NCBI GenBank assembly: GCA_026014585.1
Contig: JAOZIA010000024.1
Location: 248,001-312,000 of the forward strand
Direction of reading: 5' to 3'
Source: Candidatus Bathyarchaeota archaeon
GTDB taxonomy: Archaea > Thermoproteota > Bathyarchaeia > Bathyarchaeales > Bathycorpusculaceae
Length of the DNA stretch: 64,000 nucleotides
Position numbers and translations under genes: made by a program. How positions within the stretch are numbered: position 1 is the first letter of the stretch; each line of letters starts with the position of its first letter. This document shows, one piece after another, positions 1 to 64,000 of the stretch. Below the pieces are notes generated by a model. That model was not told where the DNA came from, ran no database searches, and saw only the letters and a program-made list of their open reading frames with translations.

Positions 1-446
1 TTGCTATGAACTTTGACCCTCAAGAAAAAATGTGCACAGGAGACAGAATTGAAAAGTACGTGCTACGAAAAGCATTTGAAGGCTACATTCCCGACGAGAT
101 ATTGTGGCGGCAAAAAGAGCAGTTCAGCGACGGCGTAGGGTACGGCTGGATTGACTACCTCAAACGGCACGCAGAGTCTGCAGTTACTGATGAAATGATG
201 GCAAATGCTAAAACGCGTTTTCCAGTGCAAACCCCCAACTCTAAGGAGGAGTACTATTATCGGCAAATCTTTGATGGTTTCTTCTCGTGTCCAGCTGCTG
301 CGTTAACTGTTCCTGTGGGTCCAACGATTGCTTGCTCAACTCCAACTGCTTTTCGTTGGAGTAAAGAGTTCGCTAACACTCCTGACCCTTCAGGTCGTTC
401 AATTAGAGAACATAAGGATGAAGCCGCCCAAAGCCTTGGCAACTAA
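1..446 (+). CDS. asnB: Asparagine synthetase (glutamine-hydrolysing), C-terminal fragment
   Basis: This is the 3' end of a gene entering from the left edge, read in the frame starting at base 3. AsnB makes asparagine from aspartate, glutamine and ATP in the cytoplasm. What is visible is the end of the synthetase domain: the LRKAFEGYIPDEILWRQKEQ segment, then QFSDGVGYGWID, the YYYRQIFDGFF helix and the family's usual ending with ACSTPTAFRW and DPSGR. The N-terminal glutaminase domain lies outside the window. It ends at TAA and converges on the SDR gene 12 bases away. Identification rests on family motifs. The upstream gene structure cannot be judged. Confidence 0.88.
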   Translation, partial: AMNFDPQEKMCTGDRIEKYVLRKAFEGYIPDEILWRQKEQFSDGVGYGWIDYLKRHAESAVTDEMMANAKTRFPVQTPNSKEEYYYRQIFDGFFSCPAAALTVPVGPTIACSTPTAFRWSKEFANTPDPSGRSIREHKDEAAQSLGN

Positions 447-458
447 CCTCCACCTTTA

Positions 459-1235
459 TTATTTGCTCATCATGTGTTTGGTTATTTTTGCTACTCTTTT
501 TCGGGGCAGGAGTTTTATTAGAAAATGTTGTGTTTTATTGTAAAGCCCAGGCACCACGACTCGTTTGTTTTTCATTAAGCCGTCGTATCCTATTTGAGCT
601 ACTTGTTTTGCTTCCATGACGTGGGATTTGAAAAATTTTATGTCTTGGTTTTTGGCGCGTTTGGTAAATTCTGTTTTTGTCGCTCCTGGACAAAGAGCTG
701 TCACCGTTACGCCTGTTCCATCCAACTCCTCAGCGAGACCCTCAGAAAAATTAAGAACATACGCTTTGGTTGCGCAATACACAATGTTTAGAGGTCCTGG
801 TACGAAAGCGCCTATGGATGAGATGTTGAGGATTTTACCTGAACTGTTTGTTTTCATTTTTGGCAAAAAAAGCTTTGTTAATTTGGTTAGTGAGACCATG
901 TTTACTTGCATCATTTCCATTTCTTCTTCAAGGTTAGTGTTTGAGAATTCGCCATAGACATCAAATCCTGCGTTGTTAACTAAAACATCAATCTGTAGCT
1001 CTTGTTTTCCGATTTCATTGAAAATTTCGTTTGCTGAGTTGGGGTGTGATAGGTCTTTGGATATGATTTTTGTTTCAACTTTGTACTCTTTGTTTATTTC
1101 ATATGCAAGTGCTGAAAGTTTTTCTTCATTTCGAGAGACTATTACGGTGTTGTAGCCGTTTTTTTCAAATAGCTTGCTTAGTTCGTAGCCGATTCCTGAG
1201 CTTGCGCCTGTTATTAGTGCTGTTTTTTGGCTCAT
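459..1235 (-). CDS. Short-chain dehydrogenase/reductase (SDR)
   Basis: A 258-residue classical SDR oxidoreductase, probably cytoplasmic and NAD(P)-dependent. The N-terminal Rossmann motif TGASSGIG is at about residues 8-15, the NNAG motif at about 88-91, and a YCATK active-site Tyr/Lys pair at about 155-159 preceded by a catalytic serine in ISSIG. An acidic or basic residue after the second strand is not decisive for NAD versus NADP. The ATG at 1235 is chosen because a GGAGG ribosome binding site precedes it; the frame stays open further upstream but that extension is leucine-rich and unlike SDRs. It resembles the DltE/YqjQ-like SDR subgroup. The substrate cannot be predicted. Confidence 0.85.
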   Translation of the reverse strand: MSQKTALITGASSGIGYELSKLFEKNGYNTVIVSRNEEKLSALAYEINKEYKVETKIISKDLSHPNSANEIFNEIGKQELQIDVLVNNAGFDVYGEFSNTNLEEEMEMMQVNMVSLTKLTKLFLPKMKTNSSGKILNISSIGAFVPGPLNIVYCATKAYVLNFSEGLAEELDGTGVTVTALCPGATKTEFTKRAKNQDIKFFKSHVMEAKQVAQIGYDGLMKNKRVVVPGLYNKTQHFLIKLLPRKRVAKITKHMMSK

Positions 1236-1367
1236 GTTTTTTCCTCCGTTGTTACTATTATTTTGTGTGTTAAGTAACAAAAGCCTTACTCTCAGTAAAC
1301 AACTTGTAAGTTGTGGGAAAACAAAAGAAAAATACTTGCAAACCAAATAATACCTGTTAGAGGCTTG

Positions 1368-2240
1368 ATGTTGAGCGAATCAAAAATTCTAACCACTATG
1401 GGCTTATCCAACTATGAAGCCAACGCTTACTCTGCGCTTCTCTATAATGGTGTAACCACAGCTGAAAAAATCAGTACCTCCACAAAAATACCCAACGGAC
1501 GAATCTATGATGTGCTTGATTCTCTTGTCAAAAAAGGGTTAATCAACGTACAAAAATCTCGTCCAAAACTCTTTGTTGCCGTAGAGCCTCAGATTGCGCT
1601 AAAAAGACTCCTTGAAGCCAAAAAAACCGATTTAGACCGCGAATACTCCCATATGCTCCTGCTTGCATCTGTAGCAGAAAACCAACTGAAAAACAAACTT
1701 GCCCCAGCATCCAAACCCAGCATGTTCTGGACAGTTGTAGTTGGGAAAAAAGAGGTTATGCAGTTGCTTGAGCGAACAATTGATGAAGCTAAAGAGGAAG
1801 TTCTTTTTTATGGCGCAAATCTTCAAGCGCAGCTTCCTGAATTGGCAAGTCTAGTAGAAGCCTTGGCTCAAAAATATGTTAAAGGTTCAGCGGTTAGTTT
1901 CAAGTTTCTTTTTGGGTTATCTGACATTTCAGTGATTTCGCAGATTTTAGGTGAAAAATCTTTCTCTGAACTGATACGCAGCAATGAGGTAACTGCTCAA
2001 ATCCGCTTTATCGAGGACAGCCCTCTTTGTTATGATGTTATAGATGGGGAACGTGTTCTAATCAAAATAGCTAACCCTCTCAATCCAAGTGAGTATTTTG
2101 CGGCAATATCTGTATGGGATAAAAATCTTGCAGTGGAATTAAAAAAGAAGTTTGAAGTACTGTGGCTAAACGGTAAACAACTCGACATTAATGCTATTGA
2201 GCAGTTATCTTCTACAGATACACCTTTTCAATTGCGTTAG
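1368..2240 (+). CDS. TrmB-family transcriptional regulator
   Basis: A 290-residue one-component regulator. The N-terminal winged helix (about residues 5-75) reads LTTMGLSNYEANAYSALL and then IPNGRIYDVLDSLVKKGLI, the typical TrmB DNA-binding signature. A coiled linker follows, then a C-terminal phospholipase-D-like effector domain (FWTVVVGKKEVMQLLERTI onward) which in this family binds sugars or other small ligands. The ATG at 1368 follows an AGAGG-like site. It is transcribed away from the SDR gene, and the intergenic stretch of about 130 bases could hold a shared operator, so the SDR gene may be a target; that is inference. The stop codon is TAG. Confidence 0.85.
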   Translation: MLSESKILTTMGLSNYEANAYSALLYNGVTTAEKISTSTKIPNGRIYDVLDSLVKKGLINVQKSRPKLFVAVEPQIALKRLLEAKKTDLDREYSHMLLLASVAENQLKNKLAPASKPSMFWTVVVGKKEVMQLLERTIDEAKEEVLFYGANLQAQLPELASLVEALAQKYVKGSAVSFKFLFGLSDISVISQILGEKSFSELIRSNEVTAQIRFIEDSPLCYDVIDGERVLIKIANPLNPSEYFAAISVWDKNLAVELKKKFEVLWLNGKQLDINAIEQLSSTDTPFQLR

Positions 2241-2334
2241 CACACTAATGATAACGAGCAAAGCCGCGGGTGTTGCTAGCTTTTGGCGTGCATAAACTCT
2301 AAAAACTTGCGGCCCATTATTACTGTGAAGTCGT

Positions 2335-3216
2335 ATGAAACTTGACAGCAGGTTTAGCATAATAACCCTAACTACCTTACTAATCCTCTCAACATTGTAC
2401 ATCACAGCAATCGCTCAAACCCCCTCCTTCACTGTTAACACCACAACCGCAATCATCTACAAAGATGGATTAGCACACATAACACAAACACTCACCGCCG
2501 ACGAGTTGCTCCCCGAAATAATCATACCCATCTTATCATCATCCACCGAAAACATACTCATTCTTGACCAAAACAACCAAGCGATTGACTATCAAACAAA
2601 CACCACACACCTAACAATATTCACACTGGGTGCTACTCAGATTTTAGTCGAATACGACACCGTACTACTCACCAACAAAAATGCGGACCTATGGACACTG
2701 ACACTAAACAACCCCTATGACCTAACAGTAATTTTGCCCAAAAACTCCACAATCATGTACCTAAACAATGTACCCGACGCAATAGAAACAACAGGAACTG
2801 AATTATCTTTATCTTTAAGCCCAGGGCAATGGGAAATATCGTATAATGTTCCCCTGCAAACAGATGAACAAGCCAGTAACGAGCCAGCAACCGTATTTCC
2901 AAGCGAATACCTGTTAATTGGCGGCATCATCACAGCAGTAATAATTGTTGCTATAGTAGTGTTTGTTTTTCTGCAAAAAAAGAAAATTAACACTAAAAAA
3001 ATCATAAAACAAAACCCAAGTCTGGTTGCCGAAGATATTGCAGTAATTGAATTTTTGGCTCAGCAAAAAGGTAAAGCTTTCGAGGCAGAAATACGCCAAA
3101 AGTTTCCAGAGATGCCCCGCACATCCCTGTGGAGATTAGTTAGGCGTCTTGAAGGTTTAGAAATTGTTGAAGTTAAAAAAATAGGACTTGAAAATCAAGT
3201 TCAACTCAAAAAATAA
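2335..3216 (+). CDS. Membrane-anchored winged-helix protein with extracellular beta domain
   Basis: A 293-residue protein with an unusual order of parts. It has a signal peptide (residues 1-27, ending AIAQT), an extracytoplasmic domain rich in Thr/Asn and beta strands (about 30-180), one transmembrane helix (about 192-213, IIVAIVVFVFL), a Lys-rich stop-transfer segment, and a cytoplasmic C-terminal winged helix (about 225-290) containing EIRQKFPEMPRTSLWRLVRR. This arrangement fits a regulator that senses something outside the cell while its DNA-binding domain sits at the inner membrane face, a layout seen in archaeal membrane HTH families. The ligand and targets are unknown. Coding-strand composition is strongly A/C-rich. 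Confidence 0.75.
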   Translation: MKLDSRFSIITLTTLLILSTLYITAIAQTPSFTVNTTTAIIYKDGLAHITQTLTADELLPEIIIPILSSSTENILILDQNNQAIDYQTNTTHLTIFTLGATQILVEYDTVLLTNKNADLWTLTLNNPYDLTVILPKNSTIMYLNNVPDAIETTGTELSLSLSPGQWEISYNVPLQTDEQASNEPATVFPSEYLLIGGIITAVIIVAIVVFVFLQKKKINTKKIIKQNPSLVAEDIAVIEFLAQQKGKAFEAEIRQKFPEMPRTSLWRLVRRLEGLEIVEVKKIGLENQVQLKK

Positions 3217-3226
3217 AATTAAAGAT

Positions 3227-4249
3227 TTAATTGCCGCCTTTGCCGTTAGAGCCGCCATTGTTGTTGGAGCCTTGACCGTTTCCGTTGCCATTTCCGCCTG
3301 CATTGTTTTGTCCTTGATGTTGGGTTATTTCTTGGTTAAGTGATTGTTCCATCTGTTGAACCAGCTGGCTTAGGTCTTGGCAGTTCTGCAGTACTTCTGC
3401 AAAGTTGGGGTTGTGTGTTAATGCTTCAATCCTGTTTTGTAGAGCATTCATAAATTGGTTTTTGCTTTGGAAGCCGTGTGCGTTTAGTGCACGGGTGAAG
3501 TTAATTCCGTTTTCTTCGCTATATTGGAATTTTTCTTGGATTTTTCGTTGTAGTTTCTCAGTGAAGTTGGCTACTCTCCAACTGTTGGATTCTTCGGCAT
3601 TAGTTTTCAGGTACTGGTGAATTTGCAGTATAATTTGTTTAGCATCGTGATAGGCTGCTTTGGCCTGCGTTGTGTTACCTTGTAGCAGTAAACTTCGGGC
3701 ATCATTTAGCAAGTTCTTTGCGTCCTCAAGCTGTGTTAAGATTTCTTGGGGTGTCTCGTTTGGAAGGATATCGCTGAGTTGGTCTGCTCTTTGAAGTTCA
3801 CGCGCGATTGCTTCAAGTAATCCTGAATTCTCTACTAAGTCACCTTTCTGAAGGTCTGCTGTGTCAAGGATGTTGTGTATTTCACTAAAGGTTTGTCTGA
3901 AAACTCTAAAAGCAGCAAAAGCATAATCAACGGCGCCGTCAAAGTCATTTGCGGCAAGCGCATTTTGGGCTGCTGTCAAATTGCCTAAGCCGTCTATTTC
4001 GTAGAGGGCTATGTTTTCTTCAAAACTGCTTGTCAGGTTGTATGCGTCTATTTGGTCAAGGGCTGTGTCGTTTGATTTTATTGTGTCGATTAAGTTTTTG
4101 ACTTGGTAAGATGCTTTTTCCGCAATTGAGACCAGTTGGGTTGCAGGTGACGTTTGAACTTGGGCTTGTGCCAAAAACATCATCGGCGTAGCGGCTAAGA
4201 TGACAAGGATTAATGCTGTGCCTGTAATGATTTTTCTTTTTTCGTGCAT
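3227..4249 (-). CDS. Secreted alpha-helical protein with Gly/Asn-rich tail
   Basis: I do not recognise the family. The 340-residue product has a Lys/Arg-rich start and signal peptide (about residues 1-31, ending LAQAQ), then about 280 residues of predicted helix with regularly spaced Ala/Leu/Gln/Asp and several short TPR-like helical pairs, and a C-terminal low-complexity tail of Gly, Asn, Gln and Lys from about residue 310. Such a tail suggests an exposed, flexible, possibly matrix-binding end. The start at 4249 is chosen because it is followed by the signal peptide; upstream in-frame codons do not fit. It is likely exported, but the role is unknown. Confidence 0.65.
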   Translation of the reverse strand: MHEKRKIITGTALILVILAATPMMFLAQAQVQTSPATQLVSIAEKASYQVKNLIDTIKSNDTALDQIDAYNLTSSFEENIALYEIDGLGNLTAAQNALAANDFDGAVDYAFAAFRVFRQTFSEIHNILDTADLQKGDLVENSGLLEAIARELQRADQLSDILPNETPQEILTQLEDAKNLLNDARSLLLQGNTTQAKAAYHDAKQIILQIHQYLKTNAEESNSWRVANFTEKLQRKIQEKFQYSEENGINFTRALNAHGFQSKNQFMNALQNRIEALTHNPNFAEVLQNCQDLSQLVQQMEQSLNQEITQHQGQNNAGGNGNGNGQGSNNNGGSNGKGGN

Positions 4250-4367
4250 TTTTATTACCGAACTTATGATGCGCGGTGTTGTAGTTAAGGGACACTTTGA
4301 AACGAGCGTTTCAAACCAAAAAATAAACAAAAAGGTGGGTGTAAGTGTGCTTTGATTCTGGTGTTAA

Positions 4368-4580
4368 TCAGAAGCCGCTTCCGTCGGGATTTCCGTCGCC
4401 TGAGTTAGGTGCGGGTCCCATTCCTGGCGTGTTGGGTTTGGTTATTCCGCTTCCGTCTGGTGTGCCATCACCAGAGTTTGGGGCAGGTCCAGTCGTGTTG
4501 GCTGCTGCTACGACTCCGCAAAAAATGCTTGCAACAACTAACAGGATTATCGCGATGCTTGCAATTTTCTTCATTTTCAT
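4368..4580 (-). CDS. Small secreted peptide with duplicated PNSGDG repeat
   Basis: A 70-residue protein with a signal sequence (MKMKKIASIAIILLVVASIF, cleavage likely after VAA), followed by a mature peptide of about 43 residues. The mature part holds two near-identical copies of GPAPNSGDGxPDGSG separated by a short Thr/Pro/Asn linker. The Asp/Gly spacing resembles calcium-binding loops, but the copies are short. Start M1 or M3 (4574) cannot be separated and no clear ribosome site is visible. The next gene on this strand also encodes a signal peptide and Gly-rich tail. Function unknown; a surface or matrix peptide is possible. Confidence 0.6.
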   Translation of the reverse strand: MKMKKIASIAIILLVVASIFCGVVAAANTTGPAPNSGDGTPDGSGITKPNTPGMGPAPNSGDGNPDGSGF

Positions 4581-4789
4581 TCGGCAATATGTTAATGTTT
4601 TTTGTATTTAAGTGACGCTGTTAAATTGTGGCGTGTGTTGTATTGTTCTGTTAAACTCCTCTCTTCTGTTTCTTAAAAAAAGTGCAATTGCGCACGTATT
4701 TTTTTATTGCCACTATATGTGTCTGATGTTGTGGCTTTTTGAGGTGAATTTGTTTACTTTTTTGTGTTTTTTGTGAATGGTTGTGAACA

Positions 4790-4810
4790 TTTCATAAATA
4801 AGCTTTTAAG
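4790..4810 (+). promoter_or_regulatory. TATA region of the NifB-like gene
   Basis: An AT-rich run contains CATAAATAAG and CTTTTAAG, both acceptable archaeal TATA boxes, about 35-55 bases before the start at 4845. A GGGTGA ribosome site at 4834-4839 sits just before the ATG. Initiation near 4822-4832 would give a short leader. Confidence 0.55.
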
Positions 4811-4844
4811 CACTCACACCATCAAACTGTACGGGTGAAAAGTA

Positions 4845-5678
4845 ATGAACACTATACCTACATGGGATAGAACAGAAATGCGCAAAAAGAGTTGCGCCCG
4901 ATTAATAGAAAAACACCTCTGCAATGGTGGCGGAGCCCAATACAAATTTAGCAGACTACACTTACCGGTATTATCTGACTACAACGTTGGCTACAACTAC
5001 TCTCCATCAAGACACATCGTTGGAACAAGTCAACCTGCTGTAGGTACAGTAGATGAAGCAATAGAAAATGTACGAATTGCAGCAAAAACTGACCCCCGCT
5101 TACGCATTGTGAGCATATATGGTCCAGGTGACCCATTAGCCACAGATGTCACCTTCAAAACGCTCCAGTTCGTTCAAGATGAGTACTCATACATGACACG
5201 ATGCGTCGGAACCAACGGGTTACTATTACCCAAAAAAGTAGAAGAATTACAAGAGGCTGGTGTAGCTGCACTAACCCTGACAATTAACGCTATTGACCCC
5301 GATATCGGTTCACAAATTTACTCCTACGTCCGCAAAAACGGCGAAACCTTACGAGGCAAAGAAGCCTTCGAAGAGCTGAGCATTAACCAGCTGGAAGGAT
5401 TACAAAACGCTGCCGAAGCAGGCATGATGGTTAAAGTAAAATCCGTCTATATCCCAGGCGTAAACTCTGAACATCTCATCGAGGTTGCAAAAATAGTTCG
5501 CCGCTTAGGAGCCTACATAATGAACATTACCCCAGTGGTGCCACAAGGCAAATTCGCAAACCTACCCACGCCCTCAATTCAAGAAGTAGAAGACCTCCGC
5601 AACATCTGCTCAAACATAATCTATCAATTCCACACTTGCGAACACTGCGGCGCTGACGTAATCGACGTACCTGACTAA
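4845..5678 (+). CDS. NifB-like radical-SAM-fold protein lacking the cluster cysteines
   Basis: The 277-residue sequence follows NifB (FeMo-cofactor maturase) along its length: FSRLHLPV, the GPGDPLA SAM-site motif (93-99), TNGLLLP, INAIDPDIG, SVYIPGVNSEH and IMNITPVVP. The canonical CxxxCxxC that binds the radical-SAM 4Fe-4S cluster is replaced, at identical spacing, by Y46-x3-Y50-x2-S53, and the next NifB cysteine is V59. Residues that hold the substrate clusters in NifB look preserved: H24-x-C26, C120 in TRCVGTNG, and C265-x2-C268 near the C-terminus. It therefore probably cannot cleave SAM reductively but may still bind Fe-S clusters, for example as a carrier or scaffold; that is inference. 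No nifHDK genes are nearby. A HAD-like gene and fwdBD follow. Confidence 0.85.
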   Translation: MNTIPTWDRTEMRKKSCARLIEKHLCNGGGAQYKFSRLHLPVLSDYNVGYNYSPSRHIVGTSQPAVGTVDEAIENVRIAAKTDPRLRIVSIYGPGDPLATDVTFKTLQFVQDEYSYMTRCVGTNGLLLPKKVEELQEAGVAALTLTINAIDPDIGSQIYSYVRKNGETLRGKEAFEELSINQLEGLQNAAEAGMMVKVKSVYIPGVNSEHLIEVAKIVRRLGAYIMNITPVVPQGKFANLPTPSIQEVEDLRNICSNIIYQFHTCEHCGADVIDVPD

Positions 5679-5697
5679 CCCTTCTTTTGGGTTTTTA
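5677..5697 (+). terminator. Short hairpin plus T-run after the NifB-like gene
   Basis: The arms AACCC and GGGTT surround a 7-base loop and are followed by TTTT, immediately after the stop codon. This is a weak intrinsic-terminator-like element; archaeal termination also works on T-runs alone. Confidence 0.4.
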
Positions 5698-5793
5698 ACC
5701 CCTCTAATTTTTGTGTGCACCACTTTTCCATCGTTTATTTTACAAAAGGTCTAATTAGGTTAGGTTTATCCTTGCATACAAGTGACTGTTGTC

Positions 5794-6264
5794 ATGTTGG
5801 AGATTGATATTGCAGGGTTTGGACGTTTGCAATTGAATTTTCTGGTTTCAGATTTTAATGGAACCTTAGCCTTAGATGGTAAGTTGCCTCTTGAAGTTAA
5901 ACAAAAACTAAACGCCTTATCCAAGCACCTAAAACTATACGTGTTAACCTCCGACGAATTCGGATTAGCCAAACAGGAACTCGCAGACGTCAATTGTGAA
6001 CTGCACATTTTAGAAGAAAAAGACATGGTGGCTCAAAAAGCAGATTTTGTTGTTGCGTTGGGCGCTGAGCATGTGGTGGCTTTTGGCAACGGAATGAACG
6101 ACAGAGACATGCTCAAAGCTGCGAGGCTCGGCGTGATTATTTTAGGCAGAGAAGGCTGCTCGGTGCAAAGTTTGCTTGCTGCGGATGTGCAGGTGCCCAG
6201 CATTTTGGATGGTTTGGATTTGCTGTTGTGCCCTAAACGGTTGCGGGCAACACTAAAATTCTAA
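5794..6264 (+). CDS. Soluble HAD-like phosphatase related to P-type ATPase catalytic domain
   Basis: A 156-residue HAD-superfamily protein of the small soluble P-type-ATPase-like group (COG4087 type). HAD motif I is VSDFNGTLALDG with the nucleophile at D20, the TSD motif II lies near residue 50, and motif III/IV is GNGMNDRDMLKAA at about residues 105-117. There are no membrane segments, so it resembles a stand-alone P-domain. The ATG at 5794 is preferred over the GTG at 5782, because GTGA at 5782-5785 then serves as a ribosome site and homologues begin with IEI-like residues. It follows the NifB-like gene on the same strand after 115 bases and converges with fwdB. Substrate unknown. Confidence 0.75.
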   Translation: MLEIDIAGFGRLQLNFLVSDFNGTLALDGKLPLEVKQKLNALSKHLKLYVLTSDEFGLAKQELADVNCELHILEEKDMVAQKADFVVALGAEHVVAFGNGMNDRDMLKAARLGVIILGREGCSVQSLLAADVQVPSILDGLDLLLCPKRLRATLKF

Positions 6265-6276
6265 GAAAGTAAGTGG

Positions 6277-7836
6277 TTAAGCGGGCACTTTTTTGGTTGC
6301 CCGTTTTTTAGTTGGTGCTTTTGGTTTTGTTTTTTCTGCTTTGTCTAAGGATTGTTTTAGTTTTGTTACAGCCTTCTTGGGGATTCCTGCTTTTTCAGCC
6401 TTAATCAACCTGATTTCTGCGAGGATTTTTTGAAGAATCTCCTCATCATTTGGCACGCCTTGCGGTGGGTCCACAACCTTTTTCACCATAATTGGCACGT
6501 GGTCCATGCGGTATGCTGTGCCCTCGTATTCGATGCCGCACCACTGTGTTGGAAACACGACATCGCCGAGTCTTGAGGTGCAGTTCCAGTCAGGGTTGAT
6601 GACGATTAAGGGATGCTCCATCATTTTCTTCAATGATGGCTTAGGGAAGTGCGCACCTGGGTCAGAGCCAATAACTAGAGTTGCGTCATTATCACCGTTC
6701 TTTAGCAAGTCAATAGTTGAGAACTCACCTGGATTATATTGAGGGTAACCTTGAGAGAAGTCCATCGCATACGGATAACCTGTTCGCCAAGTAAAAGCCA
6801 CGTTTGCTCCTGTAATGTTGAAGTGTCCCCTCATAGGCATGATGACGAATTTTGTTTTCTTGTTAAGGTCGCGGGTTAGTTTGACTGCAACTTCGATGTT
6901 TCGGAATCTGCCTGCGCTCGCGGTTAAGCCCAACCCGAAAAATATCGCGCCAAAATTGCAGTTCACCATTGCATCGGCGACATCTTTTAAGTACTCAACT
7001 GGAACGCCACCTACCTTGTCCACGTCCAATTCTTGGTCGTTAATTAGGCAGCGTAGAGCTTGGAATATTTCGTAGTCCTTGTTAGGTTGGACCTGTACAA
7101 AATAGTCTGCTGCTTCTGCTGTCATGGTTTTGATGGGGTCAAACACAATCAGTTTACGACCTTCCTTTTGAATGGACTGCGGTGGCGCATTTACAGTGCA
7201 TACGTTTGGAGGAATTGGGGGTCTGTGCTGGGCTATGAGCCTGCGGGATGCCGCCTCAACTTTTTTGCGGCTGGTTCCCCCTTTCAGCTTTTCCATGTAA
7301 CTGTTCCATTCGCTTCGCTCAAAGCGTCCCTCGGGAAAGGCGGTGTAGCGTTCAACGTGGCGAGGGTGTGAAGCCCAAGGATTGCTGCCCCAATAAATTA
7401 TTAGGTCAGCACGGTGCCGTACCTGCCCAAGGGTACAACCGGGAATACCTGCTTCTTGAACACCCATCATAGAAGGACCATGACAAATACTACAAACATT
7501 ATCTAAGGCGCAGCCCAATTCTTCTGCCATTTCCACGCCAATGCCCTGAACTTCACCTGTACAGCATTCCCAGCCGAACAACAAGGGATATTTAGCGTCC
7601 GTTAGAATTTGAGCTGCTTTGTGCACGGCTTCATCCAGTGATACTGGAACGAGTTTGCCATCTTTGCGTATGTGAGGCTCCATGATACGTTCTTCTTTGT
7701 AACCGTGAACCATTTTAGCTTCGCATACGGCACACCCGTTTTTCATTTTTACAATTTCATTGTTTTTCACGGTTACTTCTAGGTCATCACAGAGGCAACC
7801 GCAGATTGGACAAACAACAGATTTTACAATGGTCAT
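6277..7836 (-). CDS. fwdB: Formylmethanofuran dehydrogenase subunit B (catalytic)
   Basis: This is the molybdopterin-binding catalytic subunit, which reduces CO2 to formate in the first step of the archaeal methyl branch; FwdA then attaches the formyl group to the C1 carrier. The N-terminal 4Fe-4S site is CPICGCLCDD (C9, C12, C16) with C35. The metal-ligand motif is VCSICHGPS with C118, encoded by TGT, so this is the cysteine rather than the selenocysteine form. It is longer (519 residues) than the roughly 430 usual: there is an insertion of about 45 residues after HPRHVERYTAFPEG (about 170-215) and a Lys/Ala/Pro-rich C-terminal tail of about 40. It overlaps fwdD by 4 bases (ATGA). Confidence 0.93.
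   Translation of the reverse strand: MTIVKSVVCPICGCLCDDLEVTVKNNEIVKMKNGCAVCEAKMVHGYKEERIMEPHIRKDGKLVPVSLDEAVHKAAQILTDAKYPLLFGWECCTGEVQGIGVEMAEELGCALDNVCSICHGPSMMGVQEAGIPGCTLGQVRHRADLIIYWGSNPWASHPRHVERYTAFPEGRFERSEWNSYMEKLKGGTSRKKVEAASRRLIAQHRPPIPPNVCTVNAPPQSIQKEGRKLIVFDPIKTMTAEAADYFVQVQPNKDYEIFQALRCLINDQELDVDKVGGVPVEYLKDVADAMVNCNFGAIFFGLGLTASAGRFRNIEVAVKLTRDLNKKTKFVIMPMRGHFNITGANVAFTWRTGYPYAMDFSQGYPQYNPGEFSTIDLLKNGDNDATLVIGSDPGAHFPKPSLKKMMEHPLIVINPDWNCTSRLGDVVFPTQWCGIEYEGTAYRMDHVPIMVKKVVDPPQGVPNDEEILQKILAEIRLIKAEKAGIPKKAVTKLKQSLDKAEKTKPKAPTKKRATKKVPA
6282..6309 (+). terminator. Hairpin with T6 after the HAD gene, inside the fwdB 3' end
   Basis: A perfect 6-bp stem CGGGCA/TGCCCG with a 10-base loop is followed by six T residues, 18 bases after the HAD stop codon. 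It overlaps the last codons of the convergent fwdB gene, where it encodes part of the basic tail. Confidence 0.5.
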
Positions 7837-8243
7837 GGCATTTCCTTTCCGTATTCTTCTTTTAGAAGCTCGTTTACAGTCAAGATGGGCTCGTCTTTTG
7901 CGGGTTCAACTTCAACGGGAAAGCCTTTGAAGAGCGGCATGCCCATGCTATAGGTGTCATCGCCACAGACGACGTTTGCCCATAGTCCGCAGGGCATAAA
8001 AATTAGTCCAGGATGTGCACCTCGGGGGAACTCTTCAGCTTTTACTATGACTGAGCCAAATCTGGAGGTTACTTGTACGTTACGGTTGCTTCTGATGCCG
8101 AGTTTAATTAGGTCTGTTTTATCTAGGTAACAGATTGCGGCTGTGTCAAAATATCGTTGGGTGCCTTTGCCCATTTCTTTGCCTACACCCTGATCTATTG
8201 TGCGCCCAGTGATTAGGGTAAGTTTTAGTTTTTTAGCCATCAT
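7833..8243 (-). CDS. fwdD: Formylmethanofuran dehydrogenase subunit D
   Basis: A 136-residue molybdopterin-dinucleotide-binding subunit that caps the FwdB active site. It shows the FwdD pattern: TLITGRTIDQG at the N-terminus, YFDTAAICYLDKTDLIKLGI, then VKAEEFPRGAHPGLIFMPCG, and GMPLFKGFPVEVEPA near the end. Start choice is uncertain among GTG 8252, ATG 8243 and ATG 8240; GTGAGAGG at 8252-8245 looks like the ribosome site, which favours one of the two ATGs. It is the first gene of the fwdDB pair, and its promoter region carries a tandem AT-rich operator-like repeat. FwdA and FwdC are not in the window. Confidence 0.9.
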   Translation of the reverse strand: MMAKKLKLTLITGRTIDQGVGKEMGKGTQRYFDTAAICYLDKTDLIKLGIRSNRNVQVTSRFGSVIVKAEEFPRGAHPGLIFMPCGLWANVVCGDDTYSMGMPLFKGFPVEVEPAKDEPILTVNELLKEEYGKEMP

Positions 8244-8258
8244 GCCTCTCACGAGCGC

Positions 8259-8297
8259 TATTAAATTTTTTAATAGACAATATTAAATTTTTTGATA
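8259..8297 (-). promoter_or_regulatory. Tandem palindromic operator-like sites upstream of fwdDB
   Basis: Two 17-base copies, TATTAAATTTTTTAATA at 8259-8275 and TATTAAATTTTTTGATA at 8281-8297, differ at one base and lie 22 bases apart, about two helical turns. Each is itself a near-palindrome (TATTAAA/TTTAATA). They start 16 bases upstream of fwdD, so a bound protein would cover the promoter. Confidence 0.5.
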
Positions 8298-8468
8298 ATA
8301 AAATGCAAAACAGACCGTATACATAAGCACAATTGCCGTCAACTCTGTTAATGCTTGTTAAACGGTGTTTTGTATGCGGCTTTTCAGGGTCACCGTTTAG
8401 TTGACATTAAGAATATATCTTAAGTAGGCAATACTTGTAAGAGGTATTTCATGAGAGGGGAAAAGGTC

Positions 8469-8621
8469 ATGATAAAAAGTGAATTAAAAAAGTACCGAAT
8501 CGACATTGGTGCTTACGGCAGCATCGCCATTGAGGCACCAACAAAAGAGGAATGCTTAGACCTATTCAAAGAAGTCACCAAAACCAAACGGGACTCAAAA
8601 ATCGACCAAGCCATACGATAA
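8469..8621 (+). CDS. Small hypothetical protein (50 aa)
   Basis: A short reading frame of 50 residues starting MIKSELKKYRIDIGAYGSI and ending KRDSKIDQAIR. It is preceded by GAGGGG eight bases before the ATG and by a TATA-like ATATATCTTAAG about 55 bases upstream. An in-frame ATG at 8451 would add six residues. The sequence has a balanced composition and a predicted beta-beta-alpha pattern (YRIDIGAYGSIAIEAPT, then EECLDLFKEVTKT), which favours a real protein. No family is recognised. It is divergent from fwdD and converges on mscL. Confidence 0.5.
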   Translation: MIKSELKKYRIDIGAYGSIAIEAPTKEECLDLFKEVTKTKRDSKIDQAIR

Positions 8622-8669
8622 TCAACAAACCCTTTGAAACACTAAAGAAAAAGGGAGAAAGGTGATGCC

Positions 8670-9032
8670 TTATTCTATTTTCCACCTTTTAGCTACCTTC
8701 ATCACCACGATCACAATGAGTGCTACAATGATGAAAGTAACTAATGCAACAATGAAGTTACCGACACCAAACACTTGATTATTGAGCGTCACCGAAAACG
8801 TTGCCAAATCCGACATTCCCGGTATTGCAAGACCAATCAAGGGTATAATGAAATCTGTAGCCAATGATTTAACAACTGCACCTAAGTACAAGCCTAAAAT
8901 GAACGCGACAGCTAATCCAAGAATTTTATATTTTGACAGAAAAGCTTTGAACTCATTTGCGAATCCTTGTGGGGGAGCAGGGGGTGGAGCTTTTTCTACG
9001 GCAGCTCTGATTTTTTTTAGTTCCTCTAACAT
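8670..9032 (-). CDS. mscL: Large-conductance mechanosensitive channel
   Basis: A 120-residue MscL-type channel that opens under membrane tension to release osmolytes. After an N-terminal charged helix and a Pro/Ala linker, the MscL core begins at NEFKAFLSKYKILGLAVAFI (first helix, pore-lining Gly/Ala/Val pattern with GLYLGAVVKSLATDFIIPLI), followed by a short periplasmic loop and the second helix near FIVALVTFIIVALIVIVV, ending KRWKIE. The N-terminal extension before the core (about 30 residues) is longer than in bacterial MscL. ATG 9032 is used; a GTG at 9059, 30 bases below a TATA-like TTTAAA, would suit a leaderless start nine codons longer. Confidence 0.82.
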   Translation of the reverse strand: MLEELKKIRAAVEKAPPPAPPQGFANEFKAFLSKYKILGLAVAFILGLYLGAVVKSLATDFIIPLIGLAIPGMSDLATFSVTLNNQVFGVGNFIVALVTFIIVALIVIVVMKVAKRWKIE

Positions 9033-9353
9033 TTCATCTTCTTTAACCAAAACTAACACCGATGGATTACTAATGTAGCGAAGTGTTTTTAAACTTAAGT
9101 TTTCAAAAAATCGCTAACTTTTTTGTTGATTAATTAGCAAATCACCTTATCAAAGGTTATTTTCTTAATCACAAAAAGCTCCGCTCTCTACACAAAACAA
9201 ATGTATCATGTAAAGCCAAAAAAACCGTTTTTTCATCACACCACTGCTACTTTTTTGAAATAAACGCTTATTTTTTGTCCTTTTTAGGTTAGGCGTTAAT
9301 GATAACCTGCTGTTAACGGTTAGCCCTTGCCGAAGAGTAGGAGGCTAACCTGT
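9033..9353. other. Intergenic region between mscL and the mini-TFB gene
   Basis: No gene is seen here. It holds the mscL promoter (TTTAAA around 9088-9093 on the minus strand) and, toward 9290-9325, two overlapping short inverted repeats: GGTTA/TAACC around 9287-9307 and TGTTAACGGTTA around 9310-9322. These might regulate the downstream cyclin-fold gene. Confidence 0.35.
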
Positions 9354-9755
9354 ATGAGTTTGTGCTTGTTTAAACGGATTCCCGTAGAGGATGTTAAGGC
9401 AGCGGCACATGCTGTCTGGGCGGATTCAGAGCTTGCTGACCAAATTGCTAAGGAAACAATTTTGATATTCAATAAGGCGTTTTATCGCAAATTTTCTTTT
9501 TTTAATGGTAGACGCGCGAAAAGTTTGGTGGGCGGCATGTTTTATCTTTTAGGTTACAGGTATGACGCGGTTAAGAAGCAAAATGAATTAGCTGATGTGT
9601 TGGGAACTACTGATGTGAGCATCAGGACGTCTTACCGATTATGGTTAGAAACTTTCCCAGACTTATTTGTAGATGTGATTGCAAAGTTTGCTCAGGTTAA
9701 AGACCTGCGCAGTTACATCTTGTTTACTTTCAAAAATAATGTAGTTACCCCTTAA
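9354..9755 (+). CDS. Mini TFB-like protein with a single cyclin-type fold
   Basis: A 133-residue protein resembling half of the TFB/TFIIB core. Residues from GRRAKSLVGGMFYLLG through ELADVLGTTDVSIRTSYR follow the second cyclin repeat of TFB (compare PMGLAAAALYIAC ... DIAEAAGVTEVTVRNRYK in the full TFB at 16999-17934), including the helix-turn-helix that contacts the BRE. The N-terminal zinc ribbon, B-reader and one cyclin repeat are absent. The ATG at 9354 follows a GGAGG ribosome site. It could be a modulator of transcription initiation or a dedicated DNA-binding protein; both are inference. It converges with an Lrp-type regulator six bases away. Confidence 0.65.
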   Translation: MSLCLFKRIPVEDVKAAAHAVWADSELADQIAKETILIFNKAFYRKFSFFNGRRAKSLVGGMFYLLGYRYDAVKKQNELADVLGTTDVSIRTSYRLWLETFPDLFVDVIAKFAQVKDLRSYILFTFKNNVVTP

Positions 9756-9760
9756 CCTTG

Positions 9761-10258
9761 CTATACTCTTTCCTCGATTATGTTTGCTATTGCTTCAATG
9801 CTTATCTCTTCGTTGAAGGGGGCAAAGTCCATTTTTTCCCACACAAAACCTGTTGATACACTAACATCATTAACGTTTAGGCTTTCAAATATTGCATTTA
9901 TGCTCTGAATTAATTCGCCTTCATTACCCTTTGTGCAGAAAGCAACCAAAGCCACAGTGTGTTGCCCGTATGTTCGCCATAGGAACCTGACGTTTTTGTG
10001 GGCTGTGAGCAGGTTTAGTGTTTTGTCTAACTCGTTTATTGGAACTTTTGCTCCAAAGATGATGGGTGTTATGTCGAGGTGGTCAAAATTTACGGTGCAT
10101 CGGATTGTGTTTTTTATTATCCCCTTGTTTTCAAGGGCAGTTATTCTGCGGTATATTGTGTTTCTTGTTACGCCGCATTGTTTTGCTAACTGTTCGTATG
10201 AATTAGTGCCAGCGGATAGGTGTTGTATTATTTTTTTGTCTATGGTGTCTAAATTCAT
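9761..10258 (-). CDS. Lrp/AsnC-family transcriptional regulator
   Basis: A 165-residue regulator. The N-terminal helix-turn-helix (residues 1-50) reads MNLDTIDKKIIQHLSAGTNS then QLAKQCGVTRNTIYRRITAL, typical of Lrp/AsnC. It is followed by an alpha/beta domain like the RAM ligand and dimerisation domain (VRFLWRTYGQHTVALVAFC region). It is transcribed divergently from the TrmB-PAS gene across 138 bases that contain the dyad AACTTATAAGTT near 10289, so shared control is plausible. Targets unknown. Confidence 0.85.
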   Translation of the reverse strand: MNLDTIDKKIIQHLSAGTNSYEQLAKQCGVTRNTIYRRITALENKGIIKNTIRCTVNFDHLDITPIIFGAKVPINELDKTLNLLTAHKNVRFLWRTYGQHTVALVAFCTKGNEGELIQSINAIFESLNVNDVSVSTGFVWEKMDFAPFNEEISIEAIANIIEERV

Positions 10259-10396
10259 AATACAACATTTAAGGTGTATGATTGGTTGAACTTATAAGTT
10301 GCTGTTGGCAGTACTGCCACAAAAATATCAAAATTTTCATGGTGTTGAAAAAAATAACGTAACTTATTAATATCTGATTCAACCAACACTAAAACT

Positions 10397-12634
10397 ATGT
10401 TTATCGGGGACGAAGACATCAAAACCCTCACAGGTCTAGGTGTAAACGGGACCCAAGCAAAAATATTTCTCACCCTCATAAAAGCAGGCACATCAACAAT
10501 CCGAGAAGTTGCAGAACTCTCTGGCGTAGCACGCCCAGACACATACCGCGCTCTCTCCGAACTACAAAACATGTCTTTAGTCAAAAAAATTGCGGCCACA
10601 CCCACCAGATACAAACCACTCCCGCTATCCGAAGCAGTCTCCATGCTAATAGGACAACGTGAAAAAGAAAACACGCTACTACAAGAGAAACTAAGAACAT
10701 TAATCAAAGATTACGAAAAGCAGCAACCTGAAAAGGAAAAAATGAAGGGCGGTGAATTTATTTTAGTGCCGGCGGGCACTGCCAGTTCAAGCAGGCTGGA
10801 AAAGCTGATAGAGAATGCTCAAAAAAGCATACTTATTATGGCATCTCAACGTAAAGTAACACGTTTTTTGGAGAAGTATCAGGTACTTCTAAAAGACGCT
10901 TTAGAGCGAGATGTTAAAATTAAAATAGCAACGGAAACCATAAAACACAACGGTATAAACAAAAAAAAATTGGGATTTCAGCAAAAAGCTAACTTAGAAA
11001 TCAGGCACTTGGTAGTTTTGCCGCCTGCGACTTTTTTTATCTTTGACGGAAAAGAAGCCATCCTCTTTGCTACAAACCAAATCACCAAAGAAAGCCAGAT
11101 TTCTGTTCTCTCAACTAATTCAAGCATTGTAGAATTAACCCAAAACTATTTTGATACTGCATGGTTCTCAGCAGCTGAACCACAAAGTCAAACCTTCAAA
11201 CGAGACAAACGGCAATTTGATTTCCTAGTTGAGAACATGATGATTGGTTTTATATATTGCCGATACATTTTAGACAAAAAAGGAAAAATAGTTGACTTCA
11301 AAATTCTTCAAGCCAACGAAACCTTCGAAAAAATAACCAAATTCAGAAGAAATGAAATAATTGGTCAAACTGCTTCACAAATTATGCCCAGCTTAGTCGT
11401 TAAAACACCTGCAATAACTCAAGCATACGACCAAATGCTTAAAACAAGAAAAAGCCAAAAATTGGAACATTTCTTCAAAAAAATAGGCGTTTGGTTTTCC
11501 CTTTCTATCTACAGGCCAAAAAGAGGCTACTGTGTATTCTTATTTGAAGACATCAATGAACGGAAAACAACTGAATTGCAAGTGCTGGAAGAAAAAAATC
11601 GCGCCGAGCAATACCTAAAGGTTGTATCCCATATTATTTTAGCCTTGAATACTGAGGGGCAGATCACGTTGATAAACAAGAAGGGCTGTGAAGTTCTGGG
11701 GTATGAAGAGGAAGAGTTGTTGGGTGAAGACTGGGTTGAAAAATGCATACCCATAAGTGAACGAAAAAATGGTGCAGCGTTAATTGCTGAATTTAGCAAA
11801 AACCATGTTCCTCAACTCCATGAAAGCCTAGTCATAACAAAGAAAGGGCAAACCCGCATTTTCCTTTGGCACAATATTCCCTTAAAAAATCAGGATGGCA
11901 ACCTGATTGGGCTGTTGTGTTCTGGAACTGATGTAACTGAGCAGCGAAAAGCTGAAAAAATAATTTTGGAGTCCGAGAAAAAATATTGTTCTTTTTTCAA
12001 AAATAGCGAAGTCCCAGTTGCCCTAATTAAAGCAGATGGCACCGTGTTAGTAGCCAACAGTCAAATGTGCAACATACTTGAAAAAGACGAAACTATGCTT
12101 AAAAAATCGGGTTTAAGCTATCTTTTCGAGGTAAACAAAGAACTGCAGGATAAGTTACAGGTAAAAAATGGTGCGACAAACGTGCCCATTCAGTTTAAAC
12201 GAAAAGATGGCTCAACATTTTACGGGGACGTTTTTCTAAGCGTTTTTGAAGACATTGACATAGAAACCAAATTCATAATGGCAATAAAAGACGTGACAAA
12301 GCAAAAACAAATTCAAGAAGCCCTAAAAGAAAAAGCAACCCTAAACCAAATATTACTTGATGCGTTCCCATTTATTGCTATGGTTGTGAACTCTAAAACC
12401 CGCGAAATTGTTATCGCAAACAAAGTAGCCGCCAAAATAGGCGTTAGCCCAGGGAAACTGTGCTATGTTGCATGGAAAAAAAGAGTTAAGCCCTGCGTGG
12501 GATGTCTTGCACCACAGCTTTTAGAAACAGGCAAACCTCAACATCAAGACATCAAAATAAACGGGGTCACATGGGAAGTTACATGGTTATCTGTAAATGA
12601 GCAATGTTTTATGCATTATGCTTTTCCAAAATAA
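10397..12634 (+). CDS. TrmB-type DNA-binding protein fused to multiple PAS sensor domains
   Basis: A 745-residue one-component regulator. Residues 1-75 form a TrmB-like winged helix (TGLGVNGTQAKIFLTLIKAG; VARPDTYRALSELQNMSLV). Residues 118-255 match the TrmB PLD-like effector domain. Then come about four PAS modules: around 270-390 (ending FEDINERK), 405-520 (GQITLINKKGCEVLGYEEEE, ending TDVTEQRK), 530-640 (ending IKDVTKQK) and a divergent last one at 650-745 with Cys residues KPCVGC. No histidine kinase, ATPase or cyclase domain follows. The design couples redox, light or ligand sensing directly to DNA binding. The promoter contains CTTATTAATATC about 35 bases before the ATG. Targets unknown. 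Confidence 0.8.
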   Translation: MFIGDEDIKTLTGLGVNGTQAKIFLTLIKAGTSTIREVAELSGVARPDTYRALSELQNMSLVKKIAATPTRYKPLPLSEAVSMLIGQREKENTLLQEKLRTLIKDYEKQQPEKEKMKGGEFILVPAGTASSSRLEKLIENAQKSILIMASQRKVTRFLEKYQVLLKDALERDVKIKIATETIKHNGINKKKLGFQQKANLEIRHLVVLPPATFFIFDGKEAILFATNQITKESQISVLSTNSSIVELTQNYFDTAWFSAAEPQSQTFKRDKRQFDFLVENMMIGFIYCRYILDKKGKIVDFKILQANETFEKITKFRRNEIIGQTASQIMPSLVVKTPAITQAYDQMLKTRKSQKLEHFFKKIGVWFSLSIYRPKRGYCVFLFEDINERKTTELQVLEEKNRAEQYLKVVSHIILALNTEGQITLINKKGCEVLGYEEEELLGEDWVEKCIPISERKNGAALIAEFSKNHVPQLHESLVITKKGQTRIFLWHNIPLKNQDGNLIGLLCSGTDVTEQRKAEKIILESEKKYCSFFKNSEVPVALIKADGTVLVANSQMCNILEKDETMLKKSGLSYLFEVNKELQDKLQVKNGATNVPIQFKRKDGSTFYGDVFLSVFEDIDIETKFIMAIKDVTKQKQIQEALKEKATLNQILLDAFPFIAMVVNSKTREIVIANKVAAKIGVSPGKLCYVAWKKRVKPCVGCLAPQLLETGKPQHQDIKINGVTWEVTWLSVNEQCFMHYAFPK

Positions 12635-12658
12635 GATTGAATCAAAAAAAGAAAAGGA

Positions 12659-13204
12659 TTATGTTATGGCGAGTTTTTTGCTTTTCTTAGGTTCTTTTTT
12701 AGGCAACGTTACTTCTAGGATGCCGTTGTTTACGCATGCTTTTGCATCATCAGAAACCACCATTTCTGGCAGGGGCACACGTCGGTAATACGCCTGTGAG
12801 GACCTTTCTTGGCGTACGTAATTCTTTTTCTTTTCTTCCTCTGACATAGTTTTTTTGGCTTGTATGGTTACAGCGTCTTCGGTGACTTCAACGTCAACAT
12901 CTTCCTTGCTAAACCCAGGCAAATCCACAGTCAAACGGTAGTCCTTTCCTTGGTCTTCCAAATCCACAGACGGCAACATCATCGGCGGAAAAACATGGTG
13001 GTGCCTAAATCCATGTCCCCACCTTGCGGGTGGTGTTACCCAGAAATCGTCAAACGCGCGTTGGAACCGCTGCATCATATTGTCAAAGTCTCTTTGGAAA
13101 GGGTACAGTTCTCCTTCTGGTTCAGCTTTTTTTATTTCTCCTGCTTTTTTTTCTTTACCACCATAATAATAGTAGTATTTTTTCTTTTTTTCATCTTCAG
13201 ACAA
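12659..13204 (-). CDS. Small heat shock protein, Hsp20/alpha-crystallin family
   Basis: A 181-residue ATP-independent chaperone that holds unfolding proteins. The N-terminal region is unusual: a Lys/Tyr-rich stretch with five consecutive tyrosines (KKKKYYYYYGGKEKK) before the amphipathic helix QRDFDNMMQRFQRAFDDFW. The alpha-crystallin domain begins at about residue 78 (PSVDLEDQGKDYRLTVDLPG) and includes YYRRVPLPE and the GILEVTLPK signature. The C-terminal I-x-I anchoring motif is replaced by KLAIT. The TTG start at 13204 is supported by a GAGGTAA ribosome site six bases upstream. Confidence 0.92.
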   Translation of the reverse strand: MSEDEKKKKYYYYYGGKEKKAGEIKKAEPEGELYPFQRDFDNMMQRFQRAFDDFWVTPPARWGHGFRHHHVFPPMMLPSVDLEDQGKDYRLTVDLPGFSKEDVDVEVTEDAVTIQAKKTMSEEEKKKNYVRQERSSQAYYRRVPLPEMVVSDDAKACVNNGILEVTLPKKEPKKSKKLAIT

Positions 13205-13282
13205 TTTGGGTTACCTCAAAAGCGGATTGCTTCACTTTTTAATTTAAGTTTTTGTGGGCTACACACGCTAGCAACAAGCAAC

Positions 13283-13344
13283 GTCTATTTGGAGCCTATT
13301 AGTTAATCATTGTAGAACCTATAGAGGGGAGGGTCACTAATGGC
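13283..13344 (-). repeat. Dispersed ~60-bp repeat, copy 1
   Basis: Read on the minus strand this runs from GCCATTAGTGACC through CCCCTCTAT and GTTCTACAATGA to CTAATAGGCTCCAAATAGAC. It matches the copies at 28593-28653, 28659-28721, 59854-59907 and 59917-59980. It lies between Hsp20 and the glutaminyl cyclase gene. Confidence 0.7.
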
Positions 13345-13383
13345 GCTTTTCCAACCAAAAAAGATAACACAATACACTAAAAA

Positions 13384-14175
13384 TTAGATGTTTGGCACGA
13401 TTTGGATTTGGTAGAGGCTGGGCCAGTTTTTCCCTGTTACAATTAAGGCGCCGTTTTGTGGGTTATAGGCGATTCCGTTTAAGCAATTGATGCTGTCTGC
13501 AGAAGTATACAGTCCAGTCAGGTCTATCCATGCCAAAATTTGTCCATCCTGCGGGTTGATTTGAGCAATTTTGTTTTGTTGCCAGATGTTAGCATAAATG
13601 GTTCCGTTGACATATTCGAGCTCGTTTAGCTGGTCAATGGGTAAGTTGCCGTCTTTTACGGTGATTTGCCCTGTGACTTTGAAGGTTTCGGGGTTTAGGA
13701 AATACAGGTTTGGGCTACCATTGCTCATTATCAGGTTTTGACCATCAAAGGTTAAGCCCCAACCAGCCATGTTGTAGGTGAATTGTTTTATTAAGGTAAA
13801 GTTTTCTTTGTCATAAACGAATGCAACCTGGTTTTGCCATGTTAATTGAATGATAGTTCCGTTGACAACGGTTATGCCTTCTCCAAAGTAGTTGCTGTTC
13901 AACTCTATGCTTTGCACGATTTCGCCTGTTTCAAGGCTAATTTTTTTCAAAGATGAAGCACCCGTTAAACCCGTGCTTTCGAGCAGGTAGTTTTCGTCAA
14001 AGGTTAAGCCTTCAGTGAATGAGTTAGTGCTGTGTGGAAAAGTTTGTTGCACTGTGTAGCTGTAGATTGGGGTGGTTATGGATTGGGGTTCGGGTGTTGA
14101 TAAAAAAATTATGCTGGAAACCAGAATTATTAATAAAAAAACGGTTACGGTGGCTACTAAACGAATTTTTTCCAT
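13384..14175 (-). CDS. Glutaminyl-peptide cyclotransferase-like beta-propeller, membrane anchored
   Basis: A 263-residue protein of the bacterial/archaeal glutamine cyclotransferase family (COG3823 type), which converts N-terminal glutamine of peptides to pyroglutamate. An N-terminal membrane anchor or signal (residues 6-25, VATVTVFLLIILVSSIIFLS) is followed by a five-bladed propeller with the family motifs FTEGLTFDENYLLESTG, YFGEGITVVNG, AGWGLTFDGQNLIMSNGS, LNELEYVNGTIYANIW and LNGIAYNPQNGALIVTGKNW. The conserved Glu pair in FTEGL and LNELE is present. It should act outside the cell. The ATG at 14175 is chosen over an upstream TTG. Confidence 0.85.
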   Translation of the reverse strand: MEKIRLVATVTVFLLIILVSSIIFLSTPEPQSITTPIYSYTVQQTFPHSTNSFTEGLTFDENYLLESTGLTGASSLKKISLETGEIVQSIELNSNYFGEGITVVNGTIIQLTWQNQVAFVYDKENFTLIKQFTYNMAGWGLTFDGQNLIMSNGSPNLYFLNPETFKVTGQITVKDGNLPIDQLNELEYVNGTIYANIWQQNKIAQINPQDGQILAWIDLTGLYTSADSINCLNGIAYNPQNGALIVTGKNWPSLYQIQIVPNI

Positions 14176-14268
14176 AGAGCCTTCATCAGGCTTCAAACTT
14201 ATATTTTAATTGGTTATGAAGCGGTAAATCATTTAAGCGAAACCCTTAAGTGTATAGAAAATCTAATC

Positions 14269-14832
14269 TTGTCCGTAACTAAAATACAGGTGTTGAATCA
14301 ATTGGCAGTAGAAGGTTTTTTCGAAAACAAAAGGCAACCCGTAGATGTTAAAGTCGGAGAGTTAACCCCACAATCTAAAGCGGTTAACGTATTGGCCAAA
14401 GTAGTTTCCAAAACAGAAATCAGAGAAATCCCAATGGGCAGAGACGGCTCAGCACACAAAGTCTGCGACGCACTCATCGGTGACGAAACAGGCGTTGTTT
14501 ACCTGACACTTTGGGATGACAACATCGAAAAAGTCAACGAGGGCGACAGCATAAAAATCGAAAATGGCTACGTAACCCTCTTCAAAGGCAACATACGCCT
14601 AAACACTGGCAAATACGGCAAACTAGAAGCAGCAGAAGAACCCCTCAGCGTCGAAGTAAACGAGGAAAACAACATATCAAGCAAAACATACGAACAACCA
14701 AGAAGACCATTCAGAGGCAGAGGCGGCGGTGGACGCAGCTTCGGCGGACGAGACAGACGCGGTGGCGGTGGATTCGGCGGCGGCAGAGACCGAAGAGGCT
14801 CTGGTGGCGGCGGTTACCGACCAAGATATTAA
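14269..14832 (+). CDS. OB-fold single-stranded nucleic-acid-binding protein with RGG tail
   Basis: A 187-residue protein with one RPA-like OB fold (about residues 20-115: VNVLAKVVSKTEIREIPMGR, GDETGVVYLTLWDDN, LNTGKYGKLEA), then an acidic linker (EVNEENN) and a Gly/Arg-rich tail from about residue 145 with repeated GGRDRR units. It probably coats single-stranded DNA during replication and repair, or binds RNA; RGG tails favour nucleic-acid condensation. The TTG start lies about 25 bases below the TATA-like CCTTAAGTG at 14244-14252, consistent with a leaderless transcript. A clear hairpin plus T-run terminator follows. Confidence 0.8.
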   Translation: MSVTKIQVLNQLAVEGFFENKRQPVDVKVGELTPQSKAVNVLAKVVSKTEIREIPMGRDGSAHKVCDALIGDETGVVYLTLWDDNIEKVNEGDSIKIENGYVTLFKGNIRLNTGKYGKLEAAEEPLSVEVNEENNISSKTYEQPRRPFRGRGGGGRSFGGRDRRGGGGFGGGRDRRGSGGGGYRPRY

Positions 14833-14868
14833 ACTTCTACTATTGTGAAGTTTTTATTTTCTTTTTTT
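14831..14868 (+). terminator. Hairpin and T-rich terminator after the OB-fold gene
   Basis: A 7-bp stem AAACTTC/GAAGTTT (14831-14837 with 14847-14853) and a 9-base loop are followed by T-rich sequence through 14868. It directly follows the stop codon. Confidence 0.6.
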
Positions 14869-14930
14869 AAATTTTGTTTCAATTTAGTTCATAAAAACAC
14901 GAAATAATCAGAAGAGTTTTTCAAGAAAAC

Positions 14931-15326
14931 TTAGAGAATCAAGTCTAAAGCTGCTTTTACACTGTTTATAGCGATGGCTCTTGTCTTGGTTATTAACTGT
15001 AGAACTGTGGGTTCAGCTTGTTTACCAACGGTTGCAATAGCTTCACCCATATATGATAGAGTTACTGTAAAACCATTGTTGCTTAGAACTTCAGCAATCT
15101 CTTTGGCGATTTCCAGTGAACCTGCGAGGGTGTCAGTTTTTTCTGAACTAAAGTTTTTTTGGCTGATGAAGTCTCCTGCCAGTTTGATGAGTTCTTTTAC
15201 GAAGTCTTTGTTTTCTATGTCAATGTTAATGTTTTTGTTTTGGGCGTCTACTTTAGCAATATTTCTATCTTGACCTGCTAAAACTATGCGTACGCCTTCA
15301 AAGGGCTGTTTTGTGGGTTCAGACAT
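14931..15326 (-). CDS. Hypothetical protein (131 aa)
   Basis: I do not recognise a named family. The protein has a short N-terminal beta-like segment (GVRIVLAGQDRNIAKVD, NINIDIENKD) followed by amphipathic helices (FVKELIKLAGDFI, LEIAKEIAEVLSNNGF) and a C-terminal helix with Lys/Thr/Arg (VLQLITKTRAIAINSVKAAL). It has no membrane segment, cysteine motif or signal peptide. The ATG at 15326 is supported by GAGGAAGGAA just upstream. It stands alone between the OB-fold gene and a secreted protein gene. Confidence 0.6.
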   Translation of the reverse strand: MSEPTKQPFEGVRIVLAGQDRNIAKVDAQNKNINIDIENKDFVKELIKLAGDFISQKNFSSEKTDTLAGSLEIAKEIAEVLSNNGFTVTLSYMGEAIATVGKQAEPTVLQLITKTRAIAINSVKAALDLIL

Positions 15327-15468
15327 TTGGCTTCCTTCCTCACCCATTAGTGTAGGTTTTGAGGTAAATAAGGCTTAATTTGCTTTCACCTACAGCCAAC
15401 CCTTGAGAAAATACACTGACCGAATAAGTAAAGATGTAAATAATCACAAGTAAACTAGAAAATAAAAA

Positions 15469-16011
15469 TTAAAAAAATTTTGTTGGAAACTTGGCTCTTT
15501 TTGTTGTTACCAACCCAACTGCACCAACAGCTGCAAAGCAGGCTAATATCGCTGCGACTGGTGAAGCGTCAGGCAACTCTGCAGGAGTGCTTACAACATG
15601 AACTATGACTTCGGTGTATGCACCATCAACGCCTCCACCTGAGCATAGCCAACGGAACTTGTAGTATCCAACTTCGTTAAGGGTTTTTTCAAAATACACT
15701 GGAACGCCACTGTCTAGCACTGGACTGTGCTTTGTTCCGGTTCCCCCGTCCCAGTAGTGCAAGGTTGACCAGGAGTCAAATGCATCTGGATCTGAGAGGT
15801 CACTTGCGGGTCCACTCATCATAAGTGTACCTGTTCCTTGAACACTCTCAGAACTATTGTAAGTACAGGTTAATGTAACTGTTCCGCCTACAACAATAAC
15901 ACTGTCACTAGCACCGATGCTTCCAGTAACTACTGCAGCATAAGCATAGCTTACAGTAAAACATAATGCTATAGTTAACAACGATAGTACTGATACCAAT
16001 TTTCGATTCAT
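15469..16011 (-). CDS. Secreted, C-terminally anchored Ig-like surface protein
   Basis: A 180-residue exported protein. The signal peptide (residues 1-25: MNRKLVSVLSLLTIALCFTV, ending SYAYA) precedes a beta-sandwich-like domain with VGGTVTLTCTYNSS and YYKFRWLCSGGG, which read like Ig/CARDB strands. The C-terminus has a short linker AELPDASP, a hydrophobic helix (VAAILACFAAVGAVGLV) and a basic end (TTKRAK), a tripartite layout like archaeal surface-protein anchors, though not a standard PGF-CTERM. Start 16011 follows a GGAGAAGG ribosome site. Confidence 0.7.
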   Translation of the reverse strand: MNRKLVSVLSLLTIALCFTVSYAYAAVVTGSIGASDSVIVVGGTVTLTCTYNSSESVQGTGTLMMSGPASDLSDPDAFDSWSTLHYWDGGTGTKHSPVLDSGVPVYFEKTLNEVGYYKFRWLCSGGGVDGAYTEVIVHVVSTPAELPDASPVAAILACFAAVGAVGLVTTKRAKFPTKFF

Positions 16012-16104
16012 TATTACGCCTTCTCCTAATTTTGATAGGAGTAACCGTTCAAGCGCATTTAAGCCTTGTGTAAACTTGTACATTCAGATATGATACAAAA
16101 AAAA

Positions 16105-16221
16105 TTACCGTTTGACGCATTGTTGGGTTGCAACGTCTAAATGGTTTGTTTTCCCGTAATCACAGTTTTTGCAGTCGTTTCGGTAATCTTGTCCAAATGG
16201 GCAACCTTTCAAATCAGCCAT
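16105..16221 (-). CDS. 38-residue cysteine-rich protein
   Basis: A very small frame starting MADLKGCPFGQDYRND and continuing CKNCDYG, then a last Cys four residues from the end (QQCVKR). The spacing C-x8-C-x2-C-x17-C suggests a metal-binding knuckle, most likely zinc. It has a GGATGA ribosome-site-like element eight bases before the ATG. It sits in the 418-bp gap between the secreted protein and aIF1. Short length makes the call tentative, but the cysteine spacing and ribosome site are unlikely together by chance. Confidence 0.55.
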   Translation of the reverse strand: MADLKGCPFGQDYRNDCKNCDYGKTNHLDVATQQCVKR

Positions 16222-16389
16222 TACAATTCATCCAACAAAAGTAATCTTGCAAAACTGAAAGATAAAGGATTCTGCAAAAAAAATTTGCTAAAGCAAGCGA
16301 AGCAACAGCAAAGAATTAAGCGCTATACCAATTTTTTACTTGGGTAAAATCAATCTAAAAGCCCAAGATTAACCGCGGTTTTCTTGAAA

Positions 16390-16401
16390 GTTTTATATAT
16401 A
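16390..16401 (+). promoter_or_regulatory. TATA box of the aIF1 gene
   Basis: GTTTTATATATA is a strong archaeal TATA box centred about 34 bases before the aIF1 ATG at 16430, so transcription should begin near 16421 and leave a very short leader. Confidence 0.7.
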
Positions 16402-16429
16402 CCGCCGTTTATGTGATTTGTTGAGTGTC

Positions 16430-16738
16430 ATGGCTGAAGTTTGTTAGACATGCGGGCTTCCAAAGGATTTATGTGTTTGTGGAGAAATCGAAAAGGAACA
16501 GCAACGTATCCGCATAAGACTTGAAACGCGAAAATTCGGCAGACCAACCACCATTGTTGATGGCATGGATGACAAAAACAGCAATCTGCATAATATAGCT
16601 CAAAAGCTCAAGTCTTTTTGTGCATGCGGCGGAACCAGCAAAAATGGTTTAATCATGCTGCAAGGCGATCACAGAGACCGCATCCGCGAGTTCCTGATAA
16701 AGAGCGGTTATCCACAAGAAAACATTGAACTCCAGTAA
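16430..16738 (+). CDS. Translation initiation factor aIF1 (SUI1) with in-frame TAG at codon 6
   Basis: The frame encodes aIF1, which binds the 30S subunit and helps select the start codon. It reads MAEVC, then TAG (16445-16447), then TCGLPKDLCVCGEIEKEQ, the family's zinc knuckle (CxxC ... CxC), and the SUI1 domain (IRIRLETRKFGRPTTIVDGM, FCACGGTSKNGLIMLQGDH, FLIKSGYPQENIEL) to TAA at 16736. No ATG, GTG or TTG occurs in frame between the TAG and the middle of the SUI1 domain, so a full-length protein needs the TAG to be read through, or the base to be wrong. Aligned aIF1 proteins usually have Pro or another residue here; CAG (Gln) to TAG is one base. TAG is a normal stop for at least six other genes in the window. 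Confidence 0.85.
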
Positions 16739-16768
16739 GCAAGCAACCATTAAGGTGCAAGCCCAAAG

Positions 16769-16981
16769 ATGAAAAAGTTAGATGGGTTACGAGACGTATT
16801 CAAGAACACCAAGCATAAGAAAATAACCACTATTTATTGTCCAAAATGCGCCAGCACAAAAATTCACCTCGCACACAGCTTAGATTACTGGTTAACACCT
16901 AAACAGTATCTGTGCGATGAATGCGGCTATCATGGCCCAATTGTTATGGAACTTGAAAAAGAGGAAACAAAAGAAGAATAA
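16769..16981 (+). CDS. Small zinc-ribbon protein
   Basis: A 70-residue protein with one zinc ribbon: YCPKCASTKI (C24, C27) and LCDECGYHGP (C49, C52), separated by a segment with TrpLeuThrPro, and ending in an acidic tail (LEKEETKEE). The N-terminus is basic. It lies 30 bases after aIF1 on the same strand with AAGGTG upstream of the ATG, so the two are probably cotranscribed, which hints at a role in translation or RNA biology. No specific family name is assigned. Confidence 0.75.
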   Translation: MKKLDGLRDVFKNTKHKKITTIYCPKCASTKIHLAHSLDYWLTPKQYLCDECGYHGPIVMELEKEETKEE

Positions 16982-16998
16982 AAGTTGCCAGAAAAAAA

Positions 16999-17934
16999 TT
17001 AGTCTGGCAGCTCAAGATTTAACTGCTTTTTTAGTGTCTTGTAGCGGTTACGTACTGTAACTTCTGTTACGCCAGCAGCTTCAGCAATGTCTTTTTGGGT
17101 TTTTTTCTCATTATTCTGCAGACATGCAATATAGAGAGCTGCGGCAGCTAAGCCCATGGGGTCTTTTCCCGCGGCAGCACGTTTCCTTCTTGCGTCCCTG
17201 AGAATCTGGATTGCTGCACCCTGTGTTTTTCCTGAAATGCCGGTTTTTTCGGCGATTTTGGAAACGTATGTTAATGGATCTGCAATTGGCATGTGTACTT
17301 CAAGTTCGCGTAGCAGTAACCTGTAGCATCTTGCAACGTCCTTCTTGTCAACAAGGCTGGCTTCTGCAATTTCCCGAAGCGTTCGTGGTGTTCCGCTTCC
17401 TCTGCACGCGGCATATAGAGCTGCGGCAGCGATGGCGGCGATGGATCGTCCGCGAACTAAGCCTTTGTCGAGGGCTTTTCGGTATACGACGGCGGCTTTT
17501 TCTTTGATTGGTGGTGGAATGTAAACTTTGTCTGAGAGCCTGTCTAGTTCTGCCATTGCTTGGGCAAGGTTTCGGTCGATTGATGAGTGGACGCGGCTTC
17601 GGATTTGCCATTTTCGCAGTCGCCACATTTGAAGCCTAGTGGATAAGGGGAGCTTTCGTCCAAATGCGTCTCTGTCCACTTGGCTGATAGCGGTGGATAA
17701 GCCTTTATCGTGTACGGAATAGGATGTGGGTACTCCAACTCTGCTTCTAGAAGCTTTTTCTTCTTGGGTGAATGCGCGCCATTCGGGTCCTTTATCCATC
17801 ATTTGCTCGTATAAGACAAGCCCGCAGTCACCGCAAACTGTTTCTCCTGTATCGTAATCGTGAACTAAGTTGTCACTACCGCACTCTGGACACTTATCAG
17901 CTAGTCGCGGTCTAGGTTGGTCTTTTCTGCTCAA
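16999..17934 (-). CDS. tfb: Transcription initiation factor B (TFB)
   Basis: A full-length archaeal TFIIB, about 311 residues. It recruits RNA polymerase to TBP-bound promoters. The N-terminal zinc ribbon is CPECGSDNL plus CGDCGLVL; the B-reader/linker follows with GPEWRAF; two cyclin repeats run from about residue 120 and 215 (RSIAAIAAAALYAACR; PMGLAAAALYIAC), each ending in a helix-turn-helix, the second with VTEVTVRNRYKTLKK. The TTG at 17934 is preferred because GGAGTGA lies five bases upstream; a GTG at 17943 would overlap that site. It converges with the zinc-ribbon gene. Confidence 0.94.
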   Translation of the reverse strand: MSRKDQPRPRLADKCPECGSDNLVHDYDTGETVCGDCGLVLYEQMMDKGPEWRAFTQEEKASRSRVGVPTSYSVHDKGLSTAISQVDRDAFGRKLPLSTRLQMWRLRKWQIRSRVHSSIDRNLAQAMAELDRLSDKVYIPPPIKEKAAVVYRKALDKGLVRGRSIAAIAAAALYAACRGSGTPRTLREIAEASLVDKKDVARCYRLLLRELEVHMPIADPLTYVSKIAEKTGISGKTQGAAIQILRDARRKRAAAGKDPMGLAAAALYIACLQNNEKKTQKDIAEAAGVTEVTVRNRYKTLKKQLNLELPD

Positions 17935-18247
17935 GTTTTTCACTCCGATTTATAGCGTAGAACCTTCACTTCGCCAAGAGGCAATAAAAACAGTACATAT
18001 GGCCTGCGCAAATCTAACCAAAGTTAATATCTAAGTATTTAAGTTTTGCGGTTTTATTAATCTATTGCACACATACCTTCACAATAACCAATCAAACCAG
18101 CAACTGAACAATGGTAAAATTTGAAAAAAAGTGTATATTGCGGACAAACAAAACGATTTTTGTATAAGGAATGCTTATTAAGAAAAAAAGTGCCCATCTA
18201 AACCTCTAAGCATAAATAAAAGAAACGTTGTGAATAAACAGACACGC
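17935..18247. other. Intergenic region: TFB and tRNA-Gln promoters
   Basis: No protein gene is visible. On the minus strand CTTAAATAC near 18028-18036 could be the TFB TATA box, giving a leader of roughly 70 bases. On the plus strand CATAAATAAA at 18211-18220 is a good TATA box placed for tRNA-Gln, with initiation expected near 18241. Confidence 0.5.
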
Positions 18248-18323
18248 AGCCCGGTGGTGTAGTGGTCAAGCATAGCGGGCTTTGGACCCGTTGACGAGAG
18301 TTCGAATCTCTCCCGGGCTACCA
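18248..18323 (+). tRNA. tRNA-Gln (anticodon TTG), CCA encoded
   Basis: The acceptor stem AGCCCGG pairs with CCGGGCT, followed by discriminator A and an encoded CCA at 18321-18323. The anticodon arm GCGGG-CTTTGGA-CCCGT gives anticodon TTG, and the T arm is GAGAG-TTCGAAT-CTCTC. The first pair A1-U72 is the identity element by which archaeal GatDE distinguishes tRNA-Gln from tRNA-Glu, so Gln-tRNA is probably made by amidation. There is no intron. Confidence 0.92.
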
Positions 18324-18387
18324 CCAACCAACATAAAAGTTAAGGGCTATTTTGAGTTAACATACGACATTTCTTGGAGATGAACCT

Positions 18388-19086
18388 TTGAAGTTTGAAG
18401 CACCAGTGCAAGAAATAATAATTCATAACCCCGACGTTATAAGCGTAAGATTTGCTAAACCCAAAGATTTCACCTACAAACCTGGACAATATATGCTAGT
18501 AACACTCAACGCAAACGGTAAATCTCTAATGCATCCCTTAACCATGTCTAGCAGTCCAACACAAAACTTCTTAGAGTTCACCAAACGGCTATCCACCAGC
18601 GAGTTTTCAAACACGCTCCGAACCCTAAAAGAAGGCGACCCAATATTGCTAGACACACCCTACGGTAAATTCACATTTATGGGCGAAACCACAAAAATCA
18701 CGTTTTTAGCAGGCGGCATAGGCATAACCCCATTTAAAAGCATAATCCAATACTGCACCGACACAAAGCAAACCGCAAACATCACACTGTTCTACGGTGT
18801 AAAAACGGACAAGGACTGCACGTTCAAAGAGGAATTTGAACAAATGCAAACCCGCAACCCCCACCTCAACCTTGTGTTAGTCGCCTCTGAAGCTGGCAAC
18901 GAGTGGACGGGCAAAAGAGGATACATCAACGCCGACCTCATCAAAACAGAACTACCTGATTATAAGGAGCACATGTTTTACGCTTGTGGACCACCCGGCA
19001 TGGTAGCGGCAATGCAAAAACTCGTCGCGGATATGGGATTGCCACCGAGCCAGTTGAAGCTGGAAGTGCTGGTTGGGCACAATTAA
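18388..19086 (+). CDS. FAD/NAD(P)-binding oxidoreductase, ferredoxin reductase type
   Basis: A 232-residue flavin reductase with the two-domain FNR fold. The N-terminal barrel binds the flavin (KPGQYMLVTL, and HPLTMSSSP in place of RxYS), and the C-terminal domain binds the nucleotide (FLAGGIGITPFKSI at about 109-122, FYACGPPGMVAAMQK at about 199-213). It carries no Fe-S cluster motif and no transmembrane part, so it would pass electrons between NAD(P)H and a separate carrier. The TTG start follows GGAGATGA. It stands alone between tRNA-Gln and asnS. The partner is unknown. Confidence 0.85.
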   Translation: MKFEAPVQEIIIHNPDVISVRFAKPKDFTYKPGQYMLVTLNANGKSLMHPLTMSSSPTQNFLEFTKRLSTSEFSNTLRTLKEGDPILLDTPYGKFTFMGETTKITFLAGGIGITPFKSIIQYCTDTKQTANITLFYGVKTDKDCTFKEEFEQMQTRNPHLNLVLVASEAGNEWTGKRGYINADLIKTELPDYKEHMFYACGPPGMVAAMQKLVADMGLPPSQLKLEVLVGHN

Positions 19087-19141
19087 GAGGAGCTATTCCA
19101 AAAAAGAAAAAAATCAAAAAATAAGAGAAACAAGAAGAATA

Positions 19142-20425
19142 TTAGGGGTAGAATCGTCTTGTTGTTCTTGGAAACGGAATCGCATCAATAATGTTTTCTA
19201 AGTCCAGCATCCAAATCAGCAATCGTTCCAAACCCATACCAAACCCAACATGCGGAACCGTGCCGTAGCGGCGCAGGTCAAGATACCACTCGTAATCTTC
19301 AGGATTAAGTCCCTGCTCTTTCATGCGGGCTATCAGGGTGTCTTTGTTGTCTTCTCTTGCACCGCCTGTGCTGATTTCGCCAACACGAGGCACCATCATG
19401 TCCACTGATTTTGCAATTTCAGGGTGATCATCGTAGGTTTTGCAGTAGAATGCCTTAATTTCGGTTGGGTAATCATACACGAAAAATGGTTTGCCAAACT
19501 CGTCTGATAAGACTTTTTCGTCTTCATAGCCAAGGTCTGAGCCCCATTTAAGCTCAGGGTTTTTGGGTTGTAATCGTTCGATGGCTTCTTTGTAAGTGAT
19601 TCGTGGAAACGGGGTTTTTACGGCTTTGACTTTCTCAATATCCGCGCCCAATTCGGCAAATTCTTTTTGGCATTTCTCAGCCACATCTTGACAGATGTAC
19701 TCCATTAGGCCTTCTTCAAATTTCATCAAGTCTTCCAAGTCTGCAAATGGCCATTCACCTTCCATATGCCAGTACTCGGTAAGGTGGCGGATGGTTCGGC
19801 TTTTCTCCGCGCGAAATGAAGGTGCTATGCAGTAGACTTTCTCTAAGCTATACATGAGGATTTCAAGGTACAATTGACTGCTCTGTGTTAGGTAGAGCTC
19901 TTGGTCAAAATATTTGAGTTTGAAAAGTGTTGAGCCGCCTTCCACCGCCGCGGATATGAACATTGGTGGGGAAACCTCGGTGAAAGTTTGCTGCTTAAAG
20001 TATGCACGCGCAGACTCTATAATTTGAGCGCGAACCTTCATGACAAGATTCATTTTTCTGCTTCTTAGCCAGAGGTGGCGCATGTCACGGATGAACTCTT
20101 CACTTTTGTCTTTGCTTATTGGAAAATTCTCGGCAAGTCCAACAATTTCAAGAGTCTCAGCGGCGATTTCGTAACCTCCAGGCGCGCGTGTATCAGGTCT
20201 AGCGGTGCCTTCCAAGGTTAGGCTGGATTCGATGGTGAGTTTTTGAGCTTCACCCCAGCAGGGATTGTCTTTTTTGATGGTGCATTGGATTACGCCTGTT
20301 GAGTCTCGGATAAGCAGGAAAATTAGCGCTTTTCCTTCGCGTTTACGGTACACCCAACCTCGTATCTGCACTTTCTGGTCTGGGCAGCAACCGTCTAGGA
20401 TTTCGCGGATTTTCTTTAGAGCCAT
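19142..20425 (-). CDS. asnS: Asparaginyl-tRNA synthetase
   Basis: A class IIb synthetase of 427 residues charging tRNA-Asn. The N-terminal OB anticodon-binding domain (VQIRGWVYRKREGKALIFLL) leads to the catalytic domain: FTEVSPPMFISAAVEGGSTL, YLTQSSQLYLE, motif 2 with FRAEKSRTIRHLTEYWHMEG, and motif 3 GFGMGLERLLIWM. The residues after RAEKSRT and the WHMEGEW segment fit archaeal AsnRS rather than AspRS, which has HNTSRHLNEF and a different ending. The ATG at 20425 is used; an upstream TTG at 20434 adds three residues. Confidence 0.9.
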   Translation of the reverse strand: MALKKIREILDGCCPDQKVQIRGWVYRKREGKALIFLLIRDSTGVIQCTIKKDNPCWGEAQKLTIESSLTLEGTARPDTRAPGGYEIAAETLEIVGLAENFPISKDKSEEFIRDMRHLWLRSRKMNLVMKVRAQIIESARAYFKQQTFTEVSPPMFISAAVEGGSTLFKLKYFDQELYLTQSSQLYLEILMYSLEKVYCIAPSFRAEKSRTIRHLTEYWHMEGEWPFADLEDLMKFEEGLMEYICQDVAEKCQKEFAELGADIEKVKAVKTPFPRITYKEAIERLQPKNPELKWGSDLGYEDEKVLSDEFGKPFFVYDYPTEIKAFYCKTYDDHPEIAKSVDMMVPRVGEISTGGAREDNKDTLIARMKEQGLNPEDYEWYLDLRRYGTVPHVGFGMGLERLLIWMLDLENIIDAIPFPRTTRRFYP

Positions 20426-20478
20426 CGCAATCAACTGTTTTTCTTAACTATTGCTTTCAACCCTAAATGCCTATCGTT

Positions 20479-21726
20479 TCAGATTTCCTTAACCGTGGGT
20501 TCCTGAACCTTCAAAAACACGAAAACCGCTACTGGAACCATAACCACCGCCAACAAAAGAAAAGGTAACCAAGGAGCAACAAACGCATACAAAAACCCAA
20601 CCAGCACCAGCAAAACCGCCTGCATAATAAATGCGAAAAACTGCATACAGCCAGTTGCTGTTCCTCTCAAGCTGCGTGGAATCAGATCGCCCATCAGAAT
20701 CTGATAACTGTTAAGTTGAAGAGCGTTTCCCAAGCCGAACAGGAAGAAGGCAAGGAGTAGCGTGTAGAAGTTGCCGTTGAGAAACAGGAGCATGCCTGGG
20801 ACGCAGAGGAGGTAGCCTGCGATTAGGAAGTGTTTTCTGCCGATTTTATCCATGAAAAATCCTGCGGCAATCACTGGGACAAAGATGCTTAGATACATGA
20901 AGGTTTGAATTATTGCCCACTGATAATTGGACATTTGAAGAACTGAAGTTGCATAAACAACAAAATACATCATACAACTCACCACCAAACCGCTCACGGT
21001 AATTATTGCTAAGAAAAGGTAAAACGCGGATTTGGGAACTTTACGCCAAACGTTAAAGCTATCTTTTACAGAGCGGGGATAATCGCGGAGCACATCAAGA
21101 ACTGTAGGCTTTTGGCTGTTGCCGTTTGCAGGCAAAGTCTCCTTTAATCCAAGCCGCAACATTGCAGCCGCAAAATAAGCAATCGTCAAAATCGCGTAAG
21201 CAACCCGCATGCCCAAAGTAAAACCAAAATACGACACCAAAAAACTGGCAATCAAAGGTCCAGGTAAATAAACAAGGTTAGTAACGGCGGATTGGAAGCT
21301 GAAGCCTGCACCACGGTTTTGCGGAGGCAGAGAATCAAACACCATCGCCATTAATGCTGGACCGTAAATCGCGCAGATGTTCTGGATAATCATTCCCAAA
21401 ACAATGAAGTGCCATGATGGTGCAAACACAAAAAATAAGCTACCTATTGCTAACCCGAAGGTCATCCAAACCACAAGCCACCTCCGCCCATGCTTATCCG
21501 CTAAGTAGCCACCGGGAAGCTGAACTATCGCGATTGCCAATGAACCTGCGACACCAATTATGGAGATGAGGAAGTCACTGGCTCCGAGGTCTTTGTAGTA
21601 GAGGCTGGCGTAGGTACCTGAGATGGGAGATGCGCCGAACATGATTATCCAACTCAGCGTGATGAGAAGGAAGTTTCCTCGCAGGACTGCGGATTCGCCT
21701 TGGAAGAGTTTTGAGAGCGCCATCAT
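20479..21726 (-). CDS. Major facilitator superfamily transporter
   Basis: A 415-residue integral membrane carrier with about 12 transmembrane helices in two halves. MFS signature sequences are visible: GGYLADKHGRRWLVV between helices 2 and 3 and its counterpart GFFMDKIGRKHFLIAG in the second half. A hydrophilic loop of about 40 residues (about 190-230) separates the halves. The substrate cannot be told; many relatives are drug or metabolite exporters. Start 21726 or 21723 (two adjacent ATGs). Confidence 0.85.
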   Translation of the reverse strand: MMALSKLFQGESAVLRGNFLLITLSWIIMFGASPISGTYASLYYKDLGASDFLISIIGVAGSLAIAIVQLPGGYLADKHGRRWLVVWMTFGLAIGSLFFVFAPSWHFIVLGMIIQNICAIYGPALMAMVFDSLPPQNRGAGFSFQSAVTNLVYLPGPLIASFLVSYFGFTLGMRVAYAILTIAYFAAAMLRLGLKETLPANGNSQKPTVLDVLRDYPRSVKDSFNVWRKVPKSAFYLFLAIITVSGLVVSCMMYFVVYATSVLQMSNYQWAIIQTFMYLSIFVPVIAAGFFMDKIGRKHFLIAGYLLCVPGMLLFLNGNFYTLLLAFFLFGLGNALQLNSYQILMGDLIPRSLRGTATGCMQFFAFIMQAVLLVLVGFLYAFVAPWLPFLLLAVVMVPVAVFVFLKVQEPTVKEI

Positions 21727-21848
21727 TGTGAAAGCATCAGTTAACCTTTATTTAAATCAACCCAAATTTATCAACCAGAAATCAAATGAGAAATCTGTTT
21801 TGCATGGCAAATCTTAAATCACCCTTCAATAAGTAAATTTTCATAACA

Positions 21849-23216
21849 ATGCAAAGCCAAGAAAGCTCTACGAAATTAAGAGCCCTAAAAATTTCGGCTA
21901 TTGCAATCTTTAGTGTTGTAGTGGTTGAAGTTGTTATAGGATTGTTAGTGAACAGTTTAGCAGTGCTAAGTGATGGCTTGCATGCACTTTTAGATGTTGT
22001 TTCTAGTGTAATGTTATTTTTTGCGGCAAGAGCAGCACTTAAACCTCCAGATGAAGAGCATACTTATGGGCATGAAAAGTTTGAAGCGATAGGTGGATTA
22101 ATCGCTGGAATAATCCTCATTGGCGTAGCCCTACTCATTTTTTATGAAGCAGGAGTGCGGTTAATGTCTAATGCCCAAGTTAATGAAGGCGTAGAATTTG
22201 CAGGTTTCATCGCCATAGGATACACACTTTGCATTGATGTTGTCAGAATCACAGTTTTTAGCAAAACCCGACACATAGAGGGCGCCTCAGTCAAAGCAGG
22301 CTTCTATGATGCCATCTCTGATTTCAGTTCCACCCTGATTGCCCTTGCTGGATTCGGCTTAGCCACAATTGGTTTTTCAAACATGGATTCAATAGCGTCA
22401 ATTTTCCTTGGCTTCATGCTCACTTACCTGAGCGTTAAACTGGTTAAATCCAGCATAAACGAATTAAGCGACACAGCAAGCAGAGACCTTGTTTCAAAAA
22501 TAAAAAAGTGCATCCACGCATACCCGGACGTGGATAAAATCGGGAACCTAAAAGTTAGAAAAGTTAGCTCAAAAATATTTGTGGATGCAACAATCCAAGT
22601 TCCCAGTGCAATGAGTCTTGAAGATGCCCACACACTTGCTTCCGACCTTGAAATTAAACTAAAAACAGAATGCGGAAACGTAGATGCCACAATACACATT
22701 GAACCCTCAGAAAAAGAAGTAAAACTTGAACAACTCGTACAAAAGCTTGCAAGTGTGGAAGGGGTACATCATGTGCATGAAATCAGCACTGTTTACGTTG
22801 AAGGAAAACTCTACATTACTTTACATGTATATGTTAATCCTGCACTTTCAGTGGAAGAAGCCCACAAAATCGCTGAAAAAATTGAGCAGAAAATACACGC
22901 GGGAATTAAGCATCTTGAAAACGTCACAGTTCATGTTGAGCCTTCAGGTGTAATGCAAGGGGTTGAGGCTGATGAGGAACAGGTTGAACAGGTTGTTTAT
23001 GAGGTTGCAAGGATTATCGCGCAAACTCTACATGTTAAACGTGTTGTCACTTATTCTGCCGAGGGAAAACGTTACATCAACATTGACTGTTGCTTCACTA
23101 AACAGGTAAAGATTACTGAGGCTCACAAGATGGCCTCGCAGCTTGAAAAAGAAACAAAAGAGCATTTTTCAAACTCTGTGGTTACAGTTCATATTGAACC
23201 AGAACGCGCTGATTAG
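21849..23216 (+). CDS. Cation diffusion facilitator with three tandem C-terminal domains
   Basis: A 455-residue CDF family metal/proton antiporter. The first 200 residues contain six transmembrane helices. Metal-site residues are visible: SDGLHALLD in helix 2 (D42, H45, D49) and YDAISDF in helix 5 (DxxxD). The usual CDF protein has one cytoplasmic dimerisation domain; here three follow in tandem (about 212-287, 292-371 and 380-455), each ending with a beta strand such as VDATIHIEP, VTVHVEP or VVTVHIEP. The mixed HxxxD/DxxxD set does not fix the metal (Zn, Mn or Fe possible). Its stop codon overlaps the convergent beta-propeller gene by four bases. Confidence 0.88.
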   Translation: MQSQESSTKLRALKISAIAIFSVVVVEVVIGLLVNSLAVLSDGLHALLDVVSSVMLFFAARAALKPPDEEHTYGHEKFEAIGGLIAGIILIGVALLIFYEAGVRLMSNAQVNEGVEFAGFIAIGYTLCIDVVRITVFSKTRHIEGASVKAGFYDAISDFSSTLIALAGFGLATIGFSNMDSIASIFLGFMLTYLSVKLVKSSINELSDTASRDLVSKIKKCIHAYPDVDKIGNLKVRKVSSKIFVDATIQVPSAMSLEDAHTLASDLEIKLKTECGNVDATIHIEPSEKEVKLEQLVQKLASVEGVHHVHEISTVYVEGKLYITLHVYVNPALSVEEAHKIAEKIEQKIHAGIKHLENVTVHVEPSGVMQGVEADEEQVEQVVYEVARIIAQTLHVKRVVTYSAEGKRYINIDCCFTKQVKITEAHKMASQLEKETKEHFSNSVVTVHIEPERAD

Positions 23217-25090
23217 GGCAGGTTAACTCTGTCTATAACGGTAAAGTTTCCTGACAGGTTGTTTAGTTGCACCATCGATTTTGAGATTGTGTAGACTGTT
23301 TGGTTTATGTATGCTGTACTAGTAATTGCTTTATTGCTGAGCAGTGTGTAATAGTCGTGTACGTTTGTTGAGTTGGCGTCAATTTGTGTTATGGTGCCTT
23401 TGAAGACAACGCCATTTTTAACTGTTACATTAAAAACGTATGCACCCTGCCAAGAATAAGCAGGTAAATCTGCACTACCTGGAATTGAAGGAGCAACAAT
23501 CTTGTTTATGAACACTGGGATAGTTAGCATACCGTTTTCTGGATTAAATAGAAATGCATGAGGATCATATAGTGCTGGTGTGTTTGAGCCGTTACCAAAG
23601 ACAAAGTATGATAGCTCAACTGGCTTGTTGAGGTCTGTGATGTTAAAGAGGGAAAGTTTAAAGCCGCTGTTTTGTTTGCCTATGCCGATAACATAGTTTT
23701 CATCGTATGGGTATAGATAGCTGGTGTATGCTGGAATCTTGATTTGTCCGGCAATTTTAGGGTCAGCGGGTTTGCTTAAGTCTACGATGTAGAATGGCTC
23801 GGTTTGTTTGTAGGTTATAAAGTAGCATTTGTCCTCTACGAATCGGACCGTGTATATACGTTCATTTATTTCGAGGTTTTCTATTTTGCCAACAGTGGTT
23901 AGGTTACTGTTTAGTATGTAGAGGCTGTTTTGTTGCTCTTGGTTAATCCATGAACCTGTAGTTATACATGTTGCGATTCTGAAGTAACCGTTGTATTCAT
24001 CCATTGAATACTGATTTAGGATGTATCCTGGAACTTTACCTTTATCTTCAAAAGCCAATGAGGTACCTTTTATGCTTATTCTGTAAATCACTGTCCCCTG
24101 TTCATCTTGATCTGGTGAAGGGAACGTTACATACATGTTATTTTGAGAAACATACATGTTACTTGTTTCACCCATTAACATGGTAACGGTGGAAACATTT
24201 GGGGTACCATTGGAAATATCTAAGCCTATAAAAGACGTGTAAGTGAAATATGAGCCTGACTGATCAATGTAGTAAATGTTTTCGGGTGAAATCGTATATG
24301 ATTGAGCCCCATTATAAATTGTTGGTAAATCTACAGTGTCATTTGAAACTTTGGCTTGTTGACTAACCACTGTATAGAGGTAGTTTCCCACCATTCGCGA
24401 ATTAAAGTAACTGCCGCTAATTGCAAAGTTTTTAGTTAACTGTGGAACACTTTTGTTGGTTATGTCATAAACCTTAACAAATGTTCGCGCATTTTGGATT
24501 ATATGCTGATAAATTGAGTCTCCGACTTCTCCGCCATAAGGTGTAGGAACATCCTCAGAGAATGGGTCGTCATATTGGCTTCCTATAACAATCAATCTAC
24601 AACTGGCTTGGTCAAGAAATAGTCCAGCAGCATATGAGGTGTTGTTTAGTTCAATTTTAGATAAAACTGTGGCGTTTTGTGGGTCAGCATCCAAGATGTA
24701 GATTATGTTTTGGACAGAGAAATAGAGGTAGGTTCCGTCTGTTTTCATGTTATCAGCTTCATCTACTCCTGCAAACTGAATTTGAGTTGAAGAATCAATT
24801 GGGTTAGTTGAAGGGGAAGATGTTGGAATTGGAGAAGTTGCATTTATTTCATTTATTAATTGCTGGTCAAGCGGTCCTCCCGGATATACTGATGAACTGC
24901 TAAATTCTGTATTAGCTACTATGTAATTTTTTATTTCATCACTTGATGAGAAAGTTTTTAGAGAAGCCACATTTGGGGATATTTGGATTGGAGAAGCAAC
25001 CACATAAATCATTGAGATAAGAAGCACCGCTGATAATATCGCCACTAACCCGTAAATTTTCGTTCTTTTTTGTACTTCTTGCTGCAACAT
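23213..25090 (-). CDS. Secreted beta-propeller domain protein (COG4880-like)
   Basis: A 625-residue surface protein. The N-terminal segment (about residues 12-33) is a signal or anchor helix. A Ser/Thr/Pro-rich linker (about 85-100) precedes the characteristic start of the family, IQFAGVDEADNMKTDGTYLY, which marks the onset of a C-terminal beta-propeller related to WD-40 repeats. Many Asn-x-Ser/Thr sites suggest glycosylation outside the cell. A membrane-linked winged-helix gene lies 70 bases upstream on the same strand and might control it. Function unknown. Confidence 0.8.
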   Translation of the reverse strand: MLQQEVQKRTKIYGLVAILSAVLLISMIYVVASPIQISPNVASLKTFSSSDEIKNYIVANTEFSSSSVYPGGPLDQQLINEINATSPIPTSSPSTNPIDSSTQIQFAGVDEADNMKTDGTYLYFSVQNIIYILDADPQNATVLSKIELNNTSYAAGLFLDQASCRLIVIGSQYDDPFSEDVPTPYGGEVGDSIYQHIIQNARTFVKVYDITNKSVPQLTKNFAISGSYFNSRMVGNYLYTVVSQQAKVSNDTVDLPTIYNGAQSYTISPENIYYIDQSGSYFTYTSFIGLDISNGTPNVSTVTMLMGETSNMYVSQNNMYVTFPSPDQDEQGTVIYRISIKGTSLAFEDKGKVPGYILNQYSMDEYNGYFRIATCITTGSWINQEQQNSLYILNSNLTTVGKIENLEINERIYTVRFVEDKCYFITYKQTEPFYIVDLSKPADPKIAGQIKIPAYTSYLYPYDENYVIGIGKQNSGFKLSLFNITDLNKPVELSYFVFGNGSNTPALYDPHAFLFNPENGMLTIPVFINKIVAPSIPGSADLPAYSWQGAYVFNVTVKNGVVFKGTITQIDANSTNVHDYYTLLSNKAITSTAYINQTVYTISKSMVQLNNLSGNFTVIDRVNLP

Positions 25091-25160
25091 TCTTGTATCT
25101 ACTTACCCCATTGTACCTATTTTATATTATGCTATCTACACGAACACCGTGTACTAACTG

Positions 25161-25616
25161 TTAGAATGGTCTCATAGCCCATACTCGATACGCCTCATAC
25201 CAAAATATGCTACAAACAATGATTCCAAATGTTAAAATAAACAGGTTATCCCTGCTAAAGGTCTGCAAAAGCAGGAAAACATAGCCCAAAAAGAACACTG
25301 TAGAGAACAAAGCGTAAAAGAAAAACCTTGGAAACAGCACTTTACCAAGCTTAACATAATGCTTTAGAACACCGATTTTGACTTCTCCAACAAGCACATA
25401 CTGTCCGCCAGTTTCTTGCTTTTGAACCAGCCCTAAATTTCGAAGTTGCTCCAGATGGTGAAAAGCTACGCTTGGACTACTGAAGTGTAGTGCACGCTGA
25501 ACCTCTCTTACGCTGGCAGGGTTACCTTTCTTGAGCAGGAACCAGTAAACCTTCCATGCTTTACCTCTAAGCGCGTATTCTAATTCTGTGTCATGTTCCT
25601 TTTCTGCACTAGGCAA
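25161..25616 (-). CDS. Winged-helix protein with C-terminal membrane helices
   Basis: A 151-residue protein with an N-terminal ArsR/PadR-like winged helix (about residues 12-80: WFLLKKGNPASVREVQRALH, SSPSVAFHHLEQLRNLGLV) and two C-terminal transmembrane helices (about 95-117, FFYALFSTVFFLGYVFLL, and 124-143, LFILTFGIIVCSIFWY). It would sit at the inner face of the membrane with its DNA-binding domain in the cytoplasm. It precedes the beta-propeller gene on the same strand, so that gene is a candidate target or partner. Confidence 0.75.
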   Translation of the reverse strand: MPSAEKEHDTELEYALRGKAWKVYWFLLKKGNPASVREVQRALHFSSPSVAFHHLEQLRNLGLVQKQETGGQYVLVGEVKIGVLKHYVKLGKVLFPRFFFYALFSTVFFLGYVFLLLQTFSRDNLFILTFGIIVCSIFWYEAYRVWAMRPF

Positions 25617-25771
25617 GAGCTATTGCGCCCTCTCTTCTACAAGTTAGAAGTAAAAGAGCTTTAATAAGTTGACTAAAAAAACTCCAAAAAACATCCTTAA
25701 CCCTTATAGAACAAAAAAGAAAAATTGAAAACAAAAATGAAAAGAAAAGGGTGTTAAGAAAGAAAACAGCA

Positions 25772-26419
25772 TTAAGCTTTTGATTTGTCGCTACCGGTAG
25801 AAAGACCTGGAGGCAAATCTGGGAAGTTCGCGCTTACTTTCTGCTCTGCAACCACAGCTGCTTCATTTAGGATTTGGGCGGCGTCTTCATTTACGTTGTT
25901 GAAGTTTAATGAATTACCACCGTTTAAGCCTGCATCCATCATAAGCCCGCTTAGCATGTTTCCGATTTCGCCCAGTTCGTTTTCTGCTTCTGGCAGTACA
26001 CCGCACATTCCTGCGTTAACGCTGCGAAGCACTCCAATGCATGGTCCAAGGTTTGATACCAAATCGCCAAACTCTGTGATTGTTCGCATACGCAGAGATA
26101 CTTGGTCTAGGGCTAATCTTGCGTTCATTATGAGTTTGGACATTTTGCGGATTTCTGCTAGTTCTGTAGCATAAATGTTGGCGTGCGCTGTGTCATGCTG
26201 CGTGTAGGCATCCACTAGTTTAGCAAAGAGTGCTTTGTCTTTTGTTGTGAAGCGTTCGTTTGCTTGGTCAAGCTTGTTAATTTGTAGGTCGAGTTTTTTT
26301 AGTGCCATATCAAGTCGCGGTTTTAATGGTGCTTGTGGCTGCACTGTTTGTTTTACTTGGCTGAGGAAGGAGTCTCCTTCTTTTTTAGGTTCCCATTTTT
26401 TAGCAAACCGTTCAGACAT
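25772..26419 (-). CDS. ESCRT-III/CdvB-like protein (Snf7 family)
   Basis: A 215-residue protein of the archaeal CdvB/Snf7 type, which forms membrane-remodelling filaments in cell division of TACK archaea. It has a basic N-terminus, the helical hairpin core from about residue 33 to 130 (KPRLDMALKKLDLQINKLDQ, RFTTKDKALFAKLVDAY, ELAEIRKMSKLIMNARLALD) and a helix near 150-165. The tail contains a Pro/Leu segment (FPDLPPGLS) that could be a MIM-like peptide for a Vps4/CdvC ATPase; that is inference. No wH domain or cdvA/cdvC gene lies nearby. AGGATG precedes the ATG. Confidence 0.8.
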   Translation of the reverse strand: MSERFAKKWEPKKEGDSFLSQVKQTVQPQAPLKPRLDMALKKLDLQINKLDQANERFTTKDKALFAKLVDAYTQHDTAHANIYATELAEIRKMSKLIMNARLALDQVSLRMRTITEFGDLVSNLGPCIGVLRSVNAGMCGVLPEAENELGEIGNMLSGLMMDAGLNGGNSLNFNNVNEDAAQILNEAAVVAEQKVSANFPDLPPGLSTGSDKSKA

Positions 26420-26578
26420 TTTGTTAACATCCTGTCAACTTTGAACATGACATGTCTAAGTATTTACGTGTTTTTAACATGCACATATATATGTAGAAGG
26501 CTATTTTGAAAAAACGGGCGGGTTTACAAAGATTTTCTGTTCAAACACACAATTTAGCATCATCTTAATATCAACAGA

Positions 26579-28561
26579 ATGTTTCTTTTATTGAACAGCA
26601 TGACTTTTCAACATAAAACTCGATCGGAAAAACCCAGCCATACAGAAAGCGAAAACAAGAAAGTCATGGTTGCCTTCGCTGTTCTTTTGGGCATAACTGT
26701 TCTGGTAGGCGGCGTACTGGATATTTTCTTTCAGGGCGTCCCTTTAGGGTTTAATATTCCTGTAATTAACATGCAGGCAACAGTCACAGCGATTTTGTAC
26801 TATGTTTCCGTGCTGATTGTTGCAGTATACATCGGCATAACTGGTCTAAAAGAACTCATTATAGAACACAGATTCAGCGTCGAGTTTCTGATGGCAACCG
26901 CTGCTTTGGGCGCGCTGTATCTTGATGCCCGATTTGAAGCTGCAACAGTGCTTTTTCTTTACTCAATAGCTGAGTATTTTGAAGGCTACATCGAAGACAG
27001 GGCAAGACGCACCATAGAAAAACTCAGCAAATTCATGCCTGATAAAGCCCGAATAATTGCTGATGATACAGAAAAAAGTGTTCCAGTTAGCACCGTGGAG
27101 CCTAACATGATGCTGCTTGTGAAGCCTGGTGAGCGTATTCCATTGGATGACAGTGTAGTGGAAGGGTTTTCTCATGTGGATCAGGCGGTTGTAACGGGGG
27201 AGTCTGTGCCTGTAGTAAAGAAAGTTAGTGACACGGTTTATGCTGGAACACTTAATATCAGCGGTGTTTTGCGGGTTTTGGTGACTAAGAAAGCCAGTGA
27301 AACCTTGGTCTCCAGAATTATTGACCTTGTAGTGGAGTCAGGAAAAAAGAAGGCATCCATCGAGAAGTTGGTTACGCGCTTCTCAAAAATTTATGTTCCC
27401 ATAGTGATTTTGCTTGCAGTTTTAACCGCGACTGTGCCGACTCTTTTGGGCGCTGGAACCTTTGACAGTTGGCTGTATCGTTCCTTGATTTTGCTGGTGG
27501 TTTCCTGCCCAAGCGCGTTTATCATTTCTGTGCCAGCCACAGTGTTTATGGCAATCACCATCGCAGCCAAGCGAGGCGTAGTGATTAAAGGCGGAATTTA
27601 CATTGAAAAACTAGCCAAAGTTAAACAGGTTGTTTTTGACAAGACAGGCACGTTAACGATGGGCAGACCAAGCGTGCATAAAGTCAGGCTTGTTCAACAA
27701 AAAGAAGAAAAAGAAGCCATCGCTTACGCTGCGGCGCTTGAGCAGTTCTCAAATCATCCTGTCGCGCAAGCCATCGTACGCAGAGCAGAAGAAAGAGGCA
27801 TTGACCTCAGCAAGATAAAAGTCACCGATGTCACCGAAATCTCAGGCAAAGGCATAGTGGGCAACGTGAATGGCAACTTTGTGGCGGTGGGCACGCTTGA
27901 GTTGATGAAGGATTTTGGCTGTAACTGCAAAGAGGCTTTTGAGATAAACACTGGCGATGTACATACGACGATTTGTGTCTCTGTAGGTAAAGAGGGTTTA
28001 GCGTCGGTTTGTGTGGTTGACCAAGTAAGAGAAGATTCTCTTAGAGCAGTTAGCAAATTGAAGAAAAATGGTGTAAAAACAGCCATGCTCACAGGCGACC
28101 GCACAGAAATCGCAAACGAGACTGCTCAAGCACTCAAAATTGATGAAGCTCACGCTGAGCTTTTCCCTGAAGACAAACTGCGCCTAATTGAGGAGATGAA
28201 GGCTAAAACTGACGGTTTGGTTGCTATGATTGGGGATGGTGTAAATGATGCGCCTGCGTTGGCGGCGTCTGATGTGGGGATTGCAATGGGTGCAGCAGGT
28301 GTGGATGCAGCGTTAGAGTCGGCTGATGTTGTGCTGGTTAAGGATGAATTGGCGCAGGTTCCTTATCTTTTGGAGCTTAGCAAAAAAACCATGACTATAG
28401 CCAAACAAAACATTGCTGCATCCTTAATTGTTAAACTGGTTCTGGGTGCTTTGGGCTTGATGGGTTTGATTCCGCTGTGGTTTACGGTTGCTTCGGGCGA
28501 TGATGGCGTGACAATGCTGCTATTGTTGAATTCGCTAAGACTGGAAAGGCTAAAGGAGTAA
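26579..28561 (+). CDS. P1B-type metal-transporting ATPase with CPS motif
   Basis: A 660-residue P-type ATPase of the heavy-metal group. The actuator domain has TGES (in VVTGESVPVV), the phosphorylation site is DKTGT with D354, the nucleotide domain has the HP motif (QFSNHPVAQAI), and the hinge is GDGVNDAPAL. The metal-site motif in the sixth membrane helix reads C310-P-S312 (SCPSAF) instead of the CPC, SPC or CPH of familiar classes. There is no N-terminal Cys-x-x-Cys metal-binding domain. GDDGVTMLLL in the last helix keeps the Asp typical of Zn/Cd pumps. Substrate therefore uncertain. A second ATG at 26600 is possible as start. Confidence 0.88.
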   Translation: MFLLLNSMTFQHKTRSEKPSHTESENKKVMVAFAVLLGITVLVGGVLDIFFQGVPLGFNIPVINMQATVTAILYYVSVLIVAVYIGITGLKELIIEHRFSVEFLMATAALGALYLDARFEAATVLFLYSIAEYFEGYIEDRARRTIEKLSKFMPDKARIIADDTEKSVPVSTVEPNMMLLVKPGERIPLDDSVVEGFSHVDQAVVTGESVPVVKKVSDTVYAGTLNISGVLRVLVTKKASETLVSRIIDLVVESGKKKASIEKLVTRFSKIYVPIVILLAVLTATVPTLLGAGTFDSWLYRSLILLVVSCPSAFIISVPATVFMAITIAAKRGVVIKGGIYIEKLAKVKQVVFDKTGTLTMGRPSVHKVRLVQQKEEKEAIAYAAALEQFSNHPVAQAIVRRAEERGIDLSKIKVTDVTEISGKGIVGNVNGNFVAVGTLELMKDFGCNCKEAFEINTGDVHTTICVSVGKEGLASVCVVDQVREDSLRAVSKLKKNGVKTAMLTGDRTEIANETAQALKIDEAHAELFPEDKLRLIEEMKAKTDGLVAMIGDGVNDAPALAASDVGIAMGAAGVDAALESADVVLVKDELAQVPYLLELSKKTMTIAKQNIAASLIVKLVLGALGLMGLIPLWFTVASGDDGVTMLLLLNSLRLERLKE

Positions 28562-28592
28562 TCGCACCGACCCGCTTTCGGACTAAAAATTT

Positions 28593-28653
28593 GCCATTAG
28601 TGACCTCCCCTCTATCGTTTCTGCAATGAATTTCTAATAGGAACCAAATAGAC
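28593..28653 (+). repeat. Dispersed ~60-bp repeat, copy 2
   Basis: GCCATTAGTGACC, then CCCCTCTATCGTTTCTGCA and CTAATAGGAACCAAATAGAC. The first 13 bases are identical with copy 1, which lies 15 kb away in the opposite orientation. Confidence 0.7.
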
Positions 28654-28658
28654 AGGGT

Positions 28659-28721
28659 TGACCTCTCTCTATGTTTTCTGCATAAGTTGGATATTTGGAG
28701 CCTAATAGGTGGCAAATAGAC
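28659..28721 (+). repeat. Dispersed ~60-bp repeat, copy 3 (inner block inverted)
   Basis: TGACCTCTCTCTATGTTTTCTGCATAAG matches the left half of the family, but the right block reads TATTTGGAGCCTAATAGG, the inverse complement of the usual CTATTAGGCTCCAAATA. It is followed by GGCAAATAGAC, shared with copy 5. Confidence 0.65.
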
Positions 28722-28824
28722 CTGTTGCTTTATGGAATAATTTACGCCGCAAAACCAGCAGGTGCACGGGCATCAAACGTAAACTACTTGAGGTAGTGTG
28801 GTTAAATATGAATAGGTGAGCATT

Positions 28825-29154
28825 GTGGTTTTTGAGAAAATAGCTGAAACACAAGAAATACCTTCTGGGCAGATGAAAGCCGTTAAACTTGGCTCAGAAA
28901 CGGTTTTAGTTGCAAACGTAAACGGCACCTACTACGCGATTGGAAATACTTGTACGCATCAAGGCGGAAACCTATCCAAAGGAACCCTGCAGGGAAACAT
29001 CGTAACCTGCCCCAGACACAAATCACAATTCGATGTGACATCGGGCAAAGTGGTTTCTGGACCAAAGATGCCCTTGTTGCATCCAAAAATCAAAGATGCA
29101 ACAACCTACGCCGTGAAAATTGAAGAAACAGCAATACTCATAGAACCAAAATAA
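28825..29154 (+). CDS. Rieske-type [2Fe-2S] ferredoxin
   Basis: A 109-residue soluble Rieske protein of the biphenyl/nitrite-reductase small-subunit type. The cluster ligands are C43-T-H45 (NTCTHQGG) and C62-x-x-H65 (CPRHKSQFD). It has no membrane anchor, so it acts as a small cytoplasmic electron carrier or as an accessory to an oxygenase or reductase; no such partner is adjacent. The GTG at 28825 is preferred because GGTGAG lies five bases upstream. The region before it contains the dyad ACTAC-TTGAG-GTAGT near 28783-28797 and a TATA-like TTAAATATG. Confidence 0.9.
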   Translation: MVFEKIAETQEIPSGQMKAVKLGSETVLVANVNGTYYAIGNTCTHQGGNLSKGTLQGNIVTCPRHKSQFDVTSGKVVSGPKMPLLHPKIKDATTYAVKIEETAILIEPK

Positions 29155-29326
29155 CAGGCTATGCAATAGTTTACTACCCAGCTTAACGTTGGTGAAAAGC
29201 GTAAACATAAACTACCTACGATAAACTGTCTCTTTACTTTTGATATCAAACATTAAATCAATTTTGAAAAAAGATTGTCTCGTTGTGGCATAATACAAAA
29301 ATATTCCTTTTCTGAAGCTATAAAAT

Positions 29327-30166
29327 ATGTCAACAGAACTTGAGCTAAATGTAGCGTTGATTCTTCACTATCTAAGAGAATCTAATACATATGTGACAGG
29401 TAATGATATCCAATTGGCTACTGGATTAGAACCTTTTCGAATAAATCATGCAGTAGCATTTTTGAAAGATGACCATCTCATTGAAAGTATACAAAGTTAC
29501 GATATACCCCCATTTATCTTTCATTCGGTAAAACTTACTGCCAAAGGTAATGAAGAAATTGAACGTAAAAGATGGCAAAGAATACTAAAACCCTTGGAGA
29601 AAAAACATGAACCATATGCTACTAATGTTTCAACCATAGAACGTCCAGTTGGTTCACCTTTTGGATTCACTGATAACGATTGGCGAGCCATCTCCGTTTG
29701 GAAAAAAAGGAAAAACATTCTTTACGTAGTTTTCGGGTGTAAGTTTGCGTCTGATTATTGTAATTATTCTGAGTTGGGAAAAAATATCAAAAAATTGTTC
29801 AAAGAATCCGTTGCACGTTATAATAAAGAGAATCATGAGGATATCGTTGAATTGAAATATAGCTCGTTACATGCGGGTTATGGTGAACACCTATTCAACG
29901 AAATTGCACGAGAAATTATTTCATCAGACATAGCCGTTTTTGAGACATCGGATATGGCACCTAATGTCTTCATAGAAATTGGCGTTGCCTTAACATGGGG
30001 TTCCAGTGTACTTCTCATTAAAAATGCTAAGTGTCCAATACCGCCTTCCGATATTTCGGGTCAAACATATGCAGATTATAGCGATAATGGAAAAAAATTT
30101 GCTGATTCAGATTACTCTGAAAAAATATATCGAATGGTCGAAAAAGCTGTCAGGAAAAAATGTTAG
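29327..30166 (+). CDS. HTH protein with C-terminal nucleotide-binding (TIR/deoxyribosyltransferase-like) domain
   Basis: A 279-residue protein I cannot place in a named family. The N-terminal 80 residues look like a winged helix (VALILHYLRESN, FRINHAVAFLKDDHLIES). After a linker, the C-terminal domain (about 128-279) reads NILYVVFGCKF, LFNEIAREIISSDIAVFETS, APNVFIEIGVAL and SSVLLIK, the alpha/beta pattern of nucleoside deoxyribosyltransferases and TIR-like NAD-cleaving domains, with D201, N213 and E217 at the positions expected for the catalytic region. Base composition is visibly more AT-rich than its neighbours, which suggests recent acquisition. A stress or defence effector is possible but unproven. 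Confidence 0.6.
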   Translation: MSTELELNVALILHYLRESNTYVTGNDIQLATGLEPFRINHAVAFLKDDHLIESIQSYDIPPFIFHSVKLTAKGNEEIERKRWQRILKPLEKKHEPYATNVSTIERPVGSPFGFTDNDWRAISVWKKRKNILYVVFGCKFASDYCNYSELGKNIKKLFKESVARYNKENHEDIVELKYSSLHAGYGEHLFNEIAREIISSDIAVFETSDMAPNVFIEIGVALTWGSSVLLIKNAKCPIPPSDISGQTYADYSDNGKKFADSDYSEKIYRMVEKAVRKKC

Positions 30167-30248
30167 AAACATTTCTCAATCTTTTCATATACTATGGTAA
30201 TGTTTTAATTGTTATTTTGGGTGTATCGGTAAGTCGAAGGTAATAAGT

Positions 30249-32024
30249 TTGAGTAGTGATGGTGTTAAGTGTTCTAAGCCTGAGTGCGATAAGTTCGTCG
30301 CAATTAATGAGTTAGCTAAACGTAGAGGCTTTTTCTGGTCATCGTTTGAGATTTATGGGGGCGCTGGCGGATTTGTCACTTATGGTCCCTTGGGTACGCG
30401 CCTAAAGCAAAACGTAGAAGCAAGATTACGAGAATTATTTGTGAAGAAAATCGGCATTTTCGAGATGGAATCATCCGTTATTGCCCCAGGCAAAGTGTTT
30501 CAAGCCAGCGGTCACGTGGATCACTTCAAAGAACCCATGGTGGAATGCCAAAACTGTCACACTCGCTTCCGAGCTGACCACCTCATTGAAGAAAAGGGCA
30601 TTTCATCTAAAGAGGCGGAAAAGATGACGCTGGATGAGGTGGAAACTGAGATTGCTCATCACGAAATAGTTTGCCCAGACTGCAAAGGCACATTTGGCAA
30701 ACCTACACGCTACCTCACAATGTTTGAAACCACCATCGGCCCATACGCAGGCTCCGTCGGCTATGGTCGTCCAGAGGCAGCGCAGAACATTTTCGTCGAA
30801 TTCAACCGCCTATTCATAGCTGCACGTGAACGTTTACCGTTTGGATGCATAAACATTGGCAAGGCACTACGCAACGAAATCTCGCCAAGACAGGGCTTAA
30901 TTCGCTTGCGTGAATTCACCATTGCGGATTTGGAGTTCTTCTTTGACCCCGCTGAGGGCACATGTAGCAAGCTCTGTGAGGTTGAAGATGAGGTTTTGCC
31001 CATTTTGCTCTGTGATACACGCCTCAAAGAATGCGAAGATGTAACCAACTTCACCGTGCGCGAAGCATTAGATAAGAAAATTATCCGTTGTGAATGGCAA
31101 GCCTACTTTATGGCTATGGCTAAACGTTTGCTGGAGGAGTTGGGGGTTCCTGTTGAGAGGCAGCGTTTCTTAGAGAAGCTCACTTGGGAGAAAGCCCACT
31201 ACAGCACACAAAGCTTTGACCAAGAAGTCCTCGTGGACCGCTGGGGCTGGGTGGAAGTTTCCGGTCACGCATATCGAACAGATTTTGACTTGTCCTGTCA
31301 CATGAAAGCCAGCGGCGTAGACATGTCCGTATATAAAGAGTACAAAACCCCCATAGAAAAAGAAGCACTCACAGTAAAGCCGATAATGGCAAAGCTGGGT
31401 CCCGTCTACAAAGGCGATGCAGGCAAGGTCGCGGCGATTCTTGCCAAGGCTGACCCCAACGAGGTTGCCAAGCAAATGGCTGAACAAGGCAGCTACATGG
31501 CAGACAATTACCAAGTGCTCCCCGACCAAGTAGAAATTGGTGAGCAGAAGATTGTGGAACGCGGAACCCGTTTTGTGCCACATGTGGTTGAACCCAGTTT
31601 TGGTTTGGACCGCCTGTTCTATGTGACACTTGAGTACGCTTATGGCTTGAAGGATGACCGTGTCGTGATGAGTTTTCCACGCCGCCTCGCACCCATTCAG
31701 GTTGGAATTTATCCGTTGATGAGCAGAGACGGTTTAGACTGCAAGGCACAAGAAATCCAAAAACTTCTCAGCAATGAGGGTTTCATGACCGAGTATGACG
31801 AGGCAGGCAGCATCGGCAGAAGATACGCACGCGCTGACGAAGCAGGCATCGCGTTGGGTATAACGGTGGATTATGATACGCTAAGTGACCAGACCGTGAC
31901 GATTCGTGACCGTGACTCTTGGATGCAGGTGCGCGCGCCAATTGAGGAGTTGCCAAAGCTGCTGAAGGAGTACTTTGAGGGCAAAATAAACTTCGAAAAC
32001 TTGGGTATAGTCATTAAAGGTTAA
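30249..32024 (+). CDS. glyS: Glycyl-tRNA synthetase
   Basis: A 591-residue class II GlyRS of the alpha2 archaeal/eukaryotic type. It begins with AINELAKRRGFFWSSFEIYG and GFVTYGPLGTRLKQNVE (motif 1). A zinc-type insertion has VECQNCHTRF and IVCPDCKGTFG. Motif 2 is FGCINIGKALRNEISPRQG, and motif 3 is EPSFGLDRLFYVTLEYAY. The C-terminal anticodon-binding domain starts near FPRRLAPIQVGIYPLM. The TTG start follows GAAGGTAA. It lies downstream of the AT-rich HTH gene on the same strand, 82 bases away. Confidence 0.95.
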   Translation: MSSDGVKCSKPECDKFVAINELAKRRGFFWSSFEIYGGAGGFVTYGPLGTRLKQNVEARLRELFVKKIGIFEMESSVIAPGKVFQASGHVDHFKEPMVECQNCHTRFRADHLIEEKGISSKEAEKMTLDEVETEIAHHEIVCPDCKGTFGKPTRYLTMFETTIGPYAGSVGYGRPEAAQNIFVEFNRLFIAARERLPFGCINIGKALRNEISPRQGLIRLREFTIADLEFFFDPAEGTCSKLCEVEDEVLPILLCDTRLKECEDVTNFTVREALDKKIIRCEWQAYFMAMAKRLLEELGVPVERQRFLEKLTWEKAHYSTQSFDQEVLVDRWGWVEVSGHAYRTDFDLSCHMKASGVDMSVYKEYKTPIEKEALTVKPIMAKLGPVYKGDAGKVAAILAKADPNEVAKQMAEQGSYMADNYQVLPDQVEIGEQKIVERGTRFVPHVVEPSFGLDRLFYVTLEYAYGLKDDRVVMSFPRRLAPIQVGIYPLMSRDGLDCKAQEIQKLLSNEGFMTEYDEAGSIGRRYARADEAGIALGITVDYDTLSDQTVTIRDRDSWMQVRAPIEELPKLLKEYFEGKINFENLGIVIKG

Positions 32025-32086
32025 TTACTACCATTTTTTTATATCACTTTATACATAGTTTAGTTAGTGTTTAGGCGGTTAAGAGA

Positions 32087-32746
32087 GTGGTCCTTCCATC
32101 AGAAACAGAAGAGCGCGTGAAGCGTAGAGCATTGAACGCTTGTCAAGATAACCTTCGTAAAGTAGTAGATGTATCTAGAAAAATTCCTCAACTATCAGAA
32201 TATTTTGCCAGCGGAGACCGCGAATCCGCCAAACGATTACTTAGCGAAATCAGAGCAGGAGAAGAAGAAGTCATCAAAGCACGCCGCATGGTCAGCCAAG
32301 AGCTCGCATCCATCGGCGCAATCCTAAGCAGCCGAGAAGACTTCCTACGGTTCACTAATCAATCCAGCGAAATCGCCGACTTCTCCGAAGGTATAGCCTT
32401 TTACCTTGTCGAAATCATGGAGCACAACTGGGTTATCTCCTCAGACATAAAAAAAGACCTTCTCAAACTCTCCGTTGCCGTGCTCGACAGCGTACTAAAA
32501 CTACGCGAAACCATGATGGTACTCAACTACGGCTCACAAAAAACCCTAGAAAAAGCCAAGGAAGTAGAAATTGCCGAACGCATAGTGGATGACCAGTACC
32601 GCCAGTTAACCATCAAAGCCCTAACTAGCAAACTGGACACGCCTGCGCTTCTGCTACTCCGTGAGGCTTTACAACTTATGGAGAACTCTGCAGATAAAGC
32701 AGAGGACGCGGCGGATACGGCACGCATGATATCATTCATCATGTAG
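32087..32746 (+). CDS. DUF47/PhoU-like phosphate transport regulator
   Basis: A 219-residue all-helical protein of the DUF47 family, PhoU-related regulators often linked to PiT phosphate transporters. It begins ETEERVKRRALNACQDNLRK and has long helices with ENSADKAEDAADTARMI near the C-terminus, which supplies the acidic metal-binding motif typical of PhoU-like bundles. No transporter gene adjoins; the next gene, endA, begins 9 bases after the stop. GTG start; TAG stop. Confidence 0.78.
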   Translation: MVLPSETEERVKRRALNACQDNLRKVVDVSRKIPQLSEYFASGDRESAKRLLSEIRAGEEEVIKARRMVSQELASIGAILSSREDFLRFTNQSSEIADFSEGIAFYLVEIMEHNWVISSDIKKDLLKLSVAVLDSVLKLRETMMVLNYGSQKTLEKAKEVEIAERIVDDQYRQLTIKALTSKLDTPALLLLREALQLMENSADKAEDAADTARMISFIM

Positions 32747-32755
32747 TGAAACTGA

Positions 32756-33310
32756 ATGCCTAAAACCAAAGTTGAACTAATCGACAATTACCTAGTCGTT
32801 TGGGACCCAGCGGAAGGCTCACAGCTCTACAAGGAAGGCTACTACGGGAAACCTTTAGGCATTCCTAAACCAAAAATCCCCGAATTTTCTGTACCCCTAA
32901 TTTTGGATTTAATGGAGGGCGTATATCTTGCGGAACAGAAAAAAATCGCCGTCTACGAGACTCAACAGAAAAAAGCTGTAGGACTTAAAAAACTACAACA
33001 AAAAGCGCGAGAACTCTACAGTGAATTTGAAGAAAAATATGCGGTTTATCAAGATTTACGCAATAATAATTTGATTGTAACGCCAGGCATAAAGTTTGGC
33101 TGTGACTTTGCCGTCTACAAGTATGGACCAGGAGTGGAGCATGCACCGTACATGGTATCGGTAAAGCAGCAAGGCGCAGATATTTCAGCCACAGAAATCG
33201 TGAAGGCAGGGCGGTTGGCGACCACTGTTCGTAAACGTTTCATCATAGCCGTGCCCGATATTGAGGGTGACAGCGTGAAGTATCTGATTTTTAAATGGTT
33301 TAAGGCTTAG
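32756..33310 (+). CDS. endA: tRNA-splicing endonuclease
   Basis: A 184-residue EndA that cuts bulge-helix-bulge introns from tRNA precursors. The catalytic triad is visible at the usual places: Y121 in FAVYKYGPG, H129 in VEHAPY, and K160 in TTVRKRF. The length is that of the single-domain archaeal subunit which forms alpha4 or (alpha-beta)2 enzymes. It follows the PhoU-like gene by 9 bases and probably shares its transcript. It overlaps the convergent nucleotidyltransferase by four bases. Stop codon TAG. Confidence 0.93.
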   Translation: MPKTKVELIDNYLVVWDPAEGSQLYKEGYYGKPLGIPKPKIPEFSVPLILDLMEGVYLAEQKKIAVYETQQKKAVGLKKLQQKARELYSEFEEKYAVYQDLRNNNLIVTPGIKFGCDFAVYKYGPGVEHAPYMVSVKQQGADISATEIVKAGRLATTVRKRFIIAVPDIEGDSVKYLIFKWFKA

Positions 33311-34602
33311 TTGGCGATTACGGTTTGGTTTTGGAATTCGTCACGTAGTTTCTGGTGCGGGTATACTTTTGAGGTTGCCAGTGAACAGCCTTCTTCTAAG
33401 GTTACATCGTCTGCAACAACTGATACGGCGGTGATTCGGGTTCTTTTGCAAGGAGACGATTTAACAACCACGTGCCTGCCGATTATGCTGTCATGAATTT
33501 CTGCGCATTCTCCAATTATTACACGATCCATTATTGCAGAGTTGGTGACTACAGCATTTTTCTCTATACGGGTAAAGTTGTCTATGCAACTGTTAACGAT
33601 TCTTGCGCCATCGTCGATGTGTACATGGCGTCCGATGAGGCAGGAGCCTTCAATCTGGATTTTTTTCTGTTTGATTTTGCGGATTATTTCATCGCGGCGT
33701 TTTTCAGAATCATTGCTTTCACCCTGCACAAAAATTTGGCTGCCCTCACATAGTCTGCCGCCGAAGTCTTTTAGGGTAGAAAATCGCCCGTGGAGCAAGT
33801 TACTCATGGCTTCTAGATAATTTTTGGGTGTACCAACATCAAACCAGCTGCCTTTTAGTGTGTAACCGTAAACGGGACGTCCAGATTTAATGACGTATGG
33901 GATGAAATCGTAGCCGAAGTCGAGACGGTTTTTTTCTTTGATTATTTGTTGCACACCTTTTTCTTTGAAAATCTTGCGTACTTCAGGCGAGAGTACATAA
34001 AGGCCAGTGTTGGCAAGGTTGCTTGGGGCATCTTTGGGAAGAGGTTTTTCGACAAAATTTTGGATTCTGCCGCATTTGTCTATGTCGGCGATTCCTAAGC
34101 CTTCAACGTTTTCGACTTCACGTAGCACTATGGTTAGGCAGGATTCTTTTTCTTTGTGAAAATCCATCAGTTTCTTTACTTTTATGTCAAAAATGTTGTC
34201 GCCTTGCACTGCGAAAATGGGGTTTACCAAGTCAAAGTATTCCATGTTTATTTGTGCGGAGTCTGCACTGCCGAGGTCGTCCACGTTGGGCTGATATTTT
34301 ATGTGTATACGGGGTTTAATGTTGTATCTTACTGAGAAGCCTAATCCTGACTGAAAATAATCGTATAGGTCACGATAGTTCGTGTAGCCCTTTACACCAA
34401 AGACGAAGTTTCTAACTCCCTGAGAAGCCAGCGAAAGCAGTGAAAATTCTACCAGTGGCCTGTTGAGTAGGCGCAGTGCAGCTTTGCTGGTTTCCGCTGT
34501 TAAGGGCAGAAGCCGCGTGGCTTTTCCGCCGACAGGAATTATAACTCGAAGTTTCTCTGGAGCATAACAGTCCCCAACTAGGGGTGCATAATTGTCACCC
34601 AA
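33307..34602 (-). CDS. Sugar-1-phosphate nucleotidyltransferase with left-handed beta-helix
   Basis: A 431-residue enzyme that joins a nucleotide to a sugar phosphate. The N-terminal NTP-transferase domain has VIIPVGGKATRLLPLTAETS (a variant of the GGxGTRLxP loop with Ala after Lys), FAVQGDNIFDI and NLANTGLYVLS. A charged linker (about 285-320, NDSEKRRDEIIRKIKQKK) leads to a C-terminal hexapeptide-repeat domain with GSCLIGRHVHIDDGARI repeats. It is similar in plan to the gene at 61106-62386 but differs in the linker. The TTG start follows AGGTG. Product sugar not determined. Confidence 0.82.
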   Translation of the reverse strand: MGDNYAPLVGDCYAPEKLRVIIPVGGKATRLLPLTAETSKAALRLLNRPLVEFSLLSLASQGVRNFVFGVKGYTNYRDLYDYFQSGLGFSVRYNIKPRIHIKYQPNVDDLGSADSAQINMEYFDLVNPIFAVQGDNIFDIKVKKLMDFHKEKESCLTIVLREVENVEGLGIADIDKCGRIQNFVEKPLPKDAPSNLANTGLYVLSPEVRKIFKEKGVQQIIKEKNRLDFGYDFIPYVIKSGRPVYGYTLKGSWFDVGTPKNYLEAMSNLLHGRFSTLKDFGGRLCEGSQIFVQGESNDSEKRRDEIIRKIKQKKIQIEGSCLIGRHVHIDDGARIVNSCIDNFTRIEKNAVVTNSAIMDRVIIGECAEIHDSIIGRHVVVKSSPCKRTRITAVSVVADDVTLEEGCSLATSKVYPHQKLRDEFQNQTVIAN

Positions 34603-34725
34603 CAGTTAACACCTCTTTTTACCTGTACTAGCCAGATTAACCATTTTAATCTATCTACACAGCAAAAAACCGCTTACTTCTGGTAAACTACTCGTCAAAT
34701 AGTCGTGCACTTGTCGGTTTATTGA

Positions 34726-35340
34726 TTATATGAAGACTTGACTTTTTGGCGGTTTTCTCTTTCTAGCAAAGTACAAGGCAGGTGCTACTATGAAGCCTGC
34801 TATAATTAGTATAAACAGGGAGTTTTCAAGTGAGCTGTCGTCTGTATTTGTAGGAGTTGGTAGAGTATTTGAGAACCAGTTAAAGGTGTTTTGGGGAGAA
34901 ACATAATCATAATCCACCGTGAACGTTACTGTCAAAGTCATTTCTTCGCCGTCAGTAGCGTGTGAATAAACAATAAGCTTGTGGGTGCCCTCAGCTAAGT
35001 CATCTAAGGATGCGTCTGCCACAAAAGCTGTACCGTGTTCCAGAACGCTATCGGGGCTTGTCCAGTACAATCTGTTATCAATTCTTGTTAAATTAGTAAA
35101 GGTAACATTGGCAGTGCCATCTATGCTGTAACTGATGGATGTAACATCTGGCTTATCGGTTTCAATGTTGACGATAACTTGAAGCGGAACAGAAGAATTA
35201 GCATACACTTTTGCAGAAAGAGGAGAGGGTATTTCGATGGATGGGGGCGGAAAATAGTTTGCTTTAACCAATTGCGAGGAGGCTATTAGTGAAATTGCCA
35301 AGAGTATAATAATTGTTAACCCTAATCTGCGATTTTTCAT
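34726..35340 (-). CDS. Secreted/anchored beta-sandwich surface protein, paralogue A
   Basis: A 204-residue protein with a signal peptide (about 1-27, ending KANYF), a beta-rich domain with SVPLQVIVNIETDKPDVTSI, SYSIDGTANVTF and FTVDYDYVSP, a Ser/Thr/Pro linker and a C-terminal transmembrane helix (about 174-192) followed by KKRK-like basic residues (FARKRKPPK). It is closely related to the next gene (35440-36075). The domain resembles Ig-like or CARDB modules. Likely a cell-surface adhesin or envelope protein. Confidence 0.75.
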   Translation of the reverse strand: MKNRRLGLTIIILLAISLIASSQLVKANYFPPPSIEIPSPLSAKVYANSSVPLQVIVNIETDKPDVTSISYSIDGTANVTFTNLTRIDNRLYWTSPDSVLEHGTAFVADASLDDLAEGTHKLIVYSHATDGEEMTLTVTFTVDYDYVSPQNTFNWFSNTLPTPTNTDDSSLENSLFILIIAGFIVAPALYFARKRKPPKSQVFI

Positions 35341-35439
35341 AACTCTACCTAAGTTGATAGCTTTTCTATTTTCGGTTGATTATACAGAAAGCCAGTTATA
35401 TGTACCTTGCTATGGGAGCACACAAGGGCTTCTGGCTTA

Positions 35440-36075
35440 TCAAAACGCGAGTTTCGACCTCTTTCTAATAAAAAACAAAACAGTCACTGAGGATGCAGCA
35501 ATAAACGCGATGACAATGAGCCAAAGAGAGTTTTTGAGCTGAAGGAGTCCTTCATTTTCTGTTGGAGGCAGTGTTTCTGTTTGAGAGGATGAGGGAAGTG
35601 GGGGCCAGCTAACAGTGCTGCGTGTTGGAGGCACATAAGAATAGTCCACTGTGAAATCTACGGATTTGGTCATTTCGTTACCTTCAGAATCACGTGAATA
35701 AACAGTCACTGTGTGCGTGCCCTCAGTTGAGATAGTCATAGATGTGTTTGCCCTAAACGCAGTACCCTGTACAGAGACTCCTTCTGTGCTGGTCCAGTAC
35801 CACATATTCTCCTCTCTATCTATATTGGAAAGCGTAACAGGAGCTTTACCGTCTATGCTGTAACTAATACGGGTAATATCTGGCGCGTCTGGTTCAACGT
35901 TAACAACAACTTGAAGGGGAACAGGCGAGTCGGAATAGATGGCGGGGGCAGAGACAGGTAAGACAATTTCAAGTGATGGAGGCGGCAAATAGTTTGCGTT
36001 AGCCAATGGTAAGGAAGCCATTAGTGAGACTGCAAAGATTAGAACAAACAGTAACCCTGATTTTTGAGGCTTCAT
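35440..36075 (-). CDS. Secreted/anchored beta-sandwich surface protein, paralogue B
   Basis: A 211-residue paralogue of the preceding gene, sharing the order of parts and many motifs: ANYLPPPSLEI, SPVPLQVVVNVEPDAPDI, ISYSIDGKAPVTL, FTVDYSYVPP and a C-terminal membrane helix (about 180-202) with FFIRKRSK. The ATG at 36075 (MKPQKSGLLFVLIF) gives a standard signal peptide; an upstream TTG would add 11 non-signal residues. The two genes are a tandem duplication that has diverged, mainly in the linker. Confidence 0.75.
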   Translation of the reverse strand: MKPQKSGLLFVLIFAVSLMASLPLANANYLPPPSLEIVLPVSAPAIYSDSPVPLQVVVNVEPDAPDITRISYSIDGKAPVTLSNIDREENMWYWTSTEGVSVQGTAFRANTSMTISTEGTHTVTVYSRDSEGNEMTKSVDFTVDYSYVPPTRSTVSWPPLPSSSQTETLPPTENEGLLQLKNSLWLIVIAFIAASSVTVLFFIRKRSKLAF

Positions 36076-36169
36076 TGCTCCATCAAGTTTTGGTGCATCA
36101 GTTTTCAATAAAAATTTTTGCTATATCCCGTGTTTCTCAAGCTAACTCTATATATGAGTTGAGGAATTT

Positions 36170-36508
36170 TTGGTGAGCAAGGAGCAAACCATTTTGCATC
36201 TGGAAGAAATGAAAAAAGAAATCGAAAACCTCGTAATAACTAAAGGCTTCTACAACAAACCAGAAGACATCCCCAAAAAACTCCTCTTCGCCTTCATCGA
36301 ACTAGGCGAAGCAAGTGATGCATGGAAAAAAGGAGAGCCAGAAGAAAAAATCGGCGAAGAACTCATCGACGTAATGTTTTACCTATTAGACGCAAGCCGT
36401 TTGGCGTGTCCCAGCGTGAACATGGATGAGATGTTTGTTAAAAAACTTGCTAAAAACCTTGGGCGACCTTACCAGTACGGGGAAGGACATCGCAACAAAC
36501 CACCCTAA
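36170..36508 (+). CDS. MazG-like nucleotide pyrophosphohydrolase
   Basis: A 112-residue all-alpha NTP pyrophosphatase domain of the MazG/dUTPase-like type. The metal-binding acidic pattern is in FIELGEASDAW (ExxE) and KIGEELIDVMFYLLD (ExxD). Single-domain members hydrolyse non-canonical or excess (d)NTPs. TTG 36170 and GTG 36173 are both possible starts behind GAGG. It diverges from the surface-protein paralogues and converges with the PQQ-like propeller gene. Confidence 0.8.
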   Translation: MVSKEQTILHLEEMKKEIENLVITKGFYNKPEDIPKKLLFAFIELGEASDAWKKGEPEEKIGEELIDVMFYLLDASRLACPSVNMDEMFVKKLAKNLGRPYQYGEGHRNKPP

Positions 36509-36551
36509 CAATTTTCCTAAAATTCTAACTTAAGCCTATTCAGGTGACAGG

Positions 36552-37787
36552 TTAGGGTGAGATTTTGAACAACCAGAATTTTTGTGAATCTGAAGCTTGA
36601 CTTGTTTGGTTCCATGTACCTACACAGATGTAGCCGCCATCGCTGGTTTGAATCGCGCGGTTAATGGTTGAATAGTAGGCGGTAATGTTTTGCTCAATTT
36701 TTAGTTGAGCTTCAAGATTGCCGTTGCTGTCGGTTTTAGCTAGCCAAGAAGTCACTCTGCTGCCATCGTCAGAGTAGATTACGCCAACAAGTACGAATCC
36801 GCCGCCTTGAGTGTTAGCAACCGAATGAATAGCGGTGACTTGAGGATATGTTTTGTTCCAAAGCATTGTCCCTTGCAGGTCAGTTTTTACTAGCCAGCCT
36901 TTTTCTGGATTTACCAAACTGCCCGCCAGAATATAGCCATCATCGTCTGTTATTACGCCTGAGCTTTCATACGAGGAAATTGCATCTCCCTGATAATCCT
37001 TTGACCATAAAAGAGTGCCGTTAAAGTCAAGCTTTGTTAACATATACTTGGTTCCGCCACCGCTTGCTTGATGACTAGCAAAGAAAATGTATCCATCATC
37101 TACAGGCTCCATTGAACTGGCTGCACCTACAGAGACTTCTTTTGAAAAAAATGCGTTGCCAGAAGCATCAGTCTTCACCAGATAACCGTGAGAAACCCCA
37201 TGATAATCCCACGAAAGAGTCCAAACACCAAACAGAACATAACCATCATCTTCTGTCTGGAATAGGCTAATGAAAGCAGTGTTGGTAGCATTTGAGGGGG
37301 AAGTGTAAGTTTTTGTCCAAGTAATATTTCCGTCTGAATCAAGTTTGATTAAACAGAATTTACTATACGGAGTGTTAGGGTATATTTGGTCAGGCGAGGT
37401 TATGCCACCGATTACCGCATAGCCTCCATCGTTTGTTTGGGCGATATTGTAAAGTTTGGGTGTTAAGTCTTCGACTTGAAAGGTCTGTTGCCATTGCACA
37501 TTTCCAGAGCTGTTGGTTTTAACCAGAATTGGCTGATTGTTAACAAAAACAGTTTCGTTTGAGGTGTTCTTTGAGAGTTCAGCGGTTGTTCCAAGAGCTA
37601 AATAGCCCCCATCAGAGGTTTGGATTACTTTTTCGCCGGTTATGTCGGGCAAAAAGGTTTGCCATTCTACCTGAAGCGTTTCCTCGTTGCCGTTAAACAA
37701 GGGGGTAAACAAAGCAAGCAATATGCAAACTACCGCAATAATTGCTAACAAAGTAGATAGCGTGATTACCAATTTTGACTTTTGCAT
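36552..37787 (-). CDS. Membrane-anchored GGY-repeat beta-propeller protein
   Basis: A 411-residue protein with an N-terminal signal anchor (about residues 7-30) and a repeat domain built from blades with the pattern TxDGGYxxxG (TSDGGYLALG, TNDGGYAVIGG, EDDGYVLFG, DDDGYILAG, TQGGGFVLVG, TSDGGYICVG) alternating with LVKTDxxGNxxWxKT. About seven blades are visible, so a closed propeller is likely. Asn-x-Thr/Ser sites suggest it is exposed. The ATG at 37787 lies about 25 bases below TTATTTAAG, which suggests a leaderless mRNA. The role is unknown. Confidence 0.78.
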   Translation of the reverse strand: MQKSKLVITLSTLLAIIAVVCILLALFTPLFNGNEETLQVEWQTFLPDITGEKVIQTSDGGYLALGTTAELSKNTSNETVFVNNQPILVKTNSSGNVQWQQTFQVEDLTPKLYNIAQTNDGGYAVIGGITSPDQIYPNTPYSKFCLIKLDSDGNITWTKTYTSPSNATNTAFISLFQTEDDGYVLFGVWTLSWDYHGVSHGYLVKTDASGNAFFSKEVSVGAASSMEPVDDGYIFFASHQASGGGTKYMLTKLDFNGTLLWSKDYQGDAISSYESSGVITDDDGYILAGSLVNPEKGWLVKTDLQGTMLWNKTYPQVTAIHSVANTQGGGFVLVGVIYSDDGSRVTSWLAKTDSNGNLEAQLKIEQNITAYYSTINRAIQTSDGGYICVGTWNQTSQASDSQKFWLFKISP

Positions 37788-37883
37788 AGTGAATAGGGGT
37801 TGGTGCTGTTTGCTTAAATAATTTGTCAATAGTTAAGGTCAAAAAGTTGCATCATGTTTATTTTCGCCAGTTCAATGTAACTG

Positions 37884-38312
37884 TTGATTATTGTGTCCTT
37901 CAATTACCCCCAATGCCAGTTTGAATGCACAAAATGCGGATTATGCTGCGGCGACACCGAGCAAAAAACAAGGCATATTCTGCTTTTAGAAGCTGAAGCA
38001 GAAGAAATCAGCCAACAAACCAGCACGCCAAAACATGATTTCTGTGAACCCATCACAGGCAAAGAACCCTACATTTACGAAATGAAAAAAACTGCGGGCA
38101 AATGCATTTTCCTAAAAAACAATCAATGCACCGTTTACGAGCTGCGTCCTCTTATCTGCAGATTCTACCCCTTTGAATTCAAGTTTTCAACCGACCAAGA
38201 CTGCTACCTGTTTGAGGAAACACTGGAATGCGTCGGAATCGGCAAGGGTAAACTCATGAATAGAGCGTATTTTGAGCAGCTTTTCTTGTTGGCACAGCAG
38301 CGTTTGGGTTAG
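37884..38312 (+). CDS. YkgJ-type CxxCxxCC metal-binding protein
   Basis: A 142-residue protein with the YkgJ/Fe-S-oxidoreductase cysteine pattern: CTKCGLCCGD near the N-terminus, then CIFLKNNQCTVYELRPLICR with the RPxxCRFYPFEF signature, and a late Cys in EECVG-like context. Family members bind zinc or an iron-sulfur cluster, but few have a known role. Start TTG 37884 or GTG 37893. A second member lies at 59988-60587. It overlaps convergent pyrI by four bases. Stop codon TAG. Confidence 0.8.
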   Translation: MIIVSFNYPQCQFECTKCGLCCGDTEQKTRHILLLEAEAEEISQQTSTPKHDFCEPITGKEPYIYEMKKTAGKCIFLKNNQCTVYELRPLICRFYPFEFKFSTDQDCYLFEETLECVGIGKGKLMNRAYFEQLFLLAQQRLG

Positions 38313-38773
38313 ATTTGTTCCATAACGTTTGCTTGTTCGAGTATGGTACCGCAGTAGTGGCATTTTAGCATTAGAGGTTCAGGGTTTTTGACGTAAAATT
38401 TTGAGTTCACGGGTTCGCCGCTGTTGCTGATGCATGCGGGGTTTATGCATTTGATTATACCCTCAATTTTCTGGGGCAACTTTACTTCTTGTTTTGCTAG
38501 GACTTGATAGTTGCGGATTATGTTAATTGTCGCATGGGGGGCAACTAGGGCGATTTTGTTGACTTCCTGTGGGTTAATGGCTCTGCCCTCGATTTTGAGC
38601 ACGTCTTTGATTTTGAAGCATTTACTTGGAACATTAATGGCTATGGTGATGGTGTGTTTTTCTTTTCCTGTTATTCCCAAAATCCGCACCACATCCAAAG
38701 CGTAGCCAGCACGTATGTGGTCAATAACGGTGCCGTCTTTGATTTTTGAAACTCTAAGTTCTTTGTCGCTCAA
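38309..38773 (-). CDS. pyrI: Aspartate carbamoyltransferase regulatory subunit
   Basis: A 154-residue PyrI, the allosteric subunit binding CTP/ATP that controls aspartate transcarbamoylase in pyrimidine synthesis. It has the family N-terminus (LRVSKIKDGTVIDHIRAG), the allosteric domain, and a C-terminal zinc domain with CINPACISN and CHYCGTI (two Cys pairs) that contacts PyrB. The TTG at 38773 is placed after a GGGGAAAT site and the known protein begins here. pyrB is not in the window. Confidence 0.9.
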   Translation of the reverse strand: MSDKELRVSKIKDGTVIDHIRAGYALDVVRILGITGKEKHTITIAINVPSKCFKIKDVLKIEGRAINPQEVNKIALVAPHATINIIRNYQVLAKQEVKLPQKIEGIIKCINPACISNSGEPVNSKFYVKNPEPLMLKCHYCGTILEQANVMEQI

Positions 38774-38835
38774 GCAAATTTCCCCAAACAAAGAATACTG
38801 CAAAGCATAAATTAAACTTTACAAGGGCTATGGAT

Positions 38836-39546
38836 TTACTGTCGTAAATCGATAACGGTTGTCCCTGAGAACTTGTCAAAGTATCTGCGGAACAGAACGT
38901 TTTTGAGACGCCAACCCACCAACAAGTCAAAAGGCAGCAACGGCAAAAGCTTGCCAAAGTTACGGACTGCCGCATGGTCATAAGACATTTTTTTGCCATC
39001 TGTTCGGACAACTTTGAGTCCCACAAGGCGTTTACCTATACTTTGCCCGTTGAAGCCTTCAAGCAGAGTTGAGTAGAGCCACATTAGCCCTATGGTTACA
39101 AATATTGTTGCACTAACTACTCGCGCGATTAAGTCTCCTGATTGTATTATGAGTTCGGGAATAATTGTGATTAGAAACGTGATTGCGGTAATCAAAGATA
39201 AATCTATTATGAAAGCTGAAACACGTTTTTTTAATGAGGCTACAGAAAGCTGCGTGACTTTGCCTTGTACATCAGCGGAGTCTGCCCAGCTTGCGATGTC
39301 GTGAATGATGCGCACTGCACTTTCTCCTGCTCGGCTTAGCGTGTACTTGCCTGAGGAGGTTTGTTCGATGAAAGCGGGGAGGTTTCGCAGGTGAAAACTG
39401 AGTTTTCCAGTATCGATTGTTAGTAAGTTAAGCAAGTCGGTGAACGATAACTCACCTTTGTCACTTAGGTTCAACAGTATTTCCCGCCTTATGGGGTGGG
39501 ATAGAACTGAGAGCACTCTTGTGACACTGTCTTGGTTTTCTAACAT
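38836..39546 (-). CDS. ArsR-type winged helix fused to RDD membrane domain
   Basis: A 236-residue protein. The N-terminal winged helix (about 8-75) reads RVLSVLSHPIRREILLNL, FTDLLNLLTIDTGKLSFHLR, typical of ArsR regulators. The C-terminal half is an RDD-family membrane domain with about three helices (KKRVSAFIIDLSLITAITFL, then VSATIFVTIGLMWLYST, and GFNGQSIGKRLVGLKVV) ending in charged residues. RDD domains are associated with transport or channel proteins. The fusion suggests a sensor-regulator at the membrane. A perfect 16-bp palindrome lies upstream at 39575-39590 and is a candidate autoregulatory operator. Confidence 0.78.
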   Translation of the reverse strand: MLENQDSVTRVLSVLSHPIRREILLNLSDKGELSFTDLLNLLTIDTGKLSFHLRNLPAFIEQTSSGKYTLSRAGESAVRIIHDIASWADSADVQGKVTQLSVASLKKRVSAFIIDLSLITAITFLITIIPELIIQSGDLIARVVSATIFVTIGLMWLYSTLLEGFNGQSIGKRLVGLKVVRTDGKKMSYDHAAVRNFGKLLPLLPFDLLVGWRLKNVLFRRYFDKFSGTTVIDLRQ

Positions 39547-39574
39547 ATTTATAGCCGAAAAGGTTCGTTTCGGG

Positions 39575-39590
39575 GGACACTATAGTGTCC
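39575..39590. promoter_or_regulatory. Perfect 16-bp palindrome between HTH-RDD and rio2
   Basis: GGACACTATAGTGTCC is identical to its own reverse complement. It lies 29 bases upstream of the HTH-RDD start and 110 bases before rio2, where an ArsR-type dimer could bind. Confidence 0.55.
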
Positions 39591-39699
39591 TCTACTTAAT
39601 ATAAACACTATGAACCAATAATCTAGAACTTAAAGATTACACAAAAAAACAAAATTTCACATATTGCAATTTATTAGCACAAGCAACCTAAGTATAGGC

Positions 39700-40599
39700 A
39701 TGTCAAATGCTGAACTCGCAGTACAAGTATTCAAACAATTAGAAAGCGAAGACTTCCGCATACTACACATCATTGAAGCCGCCATGAGCAAACGCGAGTT
39801 CGTTCCAACTCAGCAAATAAAAAAATATGCCAAACTCCCACTTGAGCGCGTAGAGTATACGTTGGGTAAGCTAAGCAAGCTGAATTTAATTTACCAGATG
39901 AGCGGCGCATACATTGGGCACACCCTAAACTACACTGGCTATGATTGTCTAGCCATAAATAATCTGGTAAAAGCAGGCGTCATCTCAGCTTTTGGGCATC
40001 CCATCGGTGTAGGAAAAGAAGCAGATGTCTATGAAGCACTCAGCCCGCAAAATGTGCCGATAGCAGTTAAATTTCACAGGTTAGGTAGAATCAGTTTCCG
40101 TCAAACAAGACGTAAACGTGGCTACATAAATGAGCATGCAGGTTGGCTTTTTCAGTCAAGGCTTGCTGCAGAGAAAGAGTTTGAAGCCCTAAAAATGCTC
40201 TACATGCAGGGTATCGCGGTTCCAGAGCCTTTGAGTCATAACCGTCATGTAATTGCTATGGGAAAAATTGAGGGCGGTGAACTTTCCAAATACAAAGACG
40301 TTGGGGACCCCAAAAAAGTTCTCAAAGAAATCTATCTAAACGTGAAAAAAGCCTACCAGAAAGCCCACATAATCCACGGAGACCTAAGCGAATACAACAT
40401 CATCCTAAAACCAGAGGGGCACATCCTCATAATTGACTGGCCACAATACGTTCACATAGACCACCCTAATGCAGTTGAGCTTTTAGAGCGTGATATCAAA
40501 AACGTAGCTGTGTTTTTTAGCAGAAAATTCTCTATTTCGATAGATACACAAGAGGTTTATGATTATATTATTGGGAAAGTTGGAAGATTGAAGGGTTAA
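39700..40599 (+). CDS. rio2: RIO2 serine/threonine kinase
   Basis: A 299-residue RIO2 kinase, which acts in late maturation of the small ribosomal subunit. The N-terminal winged helix (about 1-85) is followed by the RIO kinase domain: ATP loop IGVGKEADVYEA, the basic RIO loop RTRRKRGYINEHAG-type segment, catalytic IIHGDLSEYNIIL and metal-binding LIIDWPQYVHIDHPNA. ATG 39700 is used since homologues start at this point; a TTG at 39664 would extend by 12. It diverges from HTH-RDD and converges with an Sm gene. Confidence 0.92.
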   Translation: MSNAELAVQVFKQLESEDFRILHIIEAAMSKREFVPTQQIKKYAKLPLERVEYTLGKLSKLNLIYQMSGAYIGHTLNYTGYDCLAINNLVKAGVISAFGHPIGVGKEADVYEALSPQNVPIAVKFHRLGRISFRQTRRKRGYINEHAGWLFQSRLAAEKEFEALKMLYMQGIAVPEPLSHNRHVIAMGKIEGGELSKYKDVGDPKKVLKEIYLNVKKAYQKAHIIHGDLSEYNIILKPEGHILIIDWPQYVHIDHPNAVELLERDIKNVAVFFSRKFSISIDTQEVYDYIIGKVGRLKG

Positions 40600-40865
40600 T
40601 GCTTGTTTGCATCAAGCACTATGTAGAGGATGTTGTTTCCCCTTAGAAGCACATTGCCATAGTTGGTTAGCAACTGTTCTTCTTTGCATTCTGTGGCGCC
40701 TTCCAGCAGAATGTTCATGTGCCCGTCGCATTTTATCATTTTTCCTTTGTATTCACAGCCGTTCTTGAGGACTACTTCGATGTTTCCGTGCATTTGCTTG
40801 ATTAAGACATTGAGCGGTTTTTTGCTCGGCTCCATCATTGATACGTGATCTCTAATAGTTGACAT
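40596..40865 (-). CDS. Sm-like (Lsm) RNA-binding protein
   Basis: An 89-residue Sm protein forming a ring that binds U-rich RNA. The Sm1 motif (LNVLIKQMHGNIEVVLKNG, CEYKGKMIKCDGHMNILL) and Sm2 motif (NVLLRGNNILYIVL) are complete. The ATG at 40865 sits about 26 bases below the TATA box CTTTTATATC (40888-40896, minus strand), consistent with a leaderless transcript; ATG 40871 is an alternative. A second, longer Sm-type gene is at 58532-58954. Confidence 0.9.
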   Translation of the reverse strand: MSTIRDHVSMMEPSKKPLNVLIKQMHGNIEVVLKNGCEYKGKMIKCDGHMNILLEGATECKEEQLLTNYGNVLLRGNNILYIVLDANKH

Positions 40866-41283
40866 AAGCATATTGCAAAAACTAACGGATATAAAAGTTT
40901 TGTCCATAAAAACACTTCGTCTCTGTTTAGCTAAGGCAACAGTATTTTCCTTTGTCACAAATAGATTCTTTGAAATTCAACAATAAACACAGAACACAAC
41001 CGTTGTTGTCTTCAGCGCTATATCCTCCGCGTTTATAAATAGAGATGCAAATCTGCAATTTTAGCTCCTTTACATGTACATTCATTAAAAAACATCAGCC
41101 ACTTCATACACAATCAGCCAACAAACAAATACACCCAATACATGCCATATTTAACAGCACACACCACACAAACCTAACAAATTCACGTTAAAAAAAATGC
41201 CCAATGTAGTAAACACCAAAAAACAGAAAACACAAACCTTAAAACCAGAAAAAAACCATTACCAGAAAAGCAAGGGACAAAAC
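40866..41283. other. Intergenic region with strong plus-strand TATA, possible long leader or small RNA
   Basis: No convincing gene is seen across 418 bases. On the plus strand CGTTTATAAATA at 41030-41041 is a strong TATA box predicting initiation near 41063, over 200 bases before the ABC gene. The stretch 41063-41195 is A/C-rich with few G residues and contains ACATGTACATT and TTTAACAG. It may be the leader of the ABC operon or a separate small RNA. Confidence 0.4.
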
Positions 41284-42012
41284 ATGAGCTTAGCAGTTGA
41301 CGCACAAAACCTAACAAAACAATTTGGCAACGTTACAGCCTTAAACGGGTTGAGCTTTCAAGTTAAACCCGGAGAAATTTTTGGGTTAATTGGACCCAAC
41401 GGCGCAGGAAAAACCACCACTCTGCGCATGGTGTGCACACTTATTGTTCCAACCTCAGGCACCTTAAAAATTCACGGGTTGGACACGGTTAAGCAGGCGA
41501 GTGAGGTACGCAGAATCATCAGTTACCTGCCAGAGGAGTCAGGGGCGTACCCGAATCTTTCAGGGTATGAGTACTTAGAGTTTATGGCTAAATTTTATCA
41601 AAAAGACGGAAACGTCAAAGACATGGTAAATGAAGCCGCCGGCCTCACAGGGCTTGGTGACCGCTTAAAAGATAAAGCCAAAACCTACAGCAAAGGCATG
41701 AAACGACGGCTACTGGTTGCCCGAGCCCTAATGACGCACCCAAAACTTGCGGTTCTTGATGAGCCAGCGAGCGGTTTGGATGTGCTTCACGCTTATCATG
41801 TGCGGGAAATCGTTAAACGCTACGTGAAGGATTACGGAATCACCGTGATTCTCAGTAGTCACAACATGCTTGAAGTTGAGTACCTGTGCAATCGTGTTGC
41901 TTTGGTAAATAAGGGTAAGATTGTTGTTGATGGGCAACCTAAAGAGCTCAAGGACAAGTACAGTTGCGAGAACCTCGAAGAAGTCTTCGCAAAGGTGGTT
42001 GGCTATGCTTAA
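41284..42012 (+). CDS. ABC-2 type transporter, ATP-binding protein
   Basis: A 242-residue ATPase with Walker A GLIGPNGAGKTTTLRM, Q-loop region IISYLPEESGAYPNLSGYEY, signature TYSKGMKRRLLVARAL (a YSKGM variant of LSGGQ), Walker B LAVLDEPASGLDV and switch His in VILSSHNMLEVEYL. It forms an exporter with the next gene, which overlaps by eight bases. The ATG at 41284 follows AAGGGAC. Membership in the NatA/YhaQ-like group suggests export of ions, lipids or antimicrobial compounds. Confidence 0.88.
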   Translation: MSLAVDAQNLTKQFGNVTALNGLSFQVKPGEIFGLIGPNGAGKTTTLRMVCTLIVPTSGTLKIHGLDTVKQASEVRRIISYLPEESGAYPNLSGYEYLEFMAKFYQKDGNVKDMVNEAAGLTGLGDRLKDKAKTYSKGMKRRLLVARALMTHPKLAVLDEPASGLDVLHAYHVREIVKRYVKDYGITVILSSHNMLEVEYLCNRVALVNKGKIVVDGQPKELKDKYSCENLEEVFAKVVGYA

Positions 42013-43282
42013 GGGATTCACTACTGTTTTGCTAAAAGAACTCAAAGAGTTGATGCGGGACCCAAAAATCCTCATCGGCATGATAGTGCTACCTTTGATA
42101 ATGTTTCCAGTTTTGGGGATGGTTATGGGCTATGCAGTGAGCAGCGCTCAGGAGCAGGCGCAAAAAGCAACTGTGCTTGTTGTGGATAATGATATGGGTA
42201 ACTGGAGTCAAACGTTTATTGGGTATCTTAATCAAACAATGAAAACTGAAGTAATAACCAACACGTCAACACAGGATGTTTTAGACCAGAACCTGCTCAG
42301 CTACTATAATAGCAGTAATTTCATGGAGATTCCAGCAGGGTTTAGTCAAAACATGACCCAGCACATGCGAGGCAACTACGACATTACCGCAACCGTGAAC
42401 ATTTTTAGCACTTTTAGCGGAGGCGGCCTATTTAGTGACATAGGCTCAAGTGGCTTAACAAGCTTTGTAACCTTATTCAACCGCGCGGTTGCTCCAGATG
42501 TTGTCTTAACCGCTCAGTCAACAATTATCAAAGGACAAGTTCAAGAAGGCATCGACCCCGCCATGGTTTCAAGCCTGATGCTATCACAATCCATTGCTTT
42601 GCCCCTAACCATCATGATAATGTTAACTTATGCCATGCAGATAGCCGCGACCAGCGTAGCTATGGAAAAAGAAGAAAAAACTCTAGAAACCTTGCTCACT
42701 GCACCTGTTGATCGCTTTGCGATTTTGATGGGAAAAGTTTCTAGCACAGTAATTGTGGCAGGTGTAGCTTCAGTGGCGGTGCTTATTGGCTACTCTTACA
42801 TGATTGGCTCTATTACTATGGGTGTGCCTATGTCATCAAACATTGACTTGGTGAGTTTGGGCTTAGTGCCATCTCCAGTTGGATACGCGCTTTTGGGGGT
42901 CTCCTTGTTTATGACGCTACTTTCTGCGTTGGCATTGGCGGTTATTATGTCAGCGTTTTCAGAAAATGTTCGTGGTGCACAAGCTTTGGTCGGCTATATT
43001 TACCCGTTAATCTTCATTCCAGCAATGGCACTGATGTATCTGGACATAAACACTCTGCCAATGGCAATTAAGGCACTGTTTTATGCAATCCCTTACAGTC
43101 ACCCAATCATCGCATCTAAAGCAGTCATAATGGGCGACTACACAACAGTAGTACTTGGCATAGTCTATGTAGCAATCTTTACAGTGGTTATAATGTATCT
43201 TGCATCACGGCTCTTTGCAACTGAGAAAATATTGACGGCGAAGCTGAACTTCAAAAAATCAAAAAAGATACCAACCGACTAA
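42005..43282 (+). CDS. ABC-2 type transporter permease
   Basis: A 425-residue permease. It starts with a short cytoplasmic helix (LLKELKELMRDPKILIGMIV), a first membrane helix, a large extracytoplasmic domain of about 160 residues, and five further membrane segments in the C-terminal half (from about residue 200). The conserved EKEEKTLETLLTAPVDRFAI loop, found in NatB-type permeases, is present. The start at 42005 overlaps the ATPase gene by eight bases and follows GGTGG, showing translational coupling. The substrate is not known. Confidence 0.87.
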   Translation: MLKGFTTVLLKELKELMRDPKILIGMIVLPLIMFPVLGMVMGYAVSSAQEQAQKATVLVVDNDMGNWSQTFIGYLNQTMKTEVITNTSTQDVLDQNLLSYYNSSNFMEIPAGFSQNMTQHMRGNYDITATVNIFSTFSGGGLFSDIGSSGLTSFVTLFNRAVAPDVVLTAQSTIIKGQVQEGIDPAMVSSLMLSQSIALPLTIMIMLTYAMQIAATSVAMEKEEKTLETLLTAPVDRFAILMGKVSSTVIVAGVASVAVLIGYSYMIGSITMGVPMSSNIDLVSLGLVPSPVGYALLGVSLFMTLLSALALAVIMSAFSENVRGAQALVGYIYPLIFIPAMALMYLDINTLPMAIKALFYAIPYSHPIIASKAVIMGDYTTVVLGIVYVAIFTVVIMYLASRLFATEKILTAKLNFKKSKKIPTD

Positions 43283-43418
43283 AAGAATACACAAAAAAAG
43301 AAAACAAGACGTCTCGAAACATATTCACTAAATTTAAAAACAGAAATCCTTAATGTTATAAGGGTAAACTGCATTAGTATCATAAAAGCGGGGGAACCTT
43401 TCCATTCGGAAAAATCAG

Positions 43419-44993
43419 ATGATAGCCATCACGCTTATTGCATCAATGGTTACATTAGCAGTGTGCATTCCCCTCGCAAACGCCGCCGAAGAAAGCAACC
43501 AAGGAACATGGAGCACTATGACACCTATGTCAACTGCAAGAAGTGGACTGGGCGTGGTTTCAGTTTTAGGAAAAATCTATGCCATAGGCGGCTCAAATGA
43601 CCTACAAGTTCTAGGCACTACAGAAGAATACAACCCTTCCACTAACAATTGGACAACCAAAACCGCAATGCCGACTCCGAGAAACGGCTTTGCCATAGCG
43701 GTTTATCAAAACAAAATCTACGTTTTCGGTGGAAGCACAGGAACAGGGTCTACTTTTACAGCAAACACGGAAGTGTATGACCCAATAACTAACACGTGGG
43801 AGCAGAAACGTTCCATGAGTATTCCACGTGCAGACTTGTCCGCATGCGTTGTAGGCGACAAGATTTACCTAATCGGCGGAAGAAACTACACAAACACAAG
43901 CCCCTATTACTGCCAAACAAACATAAACGAAGTCTACGACCCCCAAACTGACACATGGTCAAAAGAAACAAGCATTCCAATCGCCGTCCAAGGATATGCT
44001 TCTGCAGTAATGAATGATAAAATCTACATTATGGGCGGCGTTAGAGATGGACAAAGCGGCAACTCAGAAATTTTAAATTACAACCAAGTTTACAATACAC
44101 AAACCCAACACTGGAGCACCGCAGCTAACCTACCCACAATCAACAGTTACGGAGGCTGCGCAGTAACCAGCGGAAACATGGCACCAGCAAAAATCCATCT
44201 TATTGGCGGATGTACCACTACAGGTTTTGAAAATAAAACTCAAACCTATGACCCCCAAACAAACACTTGGAGCACTGATGCAGAAATGCCAAGTGCAAGA
44301 GCATATTTTGGTCTTGCAGTGAGTAATGATGTTTTGTATGCGGTGGGCGGATTTGACGGGGAAAAATGCTTGTCAACAAATGAGAAATTCAATCCTGCAG
44401 GTTATGGCGAAGTTGCGCCAAAAATTGAAATTTTAACTCCTGAAAACAAGACGTACAGAGAAGTTAGCATTTCATACATAACTAGCAGGTCCACGGATTG
44501 GGTGGGTTATAGGTTAGATAATGGTCCCTTGGTTACGATGACTGGGGAAACCGCGCTACACAACGTAGAAAGCGGGTCGCACTCAATAAGAGTTTACGCT
44601 AATGATTCGTTGGGAAACATGGGTGTTTCAAACATAGTGTACTTCACCATTGACACACAAGGTCCACAAATAACCGTTTTCAATCCTCAAAACATAACCT
44701 ACAATTCAGCAAATATTCAAGTCACATTTACAGTTAACGAAAATAGCACATGGACATACAGCCTAGACGGAAAAGACCCAGTTCCAATAATCGGAAACAT
44801 CACACTACCAGGCATGCCACAAGGACAGCATCACCTGACAATTTATGCAATCGACCAACTGGGCAATACTTCCGAAGAAACCATTTACTTCACAATTTAT
44901 GCTTTCCCATTGTTCTGGATTGTAGGTTCCACAGCAATAATAACAATCATTTTAGCTGGAAGCTACTTAGCGTTTAAAAGAAATAAAAACTAA
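43419..44993 (+). CDS. Kelch-repeat surface protein with C-terminal Ig-like domains and anchor
   Basis: A 524-residue exported protein. After the signal sequence (AITLIASMVTLAVCIPLANA) come about six Kelch repeats, each with a GG pair and a distant Trp (YAIGGSNDL, VFGGSTGTG, LIGGRNYTN, IMGGVRDGQ, LIGGCTTTG, VGGFDGEK), forming a propeller. Two Ig-like domains follow (about 335-415 and 417-490; YRLDNGPLVTMTGET and YSLDGKDPVPIIG), then a transmembrane helix (about 497-517) and KRNKN. No ATG-type start exists upstream for the usual basic n-region; an ATT after GGGGG at 43404 would supply IRKNQM, a speculative alternative. Confidence 0.8.
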   Translation: MIAITLIASMVTLAVCIPLANAAEESNQGTWSTMTPMSTARSGLGVVSVLGKIYAIGGSNDLQVLGTTEEYNPSTNNWTTKTAMPTPRNGFAIAVYQNKIYVFGGSTGTGSTFTANTEVYDPITNTWEQKRSMSIPRADLSACVVGDKIYLIGGRNYTNTSPYYCQTNINEVYDPQTDTWSKETSIPIAVQGYASAVMNDKIYIMGGVRDGQSGNSEILNYNQVYNTQTQHWSTAANLPTINSYGGCAVTSGNMAPAKIHLIGGCTTTGFENKTQTYDPQTNTWSTDAEMPSARAYFGLAVSNDVLYAVGGFDGEKCLSTNEKFNPAGYGEVAPKIEILTPENKTYREVSISYITSRSTDWVGYRLDNGPLVTMTGETALHNVESGSHSIRVYANDSLGNMGVSNIVYFTIDTQGPQITVFNPQNITYNSANIQVTFTVNENSTWTYSLDGKDPVPIIGNITLPGMPQGQHHLTIYAIDQLGNTSEETIYFTIYAFPLFWIVGSTAIITIILAGSYLAFKRNKN

Positions 44994-45009
44994 TCAGATG
45001 AGGAAAAAC

Positions 45010-45267
45010 ATGGGTTACATTTTGGATTGTCAAGCAGGTGAAACAGAAGGTTATTCATGTCGGCTTTTGGTTGCAGACCGCACGTTTTACATAAAAATTT
45101 TCGCTGACCCCACAAAACAGGCGCAGTATGTTTCATGCAATCCAGAGGGCAAAATGGAGAAGGATATTTCCCAGACAGAGTTTGAGTTGTGGCTAAACAT
45201 TTTGGTGGACAACTCCAAAGAAATAGAGGAAATCAAAAGTAAACTTAAAACAATAAAAAAATATTGA
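45010..45267 (+). CDS. Small hypothetical protein (85 aa)
   Basis: An 85-residue protein of unknown family starting MGYILDCQAGETEGYSCRLL, with beta-like segments (ADRTFYIKIFADP, QYVSCNP) and a C-terminal helix (FELWLNILVDNSKEIEEIKS) ending in Lys-rich sequence. The ATG at 45010 is chosen because GATGAGG lies six bases upstream; an ATG at 44998 would overlap that site. It lies between the Kelch gene and the DUF362 gene on the same strand and may be cotranscribed. Confidence 0.6.
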   Translation: MGYILDCQAGETEGYSCRLLVADRTFYIKIFADPTKQAQYVSCNPEGKMEKDISQTEFELWLNILVDNSKEIEEIKSKLKTIKKY

Positions 45268-45349
45268 GCAGTTGTTCATAGTTTTCTGTTTTTTTGACTC
45301 TAACATTTATATTGCCACTAGAATATTGATTTTTGCGGTGAACGAGAAG

Positions 45350-46375
45350 GTGACAGTACATTTTGTTTCTTGGGACACCAACAAAAACCTCATGGAAGAA
45401 GCAAACAAGCTGTATGATGCAGCTAAAACTTTTGATTACATCAACAAAGGTGACTTAGTCGCTGTTAAACTGCATGTTGGTGAACTAGGCAATCCCTACT
45501 ATATTCAACCATTTTTTGTCCACGATATCATACGCAGAGTCAAAGAGGCAGGCGGCAAACCCTTCCTAACCGATTCAAACACGTACTATTTAGCCCAAAG
45601 AAACAACGCATACGACCACATGATAACCGCGCAAACTAACGGTTTTAGCATGGCACCCTTCATTGTGGCAGACGGCTTAAAAAGTGAAAACTACCGCACC
45701 ATAAAAACCAAAGGCATACTGCAAAAAATCGAGGTTTCAGGAGCCATCGCAGAAGCAGACGCCATGATAGTAATCACCCACACCAAAGGGCATGAACTGT
45801 GCGGTTTTGGGGGAGCAATAAAAAATCTGGGCATGGGCTGCACCCCAAAAGCAGGCAAACTCCGTCAGCACCGAGTTGTCGGCTTAGAAATTGACCAAAC
45901 CAAATGCATAGGATGTGGAAAATGCAAAGAAGTTTGCCCTATGGATTTACCTGAAATCATTGAAGGAAAAGCAAGAAACACTTCGCCAGTGTGCATGCGT
46001 TGCCCCGTGTGTAATGCTATTTGCCCAATAGGTGCTATAAGATTTGTTCATAAAGAAAATCTTCTCAAAGCGGTAGCATCAGCGGCGTATGGTGTGCTAT
46101 CCACGTTTAAACCTGAAAAAGTATCCTACGTGAATTTTGCAAAAAATATTACACCTTATTGTGATTGCCTGCCGAATCCGGGTAAAATTATGATGCCAGA
46201 TGTTGGCATTTTTGCAGGGGATTCACCTGTGTCGGTTGATGCAGCGTTTCTGGGCAGCGTGAATTATCGGCGATTTAATGAGGCGTATCATGTGGATTGC
46301 ATGATGCAGGTTAAAGAGGCTAAGATTTTGGGTATTAATGGGGAATTGAAGCCTAAAATTGAAAAGATTAGTTGA
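45350..46375 (+). CDS. DUF362 protein with ferredoxin-type 4Fe-4S domain
   Basis: A 341-residue protein combining a DUF362 domain (VAVKLHVGELGNPYYIQPFF, PFLTDSNTYYLAQRNNA, IVITHTKGHELCGFGGAIKN, DVGIFAGDSPVSVDAAFL) with an inserted pair of 4Fe-4S motifs: CIGCGKCKEVCP and CMRCPVCNAICP. It is probably a cytoplasmic iron-sulfur protein related to corrinoid or quinone metabolism; the reaction is not known. GTG 45350 is preferred since GGTGA lies eight bases ahead; GTG 45338 is an alternative. TATA-like CATTTATATTG lies at 45303-45313. Confidence 0.83.
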   Translation: MTVHFVSWDTNKNLMEEANKLYDAAKTFDYINKGDLVAVKLHVGELGNPYYIQPFFVHDIIRRVKEAGGKPFLTDSNTYYLAQRNNAYDHMITAQTNGFSMAPFIVADGLKSENYRTIKTKGILQKIEVSGAIAEADAMIVITHTKGHELCGFGGAIKNLGMGCTPKAGKLRQHRVVGLEIDQTKCIGCGKCKEVCPMDLPEIIEGKARNTSPVCMRCPVCNAICPIGAIRFVHKENLLKAVASAAYGVLSTFKPEKVSYVNFAKNITPYCDCLPNPGKIMMPDVGIFAGDSPVSVDAAFLGSVNYRRFNEAYHVDCMMQVKEAKILGINGELKPKIEKIS

Positions 46376-46436
46376 TTGAGCCTGTTTTTTATTTTTTTTT
46401 GTTTTTGTTGGTACAGATTACACAATTTTTAAATAA

Positions 46437-46460
46437 TTGTAAATAAGTAACTATTTACAA
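46437..46460. promoter_or_regulatory. Perfect 9+9-bp inverted repeat at promoter of the HTH-membrane operon
   Basis: TTGTAAATA and TATTTACAA are exact inverted repeats around a 6-base spacer. They lie directly downstream of the TATA-like TTTTTAAATAA (46426-46436) and end 10 bases before the start codon of the HTH gene, an ideal repressor position. Confidence 0.65.
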
Positions 46461-46470
46461 GGATGTTGTA

Positions 46471-46953
46471 ATGCGAGCAAACTGCACACTATCATCACCC
46501 CTAAGCCAAAAACAAAAAACCATCTGGTCAATGATAAACAAAGGCCTAACCATAAATGCAATCGCAGAAAAACTCCACACCACCCGGCAATTCGTAAACC
46601 AAACCAAACTATCCGCAGAATCCCGACTATCCACAACACTACTAGACGTAGCCCAAGCAAACGACCTACAAGTCACCAAACTCTACCCCCAACAAGGCAT
46701 ACTCCTCGCCTACCACCCAGCCATAAAACGTAAAGCCATCCTCACCTACAGCACCAACTACGGCATAAAAGTCTGGTACTGGCACGACAACCCCGAAGAA
46801 GTAACAGACCCCACCTTCCTAAACCAAATACGCCAATACCTACTCGACATAGCCAAAGAGCGAGGCGTAGAAATCGAGGGCGCCGACAAAATCCACCCTG
46901 CCAAGCTAGCCCATCAAATATTTTCCAAACTTGTTCCGGAGTTGAAAGCATGA
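46471..46953 (+). CDS. HTH protein heading the membrane-protein operon
   Basis: A 160-residue protein with an N-terminal helix-turn-helix (about residues 10-45: SQKQKTIWSMINKGLTINAI, LHTTRQFVNQTK) like those of sigma-70 region 4 or LuxR-type regulators, and a C-terminal alpha/beta region (KRKAILTYSTNYGIKVWYWH and the helix FLNQIRQYLLDIAKERGVEI). No known ligand domain is recognised. The ATG follows AGGATG. It is the first of six genes linked by 4- to 16-base overlaps, and the inverted repeat at its promoter suggests it represses its own operon. Coding-strand composition is very A/C-rich. Confidence 0.7.
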   Translation: MRANCTLSSPLSQKQKTIWSMINKGLTINAIAEKLHTTRQFVNQTKLSAESRLSTTLLDVAQANDLQVTKLYPQQGILLAYHPAIKRKAILTYSTNYGIKVWYWHDNPEEVTDPTFLNQIRQYLLDIAKERGVEIEGADKIHPAKLAHQIFSKLVPELKA

Positions 46954-47558
46954 CTGCGAAAAGAAGTTTAGAAAATAGACTAAGAGGCTGGATGCCAAAA
47001 GAATCATTCTCAATTTGTACACCAGCCAACATCAGTGCTGAACCCAGTCAGCAACCCGTAGTAATTCCGTCAGGGGTTACTTTAAACGCCATAACTGTGG
47101 CTGGCGTCAGCGCAGTTGTCTATATAGCCCTCGCAACAGTTTTTATAGGAAAATTTGGGCCAACACAGATTCACATAATGCCTGAAATCGCTTGGATAAT
47201 TGTGGGAGTAGCAGTTGGAATACTTTCCAACTACATGTTCACTCAAAGCCAGCTTTGCCGACTTTCAAGAAGTTATAGAATTGAAGGACCAAACAAAAAA
47301 GAACTTCTTCTCCTTATTGCGCCTTTGTTAACAATATGGGCATCTTCATTCCTTTTTAATTCTTCATTTTTTAATGCAACACAAGCTCTAAATTTATCAT
47401 TACTTTCTGCGTACATGGCTCTAGTACCGCATATGCCCATTAGATTTTGGATGTTTCATTCATATGAAAAAAAGGAAAACATGAGACTAATGCAAGATTG
47501 GATACAAATAGGAACAATAGCAATCCCAAAACCCCCAAATCCAGAAGTGAAAGCATGA
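46950..47558 (+). CDS. Small membrane protein A with N-terminal RGW-x-P motif
   Basis: A 202-residue membrane protein. It opens with SLENRLRGWMPKE (residues 6-18), a motif shared with three other genes of the operon. About four transmembrane helices follow (about 50-70, 78-98, 115-135, 140-160), with a cytoplasmic C-terminal tail. It overlaps the HTH gene by 4 bases (ATGA). The family is not recognised. The shared motif is a probable interaction element or amphipathic helix. Confidence 0.65.
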   Translation: MTAKRSLENRLRGWMPKESFSICTPANISAEPSQQPVVIPSGVTLNAITVAGVSAVVYIALATVFIGKFGPTQIHIMPEIAWIIVGVAVGILSNYMFTQSQLCRLSRSYRIEGPNKKELLLLIAPLLTIWASSFLFNSSFFNATQALNLSLLSAYMALVPHMPIRFWMFHSYEKKENMRLMQDWIQIGTIAIPKPPNPEVKA

Positions 47559-47857
47559 AAAACAAGCAGAATACAAAACAACAGAGCAGAGGTTGGGTGC
47601 CTGAAGAGCTGAAAATATCAAGTCTTCAACAAACAAAAAACCCTAAAATACCCATAACGGGTGTTCGATTGGGGCTTTTGATTTTTGCGATGGGTTTTGC
47701 AGGTGCATTCTTAGGCGGGTTAGATACCGCTTTAGGTTTAGGACTACTCTCAGGAGTAGATCCGCACGTTTTTGTTATACTTTTAGTTGTCTGCATAACG
47801 GTTGTAGCAATCACAGTAATTTTGAGCCACAACAAGAAAAGGAACACTAAAACATGA
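47555..47857 (+). CDS. Small membrane protein B with N-terminal RGW-x-P motif
   Basis: A 100-residue membrane protein with N-terminal KQQSRGWVPEELK, a shortened form of the operon's motif, and two transmembrane helices (about 38-58, VRLGLLIFAMGFAGAFLGGL, and 70-90, VFVILLVVCITVVAITVIL), ending with basic HNKKRNTKT. It overlaps the previous gene by 4 bases. Function unknown. Confidence 0.6.
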   Translation: MKNKQNTKQQSRGWVPEELKISSLQQTKNPKIPITGVRLGLLIFAMGFAGAFLGGLDTALGLGLLSGVDPHVFVILLVVCITVVAITVILSHNKKRNTKT

Positions 47858-48351
47858 ACACTCTAAAATCACTGGAAAATCGTCTCAGAGGCTGGATTCC
47901 ACAGGAACCTAACTGTACAAACCATTTCCCAGCCCAAGCCAACCCGAAGCAAAGAAACTACACCCCATACATTGCTAGTTTCTTGGCGGTTTATGCTGCT
48001 GTATTTCTGTCCATGGGGGCAATGCACCTGTTAGGTTTGGGGGCTTATGATTCCTTTGCAGCGGGCATATCGGGGGCGTTGGCATTCATTGCAGTCACCA
48101 TCTTTTTAAATAGATCACATAACCAAAGCATGCCCATCACGGAAACGCAAAAAAGAGCAGCCAAAAGAATTGCCATCGTAAACGTGGGGATGGTTGTGGT
48201 TTTGTTGGGAACGTATTTGTGGGTTAACCCAAACATTGCAAACAGCACGGTCACGTTGGGCTTGTGGATTGCTCTTTTGTTTGCGTGTTTTTTAGTTAAC
48301 AATTTGCTGGCTCGGAACTTCAAGAAACAAACACTAATGGAGATAACATGA
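47854..48351 (+). CDS. Small membrane protein C with N-terminal RGW-x-P motif
   Basis: A 165-residue membrane protein beginning MNTLKSLENRLRGWIPQEP, nearly the same N-terminus as protein A. Four transmembrane helices are predicted (about 38-58, 64-84, 108-128, 132-152). The linker after the motif is Pro/Asn-rich. It overlaps its neighbours by 4 bases on each side. Function unknown. Confidence 0.63.
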   Translation: MNTLKSLENRLRGWIPQEPNCTNHFPAQANPKQRNYTPYIASFLAVYAAVFLSMGAMHLLGLGAYDSFAAGISGALAFIAVTIFLNRSHNQSMPITETQKRAAKRIAIVNVGMVVVLLGTYLWVNPNIANSTVTLGLWIALLFACFLVNNLLARNFKKQTLMEIT

Positions 48352-48668
48352 TGAATCCAAAAAATCGCTTACAGAATCACTTAAGAGGGTGGCTTCCCAA
48401 AGAACCAACACTTCAAACCAGTCAAGCACCCATTAACCCAAAAAACACACCCATGATTCAATGGACTGCAAAGGCGTTAGTTATTGGTGCAGTGTTAAGT
48501 GCAACGTTTTTAGTTCTTGGAGAAACTACAGGTTTAACAGGTGTGGGTAGGTATCTTTGGTATGCAACGGTGGAGGGCACAGTCTGGGGTATAGTGGCGG
48601 CGGTTCCTTTTCTGGTTAAACGCAAAACATGCTCACAGAAGGAAGAAACAAAATGGATAGACCAGTAA
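48348..48668 (+). CDS. Small membrane protein D with N-terminal RGW-x-P motif
   Basis: A 106-residue membrane protein beginning PKNRLQNHLRGWLPKEP, then an Asn/Pro linker and two transmembrane helices (about 42-60 and 72-90), ending with Lys/Cys/Glu-rich tail residues. It overlaps protein C by 4 bases and protein E by 16. Function unknown. Confidence 0.6.
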   Translation: MMNPKNRLQNHLRGWLPKEPTLQTSQAPINPKNTPMIQWTAKALVIGAVLSATFLVLGETTGLTGVGRYLWYATVEGTVWGIVAAVPFLVKRKTCSQKEETKWIDQ

Positions 48669-49063
48669 AATCTAAATTTCCAAGAGGTGGAATAGTGATT
48701 TTCACCCTTTTCACAATTATCTCTGTTTGCTACCTCTTTGAGGGTAACGTTTTAGGTTTTGCTTTCCTTTGGTTCTCATGTATACTGGGCGTCTCTGCTT
48801 TGCTTGATATTTTGGTTTCATTTGACAGAGAATTTAACATCAAACTTTCCATGGGACTACTGGTTGCAGTCATCAGTTTAGGCGGCATACTTGTTAATGT
48901 GTACGTGTTTTCGGTTCCCGCCAACTTTTACGTCCGAATCTTTTCAGTAATTATGCTTGTACTGACAAATGCACCCTTGTTGGTTGCTGTAGCTGCTTAT
49001 GCATTGGACAAAAAAGAATTATCCAAGAAACTCATAGACAAATTCACTCTACGAGGACACTAA
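48653..49063 (+). CDS. Small membrane protein E, last gene of the operon
   Basis: A 136-residue membrane protein with four predicted helices (about 15-33, 37-57, 64-84, 92-115) and a Lys-rich C-terminus. The RGW-x-P motif is absent; the N-terminus instead has KFPRGG. The ATG at 48653 overlaps protein D and follows GGAAGAAACAAA. Its end overlaps the convergent DedA gene by 15 bases. Function unknown. Confidence 0.58.
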   Translation: MDRPVKSKFPRGGIVIFTLFTIISVCYLFEGNVLGFAFLWFSCILGVSALLDILVSFDREFNIKLSMGLLVAVISLGGILVNVYVFSVPANFYVRIFSVIMLVLTNAPLLVAVAAYALDKKELSKKLIDKFTLRGH

Positions 49064-49867
49064 CCTCTCAGAATCCCCCTTCAGCCCCAACATTTTTTGC
49101 GTATCTACCCAGTTTTTTCTTTTCCAAACCAAATACGCAACAAACAAAACCACAGCAACGACAACAACAGCAATTAACACGTAATGCAGCACACCAGCAA
49201 CTGCAGTCCAGTTCTGCCCCAAATAGTAACCCACGTAAATAAGCAAACTATTCCATAACAAGCAACCTGCAGCAGTATAAATCAGAAACTTAGGCATGGA
49301 CATTTTCACCGCGCCTGCAGGAAAAGAAATCAAAGTCCTTACACCCGGCACTAAGCGACCTATGAAAACCATTATTGACCCCCGTTTATTGAACCAGCAC
49401 GCAGCAGTTTCAAGTTGACTGGGGGAGAAGATAGTTTTGCCAAGGAGTTTGTATTTCAAAAGAAGATGCACACCCTTAAGCCCAATGTAGTAATCAATCA
49501 GTGAACCTACAACGCCAGCTATAGTGGATACCAGCACTGTTAATAAGAAACCAAGCTGACCTGTGGACACAAGACAGCCTGCAAAGGGAAGAATAACTTC
49601 GCTGGGAATAGGCAAACTGCTGGATTCAAGAAGCATCAAAACAAAAACACCCACGTATCCCCATGAGCCAATGGTTGCGGTAACGTTGTGGGTGAATGAA
49701 AAGATGGCGCCAATTACAGGCTCACTTGTTAAAGGGGTACCTTCAACCAGAACGTCTTGAACAATTTCAAACAGCATGTAGGTAGCAAGAGCCAAAGCTA
49801 AAACAGTGATAATTATGAGTGGAGCTTTTCGCCGTTTGTTTGGTATGGGAGTTACCACGTACCTCAT
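49049..49867 (-). CDS. DedA-family membrane protein
   Basis: A 272-residue DedA/SNARE-associated membrane protein, a family linked to lipid scrambling and membrane homeostasis. The family motif is clear: LESSSLPIPSEVILPFAG (amphipathic re-entrant segment with E and PxPxE) and the second conserved region FIGRLVPGVRTLISFPAGAVKMS containing the essential Arg residues, plus GSLIDYYIGLKG. About five membrane segments are visible. The ATG sits about 25 bases below a TTTAAAC TATA box, so the transcript is probably leaderless. It converges with the membrane operon. Confidence 0.88.
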   Translation of the reverse strand: MRYVVTPIPNKRRKAPLIIITVLALALATYMLFEIVQDVLVEGTPLTSEPVIGAIFSFTHNVTATIGSWGYVGVFVLMLLESSSLPIPSEVILPFAGCLVSTGQLGFLLTVLVSTIAGVVGSLIDYYIGLKGVHLLLKYKLLGKTIFSPSQLETAACWFNKRGSIMVFIGRLVPGVRTLISFPAGAVKMSMPKFLIYTAAGCLLWNSLLIYVGYYLGQNWTAVAGVLHYVLIAVVVVAVVLFVAYLVWKRKNWVDTQKMLGLKGDSERLVSS

Positions 49868-50025
49868 GAGAATGTGGCATTTTTAGTTTAAAGCCCTTTT
49901 GTATAACCCCAAAAAAGTTAAACGAAAAAAAGTTGAGATGTCTATAGCACGGTTGGAGGTTTTTTTCTTGAGCGTTAATTTGGGATTCAACAAAACAATG
50001 CAGCTATTGGTGTTTAATAAAGCGA

Positions 50026-50043
50026 AAATAAAACGTTTTATTT
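50026..50043. promoter_or_regulatory. Perfect 18-bp palindrome upstream of the MEDS histidine kinase
   Basis: AAATAAAACGTTTTATTT equals its reverse complement. It lies 82 bases before the kinase start, within an AT-rich stretch that also holds TATTTAAAAAATTAAATA, so the dyad may be an operator next to the promoter. Confidence 0.5.
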
Positions 50044-50125
50044 AAAAAATTAAATAGGAAAATAAATTTTTTTATTCAAAACATTTTTCTTACTTGACAC
50101 CTTAAAATTAGGGAAAGGGAACAGG

Positions 50126-52255
50126 ATGGCTAAAGTCAGAAGTTCTGGGCTGGATTTTGTAGGTAACATAAACTGGGGTACACACATGTGCCAATTTTTC
50201 AAAAGCCAGCAAGACCTACTTGATGTTGTTGTTCCTTACTTTGTTGATGGCTTAAAAAATAATGAACTCTGTGTTTGGGTAACCAGCGAGTTTTTGACTG
50301 CCCAAACAGCAAACAAAGCCATGCAGCAAGCCATACCTAACTATCAAGATTATGTAACGAAGGGACAAATAGAAATCATACCATACACCGACTGGTACCT
50401 GAAAGAGGGCAAATTCGAGCTGCAACGTGTCCTTCATGCTTGGGTTGAAAAACACAATAAAGCCATTGTAGCTGGTTATGCTGGATTGAGGGCTACTGGA
50501 AACCCGTTTTGGTTAAGTAACAAAAAAGACTGGAAAGATTTCACTGCTTACGAGACAGAAATAAACAAAGTCATAAGCAACTACAAGATGCTTGTTCTCT
50601 GCACATACTCAATTGATAAGTGTCAAGCTGACGAAATCATTGACGTTGTAACAAACCATGAGTTTAGTATGATTAAACGGGAGGGCAAATGGACACTTAT
50701 CCAGAGCATAGTGCAAAAAAAGACTGCGGATGCTCTGATAAAAACGGAGAAAAAATTCCGTGAACTCTACTCGTCCATGACTGAGGGTGTTGCATTCCAC
50801 GAAATAATATCTGACGCCCAAAACATGCCTGCGGACTATAGAATAGTTGATGTTAATCCTTCTTTTGAAAAAATCACTGGATTATGCAAAGAAGATGCTG
50901 TAGGAAAAATAGCCTCGGAACTTTACGGTACAGAAACCCCGCTGTACCTTGACGTTTACGCTAAAGTAGCAGCAACAGGAAAACCCAGAACCTTTGAAAC
51001 CTATTTCCCACCAATGGATAGATACTTTAGTATATCATGCATTTCCACAGCCACAGGAAAATTCACAACCGTCTTTCATGACATAACTGAACGGAAAAAA
51101 GCGGAGGAAGCATTAAACCAAGCAAAAACTGATTGGGAACGAACCTTTGACAGCGTACCCGACCTAATTGCCATACTTGACAATAATCATCACATTGTAC
51201 GTGCAAACAAAGCCATGACAAACGCGCTTAAACTTCCTGCAGAAAAATGTATCGGCTTAAACTGCTATGACCACGTTCACGGAACAAGCTGTCCACCGGA
51301 TTTTTGTCCTCACTCAAAAACCATACAGGATGGCGAAGAGCACATTGCAGAAGTGCATGAGGAAAGGTTAGGTGGAGATTTTTTGGTGAGCACCACGCCG
51401 CTGTTTGATGAGCAAGGTTTCATGGTGGGTTCGGTACATGTTGCCCGAAACATTACTGAACGCAAAAAAGCCGAAAAGGACATGGCAAAAATTCAGATTC
51501 AACTTAAAGAAAACGCTTCTCAACTGGAGGAGTACGCTAACAAGATGGAGCAGTTGGCTGAGCAGCGGGCACATCAGCTAAAGGCGTCTGAGCGTATGGC
51601 GGCTATTGGACAAACAGCCAGCATGGTTGGACATGATATTCGTAACCCACTTCAGGCAATCATCGGCGATGTATATCTGGTTAAAGAGGAACTACAAGAC
51701 CTCTCTGAATCAGAAAGCAAACAAGTCATCCGAGAAAGCATAACGGCAATTGAGGAAAACATTTTCTACATTAACAAGATAGTCAGTGACCTGCAGGATT
51801 ACACAAGACCTCTTAAACCAGTTGTTGAAGAAATCAACGTGAAACAGTTAATCCAAAACATTCTCTCAATGATTAAAATTCCTAAAAATATACAAACCAA
51901 CCTACAAGTAGAAAACAAACTGACGTTAAATTCGGACCCAGCATATCTAAAACGTGCATTAACAAATCTGATAATAAACGCGATACAAGCAATGCCCAAC
52001 GGTGGAGAATTAACCATAAAAGCCCAAAGCAAAGGCAACATCACAAAAATTAACATAAAAGACACAGGCGTGGGCATTTCAAAAGAAGCAAAAGATAAAC
52101 TGTTCATGCCGCTGTTCACAACCAAGGCTAAGGGTCAAGGGTTAGGTTTAGCGGTGGTGAAACGTTTAGCTGAAGGTTTAGGAGGCAAAGTCAGTTTTGA
52201 GAGCGAAGAGGGCTCTGGAACAGAATTCACCGTTGAATTCCTAAATTTAACCTAG
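50126..52255 (+). CDS. MEDS-PAS-PAS sensor histidine kinase
   Basis: A 709-residue cytoplasmic sensor kinase. Residues 10-205 form a MEDS domain (GTHMCQFFKSQQDLLDVVVP, YTDWYLKEGKFE), found in methanogen and methylotroph sensors. Two PAS domains follow (about 215-325 ending FHDITERKKAE, and 338-450 ending ARNITERKKAE); the second contains Cys-rich HGTSCPPDFCPH, possibly a metal or redox site. A coiled coil leads to the kinase core: H-box MVGHDIRNPLQAI, N-box NLIINAIQAMPNG, G1 DTGVGIS and G2 KAKGQGLGLAVVKRL. No receiver domain or response regulator is adjacent. Stop TAG. Confidence 0.9.
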   Translation: MAKVRSSGLDFVGNINWGTHMCQFFKSQQDLLDVVVPYFVDGLKNNELCVWVTSEFLTAQTANKAMQQAIPNYQDYVTKGQIEIIPYTDWYLKEGKFELQRVLHAWVEKHNKAIVAGYAGLRATGNPFWLSNKKDWKDFTAYETEINKVISNYKMLVLCTYSIDKCQADEIIDVVTNHEFSMIKREGKWTLIQSIVQKKTADALIKTEKKFRELYSSMTEGVAFHEIISDAQNMPADYRIVDVNPSFEKITGLCKEDAVGKIASELYGTETPLYLDVYAKVAATGKPRTFETYFPPMDRYFSISCISTATGKFTTVFHDITERKKAEEALNQAKTDWERTFDSVPDLIAILDNNHHIVRANKAMTNALKLPAEKCIGLNCYDHVHGTSCPPDFCPHSKTIQDGEEHIAEVHEERLGGDFLVSTTPLFDEQGFMVGSVHVARNITERKKAEKDMAKIQIQLKENASQLEEYANKMEQLAEQRAHQLKASERMAAIGQTASMVGHDIRNPLQAIIGDVYLVKEELQDLSESESKQVIRESITAIEENIFYINKIVSDLQDYTRPLKPVVEEINVKQLIQNILSMIKIPKNIQTNLQVENKLTLNSDPAYLKRALTNLIINAIQAMPNGGELTIKAQSKGNITKINIKDTGVGISKEAKDKLFMPLFTTKAKGQGLGLAVVKRLAEGLGGKVSFESEEGSGTEFTVEFLNLT

Positions 52256-53103
52256 AAAAGCGCCAACAAAAAGTAAGTAATTATTCCGCCAGCCAAACCA
52301 AGCATTATCGGAAAAGGCAAACCAGGAAAAATGTCTCGGCGTTCAAGCATAAAGAACGTTATAATTGACCCAATCATAATACCCACAATTGAAACTACAT
52401 AAGGCACTATGCCCGCAAAGAAGAATACACCTGAGGCAAGCATGGAGTAAAACACTAAATCGCCAAGGCCCATCTGGATATCTTTAAAAGAGTAGCTTAA
52501 ACCGTGCAGTTCATCCAGTCCAGATGCGGATTCTGCGATTTTGCCCACGGGACCACGATAAACCGCAATAACATCGTAAATTGCAAGGAAAACCAAGATG
52601 GCGATGGTGCTGTAGAAAGGCAGGTACTTGCCAAGAAAGACCCCAAGTGCACCACCAAGCAGGATAACGGCGATGTTGCCTGATTTTATTCCGAATCGGA
52701 AAATGGCAAGGTCAAGCAGAACCGTGATTATTGCAGCTAAAATTATGACTAAAGTATCAGAATATAATGCTGGACAGAGACGGCTGAAAAGGGCTGGAAG
52801 GTAAATCAGTGACATCAAAATCGCTGCGGCAGTCATCGCTATGCCGATTAGGGCAGTGATTACTCGTTTGCTTCGATGCTTGATGAGAATGTAGAACACT
52901 GTAGCGCTGATTCCGATTAAAATGACAAAGTAGAAGGCATCAAAAATTGGGGCACCAGGAGTATCGGGGGAAACAGGAGTAACGGAGGGAACAATATTTT
53001 GCTGATCCATAAGCAGCCATGTGCAGCAGAGCCCAAAAAGCAGGCTTGCCAGTATAGGAAGCAAATAGATCATTTCAACTTTAAAGTGACTTTTTTGCGC
53101 CAT
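52252..53103 (-). CDS. Presenilin-like intramembrane aspartyl protease
   Basis: A 283-residue multi-pass protein of the archaeal signal peptide peptidase/presenilin type. The two catalytic aspartates appear in IYDVIAVYRGP (YD) and MGLGDLVFYSML (GxGD). The third motif, normally PAL, reads GLPFPI here. Nine transmembrane helices are predicted. It probably cleaves membrane-spanning peptides inside the lipid bilayer. The ATG at 53103 (MAQKSHFKVEMIYLLP) is preferred. It overlaps the kinase stop by four bases and follows the beta-CASP gene on the same strand. Confidence 0.82.
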   Translation of the reverse strand: MAQKSHFKVEMIYLLPILASLLFGLCCTWLLMDQQNIVPSVTPVSPDTPGAPIFDAFYFVILIGISATVFYILIKHRSKRVITALIGIAMTAAAILMSLIYLPALFSRLCPALYSDTLVIILAAIITVLLDLAIFRFGIKSGNIAVILLGGALGVFLGKYLPFYSTIAILVFLAIYDVIAVYRGPVGKIAESASGLDELHGLSYSFKDIQMGLGDLVFYSMLASGVFFFAGIVPYVVSIVGIMIGSIITFFMLERRDIFPGLPFPIMLGLAGGIITYFLLALF

Positions 53104-53189
53104 ATCCGCTACGCCTCGTTGCTTACTGCAATTGCCATTTGTAAGTAGCATTCGTCGCAAAATACGTTTTGCTTTTACTCCAATCAAAA

Positions 53190-54455
53190 CTAGATTTCAA
53201 AAGTGTCTCCAGTCCGTGGAGCAACCGCATCCAAACCCAACTCAGTTCGTGCCCAATTCGCAAACAACTCACAGTTACCCTCTGCCCCGTGAACCACAAA
53301 AACTTTGGGGTTACCACCGAGCCGTTTTAAGCCTTCTTTTAGCATGCTTGCGCCACAGTGAGAGGAGAAATCAAAATGCTGATAGCGGGCCTTGATTTTG
53401 CGGACTTTGCCATCGATGGTACAGATGCCTTTCTCCATTAGTTCCCGCCCTGGAGTGCCTGGAATCTGGTAGCTAACAAGGAAAACAGCGTTTGAGGCTT
53501 TCTTTCCCAGTTTTGAGAGGTAAAACGCGGCTGGTCCACCCTTGAGCATACCCGCAGTTGAGACGATTGCACAGGGAGATTTGAGTGCGCGTCTTCGGTC
53601 ACGCCAGCCTTCCACCCAATCCACGGAGTGCATTGCATTCATGAACATTTTGGGGTCTTTGAGGTATTCTTTGTTGTTCATAATTACTCTGCTGGCTTCT
53701 CTTGCCATTCCATCCAAGATAATGGGATATTCAAAATGATTCGATGCTAAGACACAGGCGATTTCCTGCGAACGCCCAACACCAAACGAGGGAATCAGCA
53801 CGGTTCCGCCTCTCTCAACGGTTTCTGTGACCGCCTCAAAGAATGACTTCTCAAGTTCGGGTCTTGGCGTGTGATCAGAATCCGCATATGTACTCTCAAT
53901 AATGACTGCGTCTAAGTCACCGTAGTTCATTGATGCACCAGGCAACAGTTTGGTTTCTTCAATGTTGAAGTCACCCGTATATAGGATGCGTTTGCCTTCA
54001 GCTTCCACCAGAACCTGCACGCTTCCCGGCGTGTGCCCAGCATTAAACAGTGTGATTTTCATGTCGCCAACAGTTGTTTCACCATTGAACTCAACGTTAC
54101 GTAGGTTGTGCATCATGGTTTTAAGTTCCAGATACTCAAAGGGCAAATAGTAGCTGGAGAGGTGGATGAAGTCTTGAATCAAAAGTTGGGAGAGGTCCAG
54201 GTTTAGTTTGTTTGAGATTAGGGGTTTTTTGTCGTTAATGTAAAAGATTGGGAGCGCGCCAGAGTGGTCAAGGTGGCTATGCGTTAAAACCACGGCGTCC
54301 ACGTCTTTAGGCGGAACATGCATAGGAAACCCTGGTTGGTTATCCAGCATTACACCGTAATCGAGCACAACTTGGGTTTTTGCAGACTTTACCGTAATAC
54401 CTATTCGTCCAACTTCTCTTGCTCCGCCTAAAAACCCAATCTGCAAATCAGTCAT
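53190..54455 (-). CDS. Metallo-beta-lactamase/beta-CASP RNase
   Basis: A 421-residue nuclease of the metallo-beta-lactamase beta-CASP group (RNase J/CPSF-73 relatives) for RNA maturation and decay. Metal-site motifs are THSHLDHSG, HTPGS, TGDF and the late HCGAS; beta-CASP motif A is IESTYAD. There are no KH domains at the N-terminus, so it belongs to the short archaeal type (aCPSF2-like) rather than aCPSF1. ATG 54455 is used; the frame remains open upstream to 54485. It ends close to the presenilin-like gene. Confidence 0.9.
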   Translation of the reverse strand: MTDLQIGFLGGAREVGRIGITVKSAKTQVVLDYGVMLDNQPGFPMHVPPKDVDAVVLTHSHLDHSGALPIFYINDKKPLISNKLNLDLSQLLIQDFIHLSSYYLPFEYLELKTMMHNLRNVEFNGETTVGDMKITLFNAGHTPGSVQVLVEAEGKRILYTGDFNIEETKLLPGASMNYGDLDAVIIESTYADSDHTPRPELEKSFFEAVTETVERGGTVLIPSFGVGRSQEIACVLASNHFEYPIILDGMAREASRVIMNNKEYLKDPKMFMNAMHSVDWVEGWRDRRRALKSPCAIVSTAGMLKGGPAAFYLSKLGKKASNAVFLVSYQIPGTPGRELMEKGICTIDGKVRKIKARYQHFDFSSHCGASMLKEGLKRLGGNPKVFVVHGAEGNCELFANWARTELGLDAVAPRTGDTFEI

Positions 54456-54499
54456 GTCCCTTATGGATTTATAATTATTTAACATGAAACTTTAGTCTT

Positions 54500-55111
54500 T
54501 TAAATATGTATTGACCCATTTGCCGCTTGTGCAGATACATTTCCCCGCTTTATCGCAGCTAAAACATCATCAACCGTCAAGGACGATTCAATCTTGGAGC
54601 ACACACTAAACAAGTCAGACAACTGATGCGCATCACTCCCAGCAGTACCAGGTAACCCCAAGATTTTTGCCAATTCCTTGCCCTGACGATTCGCCTCTAC
54701 CGAAGAGCCCCCGTTTAGCACTTCAATAGCATCTACTTTGACTTTTTTTGAATAATCACCCATGCCATAGAGCCGATACGGATGCGCGATTATGGAGACT
54801 GCATCAATGCTTCTAGCGTAGTCTGCGACGTTCTCTGGTGTCCACGGTCTGGGCGGAAGCTCTTCTGTGCCCAAAACGAGCATGTCGCCTTGTGTGGTGC
54901 TGATTTCGCATCCGGGGATTATGAGTATGTCTGGGATTGCGCTGGCGAGTTGCATGGTGGCTTTGCATCCGCGGACGGAGTCGTGGTCGGTTACTGCGGC
55001 GACTTTGATGTAGCTGTGGATGGCGAGTTGATCAACTAGTGCTTTGGGTTGGATTAGCGCGTCGGATGAGTAGATGGTGTGTATGTGTAGGTCTGCAAAT
55101 AAGGTGGTTAT
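54500..55111 (-). CDS. PHP-domain phosphoesterase, apparent ATA start
   Basis: A 203-residue PHP hydrolase. Its metal-binding N-terminus, TLFADLHIHTIYSSDAL (D7, H9, H11), and VTDHDS are encoded upstream of the first ATG (54955), so the gene must start earlier; the rest (GCEISTTQGDMLVLG, IAHPYRLYG, AGSDAHQLSD) completes the metal sites. Between the upstream stop and 54955 no ATG, GTG or TTG occurs in frame. The ATA at 55111 lies eight bases after GGAG and is the best candidate start; alternatively one A is missing in an AAAA run after ATGTC, which would restore an ATG. Role unknown; some PHP proteins act on nucleotides or oligonucleotides. Confidence 0.72.
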   Translation of the reverse strand: MTTLFADLHIHTIYSSDALIQPKALVDQLAIHSYIKVAAVTDHDSVRGCKATMQLASAIPDILIIPGCEISTTQGDMLVLGTEELPPRPWTPENVADYARSIDAVSIIAHPYRLYGMGDYSKKVKVDAIEVLNGGSSVEANRQGKELAKILGLPGTAGSDAHQLSDLFSVCSKIESSLTVDDVLAAIKRGNVSAQAANGSIHI

Positions 55112-55170
55112 TTTGACATCTCCAAGAGGTTTACAGAAGCTTTAATGGATGGGGAAATAAAAAATGTTTG

Positions 55171-55347
55171 TTAATAGAACGTTTGAGTGCTTCCGATGTG
55201 CTCATCCTTTCGTTTAAGGTACTCTTTAACGGCTGCTTCCACTACTTCGCTGAGTTTATCGTCTGATTTTTTGAGGTATTTCTTGGTGACATATGCGCAG
55301 AGCTGTTTTTCAGTTTCCTCAGAAAGCATTACACAAATTTTAGCCAT
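55171..55347 (-). CDS. Ribbon-helix-helix-like small protein (58 aa)
   Basis: A 58-residue frame, MAKICVMLSEETEKQLCAYV then a helix LSEVVEAAVKEYLKRKDEHI. The short N-terminal strand followed by two helices and the LSEVVEAAVKEYL pattern fit the ribbon-helix-helix (CopG/Arc) fold of small DNA-binding dimers, or an antitoxin. The ATG follows GGATGAG by seven bases. No toxin gene is adjacent, so a stand-alone regulator is more likely. Confidence 0.7.
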   Translation of the reverse strand: MAKICVMLSEETEKQLCAYVTKKYLKKSDDKLSEVVEAAVKEYLKRKDEHIGSTQTFY

Positions 55348-55401
55348 AAAACACTCATCCTTACTATAGGGTATGGCTGAAAGGCTATTTAAAAACCAAG
55401 G

Positions 55402-57024
55402 TTAACAGCCTAACTGAGCACATAACGCAGTTTTCAATCGGGCAACGGTTTTCTTTTCAGCCTCAACTTGAACTTCCAAACACTCAAACAGTAAACCCGC
55501 AGCTTTGCAGGCGGATTCGCAAGCATTCTTAATGTGCTCATTCCAGAGTTTAGAGTCATTTAGCAAAACCACACCCTGATAACCACCCCGTTTAATGAAC
55601 TCCTCTGTTTGAGCGGCAACATACGCGATGGTTTCTTGCTCCAAAGGCAATGCGGTTTCATGCTGAGACAAGGGGTAAATCTCGTCGAGTTCAAGTGGAA
55701 CCACACCAAACGGCGCACAATACACACAAACATGAACCTGCTCTGCGTTTTCGCCGAGGCTTCGTTGGGTTTGGCGGATTTTCTTTAATTCGGGTGCTTT
55801 GTGGAAGGGTTTGTTTCTTGTTTGTGGCACCAGTAGCAGGGTTTTGGCGTTTGCTGGCGGCTGATAACGAGTTTTTAGGTGGTTTTGGTAATGGGTTATT
55901 TCTGGACGCACCAGTCCCACGCTGTCATAGAAGAAGAAGCCGCTGTCTTTTATGGTTGGGCTGAAGGCTTCAAGGAAATCCTCATTGCCCTTGATGCGTT
56001 TAAGCGCGGTGAGCAGGGCTGGATGAGCATGGCATCGCATTTCGGTGTGTTCCCATAATCTGCCGTTGCGAATTGCCTGTTTGATGCGTTTTAGTTCGGC
56101 TTGGCAAACCCAAAGATTGTGTTCTGCAAGGAAAATCTCCCGCTCCTTTTTGGGCATCTGCAGTAGTTCTTGGGGTGTCATAGTGGCACATCTTGGACAG
56201 GAACAAGGGAAATAATCCATCTCCTCAAGTCGCCATGTTCCGTTTTCGGTCATGTAACGGTTCTCCCGTGCGTACAGGGCATAAGCGGCTGAGTCGAAGA
56301 GGTCACAGCCTAAAGCAACTGCCAAAGAGAACATTACGGGGTGCCCAGCGCCAAAGAGATGCAGAGGACGTTCGGCTGGGATGCCTTTTTTGGCTGTTAA
56401 TATCATGTCAGCGAGCACGTCAAAGCGATAGTTTTCCATAACTTCTGTGGGGCTTCCGAGCGCGTGGATGTTGAATGGGAGTTTGCCCATGACTTTAGCT
56501 GATTTTGTGACCAAGTCAAGATGTTTGCCACCTTGTACAGGACCAACCCATAAGATGTCATCACGAGTTTTGAGTTTGAAAAAGTCCTTGGCGCGTCGAT
56601 GAGTTTCCGCCACCGTCAACTCAGCCTGTTCCTTGGTTACGCGCCAGCCTGTTGGGATGTCAAGGATTGTGGCTATGTCGCTTCCGATGCCCTCCTCGTA
56701 AGCCACGATTTCCTTTTGATTATACTCCACATCACCATAAACAAGGATTTGATACGCGCCTGAATCTGTCATGATTGCGCCATCATAATCCAAGAATTTG
56801 TGTAGGCTTTCTTCTACGGGGCGGTTTTGGAAGCGTTTTTTGAGGATGTAAGCGTTGGTGATTATGGCTTGGAATCCGAACTCTTTTTTGAGGCGTTTGG
56901 GCGGCACGGGCTGGACGCTGGGGTTGATGACGGGAAATAGTAGCGGGGTTTCCACTGTGCCACTTTTGGTTCGTAATTTGCCGATTCTTCCAAGCAGGTC
57001 TTTGTCTTTAATTTCGAAACTCAT
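55402..57024 (-). CDS. tgtA: Archaeal tRNA-guanine transglycosylase (preQ0 insertion)
   Basis: A 540-residue ArcTGT that exchanges guanine-15 of tRNA for preQ0, the first step of archaeosine synthesis. The N-terminal TIM barrel starts TKSGTVETPLLFPVINP and has GAIMTDSGAYQ with a catalytic Asp, GPVQGG, and the zinc site CSCPRCATM with a downstream His. A C-terminal region from about residue 350 adds domains with CAPFGVVPLELDEIYPLSQH. The protein ends with KTALCAQLGC and no PUA domain is evident, unlike many longer archaeal enzymes. The ATG at 57024 is near a TATA box (TTTTTTATAC, 57053-57062), suggesting a leaderless mRNA. Confidence 0.92.
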   Translation of the reverse strand: MSFEIKDKDLLGRIGKLRTKSGTVETPLLFPVINPSVQPVPPKRLKKEFGFQAIITNAYILKKRFQNRPVEESLHKFLDYDGAIMTDSGAYQILVYGDVEYNQKEIVAYEEGIGSDIATILDIPTGWRVTKEQAELTVAETHRRAKDFFKLKTRDDILWVGPVQGGKHLDLVTKSAKVMGKLPFNIHALGSPTEVMENYRFDVLADMILTAKKGIPAERPLHLFGAGHPVMFSLAVALGCDLFDSAAYALYARENRYMTENGTWRLEEMDYFPCSCPRCATMTPQELLQMPKKEREIFLAEHNLWVCQAELKRIKQAIRNGRLWEHTEMRCHAHPALLTALKRIKGNEDFLEAFSPTIKDSGFFFYDSVGLVRPEITHYQNHLKTRYQPPANAKTLLLVPQTRNKPFHKAPELKKIRQTQRSLGENAEQVHVCVYCAPFGVVPLELDEIYPLSQHETALPLEQETIAYVAAQTEEFIKRGGYQGVVLLNDSKLWNEHIKNACESACKAAGLLFECLEVQVEAEKKTVARLKTALCAQLGC

Positions 57025-57081
57025 TGGAAACCACAACAAGAAGCACAAAGCCAGTATAAAAAACGTTAGCCCAAAAAAGAC

Positions 57082-58356
57082 TTAACCTGCGAATTGCTTC
57101 TCGGAATTACCAATCAAAAGCAAACTCAAAACAGCAGAAAACAAAGTTAAACCCATCAGCAACCACGGCGTTGACAAAAAGTAGCCATCAAGAGCAAACT
57201 TGACAAACGCCACATTAACCGCCAAGGACACAGAGAGGAAAATAAAAACAAACGTTTGCCTAACCCTCCTAAAACAGAACAAAGCACCTGTTATACCTAA
57301 AACAATGGAAATTACACATAAAATCACCAAAACAGCCCAATTAAACCCATGCAAAGATGCTTCAACCCCAACAGCGCTCCAGTACACGCTTACAAGAGAA
57401 GACACCAGTAACAGGACACCACCCAAAAAGGGCCTAATCAGCTGTTTTAGGGGTTTTTGGGTTCTGTGCAACCAGAAAATGCCAAGCAACGTTAAAGCAG
57501 CAATTACAGCTAAAGCAGCAAAGCCGATGTTGCTCCAGAGGGGTTGGTTAGCGTTATGGGGAAAATCAAAACCTGTACCCGTAGTAACCCAACCATCCTG
57601 CGACACTTTTACTATCACGTAAGCTGTTGGAAAAAACGTGGAAACCTCTGCCGTGTAGATGCCGTTTTGAATTTCCGTTGCGGGAACACCGTTTACGGTT
57701 ACGTTGGCGTCGTGGATTATTTTTGGAAGAAAACTTTGAGCACTGTAGATGGTTTGTGTGGGCAGTGTTAAGCCGTTTTCGGGTAAAAGCAGGTAGGTGA
57801 TGTTGAATGTTGCAGAGATTTTTTCTGGTATATCGGTGTTGTAGCTTAGAAGTGAAACGTGGAATGTGTCATACCACACTTTGGCTTGGTCACCTTTTAG
57901 CCCAACTGCTTGAACCCCATTAATATTGGTCGTTTCGGAATTGAACACTTGACCATCGGAGGTTTTTATTTGAACGGGTGTAAAAGTTAAGATGTCTTCT
58001 TCGGTTGAAGAATAATTAAACCGGAAAGTCCCTGAGGTTGTATTGAAGGACCGCGTGACGGGACTATTGTTTGGGAGGTTATCGGGTCCAGAAATTTGTC
58101 CAGAAACTAAAATATCCACTGTCGCATTTAACACTGGTTTTCCTGCGTTTGCGCCGTAACTCCAGAATGCCTCAAATTTGAGAGTCCAGATACTTCCTGC
58201 GGGCGTATAAAACTCGGCATCTCCAACAGGTTTTACGGTTATCCAAAGGTTCTCGTTTTCCTGCGCGCTTACATGAGTTGCTAACCCAAAAAACACAGTT
58301 GCAAGTAACAAAACAGTGAAAAGAGCAACTTGCCAAACATGAATTTTTCGCGCCAT
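57082..58356 (-). CDS. Exported membrane protein with extracellular domain and six helices
   Basis: A 424-residue protein I do not recognise. It has a signal peptide (about 1-31, ending VSAQE), a large extracellular beta-rich domain (about 35-270), and about five or six transmembrane helices at the C-terminus (from about 277: FAALAVIAALTLLGIFWL, then several around 305-420). Aromatic and Gly patterns in the exported domain resemble Ig-like surface modules. The ATG at 58356 follows a short AT-rich upstream region. It may anchor a surface structure or act in transport, which is uncertain. Confidence 0.68.
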   Translation of the reverse strand: MARKIHVWQVALFTVLLLATVFFGLATHVSAQENENLWITVKPVGDAEFYTPAGSIWTLKFEAFWSYGANAGKPVLNATVDILVSGQISGPDNLPNNSPVTRSFNTTSGTFRFNYSSTEEDILTFTPVQIKTSDGQVFNSETTNINGVQAVGLKGDQAKVWYDTFHVSLLSYNTDIPEKISATFNITYLLLPENGLTLPTQTIYSAQSFLPKIIHDANVTVNGVPATEIQNGIYTAEVSTFFPTAYVIVKVSQDGWVTTGTGFDFPHNANQPLWSNIGFAALAVIAALTLLGIFWLHRTQKPLKQLIRPFLGGVLLLVSSLVSVYWSAVGVEASLHGFNWAVLVILCVISIVLGITGALFCFRRVRQTFVFIFLSVSLAVNVAFVKFALDGYFLSTPWLLMGLTLFSAVLSLLLIGNSEKQFAG

Positions 58357-58531
58357 TTCAATCAGCTTAACGCTAAACGCTTATTTTCAATATTGGGGTT
58401 TGTGCATTTAAAACTAATACTCAAAAGAGGCGTGGTGTTCTGGTTGAGGGTTGGTTTGTTGGATATTTAAATATGTCAAAGATAAATAGGTGAATGCAAT
58501 CTGAAATAGCAATATTAGGAGAAATGAAAAA

Positions 58532-58954
58532 TTGTCCGTAGTGCAAAGAAAATTTTTCACTGAAGTCGCAGCATTAGCTGACAAAACCGTTTGCGTAGTC
58601 ACCACTACTGGAAAATCGTTCACGGGAACACTTATCGGCATAAACCCCGACAACTACAGCCTCAGTTTAGCTGACGCCAAAGAAGAAGGCGGAAACACAA
58701 TCCACCGCGTCTTCCTAAACGGCAGCATTGTGGCTCAAATTTTAACCGCAGAAAAACCCTTTGACCTTAAATCTTTGGCTGGTAGGCTTGAGAAAGTCTT
58801 CCCAACCATGGTTAAACTCTATGAGGATAAAGGTTTCATTTGGGTTATGGATAAAGTGAAGCTGACTGAGAGAGGCGTAGTTGAAGGTTCAGGTCCAGCT
58901 GCTGAACGCGTACAAAAAGTGTACGAAATCTTCATGCACGAACCTAAAGCCTAA
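58532..58954 (+). CDS. Sm-like protein with C-terminal extension
   Basis: A 140-residue protein whose N-terminal half is an Sm domain (TVCVVTTTGKSFTGTLIGIN, IHRVFLNGSIVAQIL) and whose C-terminal half is a separate alpha/beta region (SLAGRLEKVFPTMVKLYEDK, GFIWVMDKVKLTERG). This two-domain layout matches the archaeal SmAP3 group. It likely forms a ring that binds RNA. The TTG at 58532 is preceded by GGAG about ten bases before. It overlaps the convergent PAC2 gene by four bases. Confidence 0.82.
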   Translation: MSVVQRKFFTEVAALADKTVCVVTTTGKSFTGTLIGINPDNYSLSLADAKEEGGNTIHRVFLNGSIVAQILTAEKPFDLKSLAGRLEKVFPTMVKLYEDKGFIWVMDKVKLTERGVVEGSGPAAERVQKVYEIFMHEPKA

Positions 58955-59703
58955 ATAAACCATCTAAGCTGCTGCTCTTCCTTCTTCTTTTCTTCTGTAA
59001 TACTTCTCATTAACCCGAAAATTTCCAGCATCTTCTTTATTTGGTTGCCAGATTCTTCAAGACCAGCCATGTTAATTTCCATATTCAAAAATTTGCCCAA
59101 AGTCGTCAACGCATATTTTGCAGCGGTCACATCAGGATTCATACCAGGCGTATCAACCAGAAGCGAAAAACCCTTCATCTCCATAATCTGCGCCAACCCA
59201 ACCGATAAACCTGCAATACCAAAAACATGCCCAACCATCACTTTAGTGCCAAGATCCAGCGCTTTCTGCATGGTTTCCTCATCCGTCGCTGTCGTGTAGA
59301 GTCCTGGAATAGGTACAGCTTCATCTTTTTTGTAGCCACCAATGGATATGACAAAACGACAGCCAAGGTCCTTAACAAGTTCAAGCACTTTTCCACATAA
59401 CTCATACTGCCCAACAGTTGTTAATGCTTGTGTGTTTCCGTACCAGATTATGAGGTCCTGCTGACCTTCTTCGCGTTTTACGTAGTAGAGTTCGTTGATT
59501 GGGCTGCGTGTGCTGCCGTCTTCAGTTGTTACTGCGAAGTCTTGAAAGCTGCTGCTGAAGAGTTGAGCGAATTTTTTGGCTTTTAGCTCGTTGATTAAGT
59601 GTAGGCAGGCAATGTTTGCTACAAAACCTATGCCTGGTAAGCCTTCGATGAGGACTGGATTGTTTAGTTGGGGTTTTTCGGTCATGTCAATTGAGATAAC
59701 CAT
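58951..59703 (-). CDS. PAC2-family proteasome assembly chaperone
   Basis: A 250-residue PAC2 domain protein of the archaeal PbaB/PAC2 type. It has VLIEGLPGIGFVANIACLHL, RFVISIGGYK, and VFGIAGLSVGLAQIMEMKG with the long helices usual for the family. Members of this group help proteasome core assembly through a C-terminal HbYX motif; here the last residues are LRWFI, a variant with Phe for Tyr. The start at 59703 is used. It converges with the Sm gene. Confidence 0.82.
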   Translation of the reverse strand: MVISIDMTEKPQLNNPVLIEGLPGIGFVANIACLHLINELKAKKFAQLFSSSFQDFAVTTEDGSTRSPINELYYVKREEGQQDLIIWYGNTQALTTVGQYELCGKVLELVKDLGCRFVISIGGYKKDEAVPIPGLYTTATDEETMQKALDLGTKVMVGHVFGIAGLSVGLAQIMEMKGFSLLVDTPGMNPDVTAAKYALTTLGKFLNMEINMAGLEESGNQIKKMLEIFGLMRSITEEKKKEEQQLRWFI

Positions 59704-59853
59704 GGCTTGCGCTTCCGTTGCAGGTATAGATAAACTTGCACATTATAAGTATGACTAAAAACCTAAAGGCGAACACAGGAAAAACTGAAGTATAAAGAAA
59801 CACCCTTTTGCATATAAAAGCAAAAGTTTTTGGACGCAAAATGCGCCAAACAA

Positions 59854-59907
59854 GACCGCTCCTCTCTATTGTTTCTGCATACTTTGGCTATTAGGCTCCA
59901 AATAGAA
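59854..59907 (+). repeat. Dispersed ~60-bp repeat, copy 4
   Basis: GACCGCTCCTCTCTATTG, GTTTCTGCATACTTTGG and CTATTAGGCTCCAAATAGAA. It is followed by copy 5 at about a 62-base period. Confidence 0.7.
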
Positions 59908-59916
59908 ACGCAGCTA

Positions 59917-59980
59917 CAACTACCCCTCTATGGTTTCTGCATAGTATTTCTAATAGACTCCAAATAGACGGCAAATAGAA
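59917..59980 (+). repeat. Dispersed ~60-bp repeat, copy 5
   Basis: CTACCCCTCTATGGTTTCTG, CATAGTATTTCTAATAGACT and CCAAATAGACGGCAAATAGAA. The end block GGCAAATAGA is shared with copy 3. It lies just after the YkgJ-like gene's stop on the other strand. Confidence 0.7.
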
Positions 59981-59987
59981 TATCGTT

Positions 59988-60587
59988 TTAACTTACTTGT
60001 GAACTTATTTTCTGTTCGTTAAAAACGTTGAAAAGCACCATTTCATCCGTGGTAATTCCTACCTGCTGTAGTTGGACAATGCAGTTTTGGTACTGTTTTT
60101 GAGTGAAGTTAACTGGCTTGATGGGTTCATCACCTATACCGTTTGCGCCCTTGGTAAAGCAGTAGGTTTCTTTGCAACGTCTTCCTTTTTTGAGGGCAGC
60201 ACGCATCCGCTTAAACCTATTCAAAGCCTCACAGTCTTCAGTTAACATACCAAAGAAGGTTTTGGGAAAAAGTCGGCAGCCTTCAGGTCTAATCTCGTAT
60301 ATTGAGCAGGTATTGTTTACCAGAAAGGGACATGAGGTATGTGTGATGTAATTTTCGTATTTGTCTTGGTCTGCTTCCCACATCACACCCAACTTATCAA
60401 ACAGCGCTCTTATTTTTGCGTGGATTTCTGTGTACTCTGTGGGGTTTGCATTGATTTCACCCGCGTTTAAAAAATCATCCAGTGTACAACAAACGCCACA
60501 TATGTCACATAGAAAGGGCAGATTAATAGACCAACATGTGGTTTTGCCTTTGAACTCTAAATGTAGATAAAAAGTGTCAGCAATCAT
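59988..60587 (-). CDS. YkgJ-type CxxCxxCC metal-binding protein, second copy
   Basis: A 199-residue member of the YkgJ-like group. The motif is CDICGVCC near residue 27-34, then CPFLVNNTCSIYEIRPEGCR with RPEGCRLFPKTF, and later CKETYCF. It is longer than the copy at 37884-38312, with an extra C-terminal helical part. It probably binds zinc or an iron-sulfur cluster. It is transcribed toward the repeats and lies just after the methyltransferase gene on the same strand. Confidence 0.78.
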   Translation of the reverse strand: MIADTFYLHLEFKGKTTCWSINLPFLCDICGVCCTLDDFLNAGEINANPTEYTEIHAKIRALFDKLGVMWEADQDKYENYITHTSCPFLVNNTCSIYEIRPEGCRLFPKTFFGMLTEDCEALNRFKRMRAALKKGRRCKETYCFTKGANGIGDEPIKPVNFTQKQYQNCIVQLQQVGITTDEMVLFNVFNEQKISSQVS

Positions 60588-60605
60588 GTGCGTTAGGCAC
60601 TTCTT

Positions 60606-61052
60606 TTAATTTTTGTTTCTGGTGTCCTTCCATATTTGAACAATAATTTCTACAGGTAAATAAAATATTGACCGCTCAGTATCTATACGCAAATTAATAG
60701 TGCATCCACATTTAAGATGAGCCGCCGCTTTTGAGAACCAGCTTCTGCCAAAAAATGTTTTGTGGTCCGTGTCTATGTGAGCATAAGGATGCTTCCCGTG
60801 AGGTACAGTGATTTGGGCATTGTATGAGCAGACGCGAACTATCTCTTTTAGACTCTTGTAAGGGTCAATTAGATGTTCCAGAACATGACAGCAATACACT
60901 TTTTCAAAAGCATTATCCACAAAGGGCAGATTAAAAGAAGATGCTACAATAAACTCGGAACCGGGTTTTCTTAGCACCCTTCTAACGTCAACATTAACGT
61001 CGCCTCTTTGCATTTGACCCGACCCAACATCAAGAGTAAACAACCACATCAC
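60606..61052 (-). CDS. Small class I SAM-dependent methyltransferase-like protein
   Basis: A 148-residue protein resembling a class I methyltransferase: motif I is LDVGSGQMQRGDVNVDV, followed by FIVASSFNLPFVDNAFEKVYCCHVLEHLIDPYKSL, typical of the motif II to post-motif region. Here it is written in parts: SSFNLPFVDNAFEKVYCCHV and LEHLIDPYKSLKEIVRVC. The domain is shorter than a full methyltransferase of about 200 residues and lacks part of the C-terminal half. Substrate not predicted. It lies between glmU and the YkgJ gene on the same strand. Confidence 0.68.
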   Translation of the reverse strand: MMWLFTLDVGSGQMQRGDVNVDVRRVLRKPGSEFIVASSFNLPFVDNAFEKVYCCHVLEHLIDPYKSLKEIVRVCSYNAQITVPHGKHPYAHIDTDHKTFFGRSWFSKAAAHLKCGCTINLRIDTERSIFYLPVEIIVQIWKDTRNKN

Positions 61053-61105
61053 CCAGATACGGGTATAATATACTGTAGAAGTTTATAAATTCTAAAGCAA
61101 AAAAG

Positions 61106-62386
61106 TCATGCCTTCTTTTCTGAAGTCTCCAAGGTTTGCTTTAGAAAAATCGAGGTATGTGATGGCAAATCCCGTTCAATCATAACGTTTGCACCCACCC
61201 AGCTGTCAGTGCCAACTTTAACGCCAGGCATAAATGTGGAATTAATACCTGTTTTCACATTGTCCCCCAAGATTGCACCGAGCTTTCGTCGTCCTGTATT
61301 CACCAACGTGTCTTTTACCATCATTTTTATGCTACCCGCGTCAAGGCGATAGTTGCCCATGATGGTTCCCGCACCCAAATTGCAGCGCTCTCCTAAAACG
61401 CTATCACCCACATAGGACAAGTGCCCAACATGCGTGAAGTCCATTATGATGCTGTTTTTTATTTCACAAGCGTTACCAACGCGTACTTTTCTACCAAGAC
61501 TTGTACCTTCACGGATGAAACAGTTTGGTCCAACATCGGCTTCCTCATCAATGAAAACTGGACCTTCAATGTAGGCTCCTGAACGAACCCGCGCAGTCTC
61601 CGCCACTGAAACTGCCCCAATCAGGTGCGCGCCCTGCTCCACTGTCCCCAAAACATTATGCTCCATGCGCCGTAGAGCCCAAAGGTTAGCATCCAATAAA
61701 TCCCAAGGTCTACCCACGTCAAACCAGTCCTGCCTTGGAAGCTCTGCGGCTAGCACGGTTTTGCCCTCAGCGGATAGCAGGGTTACGGCGTCGGTTAGTT
61801 CCCATTCGCCCCTTACGCTGGCTTTGGTCTGTCTGATTTTGGCGAAAACATCTTTGTTAAAAGCATAGATGCCTGCGTTTGCAAGATTTGAGGGAGCTTG
61901 ACCCACAGCAGGTTTTTCCACGATACGTTTGACGCGTTTTTGGTTGTCTTGCTCGATTATGCCATAGCTTTCAGGCTTATCAACGGGCACCACTGCCATG
62001 ACCGCACTGACATCGCCGCTTTGATATTGAGAAAGCACTGTTTTCACGGCGTCCACACCAAAGAGCAAATCACCATAAATCAAAACAAAATCGTCATCCA
62101 CATAGGGCTCTGCGGTTTCTGCCGCGTTTCCCGTGCCTAAAATGGCTTTTTGCTCCACATAAGTGATTTTTAAACCTTGACTGCTGCCGTCTCCAAAATG
62201 CTGCTTTATAGTGTCGCTCATGTAGTGGGTTACGATTATGGTTTCTGTTATGCCTGCAGCTTTTACTGAGTCAAGGCAGTACTGCAATATGGGTTTGCCT
62301 GCGAGTTTGATAAGGTGCTTTGGACGTGTTTGGGTTACGGGTTGGAGTCTTACGCCTTCACCCGCGGCAAGTATGACAGCTTTCAT
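61106..62386 (-). CDS. glmU: Bifunctional GlmU-like UDP-GlcNAc pyrophosphorylase / acetyltransferase
   Basis: A 426-residue enzyme. The N-terminal uridylyltransferase domain has the LAAGEGVRLQPVTQTRPKHL loop, ILGTGNAAETA, LIYGDLLFG and EKPAVGQAPSNLANAGIYAF. The C-terminal left-handed beta-helix begins near residue 245 with GAHLIGAVSVAETARVRSGA repeats and contains YVGDSVLGERCNLGAGTIMG, a signature of acetyltransferases acting on GlcN-1-P. It probably makes UDP-GlcNAc from GlcN-1-P, together with GlmM. It overlaps glmM by four bases, so the two are one operon. Confidence 0.88.
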   Translation of the reverse strand: MKAVILAAGEGVRLQPVTQTRPKHLIKLAGKPILQYCLDSVKAAGITETIIVTHYMSDTIKQHFGDGSSQGLKITYVEQKAILGTGNAAETAEPYVDDDFVLIYGDLLFGVDAVKTVLSQYQSGDVSAVMAVVPVDKPESYGIIEQDNQKRVKRIVEKPAVGQAPSNLANAGIYAFNKDVFAKIRQTKASVRGEWELTDAVTLLSAEGKTVLAAELPRQDWFDVGRPWDLLDANLWALRRMEHNVLGTVEQGAHLIGAVSVAETARVRSGAYIEGPVFIDEEADVGPNCFIREGTSLGRKVRVGNACEIKNSIIMDFTHVGHLSYVGDSVLGERCNLGAGTIMGNYRLDAGSIKMMVKDTLVNTGRRKLGAILGDNVKTGINSTFMPGVKVGTDSWVGANVMIERDLPSHTSIFLKQTLETSEKKA

Positions 62387-63747
62387 GGTTCTTCACTCAC
62401 TATGGCTTTCTGAATTAAGTTTGTTGCCTTCACCGTTAAATCCTTTGCCACCAACTCAGACTCACCCTCAACCGTTAACCGAATAAGAGGCTCCGTCCCC
62501 GAAGCCCTAACCAGCAACCAACCACTCCGAAGAGCCAAGCGTACACCATCCACCATAGAAAAGTCCGTGAAGTCTGGAAAAGCCGCCTTCAATTCAGCTT
62601 CCAGTTTGGCGACAACTTGATATTTGACTTGGTTTTTGACAGGCAGATTTTCTCTAAGCGTTGTAAACGTAGGAATCTCGCTGATGAACTGGCTAACGGA
62701 TTTGCCCTCAGATTCAAGCGCCGCCAAAAACATTAACGCGGACAATGGACCATCAGGACACAAATGCTGCCTTGGATGCACCCAAGCACCACAAGGTTCC
62801 CCGCCGAAAACTGCACCTTCACGATTTATAGCTTCAGAAATGTAAACATCACCAACCCTTGACCGCACAACCCTGCAGCCAAGGTTTCCTGCGGTTTTCT
62901 CAATACCCATCGAAGCCTCAACATTAGTGACCACAATTCCGCCTCCACTATTTTTCAGTGCATATTTGGAGTAAGCAGCCAAAGAGAGGTCAAGGTCCAC
63001 AAACACGCCACGCTCATCCACAAAAGCCACGCGGTCACCATCGCCGTCAAATGCCACTCCAATGTCTGCGCCAGTTGCTTTGACTGTGGCTGAGAGGTCT
63101 TTTAGGGTTTCAGCGTTGGGCTCGCTTTTGCGTGCTGGGAAATGCCCGTCTGGCTGAGAGTTCAGCGCGGTTACTTTGCAACCTGCCGCTTTGAGCAGTG
63201 CTGGACCGACGTGATAAGTGGCTCCGCATCCAGGGTCAACAACTACGCGCCAAGCTTTTTTTAGGGATACAGCGGATAGCGCCATTTTGAGGTAATCTTG
63301 CACTACGTCAACAGGGGTTGCTGAACCAATTTTTTTCCAATCCGCCAAGCTAAAGCTACTTTCAGACACTACTTTTTCAACTGCGGCTTGTTCGGGGTCA
63401 GTGTAGGATAGACTGTCACCTCGGAAAATTTTGATGCCGTTATACTGGGGTGGATTGTGTGAGGCAGTCAACATAAAACCCATGTCTGCACCTAACGCTT
63501 TAGTGGCGTACGCCAGCGTGCCCGTAGGAACAATCCCAGCCAGTAAAACATCTACGCCGCTTGCATTTAACCCTGCAACAATGGCATCTTGTAGCATTAA
63601 CCCTGAGGTTCGCGTGTCCCTTGCTATGATTGCCCGTTTTGCTTTTGCGCAGGCGGCTGTTGCCATGGCGACTTTGCATGCGAGTTCGGGTGTTAAATCG
63701 ATGTTTGCTAACCCTCGTACTCCTGAGCTGCCAAACAGTTTACCCAT
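62383..63747 (-). CDS. glmM: Phosphoglucosamine mutase-type phosphohexomutase
   Basis: A 454-residue phosphohexomutase: LFGSSGVRG at the N-terminus, active-site serine in MLTASHNPPQYNGIK, metal-binding GVAFDGDGDRVAFVD, sugar-recognition GGEPCGAWV, and C-terminal phosphate-binding LVRASGTEPLIRLTVEG. It interconverts GlcN-6-P and GlcN-1-P, or phosphomannose/glucose; linkage to glmU favours the glucosamine form. ATG 63747 is chosen over the in-frame TTG 63756, since homologues start MGKLFG; GAGGG lies upstream. Confidence 0.92.
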   Translation of the reverse strand: MGKLFGSSGVRGLANIDLTPELACKVAMATAACAKAKRAIIARDTRTSGLMLQDAIVAGLNASGVDVLLAGIVPTGTLAYATKALGADMGFMLTASHNPPQYNGIKIFRGDSLSYTDPEQAAVEKVVSESSFSLADWKKIGSATPVDVVQDYLKMALSAVSLKKAWRVVVDPGCGATYHVGPALLKAAGCKVTALNSQPDGHFPARKSEPNAETLKDLSATVKATGADIGVAFDGDGDRVAFVDERGVFVDLDLSLAAYSKYALKNSGGGIVVTNVEASMGIEKTAGNLGCRVVRSRVGDVYISEAINREGAVFGGEPCGAWVHPRQHLCPDGPLSALMFLAALESEGKSVSQFISEIPTFTTLRENLPVKNQVKYQVVAKLEAELKAAFPDFTDFSMVDGVRLALRSGWLLVRASGTEPLIRLTVEGESELVAKDLTVKATNLIQKAIVSEEP

Positions 63748-63908
63748 AAGCGTCAATCTTCCCTCTTACCTGTGAATGGTGACGGAATTATTTTAAATTA
63801 TTTGAGTAAAGAATTTTGATTATTTAAAAAATAAGCAGTTGATAGACCTAAAAGGTTTTAAATTAAAACAATCACAAAAATAGTTAAGCAATCAATAGAG
63901 GGGAAAAA

Positions 63909-64000
63909 GTGGACAATATTACAAAGTTAGGGCTTAGCAGCGGTATTCTCGCGATGATGGTTTCATTTGGATTATTCTGTTTTATTGCAATAATTGACAA
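63909..64000 (+). CDS. Start of a membrane protein, truncated by the window end
   Basis: A GTG start follows GAGGGGAAAAA by a few bases. The visible 30 residues read MDNITKLGLSSGILAMMVSF and a hydrophobic stretch GLFCFIAII, a likely signal or membrane anchor. The protein continues beyond the window. No function can be named. Confidence 0.55.
   Translation, partial: MDNITKLGLSSGILAMMVSFGLFCFIAIID

Follow-up and report, generated by a model that had tools for sequence, protein, structure and literature searches.

What does a NifB do once the cysteines of its radical-SAM centre are gone? The question is raised by a gene at 4845..5678 (+) of the window, by which we mean the whole 64,000-nucleotide stretch analysed here (C23:248001-312000 of a 2.3-Mb Bathyarchaeial genome, on a contig of 577 kb). 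The gene is an intact open reading frame with an ATG start, and it encodes a NifB-derived paralogue of 277 aa without the radical-SAM cysteines. A ribosome-binding site, GGGTGA (4833..4838, +), can be read directly in the sequence 6 bases before the ATG. On all these points, coordinates and frame included, the first-pass annotation of the locus was accurate.

An extra NifB beside a canonical nif operon

The same annotation called the protein NifB-like from end to end. The likeness does extend over residues 12 to 276 or so, but just 39 of the 59 near-invariant NifB columns are kept, and 9 of the 20 changes fall within residues 46-65. The NifB model TIGR01290 matches residues 17-273 with an E of 2.3e-55; the score of 188 bits is below the curated cut-off of 343.65, as is that of the canonical NifB of the same genome (302 bits). 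The NifBs of known structure (7jmb, 7bi7, 7jma and 6y1x) match the protein with E values of ~1e-56. In the Pfam scan, the radical SAM fold PF04055 is the single match (39.8 bits against a cut-off of 29.5, residues 63-216), and the NifX domain PF02579 is absent.

An AlphaFold2 model built with 40 homologues as input predicts an ordered fold with high confidence (mean pLDDT 88.5, pTM 0.87), the regions of low confidence being a remodelled loop at residues 57-61 and the C-terminal tail. The five best PDB matches of the model are all NifB, with 6y1x at a TM of 0.83/0.91 and an rmsd of 1.7, so the predicted fold is that of NifB. An earlier study of NifB removed “NifB” entries lacking CxxxCxxC, most of which it took for misnamed NifX (PMC5715403). 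Such mislabelling is ruled out here by the missing NifX domain and the retained NifB fold.

Just before window position 1 lies a nifH-nifB-nifD-nifK-nifV-like operon (C23:240819-246552; L040:10820-16553). The window gene starts about 6 kb past the end of this operon, which places the canonical NifB, NifH, NifDK and NifV-like genes 6-12 kb upstream of it. The operon NifH and the nitrogenase component I alpha subunit score above the cut-offs of TIGR01287 and TIGR01862, respectively, the operon NifB is canonical with its CxxxCxxC intact, and the remaining genes encode a NifK/VnfK-like beta subunit and a homocitrate/isopropylmalate-synthase-like protein. The archaeon is probably nitrogen-fixing. 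Because the operon supplies a separate canonical NifB, the window protein is a diverged, additional paralogue and not the NifB of the organism, and the idea that it is the organism's only NifB can be dismissed. The genome has just two Oxidored_nitro proteins, the DK pair, and NifEN is therefore absent. A NifEN-less HBDK system of this kind, from Chloroflexi, has been reported to build FeMo-co, with the cofactor maturing on NifDK (PMC11573651).

The same gene order, nifV-like gene included, is seen in five other genomes (G018, G019, G031, G058 and G062). The nifHBDK loci of Bathy-6 have been published (PMC11697101), and the present genome resembles them in having an HBDK operon with a canonical NifB, here followed by the nifV-like gene; the window paralogue differs as an extra gene outside the operon. 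In the passages of that paper considered here the loci are named nifHBDK and a nifV-like fifth gene goes unmentioned; in the paper as a whole, the word nifB occurs only within the operon name. A second nifV/isopropylmalate-synthase-like gene of our genome (L155:13013-14242; C23:223013-224242) is 77% identical to one near the NifB paralogue of a related genome, G026. A functional link between the paralogue and the nifV-like gene near the G026 copy was considered and dropped, as an orthologue of that gene is found at a different place in this genome. On the other side of the window gene are a small HAD-like protein (5782-6264, +) and, beyond it, genes for formylmethanofuran dehydrogenase subunit B and an FwdD-like protein (6277-8252, -).

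Two metal sites with different fates

The metal sites were compared across 96 aligned homologues, 91 of which (two of them repeat entries of the same gene) fall outside the divergent paralogue clade described below. All 91 keep the three cysteines of the radical-SAM triad. In the window protein the Cx3Cx2C columns are occupied exactly by Y46-x3-Y50-x2-S53 (4980..5003, +; codons TAC, TAC and TCT), as had been noted at first reading, and the three ligand positions for the SAM-cleaving [4Fe-4S] cluster hold no cysteine at all. The plug loop that follows is remodelled throughout residues 54-65 (5004..5039, +), with the loss of both the fourth radical-SAM cysteine and the glutamate ligand of K1. 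The former had been placed at V59; the cysteine is indeed lost, but its column (C62 of Methanotrix, Mt) falls on I58 or V59 according to where the gap is placed. The glutamate, Mt E65, is replaced by T61. The SAM-site motif GPGDPLA (residues 93-99; 5121..5141, +) is present as first described, with the preceding alanine changed to tyrosine. Loss of the radical-SAM site is thus well supported by the triad columns, and a protein with these residues cannot be expected to work as a radical SAM enzyme, nor, on the same grounds, to perform the function of NifB. As the ligands of the radical-SAM cluster are absent, synthesis of NifB-co (8Fe-9S-C) by SAM-dependent carbide insertion is not expected.

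The K site has fared differently. According to the review whose numbering we follow (PMC9692996), Mt NifB binds K1 through C29, H42, C128 and E65 and K2 through C273/C276, with C62 as the fourth radical-SAM ligand, and the residues holding the 8Fe K cluster in Methanothermobacter (Mth) NifB are C18, H31, C115, C260 and C263. The window protein keeps all five of the corresponding Cys/His ligands: C26 (4920..4922, +; Mt C29, Mth C18), H39 (4959..4961, +; Mt H42, Mth H31), C120 (5202..5204, +; Mt C128, Mth C115) and the pair C265-x2-C268 (5637..5648, +; Mt C273/C276, Mth C260/C263). The first-pass annotation had the cysteines right, but it counted H24 as a ligand; H24 is the conserved histidine of the HPC motif, and the ligand histidine is H39.

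The surroundings of the site are conserved in part. Among six fingerprint motifs listed for NifB (PMC5715403), TxTxN is present in full as T144-L-T146-I-N148 (residues 144-148; 5274..5288, +), a motif lost in the sister paralogues, as is K197, which is kept here and missing from all three sisters. Two more are found in part: HPC reads HLC, with the ligand cysteine kept and the proline lost, and AGPG reads YGPG, with GPG kept and the alanine lost. The other three no longer match, namely Cx3Cx2C with its Y46/Y50/S53, ExRP, which reads TSQP, and Cx2CRxDAxG, which reads CEHCGADVID and retains both cysteines and the aspartate but not R269, A272 or G274. Set against the archaeal stand-alone NifBs, which are radical SAM carbide synthases (6Y1X, 7BI7, 7JMB), the window protein shares the fold (TM 0.79-0.85 by query, with ~36-38% of residues identical in the structure alignment), the K ligands, TxTxN and GPG; it differs in lacking the radical-SAM ligands and the plug-loop Cys/Glu, in the changed residue before GPG, and in a C-terminal motif cut down to CxxC and Asp.

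How much should be made of the retained ligands? Outside the loop, conserved sites are kept at a general rate of about 37/48, and the chance of keeping five out of five is then ~0.27, so ligand retention alone is weak evidence. A hypergeometric p of 0.0014 for the exact loss of the triad with the K ligands kept deserves little weight, being computed post hoc and including columns that are not changed in all four paralogues. These figures argue only weakly that the K site has been deliberately maintained.

Relatives and selection

A search of 257 genomes of the class returned 17 NifB-type loci in 16 genomes. Divergent NifB paralogues were found among them only in the genus of this genome, where they comprise the window gene and one gene each in G026, G030 and G028. 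Those relatives that could be named are bog and sediment MAGs of Candidatus Bathyarchaeota. The four paralogues group together, nested within the Bathyarchaeial nif-type NifBs, with a support of 95/93. When the tree is built without the radical-SAM loop and the C-terminus, the group holds at 89/91, which makes the sequence-based grouping of the window gene with its three sisters likely, though not certain. The AU test speaks against an origin by duplication of the NifB that the genome has today, though without rejecting it (p 0.07). A search of viral contigs found no homologues.

The sister paralogues (L009, L011 and L010 in G026, G028 and G030) also share a broad chromosomal neighbourhood with the window gene, but in their metal sites they show the opposite pattern. 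The G026 paralogue keeps the triad and has lost C26, H39 and the C-terminal CxxC; the triad reads S-C-C in G030 and C-S-C in G028, and both of these have lost K ligands as well. At first reading, support had been sought in a conserved clade lacking the cysteines, and changes confined to this genome had been named as evidence against. No such clade was found, since the other members keep two or three radical-SAM cysteines and have lost K ligands. The exact Y/Y/S form is known from one genome, which speaks in part against the first reading; a divergent paralogue clade does exist.

Canonical NifB and Oxidored_nitro proteins are absent from G026, G028 and G030. Judged by the orthology of their flanking genes, the paralogues and several nif operons lie in a common broad region of the chromosome. 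This suggests an ancestral nif region, where the operon was later lost in some lineages and the paralogue in others. In the same family, five further genomes carry the same operon but not the window gene, and the gene is therefore not required. Several other features of these genomes can be recorded here. The paralogues of G026, G030 and G028 (L047, L048, L049) are divergently paired with a gene for an M3-family oligopeptidase, and genes for aldehyde:ferredoxin oxidoreductase and ferredoxin lie close by. A 720-aa NifH-like/NifD-like fusion is encoded at L190:2397-5877 (G013:C22), with similar proteins in G009-G012, G022, G025, G032 and G035; next to it are encoded a NifK-like protein and, together with substrate-binding proteins, an ABC importer. 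Canonical NifB is absent from these genomes.

Is the window gene simply decaying? In a codon model run on eleven sequences, dN/dS was 0.115 on the window-gene branch, as compared with 0.08 in canonical NifBs and 0.22 in the sister paralogues; the values are rough because synonymous sites are saturated on these branches. The window branch rejects a dN/dS of 1 (p about 1e-6), as do the sisters (p 4e-28). The window-gene branch is under purifying selection, in agreement with the earlier view that the gene is not decaying, and a pseudogene can be rejected on the codon-model tests; since the test averages over the branch, it is compatible with a very recent loss of function. A functionless duplicate in decay, or an artefact of assembly, would account for a form seen in one genome and would fit the faster evolution of the sister branches. 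We consider it very improbable, given the rejection of neutrality, a frame still intact at about 45-50% protein divergence, the ordered fold predicted with high confidence and the position of the gene within a 577-kb contig. A sequencing or assembly artefact is rejected also in view of the remodelled loop and long branch that accompany the triad changes.

The main rival to a cluster-binding role emerges from the same comparisons. The clade may have taken up a function that uses the NifB fold and neither metal site, for example as a binding or regulatory protein, with the window member simply retaining its K ligands. Each of the four members has lost a different set of ligands, as a set they reject neutral evolution, and three of them have survived in genomes that lack canonical NifB and nitrogenase alike. 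Against this, the K site of the window protein is complete, even at positions that the sisters lost together, and a free Cys/His site would be expected to erode over so long a branch. On balance we regard a cluster-independent role as unlikely, though it has to be taken seriously.

A possible cluster carrier

The K cluster, a pair of [4Fe-4S] units, is converted into the 8Fe L-cluster, NifB-co, and NifB can hold this product after making it (PMC13245594). We propose that a K- or L-type cluster would bind in the old NifB pocket of the window protein, would undergo no radical chemistry there, and would be held, carried or scaffolded on its way from canonical NifB to NifDK. This account of a non-NifB paralogue is a tentative one, to which we give somewhat less than an even chance; a helper that holds the K/L-cluster in a NifEN-less nitrogenase system is nonetheless the most likely role we infer. 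Two points lead us to favour it: of the four paralogues, only the one whose genome retains the nif operon has an intact K pocket, and NifB is known to hold its 8Fe product. The broader evolutionary claim, that a NifEN-less archaeal nitrogenase assembly has evolved a pseudo-radical-SAM metallocluster carrier from a NifB that gave up its radical-SAM centre but not its K/L pocket, is possible but more doubtful.

Several observations count in favour of the carrier. C26, H39, C120, C265 and C268 are kept and the triad and plug loop lost; TxTxN and K197 are kept here and lost in the three sisters from genomes without canonical NifB or Oxidored_nitro proteins; the branch dN/dS is close to that of canonical NifB, and the predicted fold is NifB's; and the canonical operon lies 6-12 kb upstream in a genome without NifEN, for which published HBDK maturation offers a precedent (PMC11573651). 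On the other side, the five family genomes do without the gene, the contrast with the sisters amounts to one evolutionary comparison, and R269, A272 and G274 have been lost. Moreover, a different contig encodes two neighbouring proteins with a NifX domain (PF02579; L188, L189; G000:C22:48026-48703), which are possible cofactor carriers and could already do the carrying. NifX and NafY resemble the window protein in the proposed role alone, that of holding NifB-co or FeMo-co for transfer; their domain is unrelated. We put the carrier role forward with reserve because the argument from K-site retention is weak and the Y/Y/S form comes from one genome. The first-pass annotation had likewise suggested conversion into an Fe-S carrier, scaffold or partner: the radical-SAM site is gone, the K ligands are kept and the gene is constrained, while the conversion would be a further step beyond these facts.

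Two other roles can be imagined for the retained ligands and fold. The protein may be an ordinary [4Fe-4S] protein or Fe-S store, with one or two clusters at K1/K2 serving electron transfer, storage, or iron or redox sensing and no trafficking of NifB-co. The ligands suit two [4Fe-4S] clusters, and a dispensable store would agree with the five operon-bearing genomes that lack the gene; we think it improbable, as the pocket of NifB is a specialised one that fits the K pair, and the neighbouring genes show no link to such a role. Less probable again is a pseudoenzyme subunit, a regulatory or structural partner that would bind canonical NifB or its donors and carry no cluster. Pseudoenzyme partners are common in other protein families, and the two genes lie in the same genome within about 10 kb of each other. 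However, we know of no solved NifB that needs a second subunit, and the sister paralogues have no canonical NifB to pair with.

A text search of the open-licence literature found no description of a NifB paralogue that lacks the radical-SAM cysteines and keeps the K site, in line with the first-pass remark that no family with this combination had been described, although a search of this scope cannot prove that none exists. Were the carrier reading true, it would show how a cluster-making enzyme can itself give rise to an assembly scaffold, and the minimal nifHBDK systems would gain an unexpected part, of interest for the engineering of nitrogen fixation. Biochemists would also gain a “radical-dead” NifB made by nature, and could study in it how the K cluster is bound without turnover. 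If the window protein is merely a drifting paralogue, the genus still holds a NifB-derived group in which two metal sites have been lost in opposite combinations.

Follow-up and report, generated by a model that had tools for sequence, protein, structure and literature searches.

If the in-frame TAG recorded at codon 6 of the aIF1 gene analyzed here is real, it would have to be asked how an archaeon can manage when its only aIF1 is interrupted at the sixth codon. The window, i.e., the whole 64,000-base stretch of DNA under analysis, comprises bases 248001-312000 of contig C23 in a genome of 2,312,036 bases on 25 contigs (95.59% complete, 1.81% contaminated), which is probably a metagenome-assembled genome. 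On its plus strand at 16430-16738, the sequence and matches to NCBIfam and Pfam identify an aIF1 gene of the SUI1 family with 102 codons and a terminal TAA, broken at codon 6. Positions 16430-16453 read ATG GCT GAA GTT TGT TAG ACA TGC, after which the frame stays open to the TAA at 16736-16738; the translation of the entire frame is MAEVC*TCGLPKDLCVCGEIEKEQQRIRIRLETRKFGRPTTIVDGMDDKNSNLHNIAQKLKSFCACGGTSKNGLIMLQGDHRDRIREFLIKSGYPQENIELQ*. The TAG (16445-16447, plus strand) lies between cysteines C5 and C8 of the zinc knuckle CX2CGLPX3CVC (16442-16480, plus strand; C5, C8, C15, and C17; motif form according to the section of PMC6237735 used here), such that the N-terminus reads MAEVC-TAG-TCGLPKDLCVC… and the assembled record holds no uninterrupted aIF1 frame from the ATG. 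The position of the stop inside the knuckle, as reported in the initial annotation, is thereby confirmed.

The SUI1 core domain downstream of the stop (16496-16714, plus strand; G000:C23:264496-264714) is intact and stop-free, as based on the SUI1 search of the genome and on Pfam. With the TAG entered as Q, the read-through product of 102 residues is matched by NCBIfam NF002096 at residues 1-101 (E 1.1e-41; 141 bits, cut-off 98) and by Pfam SUI1 (E 6.5e-21; 75 bits, cut-off 25.5). According to the list of open reading frames, no in-frame ATG, GTG, or TTG is present between the TAG and 16565, and the longest post-stop ORF with one of these starts (16565-16738, plus strand) encodes 57 amino acids that comprise only part of the SUI1 core. 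It is thus correct that no alternative start would keep the N-terminal domain. MAEVC and TCGLPKDLCVCGEIEKEQQR, the typical flanks of codon 6 in relatives, align in register with the window, and the stretch is therefore not misread intergenic DNA.

Directly 3' of aIF1, the window contains a 70-amino-acid ORF (16769-16981) with a four-cysteine, zinc-ribbon-like pattern, which has no NCBIfam match and has a 66% identical relative after aIF1 in locus L057. A TFB gene (16999-17943, minus strand) is convergent to aIF1, and a TFB match was found near aIF1 in 102 of 109 relative loci.

Codon 6 was compared among relatives from two sources. A scan of genome contigs yielded 147 relative-encoding places, and the best 80 were used as loci; 78 of these are titled Bathyarchaeota/Bathyarchaeia, Bathycorpusculum, Bathyarchaeum, or Nitrososphaerota archaeon, and the remaining two Crenarchaeota or miscellaneous Crenarchaeota group. 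Addition of 29 loci from genomes of the same genus or family (own locus excluded) resulted in 109 loci, 84 of them distinct by sequence; of the genomes with an aIF1 match (52 of 61), codon 6 was read in all but 22. The 84 distinct relatives encode serine (43), proline (35), threonine (5), or lysine (1) at this position, mostly by TCA (34) and CCA (22), followed by TCG (6), ACA (5), CCG (5), and the rarer forms CCT (4), CCC (4), TCT (3), and AAA (1). A stop occurs in none of the 84, i.e., the stop is not conserved. Glutamine (CAG) is equally absent from all 84, so that an origin of the TAG from CAG, as originally suggested, lacks support. Among the codons seen at this position, TCG alone can become TAG by a single base change, C to A; TAG is two bases away from TCA, the commonest codon. 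C-to-A/G-to-T errors are known from oxidative damage during library preparation, and such damage is a possible cause of the change at codon 6.

The coding part of aIF1 is under purifying selection. Synonymous and non-synonymous changes were compared across 34 of the 80 loci (L004-L046 minus nine that are more distant or differ in length). By raw differences, L006 is the nearest relative (59 of 288 bases); it differs from the window gene by 34 synonymous and 10 non-synonymous codons (dN 0.094, dS 1.39), and comparison to the next-nearest relatives yielded a dN of 0.07-0.11 and a dS that is at least 1.7 or saturated and, being this large, imprecise. Eight aIF1 residues deviate from the majority; each of them is present in at least three of the 34 relatives and none is foreign to the family. 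A TATA-box-like sequence is located about 30 bases 5' of the ATG (16392-16401, plus strand), and by eye a similar box (CTTATATA/TTTATATA-like) is found at a similar distance in the upstream regions of six relatives. The low dN as compared to dS and the occurrence of all eight deviating residues in relatives argue against decay, and the sequence bears no sign that aIF1 has been without function over any length of time. Given that the gene is otherwise inconspicuous, with dN far below dS, no foreign residue, and the TATA-like box kept, the stop would be either very young or not real.

The SUI1 search of the 2.31 Mb, 95.6% complete genome returned the window aIF1 as its sole match, which speaks against another copy elsewhere, one of the explanations initially offered. 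One aIF1 per genome was found in 52 of the 61 genomes searched and in 44 of the 45 high-quality ones. The open frame of the window aIF1 spans 96 amino acids as compared with at least 103 in the other genomes with a match (52 of 61).

A scan for split genes by codon usage and coding potential covered 152,362 bases of the genome (the window and fetched loci) and targeted two coding-like segments in the same frame that are parted by one stop, the scan being blind to stops less than 20 codons from the end or start of a segment. Seven of the 25 listed candidates were inspected and represented two-gene junctions, a gene start, or non-coding frames; in these 152 kb, and with the said blindness near gene starts, no other broken gene was thus found among the seven. 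This speaks against an assembly that is poor overall, but a single wrong base would be compatible with it. The only matches from a comparison of window segments with relatives, which is blind to stops in the first few codons, were taken as shadow frames of aIF1 and TFB plus one neighbor pair; the reach of this comparison is small owing to the weak conservation of gene order among the relatives.

The record thus contains a stop that is unique among the relatives examined, in a gene that is otherwise normally constrained, and we consider it probable that this TAG reflects a wrong base in the assembled consensus. Because aIF1 is essential in Haloferax volcanii (PMC3828320, in the portion of that study drawn on here) and single copy in the present genome, a null allele would be difficult to sustain once fixed. 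A consensus error best explains the combination of a singleton stop, a single-copy gene that is essential in another archaeon, and the lack of decay and of conservation of the stop, with no recoding machinery found. The organism itself would then have a sense codon at position 6 of aIF1, probably for serine, the likeliest single error would be TCG read as TAG, and aIF1 would be an ordinary intact gene with a zinc knuckle. Of the CAG-to-TAG sequencing or assembly error proposed in the initial annotation, the error is hence retained as the best option, whereas CAG as its source is abandoned. Against a consensus error, the assembly is not visibly error-ridden in the 152 kb scanned, as judged from the seven inspected candidates. 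Furthermore, since TAG is two bases from TCA, a single-base error requires that the organism has a minority codon, an objection that applies equally to a single real mutation.

Such a mutation, i.e., a real and very recent nonsense change from TCG to TAG in the sampled clone or strain, is unlikely, albeit credible. The gene would be a young null, or the strain a minority variant whose sequence reached the consensus, with an intact allele present elsewhere in the population or within the 4% of the genome that is not covered. A stop in an otherwise intact gene is as expected of a very young event, and a completeness of 95.6% leaves some room for a second copy. However, an allele that is lethal, as the essentiality of aIF1 in H. 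volcanii (PMC3828320) implies, should not become the consensus, and aIF1 occurs once per genome in the genomes counted above. That the TAG is real and tolerated, with the amount of aIF1 simply lowered, appears decidedly unlikely. Possible routes would be near-cognate read-through of UAG or synthesis of a SUI1 core lacking the knuckle from a non-standard start (ATC/ATA). The low dN/dS 3' of the stop is compatible with this explanation, as Belinky et al. describe bacterial in-frame stops with low dN/dS, from which frequent read-through was inferred (PMC7918605, as far as excerpted here). Nor is the zinc knuckle universal: among 744 archaeal aIF1, 64% carry it, and the section of PMC6237735 used here reports that no zinc was detected in aIF1 of P. 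abyssi. Yet the stop occurs in one genome only, while the excerpted part of PMC7918605 demanded orthologous stops in at least two genomes as a safeguard against sequencing error. In addition, standard starts are lacking before 16565, and the knuckle cysteines 3' of the stop are kept, which suggests that the N-terminal domain was constrained until recently. A very improbable scenario is a genuine, leaky amber codon that keeps aIF1 at a low level in this lineage with neither pyrrolysine nor a suppressor tRNA; if true, a start-codon fidelity factor would have its own output limited by inefficient termination at codon 6. Two further mechanisms were rejected, namely programmed frameshifting or bypass, as the same frame continues 3' of the stop and relatives have no stop, and reinitiation at the ATG at 16450, three bases past the TAG, which is in a different frame that ends soon.

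Decoding of the TAG by a dedicated system, i.e., pyrrolysine or an amber-suppressor tRNA such as a serine tRNA with a CTA anticodon, is extremely improbable. In its favor, TAG is the pyrrolysine codon, and a CTA variant of tRNA-Ser(CGA), the type encoded at L158, would serve a serine codon that differs from TAG by one base. However, no PylS match in the genome was over the cut-off (best 23.6 bits, cut-off 178.15); the two weak matches are hisS (HisRS) and aspartate--tRNA(Asn) ligase (AspRS) by NCBIfam. PylD was over the cut-off in none of the 61 genomes, own included, and MtmB had no match at all in the 61 genomes; the positive control Methanosarcina acetivorans was detected in both searches. 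A search of the genome with RF00005 resulted in 48 places at E up to 1, of which 44 were above the Rfam cut-off; the anticodons of nearly all places were named by ARAGORN (introns allowed), and 18 places without a locus were examined with Rfam. No CTA anticodon was present among the RF00005 places of this 95.6% complete genome, in which tRNA-Leu(TAA) and tRNA-Leu(CAA) were likewise not found, and the survey or the assembly therefore misses something. All serine tRNAs found keep the anticodons TGA, CGA, GGA, and GCT. ARAGORN detected no tRNA in 10 places outside the RF00005 list that were fetched by a T-arm pattern search. These results weigh against pyrrolysine insertion as well as suppression by a tRNA, both of which were among the original options.

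TAG is moreover in use as an ordinary stop. Among 67 ORFs hand-picked from the ORF list of the window, aIF1 included, 45 end in TAA, 12 in TAG, and 10 in TGA, and the six genes that the initial annotation had named as terminating in TAG are all present. At L142, TAG also terminates a putative ribosomal protein L1 gene, identified by eye, 12 bases upstream of the start of the next ORF, which was likewise read by eye as L10. The previous assessment that wholesale reassignment of TAG is unlikely is upheld by the window ORFs and this putative L1 gene, and there is no indication of a new genetic code.

The tRNA survey also uncovered several unusual genes. L160 (G000:C5:127180-127333) was called Arg(tct) by ARAGORN, a call that we rejected, as its three exons joined give tRNA-Tyr(GTA); the gene apparently contains one intron in the anticodon stem and a second that follows the anticodon, and together with its intervening sequence is 86-94% identical in ten genomes of the same genus. 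Two tRNAs missed by ARAGORN were recognized by eye, i.e., tRNA-Arg(CCT) with an apparent D-loop intron (L162, G000:C23:528403-528463) and a CAT (Met) tRNA with an intron at an unusual place (L149, G000:C2:143435-143539). L163, L186, L189, and L191 of the same genome are lone tRNA-like 3' halves with T-arm and CCA and no recognizable 5' half; they may be remnants of attachment sites or pieces of split tRNA genes.

If the TAG is a consensus error, as we favor, the locus illustrates that a one-letter assembly fault can resemble recoding of a gene thought essential, and that most of the matter can be settled cheaply by checking the corresponding codon of relatives, the set of tRNAs, and the genes for recoding. 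Methylamine methyltransferases use TAG for pyrrolysine and share with the window gene an in-frame TAG in a conserved archaeal gene. In contrast to these systems, the genome analyzed here has neither PylS nor PylD over the cut-off and no MtmB, and the residue at codon 6 of aIF1 varies among relatives. Greater likeness exists to singleton in-frame stops from sequencing or consensus error, with one substitution-type change in one genome and purifying selection elsewhere in the gene; the excerpted part of PMC7918605 lists sequencing error among four sources of in-frame stops. Different from such cases, the error is here a probable one, and no second case was seen in 152 kb. Apart from its sixth codon, the gene resembles archaeal zinc-knuckle aIF1, e.g., of Methanocaldococcus jannaschii, for which the section of PMC6237735 used here reports measured zinc, in its CX2CGLPX3C-phi-C knuckle, SUI1 core, and length of 102 codons. 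It differs from the zinc-knuckle aIF1 of its relatives in having TAG where the 84 distinct sequences encode serine, proline, threonine, or lysine.
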